Shown piece after piece: positions 1 through 64,000 of a DNA stretch of 64,000 nucleotides. The translations under genes and the position numbers were made by a program. Each line of letters opens with the position of its first letter. Position 1 is the stretch's first letter. The notes beneath the pieces were generated by a model. That model was given only the letters and a program-made list of their open reading frames with translations, made no database searches and was not told the origin of the DNA. Source of the DNA: Thermanaerovibrio velox DSM 12556 (GTDB taxonomy: Bacteria > Synergistota > Synergistia > Synergistales > Synergistaceae); the NCBI RefSeq assembly GCF_000237825.1, contig NZ_CM001377.1:682001-746000 (forward strand). The letters run 5' to 3'.

Positions 1-657
1 GAGGTTAACATGGCCTGTCCCATGCCCAAGGTTACGAAAAAGGGGGCAGGGGCTGCGATGATGGATAGGCCTTTGGAGGCCTTCAGAGCCGTTCGGCTGC
101 TCAAGGGGCTTGGGCTTCCCGTGTGGGTAAAGTGCAGGGTCATGCCCGGGGGTTTTGCGGATACCGCAAGGTTTTGCGGTGGACTGCTGGACGCCGGGGC
201 GGACCTTTTGATGGTGCACGGAAGAACCGCTTCGCAGCGGTACGAGGGGAAGGCCGACGTTGAGCAGGTGATCGGGCTTGCGAGGAGCTTTCCTGGTCTT
301 GTGGTGGGGTCCGGTGATGTGTTCTCCGCCAGCGATGTGCTGCGCTATCTTGAGGGGGGATGCCCCGCGGTGCTTCTGGCCCGGGGTTTTCTCAGGGATC
401 CGCTTCTTGCATGGCGTTGTTCAACGGAGTTGGGTTTGAACTCCAGTTACCCTGCGGTGAGCCCCGTGGAGGCCCTTGTGGAGCTTGGGGACATGCTGTT
501 CGTCCGTGAGGGGGAGAGGACGTGTCTTCTGCTCGTTAAGCGCATGGCCGCGTCTGCCCTCCGGGGACATCCCGGTGATGCGGAGAGAAGAAACCGCATG
601 ATGGGGATTAAGAGCTGGATTGAACTTAAGGGTTTCATTGCGGGGTTGGAAATTTAA
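1..657 (+). CDS. dusB: tRNA-dihydrouridine synthase, DusB/NifR3-like, 5' end cut by window edge
   Basis: Reduces uridine to dihydrouridine in the tRNA D-loop, using FMN and NADPH. The frame is already open at base 1 and the first residues, EVNMACPMPKV, are the catalytic loop of the family (NxGCP, catalytic Cys), so the start of the TIM barrel lies outside the window and 218 codons remain. The FMN-site signatures MVHGRTASQRYEG and GSGDV follow, then the C-terminal helical part. Ala replaces the usual Gly before Cys-Pro. The order dus then lysS also occurs in Bacillus (yacF-lysS), which favours the DusB type; assigning the paralogue is inference. Confidence 0.85.
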   Translation, partial: EVNMACPMPKVTKKGAGAAMMDRPLEAFRAVRLLKGLGLPVWVKCRVMPGGFADTARFCGGLLDAGADLLMVHGRTASQRYEGKADVEQVIGLARSFPGLVVGSGDVFSASDVLRYLEGGCPAVLLARGFLRDPLLAWRCSTELGLNSSYPAVSPVEALVELGDMLFVREGERTCLLLVKRMAASALRGHPGDAERRNRMMGIKSWIELKGFIAGLEI

Positions 658-788
658 CTAAGGTTTTCTGGGTTTGGCTTTGGTAAATTTGATAGAATCG
701 ATGCGGAAAAGCGTAAATACGCCTGCCGCATCTGATTGGTGATTTGAGCTGCGGTGAGGCGAAGATGATGTTAAGGGAGGACTAAGAT

Positions 789-4320
<3,532 letters not shown>

Positions 4321-4340
4321 GGACGGGGTGGTGATGGACC

Positions 4341-4631
4341 ATGAGGATAGATGAGGAAGAGGTGCGCCGCATAGCTGATTTAGCGAGGCTTGAGCTTAGG
4401 GAGGACCAGGTATCTTCCATGGTGGAGCATTTCAGGCGCCTTGGAGAGCACTTCGAGGCCCTTCGTTCGGTTGACCTTAATGGGCTGGAGTGTTTGGTGG
4501 ATGACGAGCCCCCAGGCCGCATGAGGGAGGATCAGGTACGGAGATGGAGGGATTCGGAGCTTGTGCTCTTGGGGGCTCCACGGCGGGAGGGGCATTTCTT
4601 CAAGGTCCCGAGGATAGGGGTTAAGGAGTGA
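4341..4631 (+). CDS. gatC: Asp-tRNA(Asn)/Glu-tRNA(Gln) amidotransferase subunit C
   Basis: Small subunit that wraps between GatA and GatB in the amidotransferase converting Glu-tRNA(Gln) and/or Asp-tRNA(Asn) to the amidated forms. 96 residues, with the typical N-terminus (RIDEEEVRRIADLARLEL), which forms the helical part, and a C-terminal arm. The ATG at 4341 has a GGGGTGGTG-type ribosome site. gatA follows 7 bases after the stop, so the three gat genes are translated from one message. Confidence 0.93.
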   Translation: MRIDEEEVRRIADLARLELREDQVSSMVEHFRRLGEHFEALRSVDLNGLECLVDDEPPGRMREDQVRRWRDSELVLLGAPRREGHFFKVPRIGVKE

Positions 4632-4638
4632 TTTAGGC

Positions 4639-6108
4639 ATGGATCTGTATGAGCTCCCCGCCTGGCGGGTCGCCGAGGGGGTAATCAGAGGGGAGATGAG
4701 CTCCAGGGAGGTGGTTGAATCCTGCCTTGAGAGGATGGACTCCCTGGATGGCCGGATAAAGGCCTGTCTTGAGGTTTATGCGGAGGATGCGGTTGAGGAG
4801 GCTGCCCGGATCGATGGTCTTGTGGCATCGGGGGAACATCCTGGTCCTCTTGCGGGGGTGCCGGTGCTGCTCAAGGACAACATCTGCGTGAAGGGAAAGA
4901 GGACCACCTGCGGTTCCAGGATGCTGGAGAGTTGGGTATCCCCTTACGATGCTTCGGTGGTGGAGATGCTTCGTAGGGCCGGGGCGGTGATAATGGGCAA
5001 GACCAACATGGACGAGTTCGCGATGGGAAGCTCCACCGAGAACTCCGCCTTCTTCCCCACTTCAAACCCTTGGGATCTTGCCAGGGTGCCCGGTGGGAGC
5101 TCCGGCGGCAGTGCCGCCGCGGTGGCAGCGGGTTACGTTCCCCTTGCCCTGGGCAGCGATACTGGGGGATCCATACGGCAGCCCGCCGCCTTCTGCGGGA
5201 TTCACGGTCTTAAGCCCACCTATGGGATGGTGAGCCGATACGGTCTTGTGGCCTTTGCGTCCTCCTTGGATCAGATAGGTCCCATGGCCAGGGATATGGG
5301 GGACATAGCCCTGTGCATGGAGGTGATAGGAAGGGAGGATCCATTGGACGCCACGTCCCGGTCTTTTGGATCCGGCAGCTTCCTATCAATGCTCCGCAAC
5401 GACAGCCTCAAGGGGCTTAGGGTCGGCATACTGAGGGGCTTTGATGATGACGGGGTTTGTCATGAGATAGTAAAATCGGTGCTTCTCGGGGCCAGGTACT
5501 GCCAGGACGCGGGTGCTTCGTTGGAGGACGTGACGCTCCCAGTATCCATGGGTGCTGGTCTTGCCAGCTACTATGTGATAGCCCCTGCGGAGGCCAGCTC
5601 CAACCTCGCCAGGTTTGACGGGGTGAGATTTGGGCCCCTTGGGGATGCGTCTTCCCTTGAGGAGATGTATCGGGAGGTTCGTTCTACCTTTGGGGAAGAG
5701 GTGAAGCGCCGGATAATGGTGGGTACTTATGCGTTGAGCTCCGGTTATTACGACGAGTATTACGGCAGGGCCCAGCGGGTCAGAGCCGCCATACGGGAGG
5801 AGTTCAGGCGGCTTTTTGAGCGGGTGGATTTGCTCATATGTCCCTCTTCCCCGTGTCTGCCGTTCCTTAAGGGGGAGATGGCGGATGATCCGGTCAGCAT
5901 GTACCTAACCGATGCCTTTACGCTTCCCGCCAACCTGGCCGGGGTGCCGGCGCTCTCGGTGTATGCGGGCATGTCGAAGGATAAACTGCCCCTTTCGGTT
6001 CAGCTAATGGCCCCTTGGGGTGAGGATAGGCGGTTGGTCATGGCGGGGGCGGTGTTGGAGAGGGCCTTTGGGGCTCCATCGGTGGCTGGATCTAAGGGGG
6101 TTCTTTGA
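4639..6108 (+). CDS. gatA: Asp/Glu-tRNA amidotransferase subunit A (amidase)
   Basis: Amidase subunit that frees ammonia from glutamine and channels it to GatB. The amidase-signature catalytic triad is complete: Lys79 (LLKDN), cis-Ser154 in the GGSSGGS loop and nucleophile Ser178 in GSDTGGS, the same numbering as in the Staphylococcus enzyme. 489 residues is typical. Start ATG at 4639, 7 bases after gatC. Its stop overlaps the region of the gatB start, indicating coupled translation. Confidence 0.97.
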   Translation: MDLYELPAWRVAEGVIRGEMSSREVVESCLERMDSLDGRIKACLEVYAEDAVEEAARIDGLVASGEHPGPLAGVPVLLKDNICVKGKRTTCGSRMLESWVSPYDASVVEMLRRAGAVIMGKTNMDEFAMGSSTENSAFFPTSNPWDLARVPGGSSGGSAAAVAAGYVPLALGSDTGGSIRQPAAFCGIHGLKPTYGMVSRYGLVAFASSLDQIGPMARDMGDIALCMEVIGREDPLDATSRSFGSGSFLSMLRNDSLKGLRVGILRGFDDDGVCHEIVKSVLLGARYCQDAGASLEDVTLPVSMGAGLASYYVIAPAEASSNLARFDGVRFGPLGDASSLEEMYREVRSTFGEEVKRRIMVGTYALSSGYYDEYYGRAQRVRAAIREEFRRLFERVDLLICPSSPCLPFLKGEMADDPVSMYLTDAFTLPANLAGVPALSVYAGMSKDKLPLSVQLMAPWGEDRRLVMAGAVLERAFGAPSVAGSKGVL

Positions 6109-6110
6109 GC

Positions 6111-7562
6111 ATGAGGCAGGTTGTGATAGGACTGGAGGTTCACGTTCAGATATCCACCTCCACCAAGCTCTTCTGCTCCTGTCCGGTGGACTACATAGGT
6201 GCGGTACCCAACAAGAACGTGTGCCCCCTTTGCCTTGGTCTTCCTGGGGCCCTTCCGGTTCCGAACAGGGCGGCGTTGGAGGCATCGTATCTCACCGCCA
6301 TGGCGCTGGGGTGTTCGGTTAACAGCAGGATTCGCTTCCACCGTAAGAACTACTTCTACCCGGATCTTCCAAAGGGTTATCAGATAAGCCAGTATGACCT
6401 GCCCATAGGGGTCAGCGGATCCATTGTGCTCCGTGACGGGAAGTCCGTGCGGATCCAGCGGCTTCACCTGGAGGAGGATGCGGGCAAGCTGGTTCACTCC
6501 GCCGAGGACGGCAGGCTTGGGGGTGCCAGCCACTCGCTGGTGGATTACAACCGTTCCGGGGTGCCCCTCATGGAGATAGTGTCCATGCCGGACATGAGCT
6601 CTCCCGGGGAGGCCAGGGAGTACGTGGAGCGGCTCAGGCGGTTGGTTCGGTACCTTGGTGTGTCCGATGGGGACATGGAGGACGGGTCATTGCGGGTGGA
6701 TGCGAACGTGTCCTTGTGCGGTGAGGATGGTTCGTTGGGCACGAAGGTGGAGATAAAGAACTTGAACTCCCTCAAGGCCCTCGAGCGGGCCTTGGCCTAT
6801 GAGATAGCCCGTCAGGGGGAGTTGCTGGACCGGGGAGGTCGGGTTATCCAGGAGACCCGTCACTGGGATGATGCAGAGGGGGTGACCCTGGGTACCAGGG
6901 GCAAGGAGGAGGCCCATGACTATCGTTACTTCCCGGATCCGGACCTTCCTCCCTTTGAGATGGCCGATAGGGATCTTGAGAGGATTAGGAAGCAGCTTCC
7001 GGAGCTCCCGTGGGAGAAGGAGGTTCGTTTTGCCAGGGAGTATGAGATAAGCGGGGATGACCTATCGGTGCTGTTGGAGCGAAGGGATGTGGCGGACTTC
7101 TTCGAGGCCGCGGTTGCTAAGGGGACCCGACCCAGGAGTGCCGTCAACTGGATAAGGATGGAGCTTTTGCCCATGGTTGAGGCATTGGGGGCGAGTTCCA
7201 TAGGGGATCTTAGGGTTTTGCCCGAGGACCTTTGGGTCCTGGACCTTAAGGTTCTCAAGGGGGAGCTCTCTCCTGGGGCAGTGAAGTCCATATTGAAGTG
7301 CATGCTCGAGGATCGCTGTGGTCCGGAGGATGCGATAAGAAAGCTCGGTATAGGTGCCAGGTTGTCCGGGGAGCGTTTGGCGGAGCTGGTGGATGGTGTT
7401 TTAGCGGAAAATGGAGAGGTGGTAGAGGAGATCTTAGCTGGGAAGGACAAGAAGGGGGCCAAAGAGAGGTTTTTGCAGGGACAGGTTATGCGCCTGGCCA
7501 AGGGGCAGGCTGACCCCGCTGAGGTGGCCCAGTTGATAAGGGGTAAGCTTGGAGTAGATTAG
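6111..7562 (+). CDS. gatB: Asp/Glu-tRNA amidotransferase subunit B
   Basis: Kinase/amidotransferase subunit: phosphorylates the misacylated aminoacyl-tRNA and transfers ammonia to it. Signature VIGLEVHVQ at the N-terminus, a zinc-type Cys cluster (FCSC...CPLCLG), the cradle motif HLEEDAGK, and a C-terminal YqeY-like tail domain. The ATG at 6111 lies 10 bases after AAGGGGG at 6094-6100; a TTG at 6105 that overlaps the gatA stop is the alternative start. It ends the lysS-ligA-gatCAB run; no terminator is evident, and a promoter-like element for the next gene follows at 7582. Confidence 0.97.
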   Translation: MRQVVIGLEVHVQISTSTKLFCSCPVDYIGAVPNKNVCPLCLGLPGALPVPNRAALEASYLTAMALGCSVNSRIRFHRKNYFYPDLPKGYQISQYDLPIGVSGSIVLRDGKSVRIQRLHLEEDAGKLVHSAEDGRLGGASHSLVDYNRSGVPLMEIVSMPDMSSPGEAREYVERLRRLVRYLGVSDGDMEDGSLRVDANVSLCGEDGSLGTKVEIKNLNSLKALERALAYEIARQGELLDRGGRVIQETRHWDDAEGVTLGTRGKEEAHDYRYFPDPDLPPFEMADRDLERIRKQLPELPWEKEVRFAREYEISGDDLSVLLERRDVADFFEAAVAKGTRPRSAVNWIRMELLPMVEALGASSIGDLRVLPEDLWVLDLKVLKGELSPGAVKSILKCMLEDRCGPEDAIRKLGIGARLSGERLAELVDGVLAENGEVVEEILAGKDKKGAKERFLQGQVMRLAKGQADPAEVAQLIRGKLGVD

Positions 7563-7581
7563 GTATGTAATGCTGATAAGT

Positions 7582-7611
7582 TTGACTGTTCCTCAATCGT
7601 TGCCTTAAGAT
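7582..7611 (+). promoter_or_regulatory. Probable sigma-70 promoter for the EF-G-like gene
   Basis: TTGACT at 7582-7587, 18-base spacer, TAAGAT at 7606-7611, about 70 bases before the start codon at 7682. A CCCC...GGGG hairpin lies in the leader around 7637-7654. Confidence 0.5.
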
Positions 7612-7681
7612 AAGGAATGTGTGCTGTTCCGTGCCCCGGCGGAGTCTGGGGTGAATACCGTTCCTCTAGGAGGCAGAAGCG

Positions 7682-9772
7682 ATGGGGACAAGGAAACCTG
7701 AGGACATCCGGACCGTAGCGCTATTATCCCATGGTGGTGCAGGGAAGACCTCCCTGGCCGAGGCTATGCTCTTCGACGCGGGCTTGACAACCCGGATGGG
7801 GAAAGTGGAGGACAAGAACACGGTCTCCGACTTCGACGCGGAGGAGCACAAGCGTCAGATATCCATAGGGACCTCTCTTCTCACGGTGCCGTACAAGGGC
7901 AAGACCCTTTACGTGCTGGACACCCCAGGGTTCTCGGACTTCCAGGGTGAGCAGATTTGCGCCTTGAAGGTGGTGGACTCGGCGGTCATCCTGGTAAGCG
8001 GGGTTCACGGCGTGGAGGTTCAGACCCAGAGGTGCTGGGAAGGGGCTGAAGCGGAGGGAATACCGGTTGTCTTCTATGTGAGCAAGATGGATCGGGAGCA
8101 CGCGGATTACGATAAGGTTGTGGGGGAGCTCAAGGAGTCCTTTTCGGACCGGGTAGCTCCCCTTTTTGTTCCCATAGGTCAGGAGGCGTCGTTTAAGGGT
8201 ATAGTGGACGTTCTCTCCCTCAAGGCTTACACGTACAAAGGTGATGGCAGCAAGTCCTTTGAGGTTGGGGATGTCCCGGCGGACCTGAAGGACAAGGTCT
8301 CCGGTCTGAGGGATTCGTTGGTTGAGCGAGTGGTTGAGGCGGACGATGAGCTTATGATGCGCTACCTGGACGGGGAGGAGATCTCCTACGAGGAGCTGGT
8401 GCCCGCCTTGAGGAAGGCGGTCCGGGAGCGCATGGTGTTCCCGGTCATACCTGGTTCCAGCACTGTTAACGTTGGGGTTGTTCAGTTCCTGGATATCCTG
8501 GCGGATGTTTTGCCTTCTCCGCTGGAGATGTCTCCCCGGAAGATGGTAAAACCCGATGGCTCCGAGGCCTTGCTGCCCCCTGATCCGTCAGGTCCGTTCT
8601 ATGCCATGTGTTTTAAGGTGATGGTGGATCCCTACGTGGGGAAGCTTTCCTTCATAAGGGTGTTTTCCGGGAGGAACACTGCGGATCACGGGGTCTTTAA
8701 CGTCAACCGCGGCGAGGAGGACAGGGTTAGCGCCTTCCGTCTCATGAAGGGCAAGGAAGGGGAGGACGTTAAGGAGGTTGTCACGGGGGATATCGTGGCC
8801 ATACCTAAGCTTGAGAAGGCTCAGGTTGGGGATACCCTGAGCATCAAGGGTCAGGACATGAAGTTCCCTCCCATAAGCTTCCCCAAGCCGGTTTACAGCG
8901 TGGCGGTAACCCCCAAGAGCCGGGCGGATGAGGACAAGCTTGGCAACGCCATCCATAAGATGCTGGACGAGGACAGGACCTTGAGCTTCACCAAGAACCC
9001 TGAGACTGGGGATTCCGTGCTGTCTGGCATGGGGGATTTGCACATAGACATAGTCCTTTCCAAGATAAAGGACCGTTACAAGGTTGAGTTGGACACCAAG
9101 ACCCCCAAGGTGCCCTATCGGGAGGCCATAAAGAAGAGCGCCAAGGCCCAGGGTAAGTATAAGAAGCAGACCGGTGGGCGCGGGCAGTACGGGGATGTAT
9201 GGTTTGAGCTTTCCCCTGGGGAGAGGGGATCTGGCATAGTGTTCCTGGACCGGATAGTCGGAGGTGTGGTTCCTAAGAACTTCATACCCGCGGCGGAGAA
9301 GGGTCTGCGGGAGGCGGCCGCGAAGGGGGTCTTGGCGGGGTATCCTGCGGTGGACTTCGTTTGTGCCCTGTACGATGGTTCCTACCACGACGTGGACTCC
9401 TCCGAAATGGCGTTTAAGATAGCGGCTTCCATGGCGTTCAAGAAGGCGTTCATGGATGCTTCCCCGGTGTTGTTGGAGCCCATCATGAACGTGGAGGTTA
9501 CGGTTCCTGAGGAGTGTCTTGGTGACGTCATGGGTGACTTCAACGGCCGCAGGGGCAGGATAATGGGGATAGACAGCAACGGTAAGCTCCAGGTGGTGAA
9601 GGCCCAGTGTCCGCTGGCGGAGATGTTCCGTTACGCCATAATCCTCAGATCCATGACCAGCGGCCGGGGCACCTTTACCATGGACTTCTCCCATTACGAG
9701 GAAGTTCCTTCCGAGATCGCCAAGAAGGTCATAGCCGCAGCGGCGGCGGAGAGGAAGGAAGAGGAGGAATAG
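7682..9772 (+). CDS. Elongation factor G-like GTPase (EF-G2 type)
   Basis: Translational GTPase of the EF-G family, 696 residues, with all five EF-G domains. The P-loop reads SHGGAGKTSL instead of the HIDAGKTT of canonical EF-G; this and the later sequence mark the divergent EF-G-like group (as in Thermotoga TM1651 and mycobacterial FusA2), whose cellular role is unclear. Switch motifs are present (DTPGFSDF; VSKMDREHAD for NKxD, with Ser in place of Asn). The canonical fusA presumably lies elsewhere. It is a single-gene unit between its own promoter and a strong terminator. Not called fusA because of the divergent P-loop. Confidence 0.88.
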   Translation: MGTRKPEDIRTVALLSHGGAGKTSLAEAMLFDAGLTTRMGKVEDKNTVSDFDAEEHKRQISIGTSLLTVPYKGKTLYVLDTPGFSDFQGEQICALKVVDSAVILVSGVHGVEVQTQRCWEGAEAEGIPVVFYVSKMDREHADYDKVVGELKESFSDRVAPLFVPIGQEASFKGIVDVLSLKAYTYKGDGSKSFEVGDVPADLKDKVSGLRDSLVERVVEADDELMMRYLDGEEISYEELVPALRKAVRERMVFPVIPGSSTVNVGVVQFLDILADVLPSPLEMSPRKMVKPDGSEALLPPDPSGPFYAMCFKVMVDPYVGKLSFIRVFSGRNTADHGVFNVNRGEEDRVSAFRLMKGKEGEDVKEVVTGDIVAIPKLEKAQVGDTLSIKGQDMKFPPISFPKPVYSVAVTPKSRADEDKLGNAIHKMLDEDRTLSFTKNPETGDSVLSGMGDLHIDIVLSKIKDRYKVELDTKTPKVPYREAIKKSAKAQGKYKKQTGGRGQYGDVWFELSPGERGSGIVFLDRIVGGVVPKNFIPAAEKGLREAAAKGVLAGYPAVDFVCALYDGSYHDVDSSEMAFKIAASMAFKKAFMDASPVLLEPIMNVEVTVPEECLGDVMGDFNGRRGRIMGIDSNGKLQVVKAQCPLAEMFRYAIILRSMTSGRGTFTMDFSHYEEVPSEIAKKVIAAAAAERKEEEE

Positions 9773-9832
9773 GCCATCTGTGTCTTTGATGCCTTAAGGA
9801 AGTTTGGGGTTTCTTATGGGACCTTGAAATTT

Positions 9833-9858
9833 GGGGGGGAGCCTTCCTCCCCTTTTTT
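9833..9858 (+). terminator. Rho-independent terminator after EF-G-like gene
   Basis: Stem 9834-9840 pairs with 9845-9851 (GGGGGGA with TCCTCCC, one G-U), short loop, then CTTTTTT at 9852-9858. Confidence 0.85.
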
Positions 9859-10083
9859 AATCCCCTGGTGGTAAATATAGAGTGCGGTCAAGCGATGTTC
9901 TCCAACTTGGTCCTGATTTTAAGTAACGTTTTTAAATAACGGAATTAGGGTGTTGATGGTTCAAGTTTTATTGCCCCCCGGCCCGGGTTTTTATGGACTC
10001 ATTGTAGGTTGGGCCCTTGAAAAATTAACGTCTCATACCCAGCGGAGCTTTAGGGTGGATAGATTTGGTGACTTAAGTTGTTG
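9859..10083. other. Non-coding stretch upstream of the porin promoter
   Basis: About 225 bases between the terminator and the porin promoter. It is more AT-rich than the surroundings. I see no convincing gene, repeat or RNA here; no ORF with coding character is present. Confidence 0.6.
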
Positions 10084-10113
10084 TTGATGCGCGAAGTATT
10101 TTAGATATATAAT
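10084..10113 (+). promoter_or_regulatory. Probable promoter of the porin gene
   Basis: TTGATG at 10084-10089, 18-base spacer, perfect TATAAT at 10108-10113, in an AT-rich tract. A start near 10120 would give a leader of about 240 bases before ompM. Confidence 0.6.
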
Positions 10114-10139
10114 TATTGTCTAAAAAATAATGAAATGAG

Positions 10140-10362
10140 GTGCTGCAGTAAGCCCTGAGGGCGGGAAAGGAGGTGCGATGCCCCCAAGCCAAAAAGGGGG
10201 AGCGGAGTTCCAAGGGCGCGGGATTTTGGATTCGGCGGGCGGCCTTGGCGCGGTTATCCGTGAGGGAACTAGGGTTCTTGCGGTGTTTCGCGTTTTGGGC
10301 GGTGTCCCGTTCGGTCCTTGGGTCCCGAGTCTAAAATACAGACTCAAGGGGGTAAAAACGAT
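10140..10362 (+). promoter_or_regulatory. Long structured leader of the porin mRNA
   Basis: The leader contains several potential hairpins: GCCC/GGGC at 10152-10162, CCCCC/GGGGG at 10181-10200, CCAAGG/CCTTGG at 10210-10248, GAAC/GTTC at 10266-10277, and a perfect GAGTCT/AGACTC stem at 10327-10345 just before the ompM ribosome site AAGGGGG at 10346-10352. It also carries a strong internal ribosome site and a 62-codon ORF (separate entry). It fits no riboswitch class I could recognise. Translational control of the porin is an inference. Confidence 0.45.
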
Positions 10363-10366
10363 ATGA
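10178..10366 (+). CDS. Possible leader peptide translationally coupled to the porin
   Basis: A 62-codon frame inside the porin leader. Its ATG follows a near-perfect ribosome site, AAAGGAGGTG (10167-10176), with a short gap, and its TGA (10364-10366) overlaps the ompM ATG (10363-10365) as ATGA. The product starts MPPSQKGGAEF, is basic and Gly-rich, and has no recognised domain. The strong ribosome site and the exact stop/start overlap favour a real translated, coupling ORF; the low-complexity composition and the overlap with hairpins leave chance as a possibility. Confidence 0.35.
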   Translation: MPPSQKGGAEFQGRGILDSAGGLGAVIREGTRVLAVFRVLGGVPFGPWVPSLKYRLKGVKTI

Positions 10367-11877
10367 AGAAGAGCTTTGCGATTCTCGCTGCCGCTCTGTT
10401 GGTGGCCTTTGCGGCCCCTGCTTTCGCGGCCAACCCGTTCATGGACGTTCCTATGAACCACTGGGCTTACGATGCGGTGAGTCAGCTGGCTTCCAAGGGC
10501 GTGATCTCCGGCTATCCCGATGGTTCCTTCAAGGGCGGTCAGCCCGCCACTCGTTACGAGATGGCTTCCATCGTGGCCCGGGCGCTCGCCAAGGTTGACC
10601 TTGACAAGGCCAGCAAGCAGGACGTGGAGATGCTGAAGAAGCTGGTCGTGGAGTTCAAGGACGAGCTGGACGCCCTCGGCGTTAAGGTGGACAAGCTCGA
10701 CAGCCGCGTGGCGGTGCTTGAGAAGGACCTGGGCGGCTGGAGCCTCTCCGGTGAGCTCCGTTTCGATGCCAAGTTCGCCAACGAGAACGAAACCAAGTAC
10801 GATTTCGACGGCAAGAACGAGTTCGACCTGAACCGTTACCGCCTCTGGATCAAGAAGCGGATCAACGAGACCACCACCTTCACCTCCAGGCTCGGCAAGG
10901 TGGCGACGAAGAACAACACTGGCGAGTCCGAGTATGACAGCGTCGCCTGGGAACAGTACTTTGTTACCACCAAGCTGCCCTACCACATCACCATGACCGT
11001 GGGTCTCCAGAACATCGACTGGGAGGACGAGAGGGGTCTCTATGTTGATAACGAGGCCTTCGTGGGCGACTGGGATCTCAAGGGCTTCCGGTTCCAGAGG
11101 AGCTTCGGCATGGTGGACTTTGATGCCTTTGTGGCCCATCAGGACGATGACACCGCTTCCGTGGATGAGTACTTCATGTACGGTGCTCGGATGGACTTCA
11201 ACTTCAACGAGCAGTTCCGGCTGGGCCTCATGGGGGTTTGGCGCAGCTATGATTTTGCGGAAGATCGAAGGGGAGATGGCCCCGGTGGGACGCTAGATAG
11301 GATTGGCCTCCAGGACGTCTATGGTGCTGACATGGAGTTCAAGTTCAATCCCTCGGTGTCCTTGAAAGGAGTCTACTACAAACAAAGCCTGTGGAAGCAA
11401 CGTAATGCGACGTTGGATAACGACAGCCCCGCGGCCTACAAGGTCATCCTGGACGCCAAGCAGGATCTCCTGAAGTTCACCAGCCTGTGGCTCGAGTACG
11501 CCAAGATCGATGATGCGTTTGTGATGACCAAGGATCGCAGCAGCAGTGCTTACAGCAACTATGGGGCAGAGGTCTTGTTTAACCGGGGACCCGATTCTAG
11601 GGATGGTGACACCACCGTGTTCTTCGCCCGGGCGGATCAGAAGTGGGACGACAAGTGGAGCACCTTCCAGAGATATGTTAGAGCTAGTTTTAATGATCCT
11701 AGCACTCCTAATCTTGATGACACCAAGAACTATACGTTCGGTATAGTTTACCAGCTCAACCGGGCGGTAAAGATTGAAGCTACCTATGACAACATAGACT
11801 ATGGTACCGGGGGCGGGAGTGGTAAAAACGAGGGGGACGATCATTTGGTACGATTGAGGACCCAGGTTGTTTTCTAG
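10363..11877 (+). CDS. OmpM-type outer-membrane porin with SLH domain
   Basis: Outer-membrane beta-barrel tethered to the cell wall, typical of diderm Synergistota and Negativicutes. 504 residues: signal peptide (MKKSFAILAAALLVAFAAPAFA, cleaved before ANPF), one SLH domain (about residues 23-82; FMDVPMNHWAYDAV, GYPDGSF, TRYEMA), a short coiled coil (about 85-125), then a barrel with alternating strands ending in Phe. The SLH domain binds peptidoglycan or its secondary polymer and the barrel acts as porin. Start ATG at 10363 with AAGGGGG upstream and a proper signal peptide; an upstream in-frame TTG at 10318 is rejected. Several surface-loop segments use clearly different codons from the rest. 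It ends at a strong terminator. Confidence 0.9.
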   Translation: MKKSFAILAAALLVAFAAPAFAANPFMDVPMNHWAYDAVSQLASKGVISGYPDGSFKGGQPATRYEMASIVARALAKVDLDKASKQDVEMLKKLVVEFKDELDALGVKVDKLDSRVAVLEKDLGGWSLSGELRFDAKFANENETKYDFDGKNEFDLNRYRLWIKKRINETTTFTSRLGKVATKNNTGESEYDSVAWEQYFVTTKLPYHITMTVGLQNIDWEDERGLYVDNEAFVGDWDLKGFRFQRSFGMVDFDAFVAHQDDDTASVDEYFMYGARMDFNFNEQFRLGLMGVWRSYDFAEDRRGDGPGGTLDRIGLQDVYGADMEFKFNPSVSLKGVYYKQSLWKQRNATLDNDSPAAYKVILDAKQDLLKFTSLWLEYAKIDDAFVMTKDRSSSAYSNYGAEVLFNRGPDSRDGDTTVFFARADQKWDDKWSTFQRYVRASFNDPSTPNLDDTKNYTFGIVYQLNRAVKIEATYDNIDYGTGGGSGKNEGDDHLVRLRTQVVF

Positions 11878-11902
11878 AAGGTCTGGTCTTGGTTGTTGCT
11901 AA

Positions 11903-11936
11903 GGAGGGACGAGGGATACTCGATCCCTCCTTTTTT
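11903..11936 (+). terminator. Rho-independent terminator after ompM
   Basis: GGAGGGA (11903-11909) pairs with TCCCTCC (11924-11930), with an inner CGAG/CTCG stem, followed by six T. Confidence 0.95.
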
Positions 11937-12035
11937 ATACTGTTGCATTTGGTTATTATAAGTCAAGTGTTGTTGGTGCTCTAGTGGATAATATATGAAT
12001 GGCTGTCAAAGAGGCGTATGGTCGAAAAGCGACAA

Positions 12036-12064
12036 GGGAGAGAGAACGTTAGGTTCCCTCCCCC
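12036..12064 (-). terminator. Weak hairpin, possible terminator of the nfn operon
   Basis: Between ompM and the minus-strand nfn genes. GAGAGAAC at 12040-12047 pairs imperfectly (one A-C mismatch) with GTTCCCTC at 12053-12060, extended by G and C runs. On the minus strand it is followed only by TTGTCGCTTTT, so termination is uncertain. The rest of 11937-12127 shows nothing else. Confidence 0.35.
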
Positions 12065-12127
12065 CGGTGGTTTGTGGCAGTATTCTTCGATTAAGAAAGA
12101 TATGTGCCGCTTTTGCAGTTGTTGCCC

Positions 12128-12331
12128 TTAGCCCTTGAAGAAGCGTTTATCCTCCTCGTAGAACTGGAAGAGTCTTTCTTCCGCCTCTTGAGCCGACAGC
12201 CCTTCCTCGGTCACCACGTGGTGCCACATCCTGTCGGTGACGCCGTTGACGTAACGGATGAACTCCTGGTCATCCCGGGCTCCTGCAAGGGCGATGACCT
12301 CCGCTTTAAACCGCGCTGGGTCCTTAAGCAT
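12128..12331 (-). CDS. Small conserved-looking protein of unknown function coupled to nfnB
   Basis: 67 residues, starting MLKDPARFKAEVIALAG and ending EEDKRFFKG; mostly helical and charged, with no Cys and no recognised domain. The ATG lies inside the 3' end of nfnB, and the two frames overlap by 8 bases (ATGCTTAA), so it is translated with the bifurcating transhydrogenase. It contains an acidic C-terminal helix and the aromatic-rich segment DRMWHHVV. It may be an accessory or regulatory partner of NfnAB, but that rests on gene position only. Confidence 0.7.
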   Translation of the reverse strand: MLKDPARFKAEVIALAGARDDQEFIRYVNGVTDRMWHHVVTEEGLSAQEAEERLFQFYEEDKRFFKG

Positions 12332-13736
12332 TGTCCTTCTTTTGGGATATGTACTTGTCCATGGCCTCTGCGGCGTCCTTGCCGGCTCCCATGGCGAGGA
12401 TGACCGTGGCGGCACCGGTTACTATATCGCCCCCCGCGTATACGCCTGGCACGGAAGTGGCGCCGGTCTTGGGGTCCGCCTCTATGTAGCCCCACTTGTT
12501 AAGCTTGAGCTCCGGGAAGGTGGATAAAAGCACCTTGTTTGCTCCCTGGCCTATGGCCTCGATGGCGGTGTCAGCCTCTATGACGAACTCGCTGCCCGGT
12601 ACTGGCACGGGACGCCTGCGTCCCGAGGCGTCCGGCTCCCCAAGTTCCATCCGGATGCATTTAACCCCTATAAGCTGTCCCTCGGCGTTCCCAATGTACT
12701 CCACCGGGTTGGTGAGCCAGTTGAAGATTATCCCCTCTTCCACCGCATGGTGGTACTCCTCGATCCTGGCGGGTAGCTCCTTTAGGGACCTTCTATATAC
12801 CACCTGGACCTCTTCAGCGCCTAGGCGTCTTGCGGATCTGGCGGCATCCATGGCCACGTTTCCCCCTCCTACCACCACGACCCTCTTGGACCTCTTGGTT
12901 GGGGTGTCAAAGTCGGGGAACTCATAGGCGTGCATCAGGTTTATTCTGGTTAGGTATTCGCTTGCGGAGTAGACCCCGTTTAGCGTGGTGCCCGGTATCC
13001 CCTGGAAATGAGGTGCTCCGGCTCCGACGGCTATGTAGATCCCGTCGAACTGCTCAAGCAGTTCCTTGATCTCCACGCTCTTGCCCACCACCGCGTTGGT
13101 TACTATCTGGACCCCCAGGTCCTTAAGGGCTCCGATCTCCATCTCCACTATCTTCTTGGGGAGTCGGAACTCCGGTATGCCGTAGACCAGGACCCCGCCG
13201 GCGGCATGCAGGGCCTCGAAGATCACCACCTCGTATCCCCTCTTGGCCATGTCCCCTGCCAACGTAAGGCCTGACGGTCCGGATCCTATGACTGCGATTC
13301 GTCCTTTGGAAGGTCCTTTTTGGGGTTTGGGAGATGAGGGCTGGTTTTGATACTTCCAGTCCGCCACGAGCCTTTCCAGCTTGCCTATGGCAACTGGTTC
13401 GAACCCCGGGACCTTGCCCAGGGTGCAGACCCCTTCGCACTGGTTCTCCTGGGGGCATACCCTTCCGCAAACTGCGGGCAGGTTAGTGTAGCTGCATAGG
13501 ATCTCCGCCGCCCTGGGCATGTCCGACTCGGCCACTGCCTTTATGAATCCTGGGATGTCTATGGCCACCGGGCAGCCTTTTATGCACGGGGCGTTCTTGC
13601 ACTGGAGGCAGCGGTTGGCCTCTTCCACCCCCTCCTCCAGGGTGTATCCTAGACACACCTCCTGGAAGTTGGAGCACCGTTCCTTGGGGTCCTGTTCCTT
13701 TATGGGGGTTTTGGTCTTGGGTTTGATCAGAGCCAT
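12324..13736 (-). CDS. nfnB: NADH-dependent ferredoxin:NADP+ oxidoreductase, large subunit (GltD-like)
   Basis: Large subunit of electron-bifurcating NfnAB, which couples NADPH, NADH and ferredoxin. 470 residues: N-terminal [4Fe-4S] region with Cys clusters CLQCKNAPCIKGCP and CGRVCPQENQCEGVC, then FAD-binding GSGPSGLTLAGD and an NAD(P)-binding GGGNVAMDAARSARR domain, ending AGGDIVTGAATVILAMGAGK. The family is shared with glutamate synthase small subunit; the NfnA-like gene directly upstream, overlapping by 10 bases, decides the assignment to Nfn. In an amino-acid fermenter it would balance reduced ferredoxin and NADPH. Confidence 0.88.
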   Translation of the reverse strand: MALIKPKTKTPIKEQDPKERCSNFQEVCLGYTLEEGVEEANRCLQCKNAPCIKGCPVAIDIPGFIKAVAESDMPRAAEILCSYTNLPAVCGRVCPQENQCEGVCTLGKVPGFEPVAIGKLERLVADWKYQNQPSSPKPQKGPSKGRIAVIGSGPSGLTLAGDMAKRGYEVVIFEALHAAGGVLVYGIPEFRLPKKIVEMEIGALKDLGVQIVTNAVVGKSVEIKELLEQFDGIYIAVGAGAPHFQGIPGTTLNGVYSASEYLTRINLMHAYEFPDFDTPTKRSKRVVVVGGGNVAMDAARSARRLGAEEVQVVYRRSLKELPARIEEYHHAVEEGIIFNWLTNPVEYIGNAEGQLIGVKCIRMELGEPDASGRRRPVPVPGSEFVIEADTAIEAIGQGANKVLLSTFPELKLNKWGYIEADPKTGATSVPGVYAGGDIVTGAATVILAMGAGKDAAEAMDKYISQKKDNA

Positions 13737-14569
13737 GATAGGTCACCTACCTCCTGCTCGTATCTCTCAATGGATATCCTTTCCTCGTCCTTGTACTGCT
13801 TGAGCCTGTTCAGGAACTCGTCCCAGTTGACCTTGGTCCCGTCGAACTCCGGGCCGTCCACGCAGGCGAAACGAATCTTGTCGTCCACGGTGACCCTGCA
13901 GCATCCGCACATGCCGGTGCCGTCCACCATCAAGGGGTTCAGGGAGACCCATATGGGGATGTTAAGGTCTTGGGCGGTGAGGGAGCAGAACTTCATCATT
14001 ATGGAAGGCCCTATTGCCCAGCACTGATCTATCTTTTCCTCCCCTGCCACCAGCTTCATGGCGTCGGTAACGAGTCCCTTCATGCCCTCGGAGCCGTCGT
14101 CGGTGGTTACGATGAGCCTGTCGGACCACTGGGCGCACTCGTCCTTCATTATGACCAGATCGGAGGTCCTGCCTCCCAGTATGGTTACAGTCCTGTTGCC
14201 CGCCTTTTTAAGTGCCCTTAGTATGGGGAACAGGGCGGCTATCCCAACCCCTCCCCCCACCATCATGACGGTGCCGAAGTTGTGGATCTCGCTTGGCGTG
14301 CCTAGCGGTCCGGACACGTCCGCCAGTTTGTCTCCTTCGTTGAGGGAAGCCATGAAGGCGGTGGACTTGCCTACCACCTGGAAGATAAGCCTTACAAGCC
14401 CTTTGTCCTCGTTGAAGTCCGCTATTGTGAGAGGGATGCGCTCTCCCTTTTCGTGAGGCCTTACCACCACGAACTGCCCCGGCTTTGCGTGCCGTGCCAC
14501 CATAGGCGCTTCAACCCAAACGTCGTACTCCTTGGGTGCTATGCGCCTTTTGGATACTATGGCGTACAT
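13727..14569 (-). CDS. nfnA: NADH-dependent ferredoxin:NADP+ oxidoreductase, small subunit
   Basis: Small subunit of NfnAB with FAD, NAD(H) and a [2Fe-2S] cluster. 280 residues: ferredoxin-reductase FAD domain (residues about 1-95, RIPLTIAD), NAD-binding domain (VGGGVGIAALFPI), and a C-terminal Cys motif GMCGCCRVTV...FACVDGPEF that ligates the [2Fe-2S] cluster, as in sulfide dehydrogenase/NfnA and PyrK-like proteins. ATG at 14569 follows GGGAGGG. It is the first gene of a minus-strand run nfnA-nfnB-small gene. Confidence 0.88.
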   Translation of the reverse strand: MYAIVSKRRIAPKEYDVWVEAPMVARHAKPGQFVVVRPHEKGERIPLTIADFNEDKGLVRLIFQVVGKSTAFMASLNEGDKLADVSGPLGTPSEIHNFGTVMMVGGGVGIAALFPILRALKKAGNRTVTILGGRTSDLVIMKDECAQWSDRLIVTTDDGSEGMKGLVTDAMKLVAGEEKIDQCWAIGPSIMMKFCSLTAQDLNIPIWVSLNPLMVDGTGMCGCCRVTVDDKIRFACVDGPEFDGTKVNWDEFLNRLKQYKDEERISIERYEQEVGDLSWL

Positions 14570-14632
14570 TATCGACCCTCCCTATGGTTTTAGGGGTTGC
14601 AAACCCCGGTTCGCTGGCCGCTTACGGGGCTA

Positions 14633-14660
14633 ATTTTAGCAGTATTTTCGGAGGTGCGAA
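14633..14660 (-). promoter_or_regulatory. Probable promoter of nfnA
   Basis: On the minus strand, TTCGCA (14655-14660), 16 bases, then TGCTAAAAT, an extended -10 with TAAAAT at 14633-14638. It lies 64 bases upstream of the nfnA start; a GGGGTT/AACCCC hairpin (about 14593-14607) is in the leader. Confidence 0.45.
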
Positions 14661-14712
14661 CCGTTGTTTAAAGGTTCAAGCATTAGTTATTTTTTTCTCG
14701 ATGGCGTTGAGG

Positions 14713-14790
14713 TTGACGGTACATCAGGAGGTGGTAATATATACCCTGTAAGGGTATATGTCACAGGCCTTGTTGGGTGATAATGTGACA
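14713..14790 (+). promoter_or_regulatory. Glutaredoxin promoter with two nested inverted repeats
   Basis: TTGACG at 14713-14718, 16-base spacer, TAATAT at 14735-14740. A perfect 8-base inverted repeat, ATATACCC-TGTAA-GGGTATAT (14739-14759), covers the expected start point, and a second repeat, TGTCACA (14759-14765) with TGTGACA (14784-14790), lies just downstream. The position suggests operator sites or an RNA hairpin controlling the redox gene. No known repressor consensus (Rex, FNR, Fur) fits exactly. Confidence 0.55.
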
Positions 14791-14827
14791 GGGCTTAGAG
14801 ATCCAGACGTGAGAGGAGGAGTTGCTT

Positions 14828-15070
14828 ATGGGTGTTAAGGTTTTCTCCACCAAGACTTGCCCTTGGTGTGTTAAGGCCAAGGATTACCTCAGGTCCCTTA
14901 ACGTGGCCTTTGAGGATGTGGACGTAAGTGCCAATCGGGAGGCTGCCATGGAGATGGTGAAGGCCACAAAGCAAATGGGGGTTCCGGTTATACAGGTGGG
15001 GGAGAAGTACATAGTTGGATTTGACCAGGGGGCTATAGACAAGGCCCTTAGGGACGCGGGGCTTCTATAG
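14828..15070 (+). CDS. Glutaredoxin-like thiol-disulfide protein
   Basis: Small cytoplasmic dithiol redox protein of the glutaredoxin/NrdH type, 80 residues. The redox motif CPWC sits near residue 11 (TCPWCVKAKDYL), with the cis-Pro segment GVPVIQVGEKYIVGFD and the C-terminal helix. It reduces disulfides, perhaps with thioredoxin reductase as electron source, since a trxB is present at 51421. ATG at 14828 has GAGAGGAGGAG just upstream; a TTG two codons earlier is the alternative. It is divergent from nfnA. Confidence 0.85.
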   Translation: MGVKVFSTKTCPWCVKAKDYLRSLNVAFEDVDVSANREAAMEMVKATKQMGVPVIQVGEKYIVGFDQGAIDKALRDAGLL

Positions 15071-15125
15071 CTTCAGCCCTGCTTAAATCTAAAGTGCGTG
15101 CATGGTTTTTGCGGTTAAGCGGGTC

Positions 15126-15150
15126 CGGGCCCTTGGGTTACCCGGGCCCG
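15126..15150. other. GC-rich hairpin after the glutaredoxin gene
   Basis: CGGGCCC (15126-15132) pairs with GGGCCCG (15144-15150) around an inner GGGT/ACCC stem. No T-run follows, so it is a stable RNA structure or a weak terminator. Confidence 0.5.
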
Positions 15151-15226
15151 TGCTGTATCTGAAGCCCCTTATTTGGTATGATTTAAAAGGTGGCAACACA
15201 GTTTAATATCTCGGGAGGCGAGAGCC

Positions 15227-15604
15227 ATGCTTACCACCATGACGATCAAGGGCATACATTTCCACGCGTTTCATGGGGCCCTGGAGGTGGAAAGGGAGCT
15301 GGGACAGGTTTTGGAGATAGACCTGAGCCTGTCATATGACGTTGAGCCCAAGGATCTTGACAGTGAGAAGGTACCTCCTGTGGCGGATGCGTCGGTTTAT
15401 GAGATAGTCCAGAAGGTGGTGATGACCACCAAGTTTAAAGCGATGGAAGGGTTGGCCTTGGAGATAGCCCGCAGGCTGATCAAGGCCTACGGCGTGGTGG
15501 AGCTTGTGACGGTCGTAATAAGGCGTCGGCAGCTCTTCATCCCCGGGGACGTCCAGTCCGCTGAGGTTGAGATAACCGTAGATCGAGAGGACCTTGGGGA
15601 GTAG
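15227..15604 (+). CDS. folB: Dihydroneopterin aldolase
   Basis: Converts dihydroneopterin to 6-hydroxymethyl-dihydropterin in folate synthesis. 125 residues, with the family pattern FHAFHGALEVERELGQVLEIDL near the N-terminus, the SVYEIVQ segment and the glutamate-containing GLALEIARRL helix. ATG at 15227 with GGGAGGC upstream. Other folate synthesis genes are not adjacent; pgi follows 4 bases later, so translation is probably coupled. A TATGAT lies at 15177-15182 but no matching -35 is clear. Confidence 0.88.
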   Translation: MLTTMTIKGIHFHAFHGALEVERELGQVLEIDLSLSYDVEPKDLDSEKVPPVADASVYEIVQKVVMTTKFKAMEGLALEIARRLIKAYGVVELVTVVIRRRQLFIPGDVQSAEVEITVDREDLGE

Positions 15605-15608
15605 AGCC

Positions 15609-16934
15609 ATGGGGTCGTCCCTTAAGTTTGCCTTAGGGGCTGTTTGGGGAAAGGACCTTCCATCCGGGGAGGTCCTTTCATCCCTTAAGTCCCGGGTGTT
15701 GTCGGCTTTTCATGATCTGGTGAACCGCAAGGACCCCTCTTGGCTCGGTTGGATGGACCTACCGGATCAGGAGGTAGACGGTGTAATGGAGGCCGCCGAT
15801 TGGCTAAGGGGATTCGATGCCTTTGTCCAGGTGGGCATAGGTGGATCCGCGCTGGGTAACCTGATGCTCCATCAGGCCCTTATCGGGGATATTGAGATGA
15901 AAACGGCGAAGCCGTGCTTCTACCTGGCGGACAACCCCGATCCCATGAAGCTCCAAGAGATGTGGAAGGACCTAGAGGGGCGCCGTTTCGCCCTGGTGGG
16001 GGTGAGCAAGTCCGGTTCGACCGCGGAGACCACGTCCCAGTTCATGTGGTTCCTCGATAAGCTCAAAGGCTCCTACGATTCGGTGCTCCTGATAACCGAC
16101 CCGGAGGGCGGGATCTTCAGGAAGTTCGTTAACGAGACCGGCTGTAGGAGTCTACCCTTGAGGTCCGACGTTGGAGGGCGCTATTCAGTGCTTAGCCCAG
16201 TGGGACTTTTGTCCGCCGCAGCCCTGGGGATTCCGGTAGATCAGCTGTTGGAGGGTGCTAGGGCCATGAGGGACGGCCTTATTTCCCAAGGGGACTTTGA
16301 TCGTAATCCCGCCATGAGGCTCGCGGCCTGTCATCTGTACCATGAAATCTCCCAACGCCCCATGGCGGTGATGATGCCATATTCCAGCAGGCTTGAGCGT
16401 TTTTCCGAGTGGTTTGCCCAGCTGTGGGGGGAGAGCTTGGGCAAGGAGGGACGAGGTACCACTCCTATAAGGGCCCTTGGGGCGATCGATCAGCACTCCC
16501 AGGTGCAGCTGTACATGGAAGGCCCGGATGACAAGTTCTTCACCATCATCGACGTGGCTTTCCCGCAGGATGTGGCGATCCCGCAAGCTTCTTCCGAGGC
16601 CCTCAAATCCCTGGATTACCTGGCGGGCAAGGGCCTTGGCGAGATGCTTCGCAAAGAGGCCATGGCCACCGCTTCCGCCCTGGCCGGAGCGGGTCGTCCG
16701 GTCATGTGGATTCAGATGGAGCGTCTGGATCCAAGGTCCCTTGGAGAGCTCATCTTCTTCTACCAGTTCACCACCGCCATAACCGGTTTGGCCATGGGCG
16801 TAAACCCCTTTGACCAACCTGGGGTTGAGCAGGGTAAGCGATACACCTACGGTCTCATGGGGCGCCCTGGTTTTGAGGAAGAAGCCGAGAGGGCTGAAAG
16901 GGCCTTTGATGTCATAAGCTCCGAGGTGCTGTGA
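15609..16934 (+). CDS. pgi: Glucose-6-phosphate isomerase
   Basis: Interconverts glucose-6-phosphate and fructose-6-phosphate in glycolysis and gluconeogenesis. 441 residues, the short bacterial form. SIS-domain motifs: VGIGGSALG, VSKSGSTAETTSQF, GGRYSVLSPVGLL and the C-terminal QPGVEQGK segment containing the active-site lysine. ATG at 15609 was chosen over an in-frame TTG at 15594 because GGGGAG (15596-15601) is well placed for it. Stop and next start overlap (TGATG) with glsA. Confidence 0.96.
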   Translation: MGSSLKFALGAVWGKDLPSGEVLSSLKSRVLSAFHDLVNRKDPSWLGWMDLPDQEVDGVMEAADWLRGFDAFVQVGIGGSALGNLMLHQALIGDIEMKTAKPCFYLADNPDPMKLQEMWKDLEGRRFALVGVSKSGSTAETTSQFMWFLDKLKGSYDSVLLITDPEGGIFRKFVNETGCRSLPLRSDVGGRYSVLSPVGLLSAAALGIPVDQLLEGARAMRDGLISQGDFDRNPAMRLAACHLYHEISQRPMAVMMPYSSRLERFSEWFAQLWGESLGKEGRGTTPIRALGAIDQHSQVQLYMEGPDDKFFTIIDVAFPQDVAIPQASSEALKSLDYLAGKGLGEMLRKEAMATASALAGAGRPVMWIQMERLDPRSLGELIFFYQFTTAITGLAMGVNPFDQPGVEQGKRYTYGLMGRPGFEEEAERAERAFDVISSEVL

Positions 16935-17905
16935 TGAATACCGAGGTTTTAAACGGAAGGTTGGAGCCCCATGGGGATGGGGAGTTGATAAGCAAGGTCC
17001 TTGAGACCGTGGTCGAGCAGGTTCGTCCTTGCACTTCCCGCGGAAGCGTGGCCACGTATATACCGGAGCTTGGCAAGCAGGATAAAGGGCTTTTGGGGAT
17101 AGCCATGGCATCGGTTCAGGGAGACGTGTGGGTGGCCGGTGACTGGGACAGCCCCTTCACCATGCAGTCCATATCCAAGGTTGTATCCCTTGGGCTTGCC
17201 CTAACCGAGATGGGGGAGGAAAGGGTGTTCTCCCGGGTGGGGGTTGATCCCACCGCCGACCCCTTCAACTCCATCATGAGGCTTGAGATGGTGGCTCCCC
17301 ATAGGCCCCAGAACCCCCTTATAAACGCCGGGGCCATCGTGACGCTTTCGCTGCTCCCGTATCCAGATTCGCATTCCCGCTTTGCCGCCGTGAGGGATCT
17401 TGCAAGGCGACTCACCGGGGCTATGGATCTGGACATGGACGAAGCGGTTTACGTTTCCGAGAGGGATACCAGCGACAGGAACAGGGCTTTGGCCTATTTT
17501 CTGCGGAGCGTAGGGGCCCTTGAGGGGGATATTGAGGACATATTGGACAGCTACTTTAGACAGTGCAGCCTACGGGTTAACGCTAAGGACTTGGCGGTCA
17601 TGGGGGTTACCCTGGCTTCCGGGGGCGTTAACCCCTTCTCTGGGGAGCGGGTTTTATCCTCAAAGGTTTGCAGGATCATGAGGGCCCTCATGGCCACCTG
17701 CGGGCTGTACGACGGTTCCGGAGAGTTCGCGGTTCGAGTGGGGGTGCCCGCGAAGAGCGGTGTGGGAGGGGGCATCGTGGCCTCGGTCCCCATGCGATAC
17801 GGCATAGGGACCTTTGGTCCCGCCCTTGACCCCAAGGGTAACTCCCTCGGGGGGATAATGATGTTGGAGAGGATATCCAAGGAGCTCTCCCTTCGGGTCC
17901 TGTAA
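16934..17905 (+). CDS. glsA: Glutaminase
   Basis: Hydrolyses glutamine to glutamate and ammonia. 323 residues of the serine-dependent glutaminase family (beta-lactamase fold): SxxK motif in MQSISKV, YIPELGKQD at the N-terminus, NPLINAGAIV, the S-x-N type motif DRNRALAYFL and the late KSGVGGGIVASVP lid. The ATG overlaps the pgi stop by one base (TGATG). The gene suits an amino-acid-fermenting organism. Confidence 0.95.
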   Translation: MNTEVLNGRLEPHGDGELISKVLETVVEQVRPCTSRGSVATYIPELGKQDKGLLGIAMASVQGDVWVAGDWDSPFTMQSISKVVSLGLALTEMGEERVFSRVGVDPTADPFNSIMRLEMVAPHRPQNPLINAGAIVTLSLLPYPDSHSRFAAVRDLARRLTGAMDLDMDEAVYVSERDTSDRNRALAYFLRSVGALEGDIEDILDSYFRQCSLRVNAKDLAVMGVTLASGGVNPFSGERVLSSKVCRIMRALMATCGLYDGSGEFAVRVGVPAKSGVGGGIVASVPMRYGIGTFGPALDPKGNSLGGIMMLERISKELSLRVL

Positions 17906-17953
17906 ATTGAAGAACCCGTTCATCCTTTGCTGGCATTGAGGAGACATGAAATC

Positions 17954-18709
17954 ATGATGATGTCCAAGAAACCCCTGCTTCAAGTGGAGGACCTTCACGT
18001 TTACCGTGAGGGCAATCAGATATTGAGCGGTGTGGATATAAACGTGTACCCCGGTGAGGTAGTTGGGGTGCTAGGGAGGAACGGGGCGGGTAAGTCCACC
18101 CTTGCCTACTCGATAATGGGGTTGCCCCAGTACCTGCCTTCAAAGGGGACAATAACATTTGATGGGCAAGATATAACCGATTGGTCCATAACCGATCGGG
18201 CCAAAGCGGGTATAACCCTGGCGTGGCAGCATCCTGCCCGTTATGAAGGTATATCGGTCCAGGAGTATCTCGGACTTTCCAAGCCCGGGGCAAGGGTTGA
18301 AGAGTTAGCGGAGGCATTGAGGCTGGTTCAGCTGGAGGAGTCGTACCTTGCGCGAAAGGTGGACAAGGCCCTTTCCGGCGGGGAGAGGAAGCGGATAGAG
18401 CTGGCCTCGGTTTACCTCATGAGGCCCAAGCTGGCCATCTTGGATGAGCCGGATTCAGGGGTAGATCTCTTGGCCCTGGTGGACATAATGGAGCTTTTCC
18501 GCCGCATGGTGCGGGAGGGAAGCTCTGTTCTAATAATAACTCATCGAGAGGACGTGGCGGCCCAGTGCAGCAGGTCCTATCTGGTTTGCAAGGGGCACGT
18601 CATCCTGGAGGGCAGCGCCGAGGCGGTAAAGCGCTACTTCATGTCCCAGTGCGAACCCTGTGCGGATACGTCCCCGGACCTGGTGGGGGAGGTGAGCTCC
18701 GGTGTTTGA
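17954..18709 (+). CDS. SufC/SmsC-like ABC ATPase for Fe-S cluster assembly
   Basis: Soluble ABC ATPase that works with a SufB-type scaffold in Fe-S cluster assembly. 251 residues: Walker A GRNGAGKST, Q-loop WQHPARYEGISVQEYL (the SufC hallmark, Gln-His-Pro), signature LSGGERKRIELA, Walker B LAILDEPDSGVD and H-loop ITHRED. ATG at 17954 has GAGGAG 10 bases upstream; two further ATG codons follow. Its 3' end overlaps the SufB-like gene by 8 bases. No sufS, sufU or sufD is adjacent, which matches the two-gene minimal SUF (SMS) arrangement. Confidence 0.9.
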   Translation: MMMSKKPLLQVEDLHVYREGNQILSGVDINVYPGEVVGVLGRNGAGKSTLAYSIMGLPQYLPSKGTITFDGQDITDWSITDRAKAGITLAWQHPARYEGISVQEYLGLSKPGARVEELAEALRLVQLEESYLARKVDKALSGGERKRIELASVYLMRPKLAILDEPDSGVDLLALVDIMELFRRMVREGSSVLIITHREDVAAQCSRSYLVCKGHVILEGSAEAVKRYFMSQCEPCADTSPDLVGEVSSGV

Positions 18710-19646
18710 TGTGGCCTCTGAGTACAAGACGTTGGTGGAGATAGCGGAGAGGAGCTCCGGTGGGCACTTTGGGAACCCCGATACCGTGTCGGTGGTTGTG
18801 CACGGCAATCGCGTCCTCTCTTCCCATGTGCTGCCCGGGGTGTCCCTGGAGGCGCAGGAGACGGAGGACGGTATAAAGGCCTTCATAACCCTGGACGAGG
18901 GGGTGAGGCTGGTAAAGCCGGTTCACATCTGTTTCGGGCACTTGGGGGCTAAGGGGCGTCAAACCATAGACACGGTTATAAGGATGAAGCGTAATTCCTC
19001 TGCCATCTTCCTGGCCCACTGTGTATTCCCCAACGCCGAGGAGTTTCTTCACCAGATGGAGGGGGAGATATACCTTGAGGAGGGGGCTTCCCTGACGTAC
19101 AACGAGGTGCATGTCCACGGCCCGGAGGGCAAGATCGTTGTGCGGCCCAAGACAAACGTGGTCCTGGAGGACAAGGCCCTGTACCGCGGGGACTTCACCT
19201 TGGTGGAAGGCCGGGTGGGGGATCTATCGATAGACATATACGTGGACGCAAGAGGCGTTGGCAGCTCCGTGGAGATAACCTCCAAGGTCTATGGTAAGTA
19301 CGACGACCGATGCCTCGTTCAGGACGTGGTTAAGCTTTCCGGCCGTGGCAGTTCTGCCCTCGTTAAAGCCCGGGTGGTCCTCAAGGACAGGAGCGTTGGT
19401 ACCTTTTACGGTACCATAGAGGGAGCCGCTCCCGGGGCAAAGGGGCACGTGGATTGCACCGAGATCGTTCAGGGGGAGGCCGTGGCGGAGGCCTCTCCGG
19501 TGGTTAGGGCATCCCACTCGGAGGCGGAGATAACCCACGAGGCTGCCATAGGACGGATAGCGGACGACAAGATAGCGGGTCTCATGGCCAAGGGGCTATC
19601 AGAGGACCAGGCGGTGGACTTCATAGTGGCGGGGCTTCTCCGGTGA
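18702..19646 (+). CDS. SufB/SmsB-like Fe-S cluster scaffold
   Basis: Scaffold partner of the upstream ATPase. 314 residues, much shorter than E. coli SufB (about 495), but with the SufBD beta-helix core and the late conserved block VVRASHSEAEITHEAAIGRI, then the helical C-terminus. A candidate ligand Cys occurs in DCTEIVQGEA and another in FLAHCVFP. GTG start with GGGGGAGGTGAG upstream, 8-base overlap with the ATPase gene. The lack of a second SufB/D paralogue suggests a homodimeric scaffold. A strong terminator follows. Confidence 0.88.
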   Translation: MFDVASEYKTLVEIAERSSGGHFGNPDTVSVVVHGNRVLSSHVLPGVSLEAQETEDGIKAFITLDEGVRLVKPVHICFGHLGAKGRQTIDTVIRMKRNSSAIFLAHCVFPNAEEFLHQMEGEIYLEEGASLTYNEVHVHGPEGKIVVRPKTNVVLEDKALYRGDFTLVEGRVGDLSIDIYVDARGVGSSVEITSKVYGKYDDRCLVQDVVKLSGRGSSALVKARVVLKDRSVGTFYGTIEGAAPGAKGHVDCTEIVQGEAVAEASPVVRASHSEAEITHEAAIGRIADDKIAGLMAKGLSEDQAVDFIVAGLLR

Positions 19647-19689
19647 TTATGGCTGGCATATAAGGGGCTGGTTTCCGTGCCTTGAGCCC

Positions 19690-19726
19690 AAGGGGGGCCC
19701 CATTAGGGATGGGGCCCCCCTTCATT
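19690..19726. terminator. Bidirectional hairpin between convergent genes
   Basis: Perfect 14-base stem: AAGGGGGGCCCCAT (19690-19703) with ATGGGGCCCCCCTT (19709-19722), loop TAGGG. The T-run is short (CATTTT), but the hairpin lies exactly between convergent genes. Confidence 0.85.
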
Positions 19727-19771
19727 TTAGAGACCACCACGTTATCGGTGCTTTGTTCTCTTTATCGATCG

Positions 19772-21529
19772 TCAACAGTCGCAGGGGGGGTCGACCCGGT
19801 TTACAACCACAACACCCCGGTTCTCGGTGCCGTCCGAGTAGACCGAGAAGCTGCCCCGGTAGATCCTTATGGCCATGTGGGGGCCTTCCACGTAGGCCGC
19901 TTGGTCAAACCAGTCCTGGTCGAACAGGTTGCCCTTTTCCCCGTCGTAAACGGGCATGTACATCACGTTATCGGTCTCCAGGTCCGAGAAGAAGTGAGTC
20001 CCGTATGAAAGCTCCGGCATGTGTCCGGATCGCGGGATCCCGAGCTCCACTATGCAGGCGCACTGGGTGAGTTCGTTGTATTGAACTGGCACGCCAAGCT
20101 CCGGGTTGCTGGATCCCACCCTTCCGGGAGCGACCAGTATGTAGCGGTTCTCCCCCATGGATTGGTTTACGTAGCCTATTCCACGGGCCACCGAGTGGAA
20201 GTCCGGTCCAGAGCCGTATATCCGGTAATCCACGTAGACCAGATACTTAACATCCTCCAGCACCCCGTCGGTGACCATCCGGTCCGCCATTAGGATAACC
20301 TTTCGCCCCGTGATGTCCGGGATCTTGGCGGACCCAACGGCGCTTCCGCCTATCCATAGGGGCCTGGACTGCAGGAGCTCCAGCTGGTCTTCAGCGGGTT
20401 CGTAGGCGTACTCTATGTCAGCCGGTACCCCCATGCTCTGTTCCAAAATGGGCAGCATGGCCCGCATGCGGTCGAAGAAGACCCGGCACTTCTTGGGGAA
20501 GTCCTCGAAGGTAAAACAGACCTTAGAATAGGAGTTTGGTATCTCCGTGGAATAGTCCACCGAGGAGAAGTATCCGGTGTCTCCGTCAACGGTGTAAAGC
20601 TGCGCAAAGATCCCTAGGTTGGGATGCCACCTGAGGAGTTCCCTCCACATTTCCTTAACGTCCAGCGTTACCAGCTCGCCGGTGTTGCCGTCGATCGCTT
20701 GGAAGCGTTCTTGGGCGTGCTTCATTATCTTGTAAGGGTTAGAGCCCTCTGGGCGAAGGGCGGGATTGGTAAGGGAGAAGGTCCTGGCGTATCCCCTTTT
20801 GGTGCTCATGGTTCCAAGGCCGAAGACGAAGCGCAGGATGCCGTCCTCCATCCTTACCCTCGTGGTCCAACGGCGCACGTTCCGTGAGTACCCGACGCCT
20901 CCGGTGGTGGGGTAGTAGTAGCGTCCCCTCCAGCGGCCGGACATTCGCATTACTATTATGCCCATCATGTCGTCCCCAAGGTTATGTTTTTTGCGGTATC
21001 CGATGGCGGTGGGGAAGAACGTCCTGGCGTATATTCGGAGCATCTCCTCCTCAACGGCTCGGATACGCTCCTCCATGCTGCCCCTGTTCATCAGGAACGT
21101 GGACCTGTACTTGCCTGCAAAGGAGTGTTTTATCGAATCCTCCAGGACGCTGCTGCTTCTCACCACCACCGGATCCTCCACGGTGGCAAGAAAAGACCCT
21201 ATGGCGGAGGTGACCGTAGGTGGCAGCTTGGCGGATAAGAACGCTTGTTCTACCCTAGTGCCGTCGTCCCCGACGAGCTCTTTTATGCGGTCCTGACCGC
21301 CGAGCTGGTCCACTACCTCCTGAAATACCCCGGTTCCTATGAACAGGGAAGGGGGTATCCTCACAGATGTTAAAAGCTCGTTGCCGCTCGACCATAGCCG
21401 GCGGGCGGCATAGAGGAGGGACCTCCCCTTGCCTCCAATGGATCCCTCCCCCACTATCATGGGGCGGAAATCCTCGTCCTCTCTCGGATCCCACGCGAAG
21501 TACCTCTCAAGGGCTTCCTGATCTTGCAA
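19772..21529 (-). CDS. PEP-synthase-like ATP-grasp protein lacking the His domain
   Basis: 585 residues with a PPDK_N / PEP-synthase ATP-binding domain: GGKGRSLLYAARRL (glycine loop), VVRSSSVLEDSIKHSFAGKY, and the closing LLQSRPLW that ends this fold in PEP synthase. The phosphohistidine domain and the PEP-binding barrel are both missing, so it cannot be a full PEP synthase; the last 200 residues form an unassigned domain with several Cys near the end (DPPCDC). TTG start with GAGGAGGGG 5 bases upstream. It lies 15 bases after ttcA, as a probable two-gene operon. The reaction is unknown. Confidence 0.75.
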   Translation of the reverse strand: MQDQEALERYFAWDPREDEDFRPMIVGEGSIGGKGRSLLYAARRLWSSGNELLTSVRIPPSLFIGTGVFQEVVDQLGGQDRIKELVGDDGTRVEQAFLSAKLPPTVTSAIGSFLATVEDPVVVRSSSVLEDSIKHSFAGKYRSTFLMNRGSMEERIRAVEEEMLRIYARTFFPTAIGYRKKHNLGDDMMGIIVMRMSGRWRGRYYYPTTGGVGYSRNVRRWTTRVRMEDGILRFVFGLGTMSTKRGYARTFSLTNPALRPEGSNPYKIMKHAQERFQAIDGNTGELVTLDVKEMWRELLRWHPNLGIFAQLYTVDGDTGYFSSVDYSTEIPNSYSKVCFTFEDFPKKCRVFFDRMRAMLPILEQSMGVPADIEYAYEPAEDQLELLQSRPLWIGGSAVGSAKIPDITGRKVILMADRMVTDGVLEDVKYLVYVDYRIYGSGPDFHSVARGIGYVNQSMGENRYILVAPGRVGSSNPELGVPVQYNELTQCACIVELGIPRSGHMPELSYGTHFFSDLETDNVMYMPVYDGEKGNLFDQDWFDQAAYVEGPHMAIRIYRGSFSVYSDGTENRGVVVVNRVDPPCDC

Positions 21530-21544
21530 ATGGGCCCCTCCTCT

Positions 21545-22303
21545 CTATGGGTTCTCATGGGGCTTGCCCCATCCAAAGGGGCTTGGTATGGACAACAAGG
21601 CGTTCAGCAGGTTCCCTCCTAGCCCCGGTGTTTGGGCCTCCAGACTGGACAGCAGATCCTTGACCTCGCTCCTCTTCGTGCCCTTTTCCACCAGTGGGCA
21701 GGCAGGGGCCATGGGCTTAAGGCCCAATCTTCGCATTTCCCCCTCTATGGCCTTCTCGCGGATCAATATCATGGGCCTTATGACCCTTATCCCGGTCCTG
21801 GACATGGTCATTGCGGGATCGAACGACTTAAATCGCCCTGCCATGAGTAGGTTCATAAAAGCGGTCTCCATGGCGTCATCCAGGTGATGCCCCAATGCTA
21901 CCACGTTACATCCCACTTGCAGGGCCTTGGAAGCCAGGATCCCCCTTCGAAGGTTTGCACATAGGCTGCAGGGGTTGCTCTCCCCCCGGGCTTCTATTAT
22001 GCTGAAGGTGGCGTGATTGACCACGGTGAGCGGGATGCCCAAGAGGGAGGAGAACTCCATGAAAGGGCTTAGGTTCCACTCTCCGTTGGTGGGATCTATG
22101 AAGCAGGCTTGCAGCTCAAACCTTACAGGGCTTCGCCTTTGAAGCTCCTTCAGACACAAGGAGAGGAGCAGGCTGTCCTTGCCCCCTGAAAGGCCTATCA
22201 GTATGCGATCTCCCTCGTTTATCATAGAGAAGAGGTGAACCGCTTTCCCCACCAGGTGCCTTATGCCCCTGGAGGGGGTTCGGTCCTCGCTGTCTTGGCT
22301 CAT
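21545..22303 (-). CDS. ttcA: TtcA-family tRNA thiolation PP-loop protein
   Basis: ATP-dependent sulfur insertion into tRNA cytidine 32 (or a related base). 252 residues: PP-loop LSGGKDSLL, the paired-Cys motif CSLCANLRRG that holds an Fe-S cluster, and ALGHHLDDAMETAFMNLLMAGRFKSF typical of TtcA. A further Cys lies in PACPLVEKGTKR. ATG at 22303. Divergent from the DegS-like kinase gene, with a shared AT-rich ATTATAAT at 22347-22354. The alternative is another member of the TilS/TtcA superfamily. Confidence 0.85.
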   Translation of the reverse strand: MSQDSEDRTPSRGIRHLVGKAVHLFSMINEGDRILIGLSGGKDSLLLSLCLKELQRRSPVRFELQACFIDPTNGEWNLSPFMEFSSLLGIPLTVVNHATFSIIEARGESNPCSLCANLRRGILASKALQVGCNVVALGHHLDDAMETAFMNLLMAGRFKSFDPAMTMSRTGIRVIRPMILIREKAIEGEMRRLGLKPMAPACPLVEKGTKRSEVKDLLSSLEAQTPGLGGNLLNALLSIPSPFGWGKPHENP

Positions 22304-22346
22304 ATGTACCCTCCCCGGCGTTTCAGCTTATGGACGCTCAATCCGA

Positions 22347-22354
22347 ATTATAAT
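22347..22354. promoter_or_regulatory. Palindromic -10 box between divergent genes
   Basis: ATTATAAT reads TATAAT on both strands in the gap between ttcA and the sensor kinase. No clear -35 on either side, so the promoter call is tentative. Confidence 0.3.
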
Positions 22355-22385
22355 GGGGCAGAGGTTCTTTTGCCGCAAGAGGGGG

Positions 22386-23564
22386 ATGTGGGTTTTGGGT
22401 GGTGAAGTTTGGAGCGATAGGATAGACGATGCTCTGGATAAGGCGGCCAGATCACTTGACTCCAGCATAGAAACCGTGCTCGACATAAGGGACGAGATAC
22501 GTTCCGGCATAAAGGAGAAACAGCGGGAGATAGAGGAGATCCGAAAGGAGCTGGAGGACGTCATAGCCGCTTCGGACTCCCTGGCGGAGGCCTATAGAAA
22601 AGCGCGGCTTAAGCTGGCCAAGGCGGCGGAGAATAGAGATGAGGCGATGCAGGCGGAGGCATATGACGAGGCCTCCCGTTTTATGAAGCTCAAGGGGAGC
22701 TTTGAGGAACGGGAGAGGGGCCTTAGGAAGAGGCGGGATGAGGCGGAGAGGGAGAAGGCCCGTCTTGAGCGGATGCTTTTAAGGACCGACGAGACCATGG
22801 GAAAGCTCAAGCTGGCGTTGGAGGTTCTAAAGAACAATACTCAAGACCTGTCCTCCGCCAAGGGAGAGAGGGACTACAAGGCGGCGGCCATGTCCCTTCG
22901 GTTGGTGGAACAAGAGAGTTTGCGCCTTGCAAGGGAGGTTCACGATGGACCGGCCCAGCACTGTTCTGGAGCCCTTCTCATCATCGACAGGATGGAGGGG
23001 CTGTTGTTAAATGGTGATCTGGATATGGCCAGGGAAGAGATAAGGTGTTTAAGGGATCAGATGGAGGATGCGGTAAAGGATTTCCGGACTTTTCTTTGGA
23101 GGCTTAAGCCGTCGGGACTTGATTTTGGGATAAAAGAGGGGTTGGAGCGACTGGCCCAAACCTTTTCCGACAGGTATTCGGTCCACGTGGAGGTGCTTAT
23201 CCGAGGGGATGGGGATGCCATGAGCGGGCCTGCCAGGTCCAACGCCTATCGGATTGTCCAGGAGGCGGTGGCCAATGCCATAAGACACGGCGGGGCCAAG
23301 AAGGTTAAGATTTTAGGTTCTTTCGGTGATTCCATGGCCACGTTCAAGGTTTCCGACGATGGAAGGGGTTTTGATCCGGAGGCCGCCAGGTTAGAGGCAT
23401 ACAGAAGGGGTTCCCTGGGTCTCATTAACATGGAAGAGAGGGTGCGTCTTTTAGGGGGCACCATTCGCATAGAAAGCGCTCCGGGGCGAGGAACCTCGGT
23501 GATCTTCAGCATACCTCTTGGGAGGTTAGACGATGAGAAAGATTCGGATTGTGTTGGCCGATGA
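22386..23564 (+). CDS. DegS-type sensor histidine kinase (cytoplasmic)
   Basis: Two-component sensor kinase. The first half is a long coiled coil with no membrane segment, as in Bacillus DegS, followed by the HisKA_3 box REVHDGPAQ (His186), the N-box EAVANAIRHGGAKKV and G-boxes DDGRGFD and GSLGLINMEERVRLLGG. 392 residues from the ATG at 22386; a TTG at 22395 is better spaced from GGGGG (22381-22385), so the start is uncertain. It overlaps the response regulator gene by 32 bases, so the two are made together. The signal is unknown. Confidence 0.85.
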   Translation: MWVLGGEVWSDRIDDALDKAARSLDSSIETVLDIRDEIRSGIKEKQREIEEIRKELEDVIAASDSLAEAYRKARLKLAKAAENRDEAMQAEAYDEASRFMKLKGSFEERERGLRKRRDEAEREKARLERMLLRTDETMGKLKLALEVLKNNTQDLSSAKGERDYKAAAMSLRLVEQESLRLAREVHDGPAQHCSGALLIIDRMEGLLLNGDLDMAREEIRCLRDQMEDAVKDFRTFLWRLKPSGLDFGIKEGLERLAQTFSDRYSVHVEVLIRGDGDAMSGPARSNAYRIVQEAVANAIRHGGAKKVKILGSFGDSMATFKVSDDGRGFDPEAARLEAYRRGSLGLINMEERVRLLGGTIRIESAPGRGTSVIFSIPLGRLDDEKDSDCVGR

Positions 23565-24219
23565 CCACCGCCTCTTCCGGGATGGCCTAAGGCGCCTTCT
23601 GGAGATGGAGAAGGACATGGAGGTTATCGGCGAGGCGGAGGATGGAGACGGTGCGGTGGCGATGGTGTTGGAGTTAAGGCCCGATGTCCTGCTCTTCGAC
23701 ATTCACATGCCGAGGAAGGATGGTGTCCAGGTCGTTAAGGACCTTAAGAAGAGGGGGGATTATCTGCCGCGCTTCGTGGCCATAACTGCCTTTGACGATG
23801 ATGATCACATAACGGCCCTCTCTTCGGTGGGCATAGATGCTTACGTGCTTAAGGCCTCGGGCATGACGGAGCTCCTTTCCGCCATAAGGTCCGTTTACAG
23901 GGGACATTCCTACGTGGATCCCAAGGTGGCGGGTAAGTTGCTCAGCACTTTCAACCGGCGAAGGGAGGAGCGGGACCTTCTAGGACGCCTTACGCCGAGG
24001 GAGCTTGAGGTGCTCTACTGGATAGCCCAGGGGCTTAACAACGCCGAGATAGCCAAGCGGATGGTGCTGTCGGAGAAGACCGTTAAGAACCACGTTAGCC
24101 ACATTCTAAAGAAACTGGACCTGGTGGACCGGACCCAGGCGGCGGTTTTTGCCTGGAAGAGGGGGTTGGCCCAGCTGTCCAAGGATGACCTGGTTTTGGT
24201 GGGTACCGCAGTGGATTGA
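23533..24219 (+). CDS. DegU/NarL-type response regulator
   Basis: DNA-binding partner of the adjacent kinase. 228 residues: receiver domain with acidic pair Asp10-Asp11, phosphoacceptor Asp56 (LLFDIHMP) and Lys107 (YVLKASG), then a LuxR-type helix-turn-helix (LTPRELEVLYWIAQGLNNAEIAKRM...KTVKNHVSHILKKL). ATG at 23533 lies inside the 3' end of the kinase gene. Targets are unknown; no obvious site is seen in the window. Confidence 0.92.
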   Translation: MRKIRIVLADDHRLFRDGLRRLLEMEKDMEVIGEAEDGDGAVAMVLELRPDVLLFDIHMPRKDGVQVVKDLKKRGDYLPRFVAITAFDDDDHITALSSVGIDAYVLKASGMTELLSAIRSVYRGHSYVDPKVAGKLLSTFNRRREERDLLGRLTPRELEVLYWIAQGLNNAEIAKRMVLSEKTVKNHVSHILKKLDLVDRTQAAVFAWKRGLAQLSKDDLVLVGTAVD

Positions 24220-24228
24220 TCTCTCTGT

Positions 24229-24373
24229 GGGGGGTTTTGCGCCCCCTTCCTTGCTCTAGATTGCCCTATGGTCGCGGTGTTGTTCCTTCGATGGCATTGA
24301 ATCTCTTAGGGGTAATAGCGAACGAATAAAGCAAGCATGCCCCGGCGTAGATTCCCACCGGGGCCTGCTTTTT
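24229..24373 (+). terminator. Hairpins ending the two-component operon
   Basis: Two hairpins: a GGGGG/CCCCC stem at about 24229-24246, then GCATGCCCCGG (24335-24345) with CCGGGGCCTGC (24358-24368), one T-C mismatch, followed by TTTTT (24369-24373). The second is the better terminator. Confidence 0.8.
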
Positions 24374-24431
24374 GCGGCCTTATGTCCCCTTTGTTGTAGG
24401 AGCAGGAGCGTCTCTTGCCGTGAGCTGGGAT

Positions 24432-24638
24432 TTAGCCCCCGCTTATCATGTGGACCACTTGCACTTTAGCCCCCTCTGGTATGGGGGTTGAGGAGAAGCG
24501 ATCCCGCTCAACCGGCTTATCGTTGATCCACACCGAAAGCATACGGAAGGTGTATCGTTTCTCGTCCAGCAGGTCCTGGACGGTCATGCCCTCCCGCCAG
24601 GGGTGCTTGTCTCCGTTGACTGTGATGAAGCTATCCAT
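24432..24638 (-). CDS. MoaD/ThiS-like sulfur carrier in the AOR operon
   Basis: 68-residue ubiquitin-fold protein (MDSFITVNGDKHPW start) ending in the Gly-Gly tail MISGG used for C-terminal thiocarboxylation. In AOR loci such proteins supply the dithiolene sulfur of the tungsto/molybdopterin cofactor. The ATG overlaps the AOR stop by one base (TGATG), so it is a coupled member of the operon. ThiS (thiazole synthesis) is the alternative, but location argues for MoaD. Confidence 0.85.
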   Translation of the reverse strand: MDSFITVNGDKHPWREGMTVQDLLDEKRYTFRMLSVWINDKPVERDRFSSTPIPEGAKVQVVHMISGG

Positions 24639-26833
24639 CAGTTGTCCCACTCATCCTCCGGACGGAGGTGCTTTTTGAGGACCTCCACCACCTCGGGGGT
24701 ATCTATCCCAAGGCGCTTCACGGTTTCGAGGGTTGGTATGCCGTTCTTGTTCCAGCCCCTGCGCTTGTAGACCGCGTCAACCAACTGCTCCCACTGACCT
24801 CTCCTGTAGGCCTGGAGCTTCTCGATCTTCTCCTTGACCGAGAGTCCTTCTGGGTTTATCCCCGCTTCCCTCAGCTTGTCGTCGAAGTAGTCAGGTCTTG
24901 CCATGTACTCATCTTCGAAGACCGGGCCAAGCCCCCTGGCGGGTATGTTGTGCCACTCCCTGGTCCCCTTGCCCAGCCTTAGGTTGAAGACCCTCTCGAA
25001 GTTGTAGACCCGCTCGGACTGAGTGATGATGTCCTCCTTGGTGATGTTCTTCCCGGTGACGGCGTTGAAGATGTCCACGTAGTTCTGGACATGCTCCGGT
25101 ACCTTGGCGGCCTCGATGCCCTTGTACTTAACGTGGTTGTCCGCGGGCTCGATGTCGTTCCAGGGTAGCTTGCAGAGTCCCACCAGGGAGAACCACAGCC
25201 GGAAGTTGGGGAAGTAGTACAGCGCCTCCGCCTTGTCCTCGAACGTTGGCAGCTGCTTGTTCACCATGTCCATGAATATGAGCCAAGCCTCGTCGTGCTG
25301 GGGGCCCTTAAGGGTGAGGAAGTAGCCTCCCCACTGGGCTATGGACTCCTGGCAGCGGTACTGGGAGACCTCGAGGCCCTGCCCTTCCATGCCGATGTCC
25401 TCCATGATCTTGCGGTCTGCCCCGTACTTCTCGCTGAGGAAGTCCTTGAGGTAGCGGATGCCCCGGCTGGCCGCCACGGCGAACTCATCCTTCCCCTCCG
25501 CCATCCTGTGGATGAGCTCCATCATGTGCTCCTTGTTGCCGAAGTTCAGTTTAAGCCCACCGGTATGCTCGTCGTTTATGAGTCCCAGCTCGTAGCACTC
25601 CGCCAGGAACGCGATTATGGTTCCAAGGGATATGGTGTCGAAGCCGTAGTGGTCAGCGTAGAAGTTGGCCTCTATGGTCCACTTGGGATCGAATATGCCT
25701 ATTACGGAGCCCAGGGACGCGGCGGTCTCGTACTCCGGACCGTCCACGGTAACCTTGCGGCCCTTCCACGGGCCGGTTTTGAGCTCGAAATGGTCCGCCG
25801 CTTTGGCGCAGGAGAGGGAACAACCATACCAGCAGCCGTCCGGCAGGCCCTGGGTGAACAGGCTGGTGTAGACGTCCGAGTGGATGTTGTTTATGTCCGG
25901 ATGCTGGCCGAACTTGTAGTTGTTCACCGGCAGCAGGTGGTAGTCGTTCATAACCTCGTTGAGGTGAGCGGTACCCACCTTGCGCATCTTGCACTGCACA
26001 TCGTCGTAGTCGTGAATCTCCTTATGGAGTTTGATGCCCACCTTCTGAAGGGTTGCGAGGTCCGCGGGGTCGTTCTCCACTCCCGTGACCTTGCGCTTCT
26101 TCACCACGATGGCGTGCACGCCCTTGTGGCGCAACACGGTTCCGCCGCCCCCGCGTCCCGCCTGCTTGAGCCTTGCCACCTTGCGGCGCAGGTCATAGAA
26201 GCTGAAGTTCATCCCGCATATGTAGCTGTGGTGGGCCGCCTGACCCGTGGATACCACTGATATGGCCCGCTTACCGTTCTCCCGGTCCTCGTCCTCGGCG
26301 GAGAAGTACTCGTGGAGTTCATCGGTTATGGTGTAGGAGTTGGACTTGTCATCGAAGGGGGACTCGTAGATCTCCACCTTTCCGAGGTCTCCGTCCACGA
26401 ATATTATTACGTTCTTGTCAGCTATGCCTCTGAGTTCAAAGGAGTCGAAGCCGGAGAACTTTATGAGGGGGCCGAAGTATCCGCCGGCGTTGCTGGCGTA
26501 GGTCTGCTTGGTGGCGGGGGAGAGGAAGACCGAGTAGCACTTGCCCGCCCCCGGGTACTGGGTTATTCCGCAAAGGGGGCCGCCGGATATTATTATCTCG
26601 TTCTCCGGATCGTCCCACTTGGTATTCTCGTTGACCGCTTCCCAGAGGAGGCCTAGCCCGAAGCCGCGGCCGCCGGTGAAGCGCTCCACGAACTCGTCGG
26701 ACAGCGGCTTGGTCTTGAAGGAGTACTTGCCGTCCCGGTTGCCCAGGTCAACGAAGCAGACCTCCTTGGTGTAACCCCTGTGAATGGGTTTCGGGGTGTA
26801 GGTCCACTGGGCGAGAAGCTTCATCTTCTCCAT
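24638..26833 (-). CDS. aor: Aldehyde:ferredoxin oxidoreductase family, tungsten enzyme
   Basis: Oxidises aldehydes to acids, passing electrons to ferredoxin; cytoplasmic and oxygen sensitive. 731 residues, longer than archaeal AOR (about 605). Visible family blocks: GGRGFGLGLLWEA and GGPLCGITQYPGAGK in the N-terminal domain, GRGGGGTVLRHKGVHAIVVKK for the pterin site, and Cys residues CWYGCSLSC plus a later LCKLPWND for a [4Fe-4S] cluster. The spacing here is CX3CX3C, not the CX2CX3C of Pyrococcus AOR. ATG follows GGAGCGG. In an amino-acid fermenter it would take aldehydes from 2-oxo acids; the substrate is not known. Confidence 0.88.
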   Translation of the reverse strand: MEKMKLLAQWTYTPKPIHRGYTKEVCFVDLGNRDGKYSFKTKPLSDEFVERFTGGRGFGLGLLWEAVNENTKWDDPENEIIISGGPLCGITQYPGAGKCYSVFLSPATKQTYASNAGGYFGPLIKFSGFDSFELRGIADKNVIIFVDGDLGKVEIYESPFDDKSNSYTITDELHEYFSAEDEDRENGKRAISVVSTGQAAHHSYICGMNFSFYDLRRKVARLKQAGRGGGGTVLRHKGVHAIVVKKRKVTGVENDPADLATLQKVGIKLHKEIHDYDDVQCKMRKVGTAHLNEVMNDYHLLPVNNYKFGQHPDINNIHSDVYTSLFTQGLPDGCWYGCSLSCAKAADHFELKTGPWKGRKVTVDGPEYETAASLGSVIGIFDPKWTIEANFYADHYGFDTISLGTIIAFLAECYELGLINDEHTGGLKLNFGNKEHMMELIHRMAEGKDEFAVAASRGIRYLKDFLSEKYGADRKIMEDIGMEGQGLEVSQYRCQESIAQWGGYFLTLKGPQHDEAWLIFMDMVNKQLPTFEDKAEALYYFPNFRLWFSLVGLCKLPWNDIEPADNHVKYKGIEAAKVPEHVQNYVDIFNAVTGKNITKEDIITQSERVYNFERVFNLRLGKGTREWHNIPARGLGPVFEDEYMARPDYFDDKLREAGINPEGLSVKEKIEKLQAYRRGQWEQLVDAVYKRRGWNKNGIPTLETVKRLGIDTPEVVEVLKKHLRPEDEWDN

Positions 26834-26963
26834 CTCTTTTACCGCTCCTTTCGTGAGGGCATTGCCTTTTTAAGTATGGATCTTATGGTCCCTCTTTTTT
26901 CGACCCTGTTGGGGTTTTGTGTGCATGTTGCAGCCAATTTTCCAGGGTTTGGGCTTGTGGATT

Positions 26964-27347
26964 TTATCCTATTATCTCCAGAGCGCCGGTGGGACAGGCT
27001 TTGGCGCAAAGCCCGCAGGCTATGCATTTGAACGGCTGACTCTGCTTGGCGGCGTTGAAGAACATGCTGGCGGTGGGACAGTATCCTACACACATCATGC
27101 AGGAGGTGCACTTGTCTTTCCTAAGCTGGACCACCCCGTTCTTATCCCTCTCCAGGGCCTGGGTGGGGCACACCTCTATGCAGGTGCCACACTGGTTGCA
27201 GACGTTTATGTTGGGCATGCTGCCCACGTCGGTGACCCTGATCCTGGAGAGGCTAGGGTCATCCTCCTTGAAGTAGGCCTTGGAGCATGCGGCCATACAG
27301 GCGCCGCACCGAACGCACTTTTCCGCGTAGGTCTTTAGGAGCTTCAA
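26964..27347 (-). CDS. Polyferredoxin with four [4Fe-4S] clusters, AOR partner
   Basis: 127 residues with four complete CX2CX2CX3C motifs: CVRCGACMAACS, CNQCGTCIEVCP, CTSCMMCVGYCP and CIACGLCAKACP, 16 Cys in all. Likely the electron-transfer subunit for the downstream AOR, as in other bacterial AOR loci. The start is taken as TTG at 27347, 6 bases after GGGAGGGA; a longer frame reaches 27416 but lacks a ribosome site. The gap to aor is 130 bases with no terminator. Confidence 0.85.
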   Translation of the reverse strand: MKLLKTYAEKCVRCGACMAACSKAYFKEDDPSLSRIRVTDVGSMPNINVCNQCGTCIEVCPTQALERDKNGVVQLRKDKCTSCMMCVGYCPTASMFFNAAKQSQPFKCIACGLCAKACPTGALEIIG

Positions 27348-27490
27348 CTTCCATCCCTCCCTGTGGGGTGTTGGGGGCACGGGGCCCAACTCTTGTGTAC
27401 ATGATACCACATGCAAGTTTCCTCAAGGAGCCCCAGGGGCAAAAATAAACCGCAAATTTCCACTTTTAAGTCCAACTTTTAGCGGCTGCA

Positions 27491-27502
27491 GGGGGGGGGG
27501 GG
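27491..27502. repeat. Homopolymer tract of 12 G
   Basis: An uninterrupted run of 12 G in the gap between the ferredoxin gene and the LivK-like gene, about 140 bases upstream of the latter start. Such tracts can slip. Nothing else stands out in 27348-27644 except AT-rich sequence at 27540-27560. Confidence 0.9.
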
Positions 27503-27644
27503 AGACGCCGACTATCTAGCGGCTCTTAAGGGGCTGCGTTTTTATAAGGTTTATTTAATGTTTACGCTTGGTCGATGCGGATGTGTCCTAGTCATGGTAG
27601 AATTTTCAGCAGGTTTCTCATCCTCAAACGGGAGGTGTTGTGGA

Positions 27645-28799
27645 GTGAGGAGGTTTCTGGTTCTAGGTTTGGCCGTGGCGGTGTTGGCCATGGCGGCGGG
27701 TTGTGCCCTTGCGGGGGAGATCAAGGTTGGGTATCTGACCGCCCTTACGGGGGATTACGCGGGTTACGGCCAGACGGAGCTGCGGGCAGCCCAGCTTGCG
27801 GTGGAGGAGATCAACGCCAAGGGCGGTGTGTTGGGGCAGAAGCTGGTTTTGGTGCCCTATGACTGGCGGACCAGGACTGAGGATGCGGTGAATGCGGTGC
27901 GGCGCATGATAGACCAGGACAAGGTGGTGGCCATCATAGGGGCCAACGCATCCGGGGCTAACATCGCTACCGCCCCCATAGTGAACCGGTCCAAGGTGCC
28001 CCAGATAGGCACAGTCTCCACCAACCCCCTTGTTACGGTTGATGAGAAGGGCAAGGTTCGTCCTTACTCTTTCCGCATCTGCTTCACCGATCCCTACCAG
28101 GGCAAGGTGCTTGCGAACCTGGCGGCGGTCAAGCTGGGCAAGAAGAAGGCGGCCATGCTTTACGATGTGGCCTCTGATTACTCCCAGGGGCTCCGGGAGT
28201 TCTGCATCAAGGAGTTTGAAAAGCTTGGCGGAAAGATCGTGGCCGATGAGGCTTACAAGGGTGGCCAGGACACCGACTTCAGGGCCCAGCTCACCAACAT
28301 CCGCAACTCCGGTGCGGAGGTTCTCTTCCTTCCCGGCATGGGCAAGGAGATGGCCCTCATAATAAAGCAGGCCCGGGAGCTTGGGATGAAGGACCTCATC
28401 ATAATGGGCGGAGACGGCTATGCGGACTTCATGTACGAGATAGCAGGTCCCGCTCTTGTGGGAACCTATTGGGTTAACCACACCTCTCTGGAAGATCCTG
28501 GCATGCAGCCCTTCTTCAAGGCCTACAAGGATAAGTACAAGGATGAGTGCAAGGAGTTCGTGAACGGTGTCCTGGCCTACGATTCCGTCTACTGGCTGGC
28601 GGATGCCATAAAGAGGGCTGGCAAGGCTGATGGTACCGCCATCGCCAAGGCCCTTGAGGAGACCAAGAACCTTAAGCTTCACCATGGGGTGCTATCCGTG
28701 GATCCCAAGGATCACAACCCTCTTAACAAGACCGCGGTGATCCTGAAGGTTGAGAAGGACGGCAAGGCCCACTTCTTCACCAGGATACAGCCTAAGTAG
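27645..28799 (+). CDS. LivK-like branched-chain amino-acid ABC binding protein
   Basis: Periplasmic substrate-binding protein of a Liv-type ABC transporter. 384 residues: signal peptide MRRFLVLGLAVAVLAMAAGC with a possible lipobox (MAAGC) or cleavage after ALA, then the two-lobed family sequence IKVGYLTALTGDYAGYGQTE...GGVLGQKLVLVPYDWRT. GTG start at 27645 has GGGAGGT 8 bases upstream and gives a clean signal peptide. No permease or ATPase genes follow; a tRNA does, so the partners must lie elsewhere. Branched-chain amino acids are the expected but unproven ligand. Confidence 0.9.
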   Translation: MRRFLVLGLAVAVLAMAAGCALAGEIKVGYLTALTGDYAGYGQTELRAAQLAVEEINAKGGVLGQKLVLVPYDWRTRTEDAVNAVRRMIDQDKVVAIIGANASGANIATAPIVNRSKVPQIGTVSTNPLVTVDEKGKVRPYSFRICFTDPYQGKVLANLAAVKLGKKKAAMLYDVASDYSQGLREFCIKEFEKLGGKIVADEAYKGGQDTDFRAQLTNIRNSGAEVLFLPGMGKEMALIIKQARELGMKDLIIMGGDGYADFMYEIAGPALVGTYWVNHTSLEDPGMQPFFKAYKDKYKDECKEFVNGVLAYDSVYWLADAIKRAGKADGTAIAKALEETKNLKLHHGVLSVDPKDHNPLNKTAVILKVEKDGKAHFFTRIQPK

Positions 28800-28811
28800 T
28801 TCTTGATCGAT

Positions 28812-28859
28812 CCCCAAGGGCGCCACGAGGTGTTGAGGTTTGACGTGGTGCCTTTGGGG
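28812..28859 (+). terminator. Long hairpin after livK-like gene
   Basis: 16-base stem, CCCCAAGGGCGCCACG (28812-28827) with CGTGGTGCCTTTGGGG (28844-28859), two G-U pairs. No proper T-run; its right arm overlaps the tRNA promoter. Confidence 0.6.
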
Positions 28860-28868
28860 TGTTAAAAT
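28840..28868 (+). promoter_or_regulatory. Promoter of the tRNA-Pro gene
   Basis: TTGACG (28840-28845), 17-base spacer, TAAAAT (28863-28868); start expected about 28875, just before the tRNA. Confidence 0.75.
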
Positions 28869-28878
28869 CCTTCCCGTT

Positions 28879-28956
28879 CGGGGCGTAGCGCAGTCTGGTT
28901 AGCGCGCTTGGTTCGGGACCAAGAGGTCGGAAGTTCGAATCTTCTCGCCCCGACCA
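28879..28956 (+). tRNA. tRNA-Pro, anticodon CGG
   Basis: Acceptor stem CGGGGCG (28879-28885) pairs with CGCCCCG (28946-28952), discriminator A, encoded CCA at 28954-28956. Anticodon arm CTTGG-TTCGGGA-CCAAG gives CGG; T-loop GTTCGAATC. A terminator follows directly. Confidence 0.95.
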
Positions 28957-28966
28957 GGAGAACTCC

Positions 28967-28992
28967 GGAGGCCCTTAAGGGTCTCCTTTTTT
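28967..28992 (+). terminator. Terminator after tRNA-Pro
   Basis: GGAGGCCC (28967-28974) pairs with GGGTCTCC (28979-28986), one G-U, TTAA loop, then six T. The remaining bases to 29183 hold nothing recognisable. Confidence 0.9.
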
Positions 28993-29183
28993 ATTTTTGC
29001 CTGGTTATTCTGAGGTTGGCTTGCCTTTTCCCTTCCCTGCTGTGGGAGGTAGTCTTCCCCTGCTATGTTCGTCTTTTTGTCCTTTGTCGGTCCCCCTTGG
29101 GTTTCTCGTTCTGGGTGTTTGAAGTCAGGCGATGCCAAGGCTTATGGGGCTTGGGCGATGGTTCGGCATGACGGTCCGGGTGA

Positions 29184-29212
29184 TTGACTATAAATGACTT
29201 TTGCTGTAACAT
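29184..29212 (+). promoter_or_regulatory. Promoter of smpB
   Basis: TTGACT (29184-29189), 17-base spacer, TAACAT (29207-29212), about 25 bases before the smpB start. Confidence 0.7.
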
Positions 29213-29237
29213 TCGCTTAGAATGGGGGTGTTGAGGG

Positions 29238-29693
29238 ATGGAGAGGGATCGAGTCGTGGCGCAGAACCGGAAGGCCCGGTTCGACTACTTCATCTTGGAC
29301 ACCCTGGAGGTAGGGATTGTGCTGACCGGCACGGAGATAAAGTCGTTGCGGGAGGGCCGGGTTAACCTGAAGGATGGCTATGCCACCGTCAAGGACGGTG
29401 AGCTTTGGCTTATGGGGGTTCACATATCGCCCTACGAGAAGGGCAGCTATTACAATGTGGATCCGGAGCGCCCCAGGAAGCTTTTGGCCTCCAAGGGTGA
29501 GATTTTGAGGTTGTATCAGAAGCTGCGGGAGAAGGGGCTTACGCTGGTTCCGTTGAGGATATACATCAAGAACAACCGGTGGGCCAAGGTAGAGCTGGGG
29601 CTTGCTAAGGGCAAGGCCCTTCACGATAAGAGGGATGCCCTTGCGGAGAAGCAGGCTAAGCGGGAGATGGAGAGGGCCATGAGGTCTAGGTGA
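29238..29693 (+). CDS. smpB: SsrA-binding protein SmpB
   Basis: Binds tmRNA and brings it to stalled ribosomes for trans-translation. 151 residues: VAQNRKARFDYFI start, TGTEIKSLREGRVNLKDGYA, the KLLLH-like LRIYIKNNRWAKVELGLAKGK block, and a basic tail (DKRDALAEKQAKREMERAMRSR region) that enters the A site. ATG at 29238 follows GGGGG. Its RNA partner ssrA is the next gene downstream, 104 bases on. Confidence 0.97.
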   Translation: MERDRVVAQNRKARFDYFILDTLEVGIVLTGTEIKSLREGRVNLKDGYATVKDGELWLMGVHISPYEKGSYYNVDPERPRKLLASKGEILRLYQKLREKGLTLVPLRIYIKNNRWAKVELGLAKGKALHDKRDALAEKQAKREMERAMRSR

Positions 29694-29797
29694 AGGCCCG
29701 TGGTGTTTGTGGTTGCGGCAGAGGGGATTTTTGTGGATCCTATTGGTTAGGTTGGGGGTTTATTCCAAGGCGTTTTTAGGATATCTTTAGGTTGAGA

Positions 29798-30149
29798 GGG
29801 GGCGACAGGTTTCGACGGCAAGCGGAGGGTTTAGGAGAGCGAGCCGAGGTTGGGGCAGCCTCGTAAATAAGGTCCCAAAAAGAAAAACGCCAACGATAAC
29901 TACGCTCTGGCTGCTTAGTTAGCAGCCACGTTCTCCGGTGCTTAGCCGCCGTGTGCCGGAAGGACGTCAAACAGGCGGCTAGGAGATCAGCATCGTCCTC
30001 CGGCTGGTCTTCGAGACTCTAGGGGGGCTCGGGGAAGGGTATCCCGTCCGTGGGAGACCGTTTCCTTAGACTTAAAACGCGGACTACGCTCGTAGCGCTC
30101 CTAGGCTGGCCATTGTCGGACGGGGGTTCGATTCCCCCCGCCTCCACCA
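29798..30149 (+). ncRNA. ssrA: tmRNA (ssrA), tag peptide ANDNYALAA
   Basis: 352-base transfer-messenger RNA. The 5' end GGGGGCG (29798-29804) pairs with CGCCTCC (30139-30145) to form the tRNA-like acceptor stem; discriminator A and CCA end it at 30149. The T-arm GGGGGTTCGATTCCCCC lies at 30122-30138. The resume codon GCC is at 29889, and the tag frame to TAG (29916-29918) reads ANDNYALAA, matching the usual proteolysis-signal pattern. Several pseudoknot-type stems fill the middle. A possible promoter is TTTATT-N17-TATCTT at 29759-29787. Confidence 0.96.
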
Positions 30150-30181
30150 TATTTGAACAGCACAATGATAAGGTAGGTTAA

Positions 30182-30207
30182 AGCCCTGATAGATCAGGGT
30201 CTTTTTT
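30182..30207 (+). terminator. Terminator after ssrA
   Basis: CCCTGAT (30184-30190) with ATCAGGG (30193-30199), loop AG, followed by C and six T. Confidence 0.9.
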
Positions 30208-30209
30208 AT

Positions 30210-30682
30210 TTTGTAGCACAAATCAACTTGGAGGCGAGGGATATTGATAAAAAATATATCAAAAAAATCAAGAAACTGGGTGTATGCGCACAATAAAGAC
30301 GAATAAAGCGAATAAGGAACTGGTATAAAGGTTAAGGAGCAGAAGAAAAGGTGGGCAAGCTGTACATCAAAGGATGAATTACTGTTCAATTGGCGATGTG
30401 CAATGGCAAGGGCAGATGCCTTTGACTATATCCTTGTTCGCGAATTGTGCCATCTTTACTACAAAAACCACTCTAAAGACTTTTGGATTTTGCTTTCAAA
30501 AGTAATGCCAGACTATGAAAAAAGGAGAGAATGGCTAAGAAAGTATGGAGTAAGGATGGGTTTGTAGGGAGTGGATGGGATTAGAATTGTAGCTAAAAAA
30601 GATTATAAAGAAATATAAAGATAAAATTACAGCCAACTAAACGCAGGGGAAGGACAAACAGCCCTGGTGGTGAGGTGATCGT
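30210..30682. other. AT-rich stretch downstream of ssrA, likely foreign remnant
   Basis: Base composition is strikingly more AT-rich than the flanks. It holds many short stop-interrupted frames and the decayed YgjP-like fragment. No transposase, integrase or repeat of the ssrA 3' end was found. Because ssrA 3' ends are common integration sites, a decayed insertion is a reasonable inference. Confidence 0.6.
30316..30567 (+). pseudogene. Decayed YgjP-like M48 metallopeptidase fragment
   Basis: An open frame from the stop at 30313 to the TAG at 30565 encodes the C-terminal half of a YgjP-type zinc metallopeptidase: KKRWASCTSKDELLFNW matches the family RWGSC block, then FDYILVRELCHLYYKNHS and MPDYEKRREWL. 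The catalytic HExxH is damaged: VRELCH, with Arg for the first His. There is no start codon near its 5' end, and the N-terminal half is absent. Codon use is AT-rich, unlike neighbours. It is a remnant of a transferred gene, and inactive as a protease if expressed. Confidence 0.8.
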
Positions 30683-31162
30683 TTGTTTCCTTGGATCCTT
30701 TATGCTGTTGCCGGGTTTGCGCTTTGCATTTCCTACGTTAAAGACCGAGAGAGGACTAGAAAGGGGGTTCTCAAAGCCCTTAGAGCCTTTGAGGGGATAC
30801 TGCCCCAGCTGTTGGGAGTGCTCCTGCTCATAGGGATTGGCATGACATTGCTTAACCCCTCCGCCATAGCTGCCCTGCTGGGGAAGCAAAGCGGCGTATC
30901 CGGCGTCCTCTTGGCCTTGCTGATAGGATCCATAACCCTTATGCCCGGCTTCGTTGCGTTTCCCCTGGCATCTGCCATGGTTAAGGCCGGGGCTGGTTAT
31001 GCCCAGATGGGGGCCTTCGTATCGTCCCTCATGATGGTTGGGGTAGTCACGTTTCCCATGGAGGCCAAGATCCTAGGGGTGAGGCTGGCCCTGTGGAGAA
31101 ACCTTCTTTCCTTGGTGCTTTCATTCTTTATAGCCCTGGTGTTAGGACGGGTCATGGGATGA
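30683..31162 (+). CDS. Half-permease A, COG0701/ArsP-like membrane protein
   Basis: 159 residues with about five hydrophobic segments (residues about 2-19, 41-58, 70-94, 107-125, 137-156). It resembles one half of the DUF318/YraQ permease family: GFVAFPLASAMVKAGAGYAQMG. TTG start with GAGGTGAT just upstream. Its TGA overlaps the start of the second half as ATGA. The substrate is unknown; the next gene, a zinc exporter, hints at metal or oxyanion transport. Confidence 0.7.
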   Translation: MFPWILYAVAGFALCISYVKDRERTRKGVLKALRAFEGILPQLLGVLLLIGIGMTLLNPSAIAALLGKQSGVSGVLLALLIGSITLMPGFVAFPLASAMVKAGAGYAQMGAFVSSLMMVGVVTFPMEAKILGVRLALWRNLLSLVLSFFIALVLGRVMG

Positions 31163-31671
31163 GGGCCGTAGTCTATCGCTACCGCTTCTTCCTGTCCGTT
31201 GCACTGGTGGCTGTTGGGATATCACTTTTTAAGCCCCATCTCGGCAGGGGCATCATCGTTTTAAGCCTCTCGAACCTTAAGGAGATGCTATCGATTATAC
31301 CGCCCATATTCGTTCTGCTTGGCCTGCTTGACGTTTGGGTTGATAGGTCCACCATGATGCGTTTTACGGGCCCCGGTTCTGGACTTAAGGGGGTTCTAGT
31401 GTCCTTCCTAATGGGCTCCGCCGCAGCCGGCCCGTTGTATGCCGCGTTCCCGGTTGCGGAGGTGATGATATCCAAGGGTGCCAGCATGTTTAACGTGATG
31501 GTGTTCCTTGGCGCATGGTCCACCACCAAGATCCCCCTTTTGATGTTCGAGATGGCTAACATGGGATATAGGTTTACCGTGACGAGGCTTGTCATGAGCA
31601 TCGCGGGAATACTTCTCATAGCTCGCTTGCTGGACTCCTTCATCGGTCCCCCCGATAATTCTACGAACTAG
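31159..31671 (+). CDS. Half-permease B, COG0701/ArsP-like membrane protein
   Basis: 170 residues with about five hydrophobic segments, and the motif LYAAFPVAEVMISKGASMFN, which parallels the AFPLASAMVKAGAGY of the gene before it. ATG at 31159, in ATGA overlap with the first gene. The two proteins probably form one permease from two related halves; an odd number of segments in each would place them in opposite orientation. The family assignment is by resemblance only. Confidence 0.7.
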   Translation: MRAVVYRYRFFLSVALVAVGISLFKPHLGRGIIVLSLSNLKEMLSIIPPIFVLLGLLDVWVDRSTMMRFTGPGSGLKGVLVSFLMGSAAAGPLYAAFPVAEVMISKGASMFNVMVFLGAWSTTKIPLLMFEMANMGYRFTVTRLVMSIAGILLIARLLDSFIGPPDNSTN

Positions 31672-31700
31672 CTAAATGTGACTGTTTATTGGAAATGGGC

Positions 31701-31730
31701 TTGACTTGGACTCAAAAGAGTGAAATTATT
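31701..31730 (+). promoter_or_regulatory. Probable promoter of the zinc exporter gene
   Basis: TTGACT (31701-31706), 18-base spacer, ATTATT (31725-31730). A short GTGA...TCAC repeat flanks the -10. Confidence 0.5.
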
Positions 31731-31771
31731 GTCACGTAAATAGGACACTTAAGGGCTAGGAGGTTTTTGTT

Positions 31772-32743
31772 TTGGCTTTCTATCGCGAGGATGAACACGT
31801 CCATCACGATTTACACGGTCATCATGGGCATCATCACCATAAGGCTTCCGATGGCACAACGGAGGGCAGACTTGTTTTATCGTTAATTTTTAATCTTTTG
31901 ATAACCTTGGCCGAGGTGGTCGGTGGTGTGATGTCCAACAGCTTGGCGCTGCTGTCCGATGCGGTTCATAACCTTTCCGATGCTTCGTCCCTAGGGGTAA
32001 GCTGGTTGGCCATGAGGATAGCCCGCATGGAGAGGACCCCTTCCCACTCCTTCGGTTTCAAGCGGGCAGAGGTGCTGGCTTCACTTCTCAACACCGTGGC
32101 TTTAATTGGAGTAGGAGTGTTCCTCTTGGTGGAGGCGGTTCGTAAGTTCCTGCATCCTGACGTGATAGCCGGTGGAGTAATGCTGTCCGTGGCGGTGGTG
32201 GGCCTACTGGGGAATCTTCTAACCGCTTTGCTCCTTCATAGGGATTCCAAGGAAAACCTTAACGTGCGATCTGCTTACCTCCACATCGTGATGGATGCCC
32301 TATCATCGGTGGGGGTTATAGTGGCGGCAATCTTTGTAATGAAGTTCCGTTGGTACTGGCTGGATCCCCTGCTAACCTTCGGAGTGTCCGTTTACGTGCT
32401 TAGAGAATCCTTCCCATTGCTAAAGGAATCTCTTCACATCCTAATGCAAGGTACTCCGGAAGGAGTGGACATCAATGCCCTGGTCCAACATGTGGAGGAG
32501 ATCCCAGAGGTCGTTAACATGCATCACCTTCACATTTGGACCACCGACGGAAGGGATATGTTCCTCGAGGCCCACGTGACCCTCCAGGACTCCGCCAAGG
32601 ACCACACGGACATTGTGCTGTCCCAGGTGACCTCCTTGATACAGAGGCATTTTAACATATCTCATGTGACCCTTCAGATGGAGTTCTCCTGCTGTATCGG
32701 GGCTCCGCTAGACTGTGGCGGTGTAAATGCCCGGGCGGTTTAG
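31772..32743 (+). CDS. Cation diffusion facilitator (CzcD/ZitB-like zinc exporter)
   Basis: Inner-membrane metal/proton antiporter exporting zinc or similar divalent ions. 323 residues: a His-rich N-terminus (HVHHDLHGHHGHHHH), six membrane segments, the paired metal-site motifs SDAVHNLSD and HIVMDALSS (HxxxD type) in segments II and V, and a cytoplasmic C-terminal domain (residues about 215-310, MHHLHIWTTDG). TTG start with GGAGG 8 bases upstream. Regulated, if at all, by the promoter at 31701. Confidence 0.93.
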   Translation: MAFYREDEHVHHDLHGHHGHHHHKASDGTTEGRLVLSLIFNLLITLAEVVGGVMSNSLALLSDAVHNLSDASSLGVSWLAMRIARMERTPSHSFGFKRAEVLASLLNTVALIGVGVFLLVEAVRKFLHPDVIAGGVMLSVAVVGLLGNLLTALLLHRDSKENLNVRSAYLHIVMDALSSVGVIVAAIFVMKFRWYWLDPLLTFGVSVYVLRESFPLLKESLHILMQGTPEGVDINALVQHVEEIPEVVNMHHLHIWTTDGRDMFLEAHVTLQDSAKDHTDIVLSQVTSLIQRHFNISHVTLQMEFSCCIGAPLDCGGVNARAV

Positions 32744-32820
32744 TGCGGAATGGTACCTAGATTGTGCGCAGCGGCTCCGCATTGTGCGATGAGATGGAGG
32801 TTGCCTGGTTTTAAGACAGT

Positions 32821-32863
32821 TAAAACTGCGAAGTCCCCAGGGACTGGCCTGAGGACTTCGCAG
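32821..32863 (-). terminator. Terminator of fliD
   Basis: On the minus strand, an 11-base perfect stem CTGCGAAGTCC/GGACTTCGCAG (32853-32863 with 32826-32836) is followed by TTTT (32822-32825). Confidence 0.85.
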
Positions 32864-32923
32864 GTCTGTTAGGCGGATGGGCTGAACGCTACCAGGCAAT
32901 CCCCATGATGCCCCGGTTGGCGT

Positions 32924-35422
32924 TCACTGCTGCTTTACCCCTGACAGCTGCGCCACTATCCCCGCAAGCCACGATAACTGCTGGTTCATCTTTGATATGG
33001 TCTTCTCCATCGCCACGAACTGGTTGTAATACGACTGCTGCATTATCTTCAGCCTGTTTTCAAAGTCCGCTATGCGTTTGTCTATCGCCTTCTGCTGCTC
33101 CTTTATCGAGCTCACCCTTGCGGCGATCCGGCCTTTGACCACCACCTCGGTGCCCACCGTCACCTGGGTTGTATCAACCATGTTGCCCAAGAACTGGTCA
33201 AGCTTGTTCATGATGGAGGACATTAGGTTAGCCACTCCGTTGTTATCGTCCCTCATCCTAGCCATGAAGGTCTCCACGTTGAACTCGAGCTTGCCGCTCT
33301 TCCCGTAATTGGCCTTCTCGGTGGCTATACCTGCGTAGGTCACAGAGTTTCTCGTGCCGTCCTGGGAGAAGCCCATGGTGCTTAAGCTTCCGGTGGTGCT
33401 TATGGCCACCTTGCCGGGGTCATACGTGTACTGGACGGAGTAATTCCCCGAGGGGCGTCTCCCGCCGGAGAGCCAAACTATGCGGCTTTCAAAGGCCCCG
33501 TTGGAGTTCTCCACGGTCTGCACCGTGTAATCCACGTTCTCGGTGTACACCGTGCTGCCCTGCTTGATCACCAAAGCCCCCGATATAGGTGCGGCGACGC
33601 TAGGGGTATAGGGCAATAGATCCCAGCTGGAAGCGGTGTTCCTGCTCACCGTGTCTGACCTGGTGGTTCGGCCGTCTATGCTGTTCGACGTGGACCTTAT
33701 TACCAGTTTGCCTTTTTCCACCGAGACCGATAAGGGCAGTTTCCCTCCTTTGGGGTTGCCGTTGGTGCCCGCGGTGGCATCGGTGAGACCCGTGAGCTTC
33801 GCCTTTATGTTCTCCAGGGAGTCACTTTCTGAAACCGTTATCCTTGCCCTCATGCCGCCTATGTCCAGCACCATGTCCCCCTTGATGTTGAGTGGTGTGG
33901 TGGAGGACAGATAACCCCTGGAGGAGTAGGTGTTGGGTAGGTTACTAAGGGGAAAGGATATCAACTGCCTCATCTGATCCTTTATCTGCCAAAGCAGCGA
34001 ATCCCCATGAAGCAAACCGAACTTCTTGTAGAAGTCGTCGTTCTTGTTGCTCCCCGATGCTTTCTCCGTCTTGCTCTCCTCGGTGAGTCGAATGTTTATC
34101 CAATCCATAACGTCGTTGTAGGCGGCGACGAAGTTGTTAAGCCCCTCAACAGCGGATTGGGCGTCCACGGTAACGTCTAACCGCACGGTTCCCGTCCCAA
34201 CCAGGTTGAGCTTCACTCCGGCGATGAGGTCCTCTACGGTGTTGCTGTCCCGTTCCACCTCCTGTCCGTCAACCTCGAACAGGGCGTTCTGGGCCCCCGT
34301 GTGCCCCGACGTCCCCATGAGGCCAAGGCCGGTCCCGGACAGCTTGTCCCCAGATACTACCGTACCGGATACGTCCTGAAGGTAGAAGACGTTGTCGTTG
34401 GAGTAGTAAAGATATTTTACGGTGTAATTTGTGCTCGTGGCGGGCTGTGATGATGATGTCCAGGTTATCTCCCCGGTGGAGGAGTTGTAGGTGAAATGCT
34501 TGCCCTCCACATACGTGTTGCTCCCCTGGGTTATGAGTATGGATGAAGGACGGGGAGAAGGCAGCGCCATGTTATCCGTGGCCCCTGTCCCCCTTGTTAT
34601 GGTTTCCGTGTCCTGGGAGTAGGTTACCTTGAAGTCCGATCCACTGGCTGGTTTGTTCGTGCCAAGCCACGTTATGGTTCCCGTAGCCGCGTCATAGGAG
34701 TAGTCCGTCCCGGACGCATAGGTCACGGATCCGGATTGGATCGTTACGGAGCTTGGATACCAGCCGTTGACCTCCCTGGGCAGATAAAAGGTGTTCGAAC
34801 TGCCCATCTTGAAGGTCTCTGAGGCTTTTGGCCCCGACCTGCCGAGCCCTGTGGCGGTGCTCTCTATGACTATGCGGTTGTCCACTATCTTGCTGGTTAT
34901 GGCGAGGTTGCTGCCGGTGCTGTCCAAGGCCTTTTGAATCTTTAGGTTTATATCCCGCAGTGAGTCGGAGTTGGCAACCGATACCTCCGCCCATTGTTTC
35001 CCCACGTATATTCTGAAGGTCCCGGACAGGTTGAGGGCGCTGCTCACGCTGTCAAACCTATCGGAGGTTCGCCTTTCCGCTTTGGCCACCTGGTTGACCT
35101 TTATGGTCCACTGATTTATTGCGGCAGACGTGTCCGCCGTGGCGGTTAGGATGGCATTGGCGGACTTGCCGGCCTCAAGGCTTGTTAGTTCCGCCTGTTT
35201 CTTGTTGTACGTGGAAGATAGTTTGAGAGAGGTTATGCTGTTGCGGAGCTGTTTCATGCTGGCGGACAGCTCATCGTAAAGCCCCTTCTTCAGCTCCAGC
35301 TTGTCCTTCTCCTCCTGCCATATCTTCTCTGGCTTTCTAGCGTTCTCCATTATCTTGTCCAACATGGTCCCCCAGTCTATCTGGGAAGTCACGCCGGTGA
35401 ACTGAAACAAGGGATCCCCCAT
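32924..35422 (-). CDS. fliD: Flagellar filament cap protein FliD with inserted repeats
   Basis: Caps the growing flagellar filament and folds flagellin. 832 residues, much longer than the common 450-700. N-terminal FliD_N (FTGVTSQIDWGTMLDKIMENARKP region, coiled), C-terminal FliD_C ending in the coiled FENRLKIMQQSYYNQFVAMEKTISKMNQQ block. Between them lie three related beta-rich units (about residues 225-270, 290-340, 616-668) with pattern QGS.xY..G.D(Y/F)xY...TG.I.W and Y.V.Y. These are probably outer domains of the cap. ATG with GGAGG 8 bases upstream; a sigma-28-like promoter lies 75-100 bases upstream. Confidence 0.93.
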   Translation of the reverse strand: MGDPLFQFTGVTSQIDWGTMLDKIMENARKPEKIWQEEKDKLELKKGLYDELSASMKQLRNSITSLKLSSTYNKKQAELTSLEAGKSANAILTATADTSAAINQWTIKVNQVAKAERRTSDRFDSVSSALNLSGTFRIYVGKQWAEVSVANSDSLRDINLKIQKALDSTGSNLAITSKIVDNRIVIESTATGLGRSGPKASETFKMGSSNTFYLPREVNGWYPSSVTIQSGSVTYASGTDYSYDAATGTITWLGTNKPASGSDFKVTYSQDTETITRGTGATDNMALPSPRPSSILITQGSNTYVEGKHFTYNSSTGEITWTSSSQPATSTNYTVKYLYYSNDNVFYLQDVSGTVVSGDKLSGTGLGLMGTSGHTGAQNALFEVDGQEVERDSNTVEDLIAGVKLNLVGTGTVRLDVTVDAQSAVEGLNNFVAAYNDVMDWINIRLTEESKTEKASGSNKNDDFYKKFGLLHGDSLLWQIKDQMRQLISFPLSNLPNTYSSRGYLSSTTPLNIKGDMVLDIGGMRARITVSESDSLENIKAKLTGLTDATAGTNGNPKGGKLPLSVSVEKGKLVIRSTSNSIDGRTTRSDTVSRNTASSWDLLPYTPSVAAPISGALVIKQGSTVYTENVDYTVQTVENSNGAFESRIVWLSGGRRPSGNYSVQYTYDPGKVAISTTGSLSTMGFSQDGTRNSVTYAGIATEKANYGKSGKLEFNVETFMARMRDDNNGVANLMSSIMNKLDQFLGNMVDTTQVTVGTEVVVKGRIAARVSSIKEQQKAIDKRIADFENRLKIMQQSYYNQFVAMEKTISKMNQQLSWLAGIVAQLSGVKQQ

Positions 35423-35497
35423 GGGTGGAACCTCCTTTCATGACTCCTTGAGGGCTCTGAAAATCACAGGGCTCTGAAATAACATGGTTCAGCGTCT

Positions 35498-35525
35498 TTT
35501 TCGGATTCCGCGGCATTGAACTTTA
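35498..35525 (-). promoter_or_regulatory. Sigma-28-like promoter of fliD
   Basis: On the minus strand, TAAAGTTC (35518-35525), 12 bases, TCCGAAAA (35498-35505), compared with the flagellar consensus TAAAGTTT-N11-GCCGATAA. Confidence 0.55.
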
Positions 35526-35639
35526 TCTAACCCTTAGCTCAAACCGCCACGCACCATTGAACCATGTGAAGTGTGATCTTTGGTTTAATATACCATGTGG
35601 CATGGATAGGGGATATCCGCTGTAAGATCATAGGGCATA

Positions 35640-35676
35640 AGAAATTGGGGAAGGAGATCAATGCCCCTTCCCCAAT
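35640..35676 (-). terminator. Terminator after the unknown 192-residue gene
   Basis: 11-base stem: ATTGGGGAAGG (minus 35676-35666) with CCTTCCCCAAT (minus 35654-35644), followed by TTCTTATG. Confidence 0.8.
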
Positions 35677-35686
35677 CTGACATGTT

Positions 35687-36265
35687 CTACTGTCTCCCGT
35701 CACTTCGGCCGTCCGTCCAGGCGGTCCTCCCTGGACAGCCCGGTTTGGTGGACCATGGGACCTCCGTCCATCCCCAGGGGGTGACGATTATGGCTCTTAT
35801 TTCCACCCCCTGTTCCCTCAGGGCGTTTATGTGTCCCCCGAAGGCACAGGCCTCCCCGGTTATCCAATTGTCCGTGATAAGCCATATCCTGGAGCAGTGG
35901 CCTCGGCCGAAGATGGCTCCGTGGTCTATGGCCATCCGCAACGAATCCTCAAACATTATGGGCCCCACACCCAGAACCACCGCATCTTTATGACCCATTA
36001 CCTCCCCTCCGGAAGGCATGACGTCTGCAAAGGCCTGAACCCATCCTATCTGCGGAAGGAGTGCCTCCCCATCGGATTCTCCATTGCCCCAGAAGAGATC
36101 CTCCGCCTCCATGGGATATCTGCGTTCCGACAGGTACGTCAGCCACTGCTGAACCTGCTGAAGCAGTTTCTCCAGGTATCCCGGGTAGCCTCCGTCCATG
36201 GCACTGAGTATCTGCCCCACCGTAATGGGCTTATCTGGAAGGTCGTCGGGGTGTAGCCTTTTCAT
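35687..36265 (-). CDS. Protein of unknown function, 192 residues
   Basis: I do not recognise this protein. It starts MKRLHPDDLPDKP, contains helical LLQQVQQWLTYLSERRYP, and a central segment GPIMFEDSLRMAIDHGAIFG with alternating strand-like parts (RIWLITDN, IRAIIVTPWGW). Few Cys. No signal peptide. Ribosome site GGGAGGTGAAG upstream of the ATG. It is a single-gene unit with its own terminator next to fliD; no flagellar role is shown. Codon use is like that of the neighbours. Confidence 0.75.
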   Translation of the reverse strand: MKRLHPDDLPDKPITVGQILSAMDGGYPGYLEKLLQQVQQWLTYLSERRYPMEAEDLFWGNGESDGEALLPQIGWVQAFADVMPSGGEVMGHKDAVVLGVGPIMFEDSLRMAIDHGAIFGRGHCSRIWLITDNWITGEACAFGGHINALREQGVEIRAIIVTPWGWTEVPWSTKPGCPGRTAWTDGRSDGRQ

Positions 36266-36368
36266 ATTTCTTCACCTCCCACCCCTTTTAATCCCCATGA
36301 GCATAGCACAGCAATCGATTTGAGCATATACTTTTACCACGTTCCTCTCCAGTTATGAAGGGGGTAGT

Positions 36369-37295
36369 TTGAAAACGTCTACTTCTGGCATGTATCCAGA
36401 AAATTTCATTCGGTTCCTTGGCACCTCTGGGGCCAGGTTTTGCACGATGCACCAAATAAGGTCCAGCGGTGGCATCTTCTTCCGTTACGCCGGCTTTACG
36501 GGGGTTATAGATCCCGGTCCTGGGTGCTTGCATCATATGTGCAGGGCGGTGCCGGAACTTGACCCCACCGAACTTGATGGGGTGCTCATAACCCATCGGC
36601 ATCTGGATCACTGCGGCGATGCCAACGCAGTGGTGGAGGCCATGGTGGGAGGAGGTTACAGCTGCAGGGGGAGCCTTTTCCTGCCGTCCGACGCCCTGGG
36701 GGATGAACCGGTGATATTCCGCTACCTTATGAAAAAGGTTCGGCAAAAGATACTCCTAGAGGATCTATCTGACTATCCTTTGGGTGAGTCCGCCACGTTG
36801 CGGGCTTTCAAGCTAAAACACCACGGGGTTATGACGTTCGGTTTCCTCCTGAGGGGCAGCGGGCTTCCCAGCGTGGGCGTTGTAAGCGATACTGCCATGC
36901 TGCCGGTTGTCTATCAGGTGGCGGAGGCGAGCCAGGTGCTGATCATTAACGTAACCCTGGAGAGGAGGAGACCCAACCTGGAACACCTGTCCCTAGAGGA
37001 CGTTGAGGAGCTGCTAAGGGCTTCCAATGTTCCCTTGGTGCTTGTAACCCACATGGGGAGGGGCATAATCAAGAGGGGGCCCCATCTGGTAGAGGAGTAC
37101 TTCAAAGACCGCTTCCCCCATTCAAGAGTTGTTTGTGCGGATGACGGTATGGTGGTTGATTTGGCTATCCGTAGGGTTACGATGTTGGACGAGCTATCCC
37201 CCAGGGAGGGCAGTCATTCCATGAATCACCTTAAGGAGGACCTTATGGGATCTCCATTGGTAGACGGGTTTGAAGGGCATAAAAACCGTCCATGA
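36369..37295 (+). CDS. Metallo-beta-lactamase-fold hydrolase
   Basis: 308 residues with the MBL metal motif THRHLDHCGDANAV (HxHxDH) near residue 75-80, later HHGVMTFGF and VSDTAML with further ligands, and a final VLVTHMGRG. The Cys after the metal motif and RNase Z-like GTSGARF start are typical of the phosphodiesterase-like group. TTG start at 36369, 4 bases after GGGGG; an ATG at 36390 is the alternative. It is followed by malic enzyme 22 bases later. The substrate is unknown. Confidence 0.85.
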   Translation: MKTSTSGMYPENFIRFLGTSGARFCTMHQIRSSGGIFFRYAGFTGVIDPGPGCLHHMCRAVPELDPTELDGVLITHRHLDHCGDANAVVEAMVGGGYSCRGSLFLPSDALGDEPVIFRYLMKKVRQKILLEDLSDYPLGESATLRAFKLKHHGVMTFGFLLRGSGLPSVGVVSDTAMLPVVYQVAEASQVLIINVTLERRRPNLEHLSLEDVEELLRASNVPLVLVTHMGRGIIKRGPHLVEEYFKDRFPHSRVVCADDGMVVDLAIRRVTMLDELSPREGSHSMNHLKEDLMGSPLVDGFEGHKNRP

Positions 37296-37317
37296 TATGC
37301 CGGGGAGGGGATTTAAT

Positions 37318-38562
37318 ATGACCATCGACAGGCTAAGGGCTTTGGATCTTCACAGGAGGGCGAAGGGGAAGATAAAGATCTACCCCACCATAAACGTCAG
37401 GAACGAGGAGGATTTGGGGCTGGCTTATGTCCCTGGAAGCGTTTATCCGTCCTTGGCCATCACCGAGGATCCCGCGTTGAGTTTTGAGTACACAGGCCGG
37501 GGGAACCGTATCGCTGTCGTAACCGATGGATCTGCGGTTCTGGGCATAGGTAACGTAGGACCGGAGGCGGCGCTTCCCGTCATGGAGGGTAAGTGCCTGT
37601 TGTTCAAGCTTTTCGGGGATATAAACGCGATACCGGTGTGCCTTGATACTTCAGATCCAGATGAGATCATCCACCACGTTAGGCTCATGGCCCCTACCCT
37701 GGGAGGGGTGAACATAGAGGACATATCAAGCCCCAATACCTTCACGGTGGTGAAGAAGCTGAGATCCGTGCTGGACATACCGGTCTTGTGCGATGACCAA
37801 CACGGCACCGCTGTCCTGGTTTTAGCGGCGCTCAAAAACGCCCTTAAGGTTGTCCAAAAGAACCTTCAGGATGTCCGGATAGCTGTAATCGGCGCTGGGG
37901 CTGCCGGTATCGCTACGTCGGAGCTTTTGCTGGCCGCCGGTGCCAGGAACATAGTTTGTCTTAACAGCGCTGGCATTTTGGGGGAGGATAACCCCAAGAT
38001 GGATCACATTCAGCGGGAGCTGGCTTTAAAGACAAACCCAGAGGGCATCAGGGGAGGGATAGGTGAAGCCCTTAAGGGGGCGGATGTAATGATCGGTCTA
38101 TCTAAGGGCAACCTGGTGACCGGGGAGCATGTTAGATCCATGGCCTCGAGGGCCGTGGTGTTCGCCCTAGCTCTGCCGGAGCCGGAGATCCCCTATGAAG
38201 AGGCGGTGGCCGCAGGAGCTGAGGTTGTGGCCACCGGGACTGCTGAGCATCCTAATCCCCTCCTTAACCTCCAAGCGTTCCCCGGTATAATGAGGGGGGC
38301 TTTGGATGTAAGGGCTAACACCATAACCGATTCCATGCTGCTTGCCGCCGCGGATGCCTTAGCTTCGATCACCGAGGAGCACGAGCTTTCTCGCCAGAAA
38401 ATCCTACCGGATCCCTTCTGTGACGAGTCAGCCCCTCGGGTTGCAGAGGCGGTGGCGCAGAAAGCCGTAGAGGAGGGCATGGCATCACTGCCGCTTTCCC
38501 CCGGTCACGTTTACAACGAGACCTGGCAGAGGCTTTATGGAAGTTCCCTGGTCAGGATATGA
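37318..38562 (+). CDS. Malic enzyme (NAD(P)-dependent, decarboxylating)
   Basis: Oxidative decarboxylation of malate to pyruvate. 414 residues, the short bacterial form. Catalytic tyrosine region YVPGSVYPSLAI, lysine and acid region PVMEGKCLLFKLFGDINAIPVCLDT, the DDQHGTAVLVLAAL block and the NAD-binding IAVIGAGAAGIATSELLL. ATG at 37318 follows GGGGAGGGG by 7 bases; an upstream in-frame start at 37270 is less likely. Supplies pyruvate and reducing power. It is not clear whether NAD or NADP is used. Confidence 0.92.
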   Translation: MTIDRLRALDLHRRAKGKIKIYPTINVRNEEDLGLAYVPGSVYPSLAITEDPALSFEYTGRGNRIAVVTDGSAVLGIGNVGPEAALPVMEGKCLLFKLFGDINAIPVCLDTSDPDEIIHHVRLMAPTLGGVNIEDISSPNTFTVVKKLRSVLDIPVLCDDQHGTAVLVLAALKNALKVVQKNLQDVRIAVIGAGAAGIATSELLLAAGARNIVCLNSAGILGEDNPKMDHIQRELALKTNPEGIRGGIGEALKGADVMIGLSKGNLVTGEHVRSMASRAVVFALALPEPEIPYEEAVAAGAEVVATGTAEHPNPLLNLQAFPGIMRGALDVRANTITDSMLLAAADALASITEEHELSRQKILPDPFCDESAPRVAEAVAQKAVEEGMASLPLSPGHVYNETWQRLYGSSLVRI

Positions 38563-38599
38563 GGAGATGAACCCCTGGGCGGGGGAAGGTGCAGGTTTT

Positions 38600-39634
38600 T
38601 CAGAGGATCATTGCACTCCCCGCCCCTTCTTTAAACCTCCCGACCAGTTCTGACTTGGTAAATCCGATTTCTCTGAGGGTTTTGATGAGCTCGCCCTCCC
38701 TTAGGGGGTCCACCGCCAGCAGGAGGCCTCCGGAGGTCTGAGGGTCGTATAGAAGGTCCTGGACCTCCAGTTTAACGTGTTCTCCCATTTTTACCCGTGA
38801 TGAAAAATGTTCCCTGTTTGAGTATGCGCCGGCGGGAACCATGCCCATGGCGGCCATTTCAAGGGCCCCCTCCATGGAAGGTATCTTGGAGGATAGGATC
38901 TCCACGTCCATGTCTGAAGAGCTCACCATATCCAGGCAGTGCCCTAGGAACCCGAACCCCGTAACGTCCGTGGCAGCCCTGATAGCGGTGAGGATATCCT
39001 CCGGCAGCCTTCTGGGCAGGTCGTTGAGCATGGCCATCCACGTGACCGCCCCCGTCAGCAGTTCTTCCCCCGCCATGCCGGCCTTGAACGCGGTTGTCAG
39101 TATCCCGCTGCCCAGCGGCTTGGTCAGCACAAGCCCGTCACCCGGCTTTGCCCCGGTTACCCGCCAGAGCCTATCCTCATGAACCTCCCCGTAAACTGAA
39201 AGGCCGTATTTGGGTTCATCATCCTGAACGCTGTGTCCTCCCGCAAGGCACGCCCCCGCCTCCTGGACCTTCCTGGCCCCCCCTAAGAGTATTCCCTTGA
39301 GTACCTCCAATGGCTCGCAGGAGGTGGGGAACGCCACCACGTTCAACGCCACCTTGGGCAAGCCGCCCATGGCAAAAACATCGCTTAAGGCGTTTGCCGC
39401 TGCGATCTCCCCAAAGAGCACCGGGTCGTCCACGATGGGAGTTATAAAGTCCAACGTAAGGATGGCAATCCTCCCATCCCCTAAGCTCCATAGGGCCGCA
39501 TCCTCTCCGTTGTCCCAACCGGATAGAAGCCTCGGATCCCTAAGGGAGGGGATCTCCATAAGCATTTGATCCAGCTCCGCTGGACCTATCTTGGCGGCTC
39601 ACCCGCTGGTCTTGGCCCGTTCCGTAAGCCTCAT
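38600..39634 (-). CDS. selD: Selenophosphate synthetase, itself a selenoprotein
   Basis: Makes selenophosphate for selenocysteine synthesis from selenide and ATP. The full frame begins with ATG at 39634 and runs through an in-frame UGA (39601-39599) as codon 12: TERAKTSG-U-AAKIGPAELDQML. This is precisely where SelD has its catalytic Cys or Sec. From the first ATG the protein is 344 residues, the normal size; starting after the UGA it would lack the active site. A bSECIS-like hairpin follows. The ribosome site GGGGAGGTG overlaps the birA stop. The remaining sequence is typical (LTLDFITPIVDDP, NALSDVFAMGG, GGHSVQDDEPKYGL). Confidence 0.93.
39569..39601 (-). promoter_or_regulatory. bSECIS-like hairpin and UGA codon in selD
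   Basis: Starting 13 bases after the UGA, GTCCAGC (minus 39585-39579) pairs with GCTGGAT (minus 39575-39569), one G-U, with apical loop GGA. Size, distance from UGA (about 20 bases to the loop) and a G at the loop start fit bacterial SECIS elements recognised by SelB. Confidence 0.75.
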
Positions 39635-39639
39635 GATGT

Positions 39640-40644
39640 TCACCTCCCCTCCGCAGGCCTTATGTGCTTGATGTCACCGGCGGAGAACGCCGCTACATCA
39701 CCGCCCTCCAGGCGGATTAACAGGGATCCGTCCTGGTCTAAGCCCTCCGCGGTCCCTTCGATGATATTATCCCCCCAGGTGCCCCTTATGCGCATGCCTA
39801 TGGTGCAGCATCTGGAAGCATATGTTTCCATAAAATACTTGGGGGTCATGCGAAGCGTGCCAAGGTAAAAATCAAGCCTCTTTAAAAAATGTGATAAAAG
39901 GTGGTGACGGCTCGGCACCTTGCCCCCTTCTTGAGCTACCGACGTGGCTTCCGTGAGGGGGTCATTTAAGATTGGGGTTACCTTGAGGTTGACCCCAAAC
40001 CCAGATATCACGTGATGGATCTGGTCCACCTCAACGGCCCCTTCGCTCAGCATCCCGCAGATCTTGCGCCCCCTCACCAGTATGTCGTTGGGCCACTTGA
40101 TCTCACATCCTATCCCGCAAAGCTCTGCCAGTGCGTCCCCCATGGCCATCGCGCAGGCCAGGTTTACCGCCTGAACCATTCGGGGAAGCAGCTTGGGTCT
40201 GAGCAGTACGGACCCATATAACCCCCCCGGTGGGGATTCCCAGCGCCTGCTTTGCCTTCCCCTGCCAGACGTCTGTTCGTCCGCCACCACAACGGCCCCC
40301 TCGGGACGCCCTTGAGCTGCCATCTCCTTGAGCGGGGCTTGGGTGGACCCGATGGAGGCGTAGTGAAATATGGGATGTCCCAGCTTGGAATCTATGAGAA
40401 GCATCTCGGCCCATGACGGGGAGAAACGGTCATCTTCCGGAGGCCCCTCCAGTACGTAACCCTTTTGAGGTACCGAGGATATCCTTATCCCCTCATCTTT
40501 GAGGTTGCCTATTATCTTTGATATTCCCTGCCTTGTTATTTTAAGCTCCTTTACCAGGGCCGAGCTCGGGGTGAGCTGCCCCGGATTTTGAGCCAGTATC
40601 CAAAGAACCCTTACCCGATTGTCAACCTCACAGCGTGCATCCAT
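39640..40644 (-). CDS. birA: Biotin-protein ligase / biotin operon repressor
   Basis: Attaches biotin to carboxylase carriers and, with its N-terminal winged helix, can repress biotin genes. 334 residues from MDARCEVDN at 40644: HTH about residues 10-65 (ELKITRQGISKIIGNLKDEG), catalytic GRGRQSRRWESPPGGLY (the biotinyl-AMP loop), KWPNDILV, and a C-terminal SH3-like domain. Upstream in-frame starts are rejected because they add an unconserved tail. selD follows 5 bases later. Divergent from prfB. Confidence 0.9.
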   Translation of the reverse strand: MDARCEVDNRVRVLWILAQNPGQLTPSSALVKELKITRQGISKIIGNLKDEGIRISSVPQKGYVLEGPPEDDRFSPSWAEMLLIDSKLGHPIFHYASIGSTQAPLKEMAAQGRPEGAVVVADEQTSGRGRQSRRWESPPGGLYGSVLLRPKLLPRMVQAVNLACAMAMGDALAELCGIGCEIKWPNDILVRGRKICGMLSEGAVEVDQIHHVISGFGVNLKVTPILNDPLTEATSVAQEGGKVPSRHHLLSHFLKRLDFYLGTLRMTPKYFMETYASRCCTIGMRIRGTWGDNIIEGTAEGLDQDGSLLIRLEGGDVAAFSAGDIKHIRPAEGR

Positions 40645-40686
40645 GTGCAAACCTAATCCCTTCCTCCGCGGCTCTTGTCCCGGTGG

Positions 40687-40695
40687 TGATATAAT
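40687..40695 (+). promoter_or_regulatory. Extended -10 promoter of prfB
   Basis: TGATATAAT: TG-N-TATAAT with TATAAT at 40690-40695, no good -35. A start near 40702 is about 34 bases before the prfB ATG. Confidence 0.6.
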
Positions 40696-40735
40696 CCTTT
40701 CTTGTTCAATATAGCAATTCTTAGGAGGGGTGTAC

Positions 40736-41861
40736 ATGGTCGTTCTGCCGGTAAGCACGGTCATGGGCAACTTGCGTTCGCGCATGCGCGAGCTGCGTGA
40801 TAGCCTTTGACCTGGATGGGATTGATGTCAAGATAGCGGATCTTATGAAACAGGCCTCGGAGGAGGGTTTCTGGGAAAGGCCAGACTCCAAGGATCTGGC
40901 CAGGGAACTCGCTCAGCTCCAGCAGAGGAGAGAATCATTTTCCGCCTTGGAGAGGGAGATCCAGGACCTTGAGGTCCTGGTGGAAATGCTCCAGGAGGGG
41001 GAGGACGAGGAGCTGTCCCAGGAGTTCTACCAGAGGGCGGAGGTCTTGGAGGAGAGGCTGGAGAGAAGCCAGGTTTTGACCCTGCTGGACGAGGAGTACG
41101 ACCAATCCGATGCCATATTGTCGATACATGCGGGAGCCGGCGGGTTGGACTCCCAGGACTGGGCGGAGATGCTCTACCGTATGTATGTAAGGTGGGCGGA
41201 ACGAAACGGGTTCAAGGTCAAGCTTTTGGATGAGCTTCCAGACCAGGAGGCAGGGATAAAGAGCGTTACGATCCAGGTGAGCGGGGAATATGCCTACGGA
41301 TATCTTAAGGGAGAGAATGGGGTGCACCGACTGGTAAGGATCTCCCCCTTTGATGCTGCCAAGAGACGGCATACCAGCTTTGCCTCGGTGGAGGTCATGC
41401 CGGTCCTGCCTGACGACGTGGAGATAGAGATAAGGCCGGAAGACCTCAAGATGGATACCTTCCGCTCCAGTGGCGCCGGGGGACAGTACGTTAACATGAC
41501 GGACTCCGCGGTTAGGATAACCCACATACCCACCGGCATAGTGGTCAGCTGTCAGATCGAAAGGTCCCAGCACATGAACAGGGCCACCGCGATGCAGATG
41601 TTGAGGGCCAAGCTTTTTGAAAGGCAGCTTAGGGAAAGGCAGGAGCAGATCGAGGCCCTTCAGGGGGAAAAACGTGCAATTTCATGGGGTAGCCAGATAA
41701 GGTCTTACACGCTGCAGCCATTTCAGCTGGTGAAGGATCACCGTAGCGGCTGTGAGATAGGCAACGTCCAGGCGGTGCTGGATGGCCAGCTGGATGAACT
41801 TATCATGGCTTATCTTAGGTTTTACAAGACCGGACGGCTTTGGAGGGATTCGGAAGAGTGA
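40736..41861 (+). CDS. prfB: Peptide chain release factor 2, with programmed +1 frameshift
   Basis: Releases peptides at UGA and UAA. The first frame begins ATG at 40736 (GGAGGGG 5 bases upstream) and ends after 24 codons at an in-frame UGA (40808-40810) in CTT-TGA-C, the classic RF2 autoregulatory site; a +1 shift continues from GAC at 40809 to 41861, giving 374 residues. Both RF2 hallmarks are present: SPF (RISPFDAA) and GGQ ([11 protein letters not shown]). High RF2 favours termination, low RF2 favours the shift. The upstream stimulatory Shine-Dalgarno is not obvious. The last bases overlap the next gene as GTGA. Confidence 0.97.
40805..40811 (+). promoter_or_regulatory. Programmed +1 frameshift site in prfB
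   Basis: CTT TGA C: Leu codon CTT then the UGA stop followed by C, identical to the E. coli slip site. The expected AGGGGG just upstream is missing; the nearby GTGAT could only pair weakly with the 16S tail. Confidence 0.9.
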
Positions 41862-43672
41862 GACTCGCTGGAAGGGCTTCCCCCCTGTGGACCGGGATTG
41901 GATGGCTTTTTGCCCTGTTCTTGCTGGTGATCCTACCCGGTGTTTCGGCGGGGGACCAGTTCTCAGTTAAAGAGGGGGTATTCCCTGTCAAATCCTTGAA
42001 GCCCCACATGAGGGGCACGGCCCTTACGGTCTTTCAGGGGGGCAAGATCGAGCAGTTTCCGGTGGAGATTTTGGGGGTGATCGCCCAAAGATCCGCCCCA
42101 AATCGTCTGGTCCTGATAAAGGCCGTAGGGGACAGGGTAATGAAGGCTGGTGGTGTTGCTGCGGGTATGAGCGGGTCACCGGTTTACATCGACGGTAAGC
42201 TTTTGGGGGCCATCGGCTTTGGTTGGAAGTTTGGGGACCACTCGATGGCGTTGGTAACCCCCGTGGAAGAGATGCTTAAGATCCCGCCCATGGAGGGCGC
42301 TGATGTCAAATCCAAGGGGCCTCATGACGGGTTAGGGCAAACCCCTAAGGACGCTTCCGATCATGTGGTATCCCAGGATCAGGTAGGCCAGGATGCGGCC
42401 TCTGGGGCTGTCAGCCAGGACCAGGGGCTTTCCAGTCCCCTTTTGATCGGTGGCGTAAGTCCTAGGTATGGTAGGCTCATAGGGGAGAGGCTGTCTTCCC
42501 GGGTATCGGCTCCTGGCGGGGGAGAGATTGTGGCCTCTGGCTCATCCGTTTTATCTCCCGGAGCATCCATTGGGGTCGCCCTGGTGGTGGGAGACGTCTC
42601 AGTGGGTACCTTGGGGACCGTGACGGCGGTTGATAAGGATAAGTTCCTTGCCTTTGGACATCCATTTATGGGCAGGGGATCTGTTAAATTCTTCGCCACC
42701 GAGGCTTCGGTGGTGGGGGTGATCCCCAGCCTGGAGACCCCGTTTAAACTTGGAACCCTGGGGGGTGTGATAGGCACCGTGCTCCAGGATAGGGCCCAGG
42801 GACTGTACGGAAGGATAGGGATGATGCCCCAGGGGAACGATTATGAGATTCGTTTCCATGACCTTGATAGTGGCAAGGAGGCGGTTAGGCGCTTCAAGGC
42901 CGTAGTGGACCCATTTGTTTCATCCCTGGTGGTCCCCCCTGCGGTTGCAGGTTGTGTGGAAGACCTTTGGGGCAGGACCGGTCAGGGGACCGGGGAGGTT
43001 AAGATCACCGTTGAGGGGAGAGGTATGCCAGAAGGATGGAACAGGACCAACTTCTTCCTTTCTGACTCGGACCTGCCGGAGAAGATCTTCCAGGAGTTCT
43101 CCATGATTCACTCTATGCTGCCCTTAAATCCATTCTTGCCCCTTGAACCCCTGTCCTTCCGTTTAGATGTAAAGGTAACCCAGACACCAAAGGTGCTTTA
43201 CATAGAGAAGGTCCAGGTCCCAAAGGATAGGACCTTCAGCCCGGGGGAGATGATCGGGGTGGACGTATGGCTTCGTCCCTGGAGGAGCAAGGTGGAGAAG
43301 AGGACGTTTTCAGTGAAGATACCTGCGGACGCCAGGGGAGACGTGGAGGTGCTGGTACGGGGCGGAGGCGTAGGCGAGATGGAGCAGGAGTCCATCAAGG
43401 AGGGCCGGCGGAGCATTGAGAGCTTTGAAGGTCTGCTTCGGGAACTCTCTGCTGCCGAGGCCAGCAACGAGATAATCGTTGAGGTCCTATGCCGGAGGAG
43501 CAAGGATAGGGAGAGGGAGGATTCCACCAAGCTTTTGAGCGAGATCAAGGAGCAACGGGTTAAGGAAGGCTCCTTGAAGGTGCTTAAGACCAACTATTAC
43601 GTTGAGGGTTTGCTAAGGGTTCCGCTTAAGATGACGGCGGAAGGAGACAAGGAGAGGGGAGAGGAGGAGTGA
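41858..43672 (+). CDS. SpoIVB-like S55 peptidase, secreted or membrane-anchored
   Basis: 604 residues: N-terminal signal/anchor segment (WTGIGWLFALFLLVILPGVSAG), then the SpoIVB S55 core with GMSGSPVYIDGKLLGAIG containing the catalytic Ser (near residue 107) and GHPFMGRG; long C-terminal region (residues about 330-600) is beta-rich and unassigned. SpoIVB itself acts in sporulation of Firmicutes, but no sporulation gene is seen here, so this is a different role, probably periplasmic. GTG start at 41858 overlaps the prfB stop as GTGA; an in-frame TTG at 41840 lies inside prfB. Confidence 0.85.
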   Translation: MRLAGRASPLWTGIGWLFALFLLVILPGVSAGDQFSVKEGVFPVKSLKPHMRGTALTVFQGGKIEQFPVEILGVIAQRSAPNRLVLIKAVGDRVMKAGGVAAGMSGSPVYIDGKLLGAIGFGWKFGDHSMALVTPVEEMLKIPPMEGADVKSKGPHDGLGQTPKDASDHVVSQDQVGQDAASGAVSQDQGLSSPLLIGGVSPRYGRLIGERLSSRVSAPGGGEIVASGSSVLSPGASIGVALVVGDVSVGTLGTVTAVDKDKFLAFGHPFMGRGSVKFFATEASVVGVIPSLETPFKLGTLGGVIGTVLQDRAQGLYGRIGMMPQGNDYEIRFHDLDSGKEAVRRFKAVVDPFVSSLVVPPAVAGCVEDLWGRTGQGTGEVKITVEGRGMPEGWNRTNFFLSDSDLPEKIFQEFSMIHSMLPLNPFLPLEPLSFRLDVKVTQTPKVLYIEKVQVPKDRTFSPGEMIGVDVWLRPWRSKVEKRTFSVKIPADARGDVEVLVRGGGVGEMEQESIKEGRRSIESFEGLLRELSAAEASNEIIVEVLCRRSKDREREDSTKLLSEIKEQRVKEGSLKVLKTNYYVEGLLRVPLKMTAEGDKERGEEE

Positions 43673-43720
43673 AGGCCTCTGGTCGTCTTCCCCTCTCTGG
43701 GTTCTGAAAATCCGGGCCAG

Positions 43721-44083
43721 CTATTTGCTGAAAAACAGCAACCATATCGCACCACCATAGCATGCGATGAGGCTTACAAAGACCGAGGCGGACAGCATAT
43801 CCTTGGTGCGCTTGATGTCCTCCCGGTAGGTCTGACCTATGTGGCAGTCTATCATTATCTCGACCGCCGAGTTAACAAGCTCAAGGGAGAGGGGTAGCAG
43901 GGATAGGAGGAATGATGGTATGACCGCTGACGGCGGTCGCCTCATGAAAATACCTATTCCAAGCACCGCTAAAGATGCAGCGGTCTCGTAGGCCACGGCC
44001 CTTTCCATGATGAACGCTACCCTTAGACCATTACAAGAGTACATGAACTTATTGAAGAGGCTAGTGTTCTTCCACTGACCCAA
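43721..44083 (-). CDS. dgkA: Diacylglycerol/undecaprenol kinase (DgkA)
   Basis: Small integral membrane kinase that phosphorylates diacylglycerol or undecaprenol. 120 residues, three membrane segments, with the family block LSLELVNSAVEIMIDCHIGQ containing the conserved Glu residues and followed by KDMLSASVF. TTG start (GGGGATAAACAA upstream) is the only choice near the N-terminus. It converges with the S55 peptidase gene; the 48 bases between hold no clear terminator. Confidence 0.88.
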   Translation of the reverse strand: MGQWKNTSLFNKFMYSCNGLRVAFIMERAVAYETAASLAVLGIGIFMRRPPSAVIPSFLLSLLPLSLELVNSAVEIMIDCHIGQTYREDIKRTKDMLSASVFVSLIACYGGAIWLLFFSK

Positions 44084-44223
44084 TTTGTTTATCCCCCTGT
44101 TCTTGTTATGGTTCGCTTGGTAGCCTTAAGGAACTGGTGACCATTCGGAGTTAGCGGGACTTTGGGATTATAGCAGACTCACAAATTTCCGTAAGGTCAT
44201 ATGTTTTAGACGTTTTGTTTATG

Positions 44224-44229
44224 TATAAT
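44224..44229 (+). promoter_or_regulatory. -10 box of fhs promoter
   Basis: Perfect TATAAT about 36 bases before the GTG start of fhs. The -35 region (about 44201-44211, TTTTAGAC) is weak. Confidence 0.5.
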
Positions 44230-44265
44230 AGACGCTATAGACCAGAGCCAGGGAGGGATACAGAG

Positions 44266-45933
44266 GTGCTTTCAGACATTGAGATAGCCCAGTCTGCCAG
44301 GTGCAAACCCATAGGTGAGATAGCTGCGGAGTTGGGGATACCGGAAGAGGCTTTGATCCCCTACGGTAAGAATAAGGCCAAGGTGGACCTTAACTTTTAT
44401 CGCACCCTTTCCGACCGGAAGGATGGGAAGCTGATATTAGTGACCGCCACCACCCCTACTGCGGCGGGGGAGGGCAAGACCACGGTTACCATAGGGCTTA
44501 CTCAGGGGCTCGTGAAGCGCGGCAAGAAGGCCATGCTTTGCCTTAGGGAACCTTCCTTGGGGCCCTGCTTCGGCGTTAAGGGAGGGGCTGCTGGTGGGGG
44601 ATACTCGCAGGTTCTTCCCATGGAGGATATAAACCTCCATTTTACCGGTGACATCCATGCGGTGGGCGTCGCTCACAACCTGCTTGCTGCCATGATAGAT
44701 AACCATATTCAGCAGGGAAACCAGCTTAACATAGATCCAAGGACGGTCACCTGGCGGCGGGTGGTTGACATGAACGACAGGGCCCTGAGACACGTGGTCA
44801 TCGGCCTTGGCGGGAAGGCGGATGGGGTTCCCAGGGAGACTGGCTTCGACATAACCGTGGCCTCGGAGGTCATGGCCATACTGTGTCTTGCGGAAAGCAT
44901 CTCGGACCTCAAGGAGAGGCTGAGCCGTGTGGTTGTGGCTAAGACCTACGATGGCAAGCCGATTACCGCTGGTCAGCTGAAAGCTCATGGCGCCATGGCG
45001 GCGTTGTTGAAGGAGGCCATCCAGCCCAACCTGGTTCAGACCATAGAGCACGTTCCTGCCTTTGTCCACGGCGGGCCTTTCGCTAACATCGCCCATGGGA
45101 CCAACTCTATCATTGCCACGAAGATGGCCCTTAAGCTTAGGGACTACGTGGTTGTGGAGGCGGGCTTCGCATCGGATCTAGGGGCGGAGAAGTTCATGGA
45201 CATAGTATCCCCCTACGGGGGTTTCAACCCCCAGGCGGTGGTGGTCGTTACCACCATCAGGGCCCTTAAGCTTCATGGCGGGGTCCCGAAGGAAAGGCTT
45301 TCCGAGGAGAACCTGGATGCCTTGCGGTCCGGCATAGCCAACCTGGAGGCTCACATAGACAACATGTCTCAGTTCGGTGTCCCGGTGGTCGTGGCCCTCA
45401 ACAGGTTTGTGGCGGACACCGATGCGGAGATAGATATGGTGCGTTCCGCCGCCTCTGCCAAGGGGGCCCCGGTTGCCCTTGCGGAGGTTTGGGCCAAGGG
45501 GGGCGATGGAGGGCTGGAGTTGGCGGATCTGGTCCTAAAAGCCCTTGAGGGTGGTTCTAACTACAAGAAGCTCTACGATTGGGACCTCCCGCTTAAGGAG
45601 AAGGTGAACGTGATCGCAACCAAGGTCTACGGTGCTGATGGGGTGGACTTCAGCCCCGGGGCCTCAAAGGCCTTGACGGAGCTGGAGGAGATGGGATACG
45701 GCGGGCTTCCCGTTTGCATGGCCAAGACCCAGATGTCCCTTTCAGACCAGCCGGAGCTTAAGGGGCGCCCAAAGGGGTTCAGGATAAACGTCCGAGAGGT
45801 TCGCTTGTCCGCTGGTGCGGGCTTTGTGGTGGCCATATGTGGCTCCATAATGACCATGCCGGGGCTCCCCAAATCCCCTGCGGCGGAGAGGATAGACATA
45901 GACGACCAGGGTAGGATAACGGGGCTTTTCTAG
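44266..45933 (+). CDS. fhs: Formate-tetrahydrofolate ligase
   Basis: Makes 10-formyl-THF from formate, THF and ATP, or the reverse in catabolism. 555 residues from a GTG at 44266, preceded by GGGAGGG 8 bases upstream; this matches the usual length (about 555). P-loop [32 protein letters not shown] and [16 protein letters not shown] are conserved signature blocks. In Synergistota this can work with glycine and histidine catabolism. A strong terminator follows. Confidence 0.97.
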
Positions 45934-45962
45934 GCTTCCCTGGTTGATACGATATCGGAAGA

Positions 45963-45990
45963 GAGGGGCGGTTTTATCCCGCCCCTTCTT
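45963..45990 (+). terminator. Terminator of fhs
   Basis: GGGGCGG (45965-45971) with CCGCCCC (45979-45985), then TTCTT. Confidence 0.8.
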
Positions 45991-46059
45991 CATGCCAGGG
46001 GGTTGGGATGTTAGTTAGTATGGTGGCTTCCCCTGGCCAATTGTCCATGCTAGAGTGCT

Positions 46060-46104
46060 ACAGCGAAGAGGACCAGGGCCCTTGACCCTGGTCCTCTTCG
46101 CTGT
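46060..46104. terminator. 19-base perfect hairpin between fhs and the TAXI gene
   Basis: ACAGCGAAGAGGACCAGGG (46060-46078) pairs perfectly with its complement at 46086-46104, 7-base loop. It lies just after the minus-strand TAXI stop, so it probably ends or stabilises that mRNA; no T-run on either side. Confidence 0.65.
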
Positions 46105-46122
46105 CCTTCTGTGATCGATAGT

Positions 46123-47073
46123 CTACGGGAGCTTTAGACCCTTCTCCTTGTAGTACTTGGCAGCCCCTGGATGGAGGGGTACGGTGACGCCGTTGAGGGC
46201 GCTCTTCAGGTTTATCTCCTTGCCCTTGGCGTGGGCCTTGTGGACCACATCGATGTTCTCCCAGAGTGCCTTGGTGAACTTATAGACCACGTCCTCCGGG
46301 ACCTTTTCATCCACCACCAGCAGCGCCATGACAGCTGGGGTCTGGGTCGCCTGGGTTACCCCCTTGTATGTGTTGGCGGGGATGGTGCTCTTTACGAAGT
46401 AGGGGAACTCCTTGGTTAGCTTGGCCATGGTGGCGTCGTCGAAGTTTACTAAGGTTATGTCCTTGGTGGTGGCCAGGTCCATTATGGAGGACACCGGGTA
46501 TCCAGCCACCACGAAGCCGGCATCTATCTGGTTATCCTTGAAGCGCTGAGTGGTGGCGCCGAAATCGAGGAAGTCGGTCTTCATGTCCGAGTACTTGAGG
46601 CCCACGGTCTGGAAGATGGCCCTCACGTCAGCTTCGACGCCGGAACCTGGGGCTCCAACGGAAACCCTCTTGCCCTTAAGGTCCAAAATTCCCTTGACGT
46701 TGGAGTTCTTAAGGGTTATTAGGTGGACGTGCTCGGGATACAGGGCTGCTATCACCCGCACGTTCTTTATGGGGGTCTTGAACATCATCTTGCCGTTGTA
46801 GGCCCAGTAGGTGGCGTCGTTCTGGGCGAAGGCTATCTCGATGTCGTGAGCCCCTATGAGGTTGAGGTTGGCCACGGAGGCGTTCCCGGTCTCCGCGGTT
46901 ACCTGAAGGTCAGGGGCTCCCTTGTTGACCGCCTGGGCTATTGCCCCACCTATCGGATAATAAGTCCCGGAGGTGCCCCCGGTGGCTATGGACAGGAACG
47001 TCTTCGCATGGGCGGCTCCGCCCATGGCCGCTACCAGAAACGCCGCAAGTACAAGCTTTGACAACCTCTTCAT
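46123..47073 (-). CDS. TAXI-family TRAP transporter binding protein
   Basis: Periplasmic solute receptor of a TAXI-type TRAP transporter. 316 residues: signal peptide MKRLSKLVLAAFLVAAMGGAAHA, then the family start FLSIATGGTSGTYYPIGGAIA, the repeated NLNLIGAHDIEIAFAQ and GKRVSVGAPGSGVE. These proteins bind organic acids or amino acids (often glutamate-like). No membrane subunits are nearby, as this gene has its own promoter and hairpin. Ligand unknown. Confidence 0.93.
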   Translation of the reverse strand: MKRLSKLVLAAFLVAAMGGAAHAKTFLSIATGGTSGTYYPIGGAIAQAVNKGAPDLQVTAETGNASVANLNLIGAHDIEIAFAQNDATYWAYNGKMMFKTPIKNVRVIAALYPEHVHLITLKNSNVKGILDLKGKRVSVGAPGSGVEADVRAIFQTVGLKYSDMKTDFLDFGATTQRFKDNQIDAGFVVAGYPVSSIMDLATTKDITLVNFDDATMAKLTKEFPYFVKSTIPANTYKGVTQATQTPAVMALLVVDEKVPEDVVYKFTKALWENIDVVHKAHAKGKEINLKSALNGVTVPLHPGAAKYYKEKGLKLP

Positions 47074-47172
47074 CCGTTCATTCCCCCTTCTACTTTTGTG
47101 TTTCTGCTTCTTCCTTGGCTACGCCTTTTGCCTTCTATTTCCACCCCCTTGGCTTTAACCCTTATACATGAC

Positions 47173-47201
47173 ATTATATTGCCCGTTTTGAGAATGCTCA
47201 A
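47173..47201 (-). promoter_or_regulatory. Promoter of the TAXI gene
   Basis: On the minus strand, TTGAGC (47196-47201), 17-base spacer, TATAAT (47173-47178); the leader is about 90 bases. Confidence 0.8.
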
Positions 47202-47260
47202 TATTAATCCCATGGGGCAGAAGCATTTGCCGTTCCGGTGGAATCCACCGCAAATTGCGA

Positions 47261-47289
47261 TTGCGCAGGGGGCGGAAGTGTGGTAAATT
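47261..47289 (+). promoter_or_regulatory. Promoter of rpmE
   Basis: TTGCGC (47261-47266), 17-base spacer, TAAATT (47284-47289); start about 40 bases before rpmE. Confidence 0.6.
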
Positions 47290-47335
47290 CAGCAGGTATG
47301 CGCGGATATGAAATCTTTTCGGAGGTGCTAAATAT

Positions 47336-47566
47336 ATGAAGAAGGATATCCATCCCAAGTACGAGGTTTGTAAGGTTGCCTGCGCTTGCGGGAACTCTTT
47401 CGAGACCCGTTCCACCATCGGTGACATAAAGGTTGCGGTCTGCAACGCCTGCCATCCTTTCTACACCGGTAAGAAGGGCGGTAGGGTGGTGGAGGCCGGC
47501 CGCCTTGAGAAGTTCCGCCAGAAGTATGCGGGTGTGGACTACGGTCAGAGGAAGGCGTCCGAGTAG
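47336..47566 (+). CDS. rpmE: 50S ribosomal protein L31, zinc type
   Basis: 76-residue large-subunit protein. Cys residues CACGNSFETRST and CNACHPFYTG form the zinc-binding type (C+ L31), not the Cys-less paralogue. ATG at 47336 with GGAGGTG upstream. It is an isolated gene with its own promoter, followed by a GC-rich hairpin at 47640. Confidence 0.97.
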   Translation: MKKDIHPKYEVCKVACACGNSFETRSTIGDIKVAVCNACHPFYTGKKGGRVVEAGRLEKFRQKYAGVDYGQRKASE

Positions 47567-47639
47567 TCCCTGGGAGGGGCTCGGTTAGAGTTAAGTAAAA
47601 ATGGGTGCCCCATGGTGGGTGCGTTGAGGGACTGAAGCT

Positions 47640-47666
47640 TTCAGGGGGAGCCCGGCTCCCCCTGAA
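47640..47666 (+). terminator. Hairpin between rpmE and thyX
   Basis: 12-base perfect stem TTCAGGGGGAGC (47640-47651) with GCTCCCCCTGAA (47655-47666), CCG loop. No T-run, so termination is uncertain. Confidence 0.5.
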
Positions 47667-47720
47667 TCATATGGGGTCCGTCCCGTCGGGGATGAACCGG
47701 TTGATCCCGGAGGTGTCGAG

Positions 47721-48419
47721 TTGTCTTTAGAGGTTAAACTGATATCCCATACGGAGGATCCAGTTAGGATTGTGGCCGCCGCTGCCAGGCTGTGTTACAG
47801 CCCGGTGGGGGCGGTTGAAATCCTTGAAAGGCTGGATGGCGGCAAGGCCAGGGAGCTCATAGGCAAGCTTACCCGGAGTGGTCACATGTCCCCGTTTGAG
47901 CATGCTTCCTTCACCTTTGCGGTGGACGGATTAAGCCGAGTGGCCTCTCATCAGCTGGTGAGGCACCGGATAGCCAGCTTTTCCCAGCAGAGCCAGCGCT
48001 ATGTTGATTCCTCCGGGGGCAGCTGTGTGGTGCCTCCCTCCGTGGCGGCCTCGAAAGAGGCTTTAGACTTGTTCCAGCGGGCAGTCCAGGTGGCCGAGGA
48101 GGCCTATCGTCAGCTATGCTCCATGGGAGTGCCTAGGGAGGATGCTAGGTTCTTGTTGCCCCACGGTTTCTCCACTCGTATGGTGTTCACCATGAACGCC
48201 CGGGAGCTGCATCACTTTTTCTCCCTTCGGCTTTGCAGGAGGGCCCAGTGGGAGATAAGGCTTCTGGCGGTGAGGATGTTGGGTTTAGTGAGGGCCGCAG
48301 CCCCAGAGCTGTTTGAATTGGCGGGGCCGTCTTGTGTTACCGCCGGAAGGTGTTCCGAGGAGATGTCCTGCAACAGGCCCTTCTCCTCCGTGGAGGAACT
48401 GCTTTGCGAGTACCAGTGA
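47721..48419 (+). CDS. thyX: FAD-dependent thymidylate synthase
   Basis: Makes dTMP from dUMP with FAD and methylene-THF. 232 residues, with the ThyX motif RHRIASFSQQSQRY (RHRxxS). TTG start with CGGAGGTG upstream. Uses reduced nicotinamide and leaves THF, unlike ThyA. First gene of a long co-directional run. Confidence 0.95.
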   Translation: MSLEVKLISHTEDPVRIVAAAARLCYSPVGAVEILERLDGGKARELIGKLTRSGHMSPFEHASFTFAVDGLSRVASHQLVRHRIASFSQQSQRYVDSSGGSCVVPPSVAASKEALDLFQRAVQVAEEAYRQLCSMGVPREDARFLLPHGFSTRMVFTMNARELHHFFSLRLCRRAQWEIRLLAVRMLGLVRAAAPELFELAGPSCVTAGRCSEEMSCNRPFSSVEELLCEYQ

Positions 48420-48451
48420 TCTTGTCCTCTGCCCTTAGATGGTTTGCGGGG

Positions 48452-49378
48452 ATGACGGTATGGCTCTTGAAGTCCCCGGAGGGCCCCCTGCCGGTGGGTG
48501 GTCAGGCGGTGATCGAGGGGGTCCTCATGCGGGGGTACTCTTTCTGGGGTATTTCCATTAGGACTCCCGAAGGTTCCTTATGGAGGGATAGGTGGGGCAT
48601 CTCTTCCTGGACCTCCAGGTCCCCTTGGAACTGGCCGATCATAAGGGGGTTCTGTTCCATGGTGGACATGATCAGGGGGGGTTATCGGGGGTTAAGCCTT
48701 TCGGCCTCCATAGCGTCACAGGAGGAGCCTTCCAGGTTAGAATCCCTTGTATCCATCCTCATCGCCGTTGCGGTGGTGGTGGGCCTTTTCCTGTTGTTTC
48801 CCCTTTGGCTTTCCGAAGTGCTTGGGGGTAGGGTGCATGTAAAGGGCATGGCGTTGAGGCTTATGGAGGGTCTTATCAGGGGGGCGGTTTTCGTCGCCTA
48901 CTTGGCCTTGGTAGGGCTTTGGGGAGATATGAGGCAGGTCTTCGCTTATCATGGGGCGGAGCACAAGACCATAAACGCGTACGAGTCTGGGGCTCCTATG
49001 CTTGTGGACTCCATAAGATCCTTCTCCCGGATACACCCCCGCTGCGGGACGTCCTTTCTGGTGGTGGTTATCCTGGTTAGCGTTGTGGTGTTTGGGCTTA
49101 TCGGGAGGGGTGGGATCGTGTGGAGGGTTTCGAGCAGGGTGGTCCTTTTACCTCTGGTTGTGGGGATATCCTACGAGATGATAAAGTGGGCGTCCCGAGG
49201 GAGTCTGCTTGGCAGGGCGTTGGTCTTCCCTGCCCTGGGGTTGCAGTTTTTGACCACCCGGGAGCCTTCGGATGATCAGATAGAGGTGGCGTTGGATGCC
49301 CTTAGGGTTGCCCTTGGGGTGGACATGGATCTTCCGCCCTCCCAGGGGGGCGTTGAAACCCAAGTTGGTCAGGGGTGA
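48452..49378 (+). CDS. DUF1385 (YqhQ-like) membrane protein
   Basis: 308 residues. N-terminal GGQAVIEGVLMRG and the late HGAEHKTINAYE and HPRCGTSFL blocks are the hallmarks of DUF1385/YqhQ, with several membrane segments between. Function is unknown; the gene sits next to prfA in many bacteria, as here (prfA begins 7 bases later). ATG at 48452 gives the short N-terminus of the family, but GTG at 48416 overlapping the thyX stop is a reasonable alternative. Confidence 0.85.
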   Translation: MTVWLLKSPEGPLPVGGQAVIEGVLMRGYSFWGISIRTPEGSLWRDRWGISSWTSRSPWNWPIIRGFCSMVDMIRGGYRGLSLSASIASQEEPSRLESLVSILIAVAVVVGLFLLFPLWLSEVLGGRVHVKGMALRLMEGLIRGAVFVAYLALVGLWGDMRQVFAYHGAEHKTINAYESGAPMLVDSIRSFSRIHPRCGTSFLVVVILVSVVVFGLIGRGGIVWRVSSRVVLLPLVVGISYEMIKWASRGSLLGRALVFPALGLQFLTTREPSDDQIEVALDALRVALGVDMDLPPSQGGVETQVGQG

Positions 49379-49384
49379 GGTCTT

Positions 49385-50458
49385 TTGGACTTTATAGGCA
49401 AGCTTAAAGAGATAGAGGCGGCCTTGGCGGAAATAGAGGCTCGCATGGCGGACCCCGAGGTGTCTAATAACGTGCAGGAGATGCAGTCCCTCAGCAAGAG
49501 GCACTCAGAGCTTTATCCGGTTGTTCAGGCTTTCAAAGAGTACCAAAGGGCGTCGAAAGCCCTGGAGGAGGCCAAGGAGCTCATGTCCCAAGAGGACGAG
49601 GATATGAGGGCCCTTGCAAGGGAGGAGGTCCAGCGGCTTTCTGAGCGGCTTCCAGAGCTGGAACAGGAGCTTAAGGTGTTGCTGCTTCCAAGGGATCCGA
49701 ACGATCACAAGGACGTTATCATAGAGATTAGGGCTGGTGCGGGTGGTGATGAGGCGGCGCTTTTCGCTGCGGATCTCTTCCGCATGTACACCCGTTACAC
49801 CGAGCGCCAGGGTTGGCGTTACGAGATAATGGAGATGAACGAGACCGGCATAGGGGGCTACAAGGAAGTGGTCTTCCTGGTAAAGGGGGATGGGGCTTAC
49901 AGCAAGCTCAAGTTTGAGAGCGGCGTCCACCGGGTTCAGAGGATCCCTGCCACGGAGGCGAGCGGAAGGATTCATACCTCCACTGCCACGGTGGCGGTGT
50001 TGCCGGAGGCGGAGGACGTGGACGTCCAGGTAAGGCCAGAGGACTTGAAGATAGATACGTACAGGGCTAGTGGTGCGGGTGGACAGTATGTGAACATGAC
50101 CGACTCGGCGGTTCGTATAACCCACATCCCTACCGGTCTTGTAGTTACGTGCCAGGACGAGAGGTCGCAGCTAAAGAACCGAGCCAAGGCCATGCAGCTG
50201 TTGCGGGCTAGGCTCTATGACATGGAGCTCCAACGTCAGCAGGCTCAGATGGCGGCGGAGCGAAAGGGGCAGGTTGGGACCGGTGACAGGTCCGAGAGGA
50301 TCAGGACCTATAACTATCCTCAAAATCGCCTTACGGACCACCGGATAGGGTTCACCCTTTACAAACTGGATCAGGTCCTTGACGGTGATCTCTACGAGCT
50401 CATAGAGGCCTTGCGTATGGCGGATCAAGCGGAGAAGCTTAAGACCCTGGCTCTTTAG
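49385..50458 (+). CDS. prfA: Peptide chain release factor 1
   Basis: Releases peptides at UAA and UAG. 357 residues: RF1 tripeptide PAT (RIPATEASG) in place of SPF, and GGQ ([11 protein letters not shown]). TTG start with GTGAGGT upstream. Followed by prmC, the methyltransferase that modifies GGQ, a classic pair. Confidence 0.97.
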
Positions 50459-50494
50459 TCTTTGGTTAGTAGCGTCGTTGCGGGGAAGATCATT

Positions 50495-51340
50495 TTGATA
50501 CTATCTGAGATAGTCCGGATGGTGGCAGGGGTCTTGGGAGTGTCGCCGCACGTTAGCCGTCCCATGTGGGAGGCGGCCCTGATAGTGGCCGCCTCCTATG
50601 GTGTTTCCAGGGAGGCGATAGTGACATCCAGGTCGGATCATTATGATCCAGCCCCATCATTAGACATGGCGGCTAGGAGGGCTGGGGGAGAACCCTTGGC
50701 TTACGTCTTAGGTTCCATGGACTTTTTGAACTGGCGGTTCTTCGTGGGGCCCGGATGCCTGATCCCTCGCCCGGAGACGGAGGTGTTGGTTATCAAGGCG
50801 GCGGAGGTCCTCCCCAGGGGAGGACGTTTCCTTGATTGGGGGACCGGAAGTGGCTGTATCGCTTGTTCCATCGCGATGATGGTTCAAGACAGCGAGGGAG
50901 TTGCTATGGACCTAAGCCCCGGTGCCCTCAAGTGGGCGTGGCGCAACATAAAAGAGAATCGCTTGCTTGGCAGGGTATTCCCTATTCACGGCGGAGGGCC
51001 GTTAGACCTGCCTTCCTCTCTCAGACCCTTCGACCTAGTGGTGGCAAACCCCCCTTATATACCATCGAATCACATTGCGACCCTGGACTTATCCGTCAGG
51101 GGTTTTGAGCCTGATCTTGCCCTTGATGGTGGCCCTGACGGGGTTGATGTCCCCTTGAGCTGGCTTTCCGCGTGTGGAGACATCCTCAAGCCCGGGGGTT
51201 ACGTTTTGATGGAAACCGCAGGTCCGCACCAAGTGGGGGAGCTGGGCGAGGTTGCCTTTAGGGGGCTTGAGTTCTTAGGAGGTTTTGAGGATCAATACGG
51301 TGTGATGCGGTTTGCCTGTTGGCGTTCCTTTGAAGCGTGA
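50495..51340 (+). CDS. prmC: Release factor glutamine methyltransferase
   Basis: Methylates the GGQ glutamine of RF1 and RF2. 281 residues: SAM-binding LDWGTGSGCIA and NPPYIP (catalytic NPPY). Start chosen as TTG at 50495 with GGGGAAG 6 bases upstream; an earlier frame start at 50462 has no ribosome site. The N-terminal helical domain (about 70 residues) is complete with this start. Confidence 0.93.
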   Translation: MILSEIVRMVAGVLGVSPHVSRPMWEAALIVAASYGVSREAIVTSRSDHYDPAPSLDMAARRAGGEPLAYVLGSMDFLNWRFFVGPGCLIPRPETEVLVIKAAEVLPRGGRFLDWGTGSGCIACSIAMMVQDSEGVAMDLSPGALKWAWRNIKENRLLGRVFPIHGGGPLDLPSSLRPFDLVVANPPYIPSNHIATLDLSVRGFEPDLALDGGPDGVDVPLSWLSACGDILKPGGYVLMETAGPHQVGELGEVAFRGLEFLGGFEDQYGVMRFACWRSFEA

Positions 51341-51420
51341 CGGGGACGATGTAGGGCAATTGGGGTAAAATAGCTACGTATGTTTGGCGTGATGATATCC
51401 GTTTGGAGGTGTTCTTCCCC

Positions 51421-52608
51421 ATGGAGAAGAGGGAGCTTGTCATACTTGGAGCTGGACCTGCGGGGCTTACCGCTGCGATATACGGCAGGAGGGCCGGTCT
51501 TGATGTCCTGATCCTGGAGCGTGGCATGCCGGGAGGGCAGATAACGATAACCGATGAGATCGAAAACTGGCCTGGGGTGCAGCATGCTTCTGGTCAGGAG
51601 CTGGCGGACAGCTTCAGACGCCACGCTGAGAAGTTCTCCCCGGAGTTTAGGGATGCTACGGTTACGTCCCTGGAGGTTCGTGATGGTCGTAAGGTAGTGG
51701 TGACCGACAAGGGGGAGATTGAGGCAGAGGCGGTCATAATAGCCACCGGTGCCAACTTTAAGCGTCTAGGATGTCCTGGGGAGGCGGAGTACACCGGGCG
51801 TGGTGTCAGCTACTGCGCGGTGTGTGATGGAGCCTTCTTCGAGGGGGAAGAGGTTGCGGTGATAGGGGGAGGTAATACGGCCGTGGAGGAGGCCTGTTAC
51901 CTAACCCAGTTTGCCAGCAAGGTATACATAGTGCATCGGAGGGATTCTTTCAGGGCGGACAAGGTCCCGGTGGAGAGGGCGATGAGCAACCCCAAGATAG
52001 TTCCAGTCTTCAACTCCGTGGTTGAGGCCATTGAGGGTGGGGAGATGGTTGAGCGGTTGGTCTTGAAAAACGTGAAGACCCAGGAGATCAGTCATCTGCC
52101 GGTGGCCGGGGTCTTCATATTCGTAGGCACCGCCCCCAACAGTGGTTTTGCCTCCTCCCTGGTGGAAACTGCTCCTGGGGGTTGGATAAAAACCAGCCCA
52201 AAGATGGAGACATCTGTTGAGGGCATATTCGCTGCCGGTGACGTGAGAGACACGTTCCTGCGCCAAGTGGTAACCGCTGCTGGGGACGGAGCCGTTGCTG
52301 CCATGGCTGCCTACTCCTATATAACGGAACAGCTGCACCTGCAGAAAGTGCTTTTCGAGCCAAAGCGGGTGAACGCCCTCTTTTACTCCAGCATAGATGA
52401 GGCTCAAGTGGCTTTGGTTGCCCGTGCGGAGGAGTGGGCTGAGTCCAAGGGCATCAGCCTTACGGTAGTGGATGGGTACAGGAGCCTCCGGATGATGGAG
52501 AAACTGGGGGTAAAAGAGCTCCCCACCGCCATGGTGCTTCACGAGGGGAAGGAGATTTCAAGGGCTAGGGTGTCGTCCGTGGAGGACCTTGAGATATTCT
52601 GCCGATAG
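51421..52608 (+). CDS. trxB: Thioredoxin reductase fused to a Cys-less thioredoxin-like domain
   Basis: NADPH-dependent reductase of thioredoxin. 395 residues against about 310-320 for TrxB. First 310 residues: FAD GAGPAGLTAA, redox pair Cys132-Cys135 (SYCAVC), NADPH GGGNTAVEEAC and HRRDSFRA. The last 85 residues (from about 312) form a thioredoxin-like fold (VNALFYSS... cis-Pro LPTAMVL) in which the CxxC is replaced by SSID, and the only Cys is the penultimate residue. Its role is unknown: docking or regulation. ATG at 51421 with GGAGGTG upstream. Confidence 0.92.
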   Translation: MEKRELVILGAGPAGLTAAIYGRRAGLDVLILERGMPGGQITITDEIENWPGVQHASGQELADSFRRHAEKFSPEFRDATVTSLEVRDGRKVVVTDKGEIEAEAVIIATGANFKRLGCPGEAEYTGRGVSYCAVCDGAFFEGEEVAVIGGGNTAVEEACYLTQFASKVYIVHRRDSFRADKVPVERAMSNPKIVPVFNSVVEAIEGGEMVERLVLKNVKTQEISHLPVAGVFIFVGTAPNSGFASSLVETAPGGWIKTSPKMETSVEGIFAAGDVRDTFLRQVVTAAGDGAVAAMAAYSYITEQLHLQKVLFEPKRVNALFYSSIDEAQVALVARAEEWAESKGISLTVVDGYRSLRMMEKLGVKELPTAMVLHEGKEISRARVSSVEDLEIFCR

Positions 52609-52670
52609 ATAAGAGGTAGGTAACGGTGTCCGTATAGTGCGGGATTTCTTATCCCCAGGGGGTGGTGCCG

Positions 52671-53603
52671 GTGATACTTACGGTTACGTTGAACCCGGCG
52701 GTGGACGAAGAGTACGTTGTCCCTGAGTTCCGCCCCGGTGGCTGGTTTAGGGCTTCTAACGTAAATAGATCCCCAGGCGGCAAGGGAATAAACGTGTCTA
52801 TCCTGTTGAAACAGATGGGGTTTGACTCCGTGGCCATGGGGTTTCTGGCGGGGTACAACGGGGAGTACATAAGGGATACCCTGTCCAAGCTTCGGATAGC
52901 CACTAGCTTCGTCCACGTTAGGGGCGAGACGAGGACGAACACGTATGTGGTGGACGAGATAGGGAAACTGGAGACCGGGATAGCGGAGAGCGGGCCCTAT
53001 GTTCCAGAAGAGGCCCTCGGGCGTTTCCTGAGGGCTTATGAGAGGATGCTCGGCCGCTGCAGCTCCGTGATGCTGGGAGGGTCCCTTCCCCCTGGGGTAC
53101 CGCAGGACATTTACCGGGAACTGGTTCACATGGCCTCCGTGAGGGGCCTAGAAGTGTTTGTGGATGCCTCAGGGGGGGCCCTGCTCGCGGCGGTTGACGG
53201 GGGCCCGAAGGTGGTAAAGGTGGACCATCGGTTTGTCTCCATGATGATGGATGTGCCGCTGTCATCCTTGGACAACCTTAAGTCTGTGGCCTCAAGGTTT
53301 CATGATCAGGGGGTCCCATGGGTAATAACCTCCTACAGGGGATATGGCGACATGTTCTCGACCCCGAGGGGTACCTTTGTGGGGGAGGTCCCCCGCCGGG
53401 GGGTAGTCTCCCTATTTGGTGCTGGCGATGCGCTGATGGCGGGTCTTATATTGGCCTTTGAGGAAGGAATGGATGAGGAGGAGGCCATAAGGTTTGCCAT
53501 GGCCTGTGCCATGGAGGACTCCCTGCACCTGGAGAAGGGAGTGAGTTCCAGGAGTGCTGTGGAATCCCACTTGGATCAGATAAAGCTTACCCGAGTGGGT
53601 TAG
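52671..53603 (+). CDS. PfkB-family sugar kinase, 1-phosphofructokinase-like
   Basis: 310 residues. ILTVTLNPAVD start and PGGKGINVSILL are typical of FruK/LacC-type phosphosugar kinases; the catalytic Asp motif is GAGDALMAG. Likely phosphorylates fructose-1-phosphate or tagatose-6-phosphate. GTG at 52671 matches the family N-terminus and follows AGGGGGTGG; GTG at 52662 is the alternative. The pairing with a CBS protein 14 bases later is notable. Confidence 0.85.
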   Translation: MILTVTLNPAVDEEYVVPEFRPGGWFRASNVNRSPGGKGINVSILLKQMGFDSVAMGFLAGYNGEYIRDTLSKLRIATSFVHVRGETRTNTYVVDEIGKLETGIAESGPYVPEEALGRFLRAYERMLGRCSSVMLGGSLPPGVPQDIYRELVHMASVRGLEVFVDASGGALLAAVDGGPKVVKVDHRFVSMMMDVPLSSLDNLKSVASRFHDQGVPWVITSYRGYGDMFSTPRGTFVGEVPRRGVVSLFGAGDALMAGLILAFEEGMDEEEAIRFAMACAMEDSLHLEKGVSSRSAVESHLDQIKLTRVG

Positions 53604-53617
53604 GGGAGGGGCTTGCC

Positions 53618-54064
53618 ATGAAGGTTTGTGACGTTATGGAAAGGGACCTCACCGCCCTATGGGAGGACTCCACGGTCTTTGAAGCGGTTGAGGTCCTCTC
53701 AAGCCATGGTCTTTCCGGGGTTCCTGTGGTGGATGATGAGTATCATCTGATTGGATTCATAAGCGAGAAGGACATAGTCAGGGCCGCCTTGCCTGGCTAT
53801 GTGGATTACCTTCAGGACTCCTTGGTTATACCCGACTTCGGTCAGTTTCAGGTGCGTCTCAAGCGGATAGGCAAGGAGAAGGTCTCCAAGTACATGGCCA
53901 GGAAGGTGATAGCATTTCAGGAGGACGATAGCGATTTTTACGTGGCCATGACCATGATAAGACACAACATAAAGAGGGCCCCTGTGGTTAACAAGCAAGT
54001 GCTGGTTGGTATGATCAACCGGGCGGACTTGATAGGCCGGCTTATGGAGGAGGCTTCTTCCTAA
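53618..54064 (+). CDS. Two-CBS-domain protein
   Basis: 148 residues with two CBS repeats (residues about 5-60: VCDVMERDLTALWEDSTVFEAV; about 85-145: KYMARKVIAFQEDDSDF...PVVNKQVLVGMI), binding adenine nucleotides as sensors. No other domain. Between a PfkB kinase gene and an arginine-phosphatase gene, ATG at 53618. Confidence 0.9.
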   Translation: MKVCDVMERDLTALWEDSTVFEAVEVLSSHGLSGVPVVDDEYHLIGFISEKDIVRAALPGYVDYLQDSLVIPDFGQFQVRLKRIGKEKVSKYMARKVIAFQEDDSDFYVAMTMIRHNIKRAPVVNKQVLVGMINRADLIGRLMEEASS

Positions 54065-54066
54065 CC

Positions 54067-54525
54067 ATGTCGAGGGTGCTGTTTGTTTGCACCGGTAATA
54101 CCTGTCGAAGTCCGATGGCGGAGGCTTTCTTCAGGGCCATTGAAGGCGGGGGTGTGGCGGTCCGTTCCGCCGGGCTTTTCACGACCAATGGCCTTAGGGC
54201 CAGCCCCCTTGCGGTGGATGCAGCGAGGGAGTTTGGGGTTGACCTTTCTGGTCACCGTTCAACTCCGCTTCGACCGGAGAGCCTTAGCATGGACACCCTT
54301 GTGGTGTGCATGTCAAGATCCCATGTGGAGGTCCTCCTTAAGTCCGGCTGTGGTGAGATGTGTGGATTGGTGAGCCTCTTTGGCGATCTGGTGGGCCATC
54401 CTGGGGTGGAGGTGCCGGATCCTTTTGGTTTTGGCATGGAGGAGTATAGAAAGGTGGCGGCCCTTTTATGGGACTGGAGTACCTTGTTAAGTCTTCGCAG
54501 ACCTTGGGAGGGCCTTGGGACTTAA
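54067..54525 (+). CDS. Low-molecular-weight phosphatase, protein-arginine type (YwlE-like)
   Basis: 152 residues with LFVCTGNTCRSPMAEA P-loop and the VPDPFG general acid. Thr in CTGNTCRS, in place of the Ile common in tyrosine phosphatases, marks YwlE-type phosphoarginine specificity. ATG at 54067, 2 bases after the CBS gene stop. A YwlE partner kinase (McsB) is not in the window. Confidence 0.85.
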   Translation: MSRVLFVCTGNTCRSPMAEAFFRAIEGGGVAVRSAGLFTTNGLRASPLAVDAAREFGVDLSGHRSTPLRPESLSMDTLVVCMSRSHVEVLLKSGCGEMCGLVSLFGDLVGHPGVEVPDPFGFGMEEYRKVAALLWDWSTLLSLRRPWEGLGT

Positions 54526-54550
54526 GTATTGGACCTCATTGGTCCGATAA
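54522..54550 (+). promoter_or_regulatory. Sigma-28-like promoter of fliS-flgN
   Basis: TCCGATAA (54543-54550, 7 of 8 to GCCGATAA) preceded by TTAAGTAT (54522-54529, 6 of 8) 13 bases upstream. Its -10 is nearly the same as that of fliD. Confidence 0.5.
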
Positions 54551-54573
54551 ACCCTGTAGAGGGGTGATGATGC

Positions 54574-55062
54574 ATGGACTCTAACTTGGCCCGCAAGGCT
54601 CAGGATATGTACAGGGCCAATCAGGTACAGACTGCCACTAGGGAGCAGCTTCTGCTTCTGACCTACGACATAGGTATAAGGGCCTGTCATGGGGCGATAG
54701 AGGCGATGGGAAGATCCGACATCGAAGGGGCTAACGATAACCTCAAGAGGGCCCAAGCGGTTGTGAGGGAGCTCATGGTCACCCTGAACTTAGAGCAGGG
54801 GGGCGAGGTTGCCCGATCCCTGATGGGACTTTACGACTTCTTCTACAACCGTCTGGTGGAAGCTAACGTAAAGAAGGACCCTTCGTTGGTTCGAGAGGTT
54901 TTGGGTATGTTGGAAGAGCTTCGTAAAACCTGGGCAGAGGCCATCGAGAAGCTGAAGTCCGAGCAATCGCCCCCGGCTCAGGGTGGTGTTTCTCAACGCA
55001 AGGCGCCGGATAAGGTGGAGTCTTACTCCGGTGCCCCTGGGGGTGTTAACATTGCGGGCTGA
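54574..55062 (+). CDS. fliS: Flagellin export chaperone FliS
   Basis: Binds the C-terminus of flagellin before export. 162 residues: typical helical FliS (YRANQVQTATREQLLLLTYDIG, RAQAVVRELM, GLYDFFYNRLVEAN) with an unconserved Gly/Pro-rich tail. ATG at 54574 with AGAGGGGTGATG upstream. Overlaps flgN by 11 bases. fliD is far away at 32924. Confidence 0.93.
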   Translation: MDSNLARKAQDMYRANQVQTATREQLLLLTYDIGIRACHGAIEAMGRSDIEGANDNLKRAQAVVRELMVTLNLEQGGEVARSLMGLYDFFYNRLVEANVKKDPSLVREVLGMLEELRKTWAEAIEKLKSEQSPPAQGGVSQRKAPDKVESYSGAPGGVNIAG

Positions 55063-55510
55063 TCTTGGGGACCGATTGAAGGGAGAGATAGAGGGTCTCA
55101 TAGATCAGGAGATTGTTATATATGCTGCGTTGGGGAAGCTGGTGGACCAGGAGGCGGACTGTGTTTCAAGGAGGGACATGGACGGCCTTATGGATGTCCT
55201 CTCGGAGAAGCAGACCTACATCTCTCGACAGGAGGCGCTCTTGGACTGCTGGAAGAATGTGGCCTTTTCCCTTGGTGTGGATGGTGGCCGGGAGAGCGCT
55301 GCCTTTTGGGCTGCCATAGCCGACAGGGTTGGCCGCAAGGGCTACGATGACCTGGTCTTGAAGGTAAACGAGGTAAGGCGAATGGCGGGAACTCTTTTGG
55401 ACAGGGAGAGGGAGGTCCAACGGGAACTGGAGGCCCATATGGAGGAGATAAGGTCCAAGCTCATGCAGATGAGGACGGGCAGGCAGGTGTTAAGGGGATA
55501 TGGGGGTTAG
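55052..55510 (+). CDS. FlgN-like flagellar chaperone
   Basis: 152 residues, all helical, with two heptad-like coiled segments and the family-type pattern of a small hook-associated protein chaperone (LIDQEIVIYAALGKLVDQEAD; RQEALLDCWKNV). Weak similarity only, so the call rests on the fliS neighbour. TTG start at 55052 with GGGGGTG upstream; GTG at 55043 is an alternative. Confidence 0.7.
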   Translation: MRADLGDRLKGEIEGLIDQEIVIYAALGKLVDQEADCVSRRDMDGLMDVLSEKQTYISRQEALLDCWKNVAFSLGVDGGRESAAFWAAIADRVGRKGYDDLVLKVNEVRRMAGTLLDREREVQRELEAHMEEIRSKLMQMRTGRQVLRGYGG

Positions 55511-55518
55511 GATTACCC

Positions 55519-56658
55519 TTGCGGTGTTTAGCTAGGATTTATAGGAGGCCCCCCTCCGGCAGGGGGGCTGTGTTTTATGGCCTTTTGTTTGCTGCGTTCT
55601 TCCTCTATCTTGTCTTAACAGCCCCGTTGCCCGGTTTTGCCCTCCGGGAGGCTTGGGGTGCGGATTCCACCTGCCCTGGGGATGTCAAGAGGGAGATAAG
55701 ATTAGGTGAAGAGCTGGCGAAAGAGGTGGAGTCCCGTTTTCATCTGTTGGCGGACCCGGTGGTTCTGTCAAGGCTTGATGCTATAAAGGCCCGCCTTGAA
55801 GGAGGGCTTGAGAGGGGTATTCACTATAGCTTCAGGGTTGTGGATGATCCTGTCCCGAATGCGTTTGCCCTGCCTGGAGGCTTTTGTTACGTCACCAGTG
55901 GTCTTTTGAAGCTGCTTGGTTCAGATTCTGAGCTGGCGGCGGTGATGGCCCATGAGATGGTTCACGTGGACCGGTGTCACGGGATGATACAGGCGGCTAG
56001 GAATCAGCGGCTATCCTTGGTGGCCTTGGGTGTGGCGCTTGCCACAAAGGGGCAGACCGCAGCCGTGGTCCTCTCCAACCTGGCACAGATAGCGGTGATG
56101 AACTCGTACAGCAGGGATTTGGAGAGGGAGGCGGATCTCAAGGGGCTGGATCTCTTGATAAGGGGAGGATACTCTCCGTCCGGAATGGTTACAGCGCTGG
56201 AGAAGCTCTGGAATTATCAGATCAGAAGGCCCTATGTGGACCCTGGCATATACATGGACCATCCGGAGATGGAGGACCGCATAGCCTATATCTTGAAGGC
56301 CATGGGATCCAAGGGGCTTAGGGTATCCCGGAAGGAGCCGCTTGGCATTCTTTCCGTTAGGTTCGTGGGTGGTGGCAATAGTTGCAAGGTGACGGTGGAC
56401 AATAGGGTATGGCTTGAGGATGATCTATCTAAGGAGCAAATGCTCAAGGAGATATCGAAAAGGTTGGACCGGGCGTTGCTTTTCGAGACCATGCCCCAGG
56501 AGATAACGGTATCCAAGGAAGGGGTCCTGTCCGTTCGGGGACAAAGGATAATATCCAAGGAGGAGCTGCCCGGAGTGGACCTCGACTCCCTTAGGGCGGC
56601 TCTTGTAAAATTCCTTATGGATGCCAAGGGAATGCATCCCATCAGCAAGAGTTATTGA
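55519..56658 (+). CDS. M48-family zinc metallopeptidase, membrane-anchored or secreted
   Basis: 379 residues: N-terminal hydrophobic segment (about 16-40), then an M48 catalytic domain with AHEMVHVDRCHG (HExxH, His145) and SRDLEREADLKGLDLL containing the third metal ligand. Similar to BepA/YfgC or HtpX relatives that act in the envelope. The C-terminal 100 residues are unassigned. TTG start; the stop is followed 36 bases later by dnaX. Confidence 0.85.
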   Translation: MRCLARIYRRPPSGRGAVFYGLLFAAFFLYLVLTAPLPGFALREAWGADSTCPGDVKREIRLGEELAKEVESRFHLLADPVVLSRLDAIKARLEGGLERGIHYSFRVVDDPVPNAFALPGGFCYVTSGLLKLLGSDSELAAVMAHEMVHVDRCHGMIQAARNQRLSLVALGVALATKGQTAAVVLSNLAQIAVMNSYSRDLEREADLKGLDLLIRGGYSPSGMVTALEKLWNYQIRRPYVDPGIYMDHPEMEDRIAYILKAMGSKGLRVSRKEPLGILSVRFVGGGNSCKVTVDNRVWLEDDLSKEQMLKEISKRLDRALLFETMPQEITVSKEGVLSVRGQRIISKEELPGVDLDSLRAALVKFLMDAKGMHPISKSY

Positions 56659-56694
56659 GTTTTTGGTCTTAAGGCGTTGGGTGGAGGCGAGGTA

Positions 56695-58527
56695 ATGTAC
56701 CTTTCTCTTTACAGGAAGTACCGGCCCAGGCGGTTCTCGGAGATCTCCGGGCAAAGACGGGTCGTGGAGGCCCTTGTGAGTTCTTTGGAGAGCGGTAAGG
56801 TCCCCCATGCATTTTTATTCTCCGGTCCCAGGGGGTGCGGCAAGACCAGCGCCGCCAGGCTTTTAGCAAAGCGGCTCAACTGTTCGTCTCCCCTTGTTGG
56901 AGGGGAGAGCTGTGGCCAGTGTCCTAGCTGTGAGTCCATCCAGCGGGGGGATCACCTTGACGTGGTGGAGATAGACGGGGCATCTAACCGTGGAATTGAG
57001 GAGATCAGGGCCCTTAAGGACCAGGTCGCTTTGGCTCCCTTTCAGGCTCCCAATAAGGTATACATAATAGACGAGGTCCACATGTTGACGGAGGCGGCGT
57101 TTAACGCTCTTTTAAAGACCCTTGAGGAGCCTCCAAGCAGGGTTTATTTCGTGTTAGCCACTACGGAGCCGCAGAAGGTGCCGGTCACCATAAGGTCAAG
57201 ATGCGTCCATTTCCCGTTTCAGCGCATCCCCACGGAGGACATAAAGGATAGGTTGGTTGAGGTGTCATCTCTGGAGGGGATAGAGGCGGATGAGGAGGCC
57301 CTGTGGGAGCTGGCAAGGCATGCGGATGGAGCTCTCCGGGACGCCCTTTCCATGATGGAGCAGGCCATATCTGTGGGGGCTGGCCGGGTGACCCTAGATG
57401 CGGTATCCGGGATACTTGGAGGCTGCGGAAGAGATGTCCTTCAGGGGTGGGTGGAGAAGGTCCGTACTGACCCCAAGGGTGCTTTTTTGACCCTCATGGA
57501 TATGATCCGCAGCGGCAGTAACCTGGAGAGGTTTGTGGAGGGGCTTTTTTTAATTTTTAGGGATTTGATGTTCGTGAACCGTTGGGGTTCGCAGGTGGTG
57601 GGGGCCCTTGGGGTATCCTCTCAGGAGGGGGAGTTCCTTGTTGAGGAGGCTCCTTTGTGGGACCAAGAGGTTCTGAGGGCTATCTGCTCCATGTTGGCGG
57701 ATTTGATGCCAAGGGCAAGGCAGGGCATGAGGGCTGACGTGTTTGCGGGGCTTCTGCAGAGGGGGATAGATTGCGCTATCCTGGGTGCTGGCCCTCAGCT
57801 TGCGCAGGGCAAGGGGGATACTAGGGGGGCAGAAGTTCCTTCCCGTGCCCGTGGGGATGTCCCAGGAACAAGCTTTTCTAGCGCCGGTGTGATCCCATCG
57901 GGGGAGGCGGGTTCACCGGTCAAGGAGGTGCGAGGTAGGGCCTCTGCGGGGGATGGGGCTGCTCGACCTGTTGTGGTGAGCTCCGATGGCGGTGGTGGTG
58001 AAAGCCCTAGGGGGAGCCGAATTGCTGGGGATCTTAGGCTCTCCATATTTAGGCGTCTTATGGAGGAAGACCCGGCCCTTGGGTGTGCGCTTATGCATTG
58101 TGGGATATATGCGGATGCTGACGCTGCATATCTAGACGTACCCCATGATCCGTTGGTGTCGAGCTACATGGCGGGCTATCGGGCTAGGGCAGTGGTTTCC
58201 CAGGTTTTCCTGGAGGTTCTTGGGGTTCCTTTGGAGGGGGTTGACCCTGAGGGGGGCGATGAGGAGGTCCCCGCACCTTCGTTGCCACCGGTCCCGGAGC
58301 TTCAAGAAGATGATATTGTATGGGAGCGGGTGGTATCCTCGCCTCCAGGGGCTCTAGACGGGAAGCCTGATGTTAAGGGGTGTGCTGTACCGCGGGAAAC
58401 GGACGCCGGGTCCGATGGGGATGGGATAAGGGATGCCCTCTCATGGCTTGACGGGGAGGTCCTTTACGTCAGGGCAAGCGATGAAACCTCTGAGGAAGAT
58501 GATTTGCAGGAGGAAGAGGCTGAATGA
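56695..58527 (+). CDS. dnaX: DNA polymerase III subunits gamma/tau
   Basis: Clamp-loader ATPase. 610 residues: YRPRRFSEISGQ, Walker A SGPRGCGKTS, a zinc module of four Cys (LNCS...CGQCPSC), DEVHMLT Walker B, SRC sensor (IRSRC), lid and domain III, followed by a low-complexity linker and a tau-like C-terminus. ATG at 56695 with GGAGGCGAGG upstream. I found no A-rich slip site like that of E. coli, so only the tau form is predicted. ATGA overlap with dnaE. Confidence 0.95.
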   Translation: MYLSLYRKYRPRRFSEISGQRRVVEALVSSLESGKVPHAFLFSGPRGCGKTSAARLLAKRLNCSSPLVGGESCGQCPSCESIQRGDHLDVVEIDGASNRGIEEIRALKDQVALAPFQAPNKVYIIDEVHMLTEAAFNALLKTLEEPPSRVYFVLATTEPQKVPVTIRSRCVHFPFQRIPTEDIKDRLVEVSSLEGIEADEEALWELARHADGALRDALSMMEQAISVGAGRVTLDAVSGILGGCGRDVLQGWVEKVRTDPKGAFLTLMDMIRSGSNLERFVEGLFLIFRDLMFVNRWGSQVVGALGVSSQEGEFLVEEAPLWDQEVLRAICSMLADLMPRARQGMRADVFAGLLQRGIDCAILGAGPQLAQGKGDTRGAEVPSRARGDVPGTSFSSAGVIPSGEAGSPVKEVRGRASAGDGAARPVVVSSDGGGGESPRGSRIAGDLRLSIFRRLMEEDPALGCALMHCGIYADADAAYLDVPHDPLVSSYMAGYRARAVVSQVFLEVLGVPLEGVDPEGGDEEVPAPSLPPVPELQEDDIVWERVVSSPPGALDGKPDVKGCAVPRETDAGSDGDGIRDALSWLDGEVLYVRASDETSEEDDLQEEEAE

Positions 58528-61500
58528 GCGGCCAACAGTTTGTACATCTTCACGTGCACAGCGAATACAGCCTTCTGGACGGGGCCATAAGATGTGGGGA
58601 CCTGGTGGAATCGGTGGTCTCCATGGGGATGGGGGCTGTGGCCCTCACTGACCATGGGGTCATGTATGGTTGTGAGGAGTTTTACGAGAAGTGCGAGGCC
58701 CGGGGGGTTAAACCCGATAATGGGGTGTGAGGTCTATGTGGACCCCAAGGGCATGGATTCCCGCGATGGGAAGGGAAGGAACAACCATCTGGTCCTTTGG
58801 GCCGAGGATACCTTGGGGTACAAGAACCTTATGAAGCTGGTGTCCATAGCGAACACCGATGGTTTTTACTATAAACCTAGGGTAGACCATGGGGTTCTTG
58901 CGGAGCACTCCAAGGGGTTAATCGCCTCTTCCGCGTGTCTTGCAGGGGAGATCCCCCAGCTTTTGATGGAGGGGGACTTCGATGGTGCCGCAGCCAGGGC
59001 CATGCTTTACCGGGATATATTTGGGGAAGGTAATTTCTTCATAGAGGTCATGTACAACCAGCTCCCGGAACAGGCCCTTGCGAACCGGGAGCTAATAAGG
59101 TTGGCCAAGAGCTGCTCTCTGCCGCTTGTGGCCACCAACGATGCCCACTATCTAAGGCGTGAAGATGCATCTTGGCATGATGTCCTTCTTTGTGTCCAGA
59201 CCAACAGCACTGTGGAGACGAAGGACAGATATAGGTTTGGCTCTGATGATTTCTATTTGAGAAGCCCAGAGGAGATGTGGTCTCTTTTAGGAACTGAGGT
59301 TCCAGAGGCCCTTAAAAACACCCTTTTGATAGCTGAACGTTGTGATGTAAAGCTAACCCTGGGGCAGTACATGCTGCCGGAGTTCCCGATCCCGGAGGGA
59401 GAGACTCTGGACAGCTATCTAGAGAGGATCGCACAGGAGGGGCTTAGACGGAGGGTTGGTGAGCCGGTACCCAGGGAGTACGAGGACCGCCTTCGTTACG
59501 AGCTTGGGGTGATAAAGCAGATGGGCTTCCCGGGGTACTTCTGCATAGTGGCGGACATAATAACCGCCGCCAAGTCGAGGGGCATCCCCATAGGACCTGG
59601 CAGGGGATCTGCGGCGGGATCTTTGGTGGCCTGGTCGTTAGGCATAACAGAGCTTGATCCGCTAAAGTACAACCTTCTTTTTGAACGGTTCCTGAACCCT
59701 GAGAGGATCAGCATGCCCGATATAGACACTGATGTTTCGGACAAGCGAAGGGACGAGGTGCTTGCTTACATAGTTGAGAAGTACGGAATGGACAGGGTTT
59801 CCCAGATAATCACCTTCGATAGGATGAAGAGCAAGGCCGCTGTAAGGGACGTGGGAAGGGCCCTTGCCATGTCTTATCCGGAGGTTGACAGGGTTGCCAA
59901 GCTGATCCCTGATGGGGTGAAATCCCTAAAGGAGGCGCTGGAGAAGTCGGCGGAGCTCAAGGAGGCCCACGCTTCGGATCCCAAGGTGCGCCGCTTGGTG
60001 GATACCGCTTCTCATATAGAGGGCATAGCCAGACACTGTTCTCAGCATGCCGCGGGGGTCGTGATAACCCCGGTGCCCCTTGTTGAGATGGTCCCGGTCA
60101 AGAAGATAGGGGAGAACCAGGTGGTTACCCAGTACTCCATGGAGCCATTGGAACACCTGGGGCTGGTTAAGATGGACTTTTTGGGGCTTAGGACCCTTTC
60201 CGTGATAGAGGGTGCCCTTAAAAACATAGAGTCTAACAGAGGGATCAAGTTGGACTTAGGTGCCATTCCCATGGATGACGAGGCCACGTTCCGGATGCTC
60301 CAGCAGGCCGACACCCTTGGGGTGTTTCAGCTTGAATCCTCGGGCATGCAGGACCTGTTGCGCCGTCTTAGGCCGGACTGTTTCGAGGATCTTGTAGCGG
60401 TGTTGGCCCTTTATAGACCTGGTCCCCTTGGGAGTGGGATGGTGGACGACTACATAGAGAGGAAACATGGCAGGGCCCCGGTTACCTACCCCCATCCGAG
60501 CCTAGAGAAGGCCCTGAAGGAGACCTATGGGGTTATCCTGTACCAGGAGCAGGTCATGCAGTGTGCTGCCGAGTTGGCCGGTTATACGCTTGGCGAGGCG
60601 GACCTGTTGAGGAGGGCCATGGGTAAGAAGAAGGCGGACGTGATGGAGAAGCAGAGGTCCAAGTTCGTTGAGGGGGCCAGGCAGAGGGGCGTGGATCCCA
60701 AGATGGCGGAGGAGATCTTCAACAGCATAGAGAAGTTCGCCGAGTACGGCTTCAACAAGTCTCATAGCGCTGCGTACGCCCTTATAAGCTATCAGACCGC
60801 CTATCTCAAAGCCCATTACGGTCCGGAGTTCCTGGCATCTTATCTCTCCAGCATAGTTGGGGCCCGCATGGATGTGTTGGGGAAGTACATAAGGGATGTG
60901 AGGAACCTGGGTTATCAGGTCCTTCCGCCGGATGTAAACGAGTCTCAGCGCGACTTCGTGGCGGTCAAGGACGTTATAAGGCTGGGCTTGTCAGCGGTGG
61001 CCAAAGTTGGTGATTCTGCGGTGGAGGCCATCATAAAGGCCAGGTCCGATGGTCCATTTAAGTCCTTTTGGGACTTTTTATGCCGAGTTGACCTAAGATC
61101 GGTTAACAGGGCGGTGGTGGAGAACCTGATAAAGGCCGGTGCTTTTGATGCCCTCTGCCCCAACCGCAGGATGTTGTTGGAGAACCTTGGCAACCTTTTG
61201 GAGATAGCTCAGCGCAGATGCGACTCCACCAAGCAGGTAAGCCTCTTCTGCGAGGATGATGTGGAGGAAGCGGAGCCGGCGATGGAGGAAGTGGAAGATG
61301 CGGAGCTCCACCAGAGGTTGGAGTGGGAGCGGGAGGTACTGGGGTTGTACATATCGGGGCATCCGTTTGAACAGGTGGAACGGGATCTTGCTCCGTACCT
61401 GGTTTGCCGCATAGGGGATCTTCCGTCGTGGAGATCGTCCAACGTGGTCCCGGTGACCGCCGGTTTGCTGGTGGGGTTGAGGGAAAGGTACACTAAGCGG

Positions 61501-61926
61501 GGGGATCCCATGGGGATTCTAGAGATGGAGGACGGGGAGGACAAGGTTGAGGTGGTGTGCTTCCCCAAGGTTTGGCAGAGGGTCAAGCCTGTGCTTAGGA
61601 GCGGGGGCATATACGTGTTCTCCGGGGCGGTTAAGGACGATGGGCGGTTGTCGGTTTTGGTGGATGAGATTATGGAAGCGGGAGAGTGGATGAAGACGAA
61701 ATCTCCCATTGCAAAGATAAGGGTTTTAGGTCCCAGGGCTGGCCTTTTTAGAGATCTTGCAAGAGAATTAAAGGGACATTCCGGCCCCAGTCCTCTCTTG
61801 GTTTACGTTGAGGATAGGGGTAGCATTGTGGCCCTCTGGTCCCGTTCCATAAAGGTGAGGGTGGATGATTCCTTGAAGAGGAGCCTTGAAGAGATGTTTG
61901 GCGGCCAGTTGGCCCTTGACTTCTAG
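58524..61926 (+). CDS. dnaE: DNA polymerase III alpha subunit, frameshifted near its 5' end
   Basis: Replicative polymerase. The true N-terminus is in the frame from ATG 58524 (HLHVHSEYSLLDGA PHP domain), which stops at TGA 58728 after ...CEARGVKPDNGV. The next frame, one base on, carries ...PIMGCEVYVDPKGMD to the normal C-terminus. The two join perfectly at KPIMGCEVYV if one base is skipped at CCC (58713-58715), giving about 1133 residues, with catalytic PDIDTD and the C-terminal OB domain intact. Causes to weigh: sequencing error in G6/C3, a real inactivating mutation (unlikely in an essential gene), or programmed +1 slippage. ATGA overlap with dnaX. Confidence 0.9.
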
Positions 61927-61980
61927 GCTCCAGGATGAGGGCGAAGTGGAGGGGTGAGACAAGTGGAGGGTGTCCAGCGC

Positions 61981-62199
61981 ATGTCGGTCATGAGTGATTA
62001 CGTGGTGGTCAAGGCTTTGGAGGATGGGGTGACCGTCATAGGTTTGACCAGGGGGCAGGAGACTAAATTCTCCCATACGGAGAAGCTTGATAAGGGTGAG
62101 GTTTGGATCGCTCAGTTTACGGAGCATACCTCCGCCATAAAGGTGAGGGGAGCAAGCGAGATATACACTAAGCACGGTAAGATAGACAGCGGGAGGTGA
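61981..62199 (+). CDS. mtrB: trp RNA-binding attenuation protein (TRAP)
   Basis: Oligomeric, tryptophan-sensing RNA-binding protein which in Bacillus binds 11 (G/U)AG triplets in trp leaders. 72 residues from ATG 61981: [11 protein letters not shown] and [13 protein letters not shown], with Lys and Arg of the RNA-binding KKR set (LDKGE, IKVRG), and [20 protein letters not shown] matching the Bacillus protein. Two ribosome sites precede; GTG at 61963 is the alternative start. No trp genes are near. Between dnaE and pyk. Confidence 0.92.
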
Positions 62200-62205
62200 G
62201 CCCAG

Positions 62206-63954
62206 TTGAGACGGGTGAAGATAGTTTGTACTTTGGGGCCCGCGTGCAGCGATTACGATGTTTTGAGGGCCATGGCGGAGGCGGGAATGAACGTTGCTCG
62301 TTTTAACTTCAGTCACGGGGAATACGAGACTCACGAGCTTAACCTGAAGCTGGTTCGTCAGGTGGAACAGGAGATAAGGCGTCCCATCGCCACGCTTTTG
62401 GATACCAAGGGTCCGGAGATTAGGACCGGCCTTCTGAAGGGTCATTCTCCGGTGATGTTGCAGCAGGGGAAGAGCTTTGACCTGGTGATCCCTGAGATAG
62501 AGGGGGACGAGAGGGGAGTTTCGATAAGCTACCACAACCTTCCCTCGGAGGTCTCCCCGGGCATGGACGTGTTCATTGATGACGGCACCATTCACCTGAG
62601 GGTCGAGCGGGTATATGAGGACCGCATATCCTGCAAGGTCTTGGTGGGCGGAGAGCTTGGGGAGCGGAAGGGGGTTAACGTCCCGGAGGCGGCGCTTTCG
62701 GTCCCCACCCTCACATCGAAGGACATAGAGGACATCAAGTGGGGTGTGGAGAAGGGGATGGACTACATAGCGGTCTCCTTCGTGAGGACCCGGGACGACA
62801 TAATTCAGGTGAGGCGGGTTTTAGAAGAGCTGGGCGGTACCATGAAGATCATCGCCAAGATAGAGACCCGGCAGGCCTTCCAGAACTTGGAGGACATTGC
62901 CCAGGTGGTTGACGGTATGATGGTGGCTCGTGGGGATCTTGGGGTTGAGATGCCCACGGAGGATGTCCCGCTTGCGCAAAAGCGAATAGTGGACGTATGC
63001 CGTCTCCAGGGGAAGCCGGTCATCGTGGCCACTCAGATGTTGGACTCCATGATAAGGAATCCCCGGCCCACTAGGGCGGAGGCTAACGACGTGGCCAATG
63101 CGGTGTTGGACGGGGCGGATGCGGTGATGTTGTCCGGGGAGACCGCAAAGGGTAAGTATCCTATCCAAGCGGTGGAGACCATGAGCCGGATCGTTAACCG
63201 CGCCGAGGGGGAGATGCGCCTGTGGCAGCGGTATCAGCAGGTTCAGGTGGCTAACCATGTGGCTGATGCGGTGAGCCACGCGGCCATGACGATAGCTGAG
63301 GACATGAAGGCGGCGGCCATAATATCCCTTACCAGAAGCGGAAGCACCGCCAGGATGGTGAGTAAGTATCGTCCCCAGTGCCCCATCGTGGCGGCTACCC
63401 CATCGAAGAACACCTGGAGGGAGTTGGCACTCCTTTGGGGTGTTTACCCGGTTATGAGGGACGAGGCCAGCAACGCAGAGGAGGCGGTTGAGGCCGCCAT
63501 GTCTGCCGCACTGGAAGAGGGTTTCGTCGCCGAGGGAGATCTGGTCGTCATAACCGCCGGGGTGCCAGTTGGAATACCTGGCACCACCAACATGGTTCAG
63601 GTTTACACCATAGGCCAGATATTGGTTAAGGGTTTGTCCCTCATAAAGAGAGAGGCCTCGGGGTTTGTGTGTCGTTGTAAGAATGCCAAGGAAGCATTGG
63701 AGAAGATGCGCCCCGGGGATGTGCTTGTGGTGGAGCAGACCGACAAGGACTATGTTCCTGCCATGAGAAAGGCCTCTGCGATCATAGCGGAGGAGGGTGG
63801 TCTTACCAGCCACGCTGCCATAGTGGCGTTGGAGCTTGGCATTCCCTGTGTGGTGAGCGCCAAGGATTCCATGAAGCTCCTCCAGGATGGTATGTTGGTC
63901 ACTGTGGACGGTACCAGAGGAGTGGTCTATCAGGGGAGGGTGAAGCTTCGCTGA
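62206..63954 (+). CDS. pyk: Pyruvate kinase with C-terminal PEP-utilizer domain
   Basis: Makes pyruvate and ATP from PEP and ADP. 582 residues, longer than E. coli (about 470). TTG start with GGGAGGTG overlapping the mtrB stop. N-terminal ARFNFSHG, catalytic IAKIET and ARGDLGVE, then an allosteric C-domain and an extra PEP-utilizer-like domain (about residues 490-580: SAIIAEEGGLTSHAAIVALELGIPCVV), as in Bacillus and Geobacillus enzymes. Terminator follows. Confidence 0.96.
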   Translation: MRRVKIVCTLGPACSDYDVLRAMAEAGMNVARFNFSHGEYETHELNLKLVRQVEQEIRRPIATLLDTKGPEIRTGLLKGHSPVMLQQGKSFDLVIPEIEGDERGVSISYHNLPSEVSPGMDVFIDDGTIHLRVERVYEDRISCKVLVGGELGERKGVNVPEAALSVPTLTSKDIEDIKWGVEKGMDYIAVSFVRTRDDIIQVRRVLEELGGTMKIIAKIETRQAFQNLEDIAQVVDGMMVARGDLGVEMPTEDVPLAQKRIVDVCRLQGKPVIVATQMLDSMIRNPRPTRAEANDVANAVLDGADAVMLSGETAKGKYPIQAVETMSRIVNRAEGEMRLWQRYQQVQVANHVADAVSHAAMTIAEDMKAAAIISLTRSGSTARMVSKYRPQCPIVAATPSKNTWRELALLWGVYPVMRDEASNAEEAVEAAMSAALEEGFVAEGDLVVITAGVPVGIPGTTNMVQVYTIGQILVKGLSLIKREASGFVCRCKNAKEALEKMRPGDVLVVEQTDKDYVPAMRKASAIIAEEGGLTSHAAIVALELGIPCVVSAKDSMKLLQDGMLVTVDGTRGVVYQGRVKLR

Positions 63955-63961
63955 ACGACAA

Positions 63962-63983
63962 AGGGGCTTCGGCCCCCTTTTTT
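63962..63983 (+). terminator. Terminator after pyk
   Basis: GGGGC (63963-63967), TTCG tetraloop, GCCCC(C) (63972-63977), then six T. Confidence 0.92.
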
Positions 63984-64000
63984 AATTTGGAGCTCTTATC

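Follow-up and report, generated by a model that had tools for sequence, protein, structure and literature searches.

A predicted selenocysteine-containing selenophosphate synthetase encoded through an in-frame UGA codon in Thermanaerovibrio velox

Introduction

Selenophosphate synthetase (SelD) with selenocysteine (Sec) in a UxxK motif (COG0709) is the second most widespread selenoprotein family of bacteria (PMC9312934, PMC13188914), and the evolution of SelD has been the subject of a dedicated study (PMC4561486). According to the main text of a selenoproteome survey, Synergistetes are a selenoprotein-rich phylum in which Sec is used in 13 of 14 genomes (PMC5029168); T. velox has the phylum and the Sec trait in common with the organisms of that survey, whose main text, supplementary tables apart, does not name the SelD of this species. 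In bacterial Sec-SelD proteins, Sec occupies the catalytic position ahead of xxK, the UGA codon is followed by a bSECIS hairpin, and selA, selB, and selC are present in the genome.

The T. velox gene studied here lies in a window of 64,000 nucleotides (the whole stretch of DNA that was analysed) and resembles these systems in each of the above respects; nothing essential differs, and the sequence and spacing of its hairpin are lineage-specific. Considering that Sec-SelD is widespread and that Synergistetes are rich in selenoproteins, it is an ordinary instance of a known arrangement. Escherichia coli SelD (3u0o) shares the fold family and the active-site alignment, but has Cys17 where T. velox SelD has Sec12 and needs no bSECIS. 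Based on what can be read from the sequences themselves, namely the frame with its UGA, the hairpin behind it, the genes of the Sec machinery, and the conservation across relatives, we estimate a probability of about 0.98 that T. velox selD encodes a Sec-containing selenophosphate synthetase in which the UGA at codon 12 is read as Sec. The features of the locus are listed in Table 1.

Table 1. Positions of selD, its decoding signals, and its neighbours within the window
Feature	Position	Strand	Basis
selD, selenide water dikinase (selenophosphate synthetase), 344 aa, predicted Sec at residue 12	39634..38600	-	Translation, TIGR00476, and match to E. coli SelD
In-frame UGA, codon 12, active-site UxxK	39601-39599	-	On E. 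coli Cys17 in alignment; TGA in all clade orthologues
Shine-Dalgarno GGAGGTGA	39647-39640	-	Direct reading; 5 nt before ATG 39634-39632
Putative bSECIS hairpin, 8-bp stem GGUCCAGC/GCUGGAUC, GGA loop	39586-39568 (loop 39578-39576)	-	Folding, codon shuffles, and published criteria
birA-like biotin protein ligase	39640..40785	-	ORF as listed; identified from sequence
prfB (release factor 2)	40736-41861	+	ATG 40736, CTTTGAC at 40805-40811, then +1 frame to 41861

The selD reading frame and active site

The selD frame is opened by an ATG on the minus strand and, when read through, gives MRLTERAKTSG-U-AAKIGPAELD..., with a single internal TGA and a terminal TGA stop at 38602-38600. A preliminary description had proposed that upstream extension restores a 344-residue SelD through one UGA at codon 12, and both its coordinates and its sequence proved right. 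Against the TIGR00476 selD equivalog profile (cut-off 125), the read-through product reaches 345 bits over residues 2-310, and E. coli SelD matches it with E=2.2e-64. In the ungapped N-terminal alignment of the two proteins, U12 falls on Cys17 and K15 on Lys20, which we take to be the catalytic residues of the E. coli enzyme, and the catalytic Cys/Sec plus xxK motif near the N terminus is thus present as U12-A-A-K15.

By contrast, a plain ORF finder calls the only start at ATG 39565, yielding 321 aa without the active site. The loss of the active site that had been predicted for automatic annotation therefore holds for this type of finder, the sole comparison made, and the corrected gene model implies that functional SelD would consist of the plain ORF plus 23 residues, with the catalytic Sec among them. 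If the downstream ATG were the genuine start, the product would be a SelD-like protein devoid of the N-terminal redox residue, which we consider highly improbable: the Shine-Dalgarno sequence GGAGGTGA, already pointed out as the ribosome site of the extended gene and overlapping the upstream biotin ligase gene at its stop codon, stands at ATG 39634; codons 2-11 are kept at the protein level (RLTExxxTSG); and the piece that would be omitted holds the UxxK motif common to SelD. In a comparison of SelD orthologues, differences in codons -10 to -1 before the UGA amount to 0.31, 0.12, and 0.61 at codon positions 1, 2, and 3, respectively, which shows that the codons preceding the UGA are constrained as protein.

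The hairpin downstream of the UGA codon

A hairpin, GGUCCAGC-GGA-GCUGGAUC, begins 12 nt past the UGA and its loop begins 20 nt past it. The hairpin and its GGA loop had been noticed before; the stem, previously given as 7 bases from nt 13, has to be revised to 8 bp from nt 12. The published bSECIS model specifies an upper stem of 4-16 bp with a loop of 3-9 nt, a G within the first two positions of the loop, a UGA-to-loop distance of 16-37 nt, and a minimum free energy (MFE) of -7.5 kcal/mol or lower (PMC13188914). The selD hairpin has 8 bp and a 3-nt loop, this loop is GGA, the distance from UGA to loop is 20 nt, and a 30-nt stretch folds with an MFE of -12.3 kcal/mol (z -3.3). When longer flanks were included, the hairpin persisted and the z-score of the whole stretch was only -0.7 to -1.0. 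Such long-flank scores are uninformative, and a shuffle that keeps the protein and resamples codons by the gene's own usage was therefore used in their place. Only 1% of these synonymous shuffles were equally stable (p = 0.01). The same analysis gave p <= 0.05 in 75 of 97 Sec genes versus one of five Cys genes, counts that are not independent as the genes are related. Weighing against the Sec reading, half of the orthologues leave the outermost pair of the T. velox stem unpaired, and the stem of one of them (L036) is 5 bp only. We infer that the selD hairpins are the functional SelB sites.

Scanning the window for TGA-interrupted frames with bSECIS-like hairpins returned six candidates out of 125; selD was the sole convincing one, and the other five were judged on inspection to have arisen by chance. 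On the plus strand from 47625, a TGA precedes a GC-rich hairpin of 10 bp, TTCAGGGGGAGCCCGGCTCCCCCTGAA, that resembles an intrinsic terminator more than a bSECIS.

Conservation of the UGA codon among relatives

Among 53 genomes of the family, 26 contain SelD with exactly one internal TGA (27 loci), and six contain a Cys form. TGA at the codon 12 site is kept in every SelD of the clade of T. velox, and in a wider set of SelD sequences (mostly from Synergistota and Clostridia) the Sec position is also TGA with few Cys exceptions. Cys homologues (L020-L024 and L026) have TGC at this site; they are divergent, come from one group of relatives (g11-g13), and are mostly found in genomes without SelA. 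Two Sec-SelD genes (L018 and G018:C140:2974-3900) occur together in one genome, G018, and L018 clusters with Clostridia SelD on the tree, which suggests that this copy may have been acquired by horizontal transfer.

TGA is one base away from TGC and TGT, and the internal codon could in principle be a misread Cys codon or stem from a nonsense mutation that arose recently in a Cys-SelD, i.e., a sequencing error or a pseudogene. A misread of TGC/TGT, which the preliminary description had named as a possible refutation, is very unlikely, given that TGA stands at this site in 27 SelD loci of the same family. The codon was independently sequenced as TGA in both congeners (L027 and L029) and in all SelD loci of the main Synergistota clade, the hairpin is conserved, and coding-like constraint is observed on either side of the TGA, all of which render an error or pseudogene extremely unlikely.

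Sec machinery and the proposed decoding of selD

Family-based searches of the T. velox genome (1,880,838 bases) detected selA at C1:1059120-1060223 (-), an adjoining full-length selB (661 aa), and a tRNA-Sec with anticodon tca (UCA) at 826313-826404 (81.9 bits), so that the three components whose presence had been predicted from selD (SelA, SelB, and tRNA-Sec) were all found. Within the family sample, full SelA occurs in 26/26 Sec-SelD genomes versus 1/6 Cys-SelD genomes (hand-calculated hypergeometric probability, about 3e-5). Genome-wide reassignment of UGA (e.g., to Trp or Gly) would account for an in-frame TGA taken alone, but has a negligible probability here given that the stop of selD itself is TGA, that TGA is the commonest stop in the window (closing 22 of 40 long non-overlapping frames), that the window encodes RF2, the release factor for UGA, and that the genome has selA, selB, and tRNA-Sec.

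Glycine reductase selenoprotein genes were also identified. Both grdA and grdB (L128:922-2919, genome C1) lie about 19-20 kb before the start of the window and have an in-frame TGA at the Sec position (...ECFV-U-TAAGAMD in grdA and ...TST-U-GTCTRCG in grdB); the hairpin after the TGA is strong in grdB and weaker in grdA. A search for formate dehydrogenase gave just a weak match under the family cut-off.

With codon 12 of selD read as Sec, the established biology of Sec insertion, SelD catalysis, and feedback would predict the following course. Ribosomes would begin at ATG 39634, and SelB with Sec-tRNA-Sec would bind the hairpin downstream of the UGA, such that Sec is inserted and termination avoided. 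Sec12 and Lys15 (Cys17 and Lys20 in E. coli) would then form the catalytic site that converts selenide and ATP into selenophosphate, from which SelA would make Sec-tRNA-Sec. Because SelA needs selenophosphate for this step, the synthesis of SelD would depend on its own product, and ribosomes should halt at codon 12 when selenium is scarce. Selenium activation in T. velox may thus be tied to the product of SelD itself.

Hairpin position and residues adjacent to the active site

We compared the position of the hairpin across the main Synergistota clade (51 SelD genes). The loop lies at +20 nt in 15 of them, including all three from Thermanaerovibrio, and at +17 in the remaining 36; counted with the latter is L062, in which neither register with a 3-nt loop forms well and the best candidate is a hairpin whose loop, of 5 nt, is at +16. 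The two registers are one codon apart and overlie one coding stretch, K-I-x-P-x-(E/D)-L, and the shift is matched by residues 17 and 20: GPAE and SPAE go with +20, and GPAD, GPGD, GPED, and APAE with +17. The loop is GGA in the +20 register and usually GGC in the +17 register. Among register-17 genes, nt 14 and nt 24 past the UGA are always paired, as G-C (13), C-G (6), or G-U (5); this pair links codon 17, which is GGT (Gly) or GCT (Ala), with codon 20, which is GAC/GAT (Asp) or GAG (Glu). The C-G change is confined to one clade and may be a single event. One compensatory change, from U-A to G-C, was observed in register 20 (L065). Compensatory changes in the stem favour the reading of the UGA as Sec. 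Register 20 requires four changes on the tree. In Lachnospiraceae SelD, the hairpin is located at about +33.

One reading of these patterns, whose chances we regard as evenly balanced, is that the bSECIS of Synergistota SelD has slid between lineages by a step of exactly one codon, and that the register together with one base pair dictates the residues found at positions 17 and 20: the pairs would be Gly-Glu or Ser-Glu under register 20, and Gly-Asp or Ala-Glu under register 17. If true, an RNA recoding signal would shape the protein sequence beside the active site of SelD. The Synergistota selD genes represent a natural series of a coding-region hairpin shifted by one codon, which could be useful for testing the spacing tolerance of SelB.

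Genomic context of selD

The birA-like gene and selD share a strand, with birA 5 nt upstream, and the two are probably co-transcribed; the true start of birA likely lies inside the listed ORF. In 22 loci birA adjoins selD. The prfB gene is divergent from birA and selD and located 1.2 kb upstream of selD. It contains the classical programmed +1 frameshift site CTTTGAC, and ORF finders misplace its start at 40797. About 21 Synergistota loci have prfB near selD, with CTTTGA in all; at one locus (L032) prfB is closer to selD and birA was not found, and in other Synergistota prfB is absent within 3 kb of selD. RF2 terminates translation at Sec UGAs upon failed insertion (PMC4513850), which makes the adjacency of prfB and selD suggestive. 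However, this adjacency is conserved in just part of the phylum and may reflect shared ancestry of gene order. Two distinct UGA recoding events, the Sec UGA predicted in selD and the frameshift in prfB, occur about 1.2 kb apart in this region.
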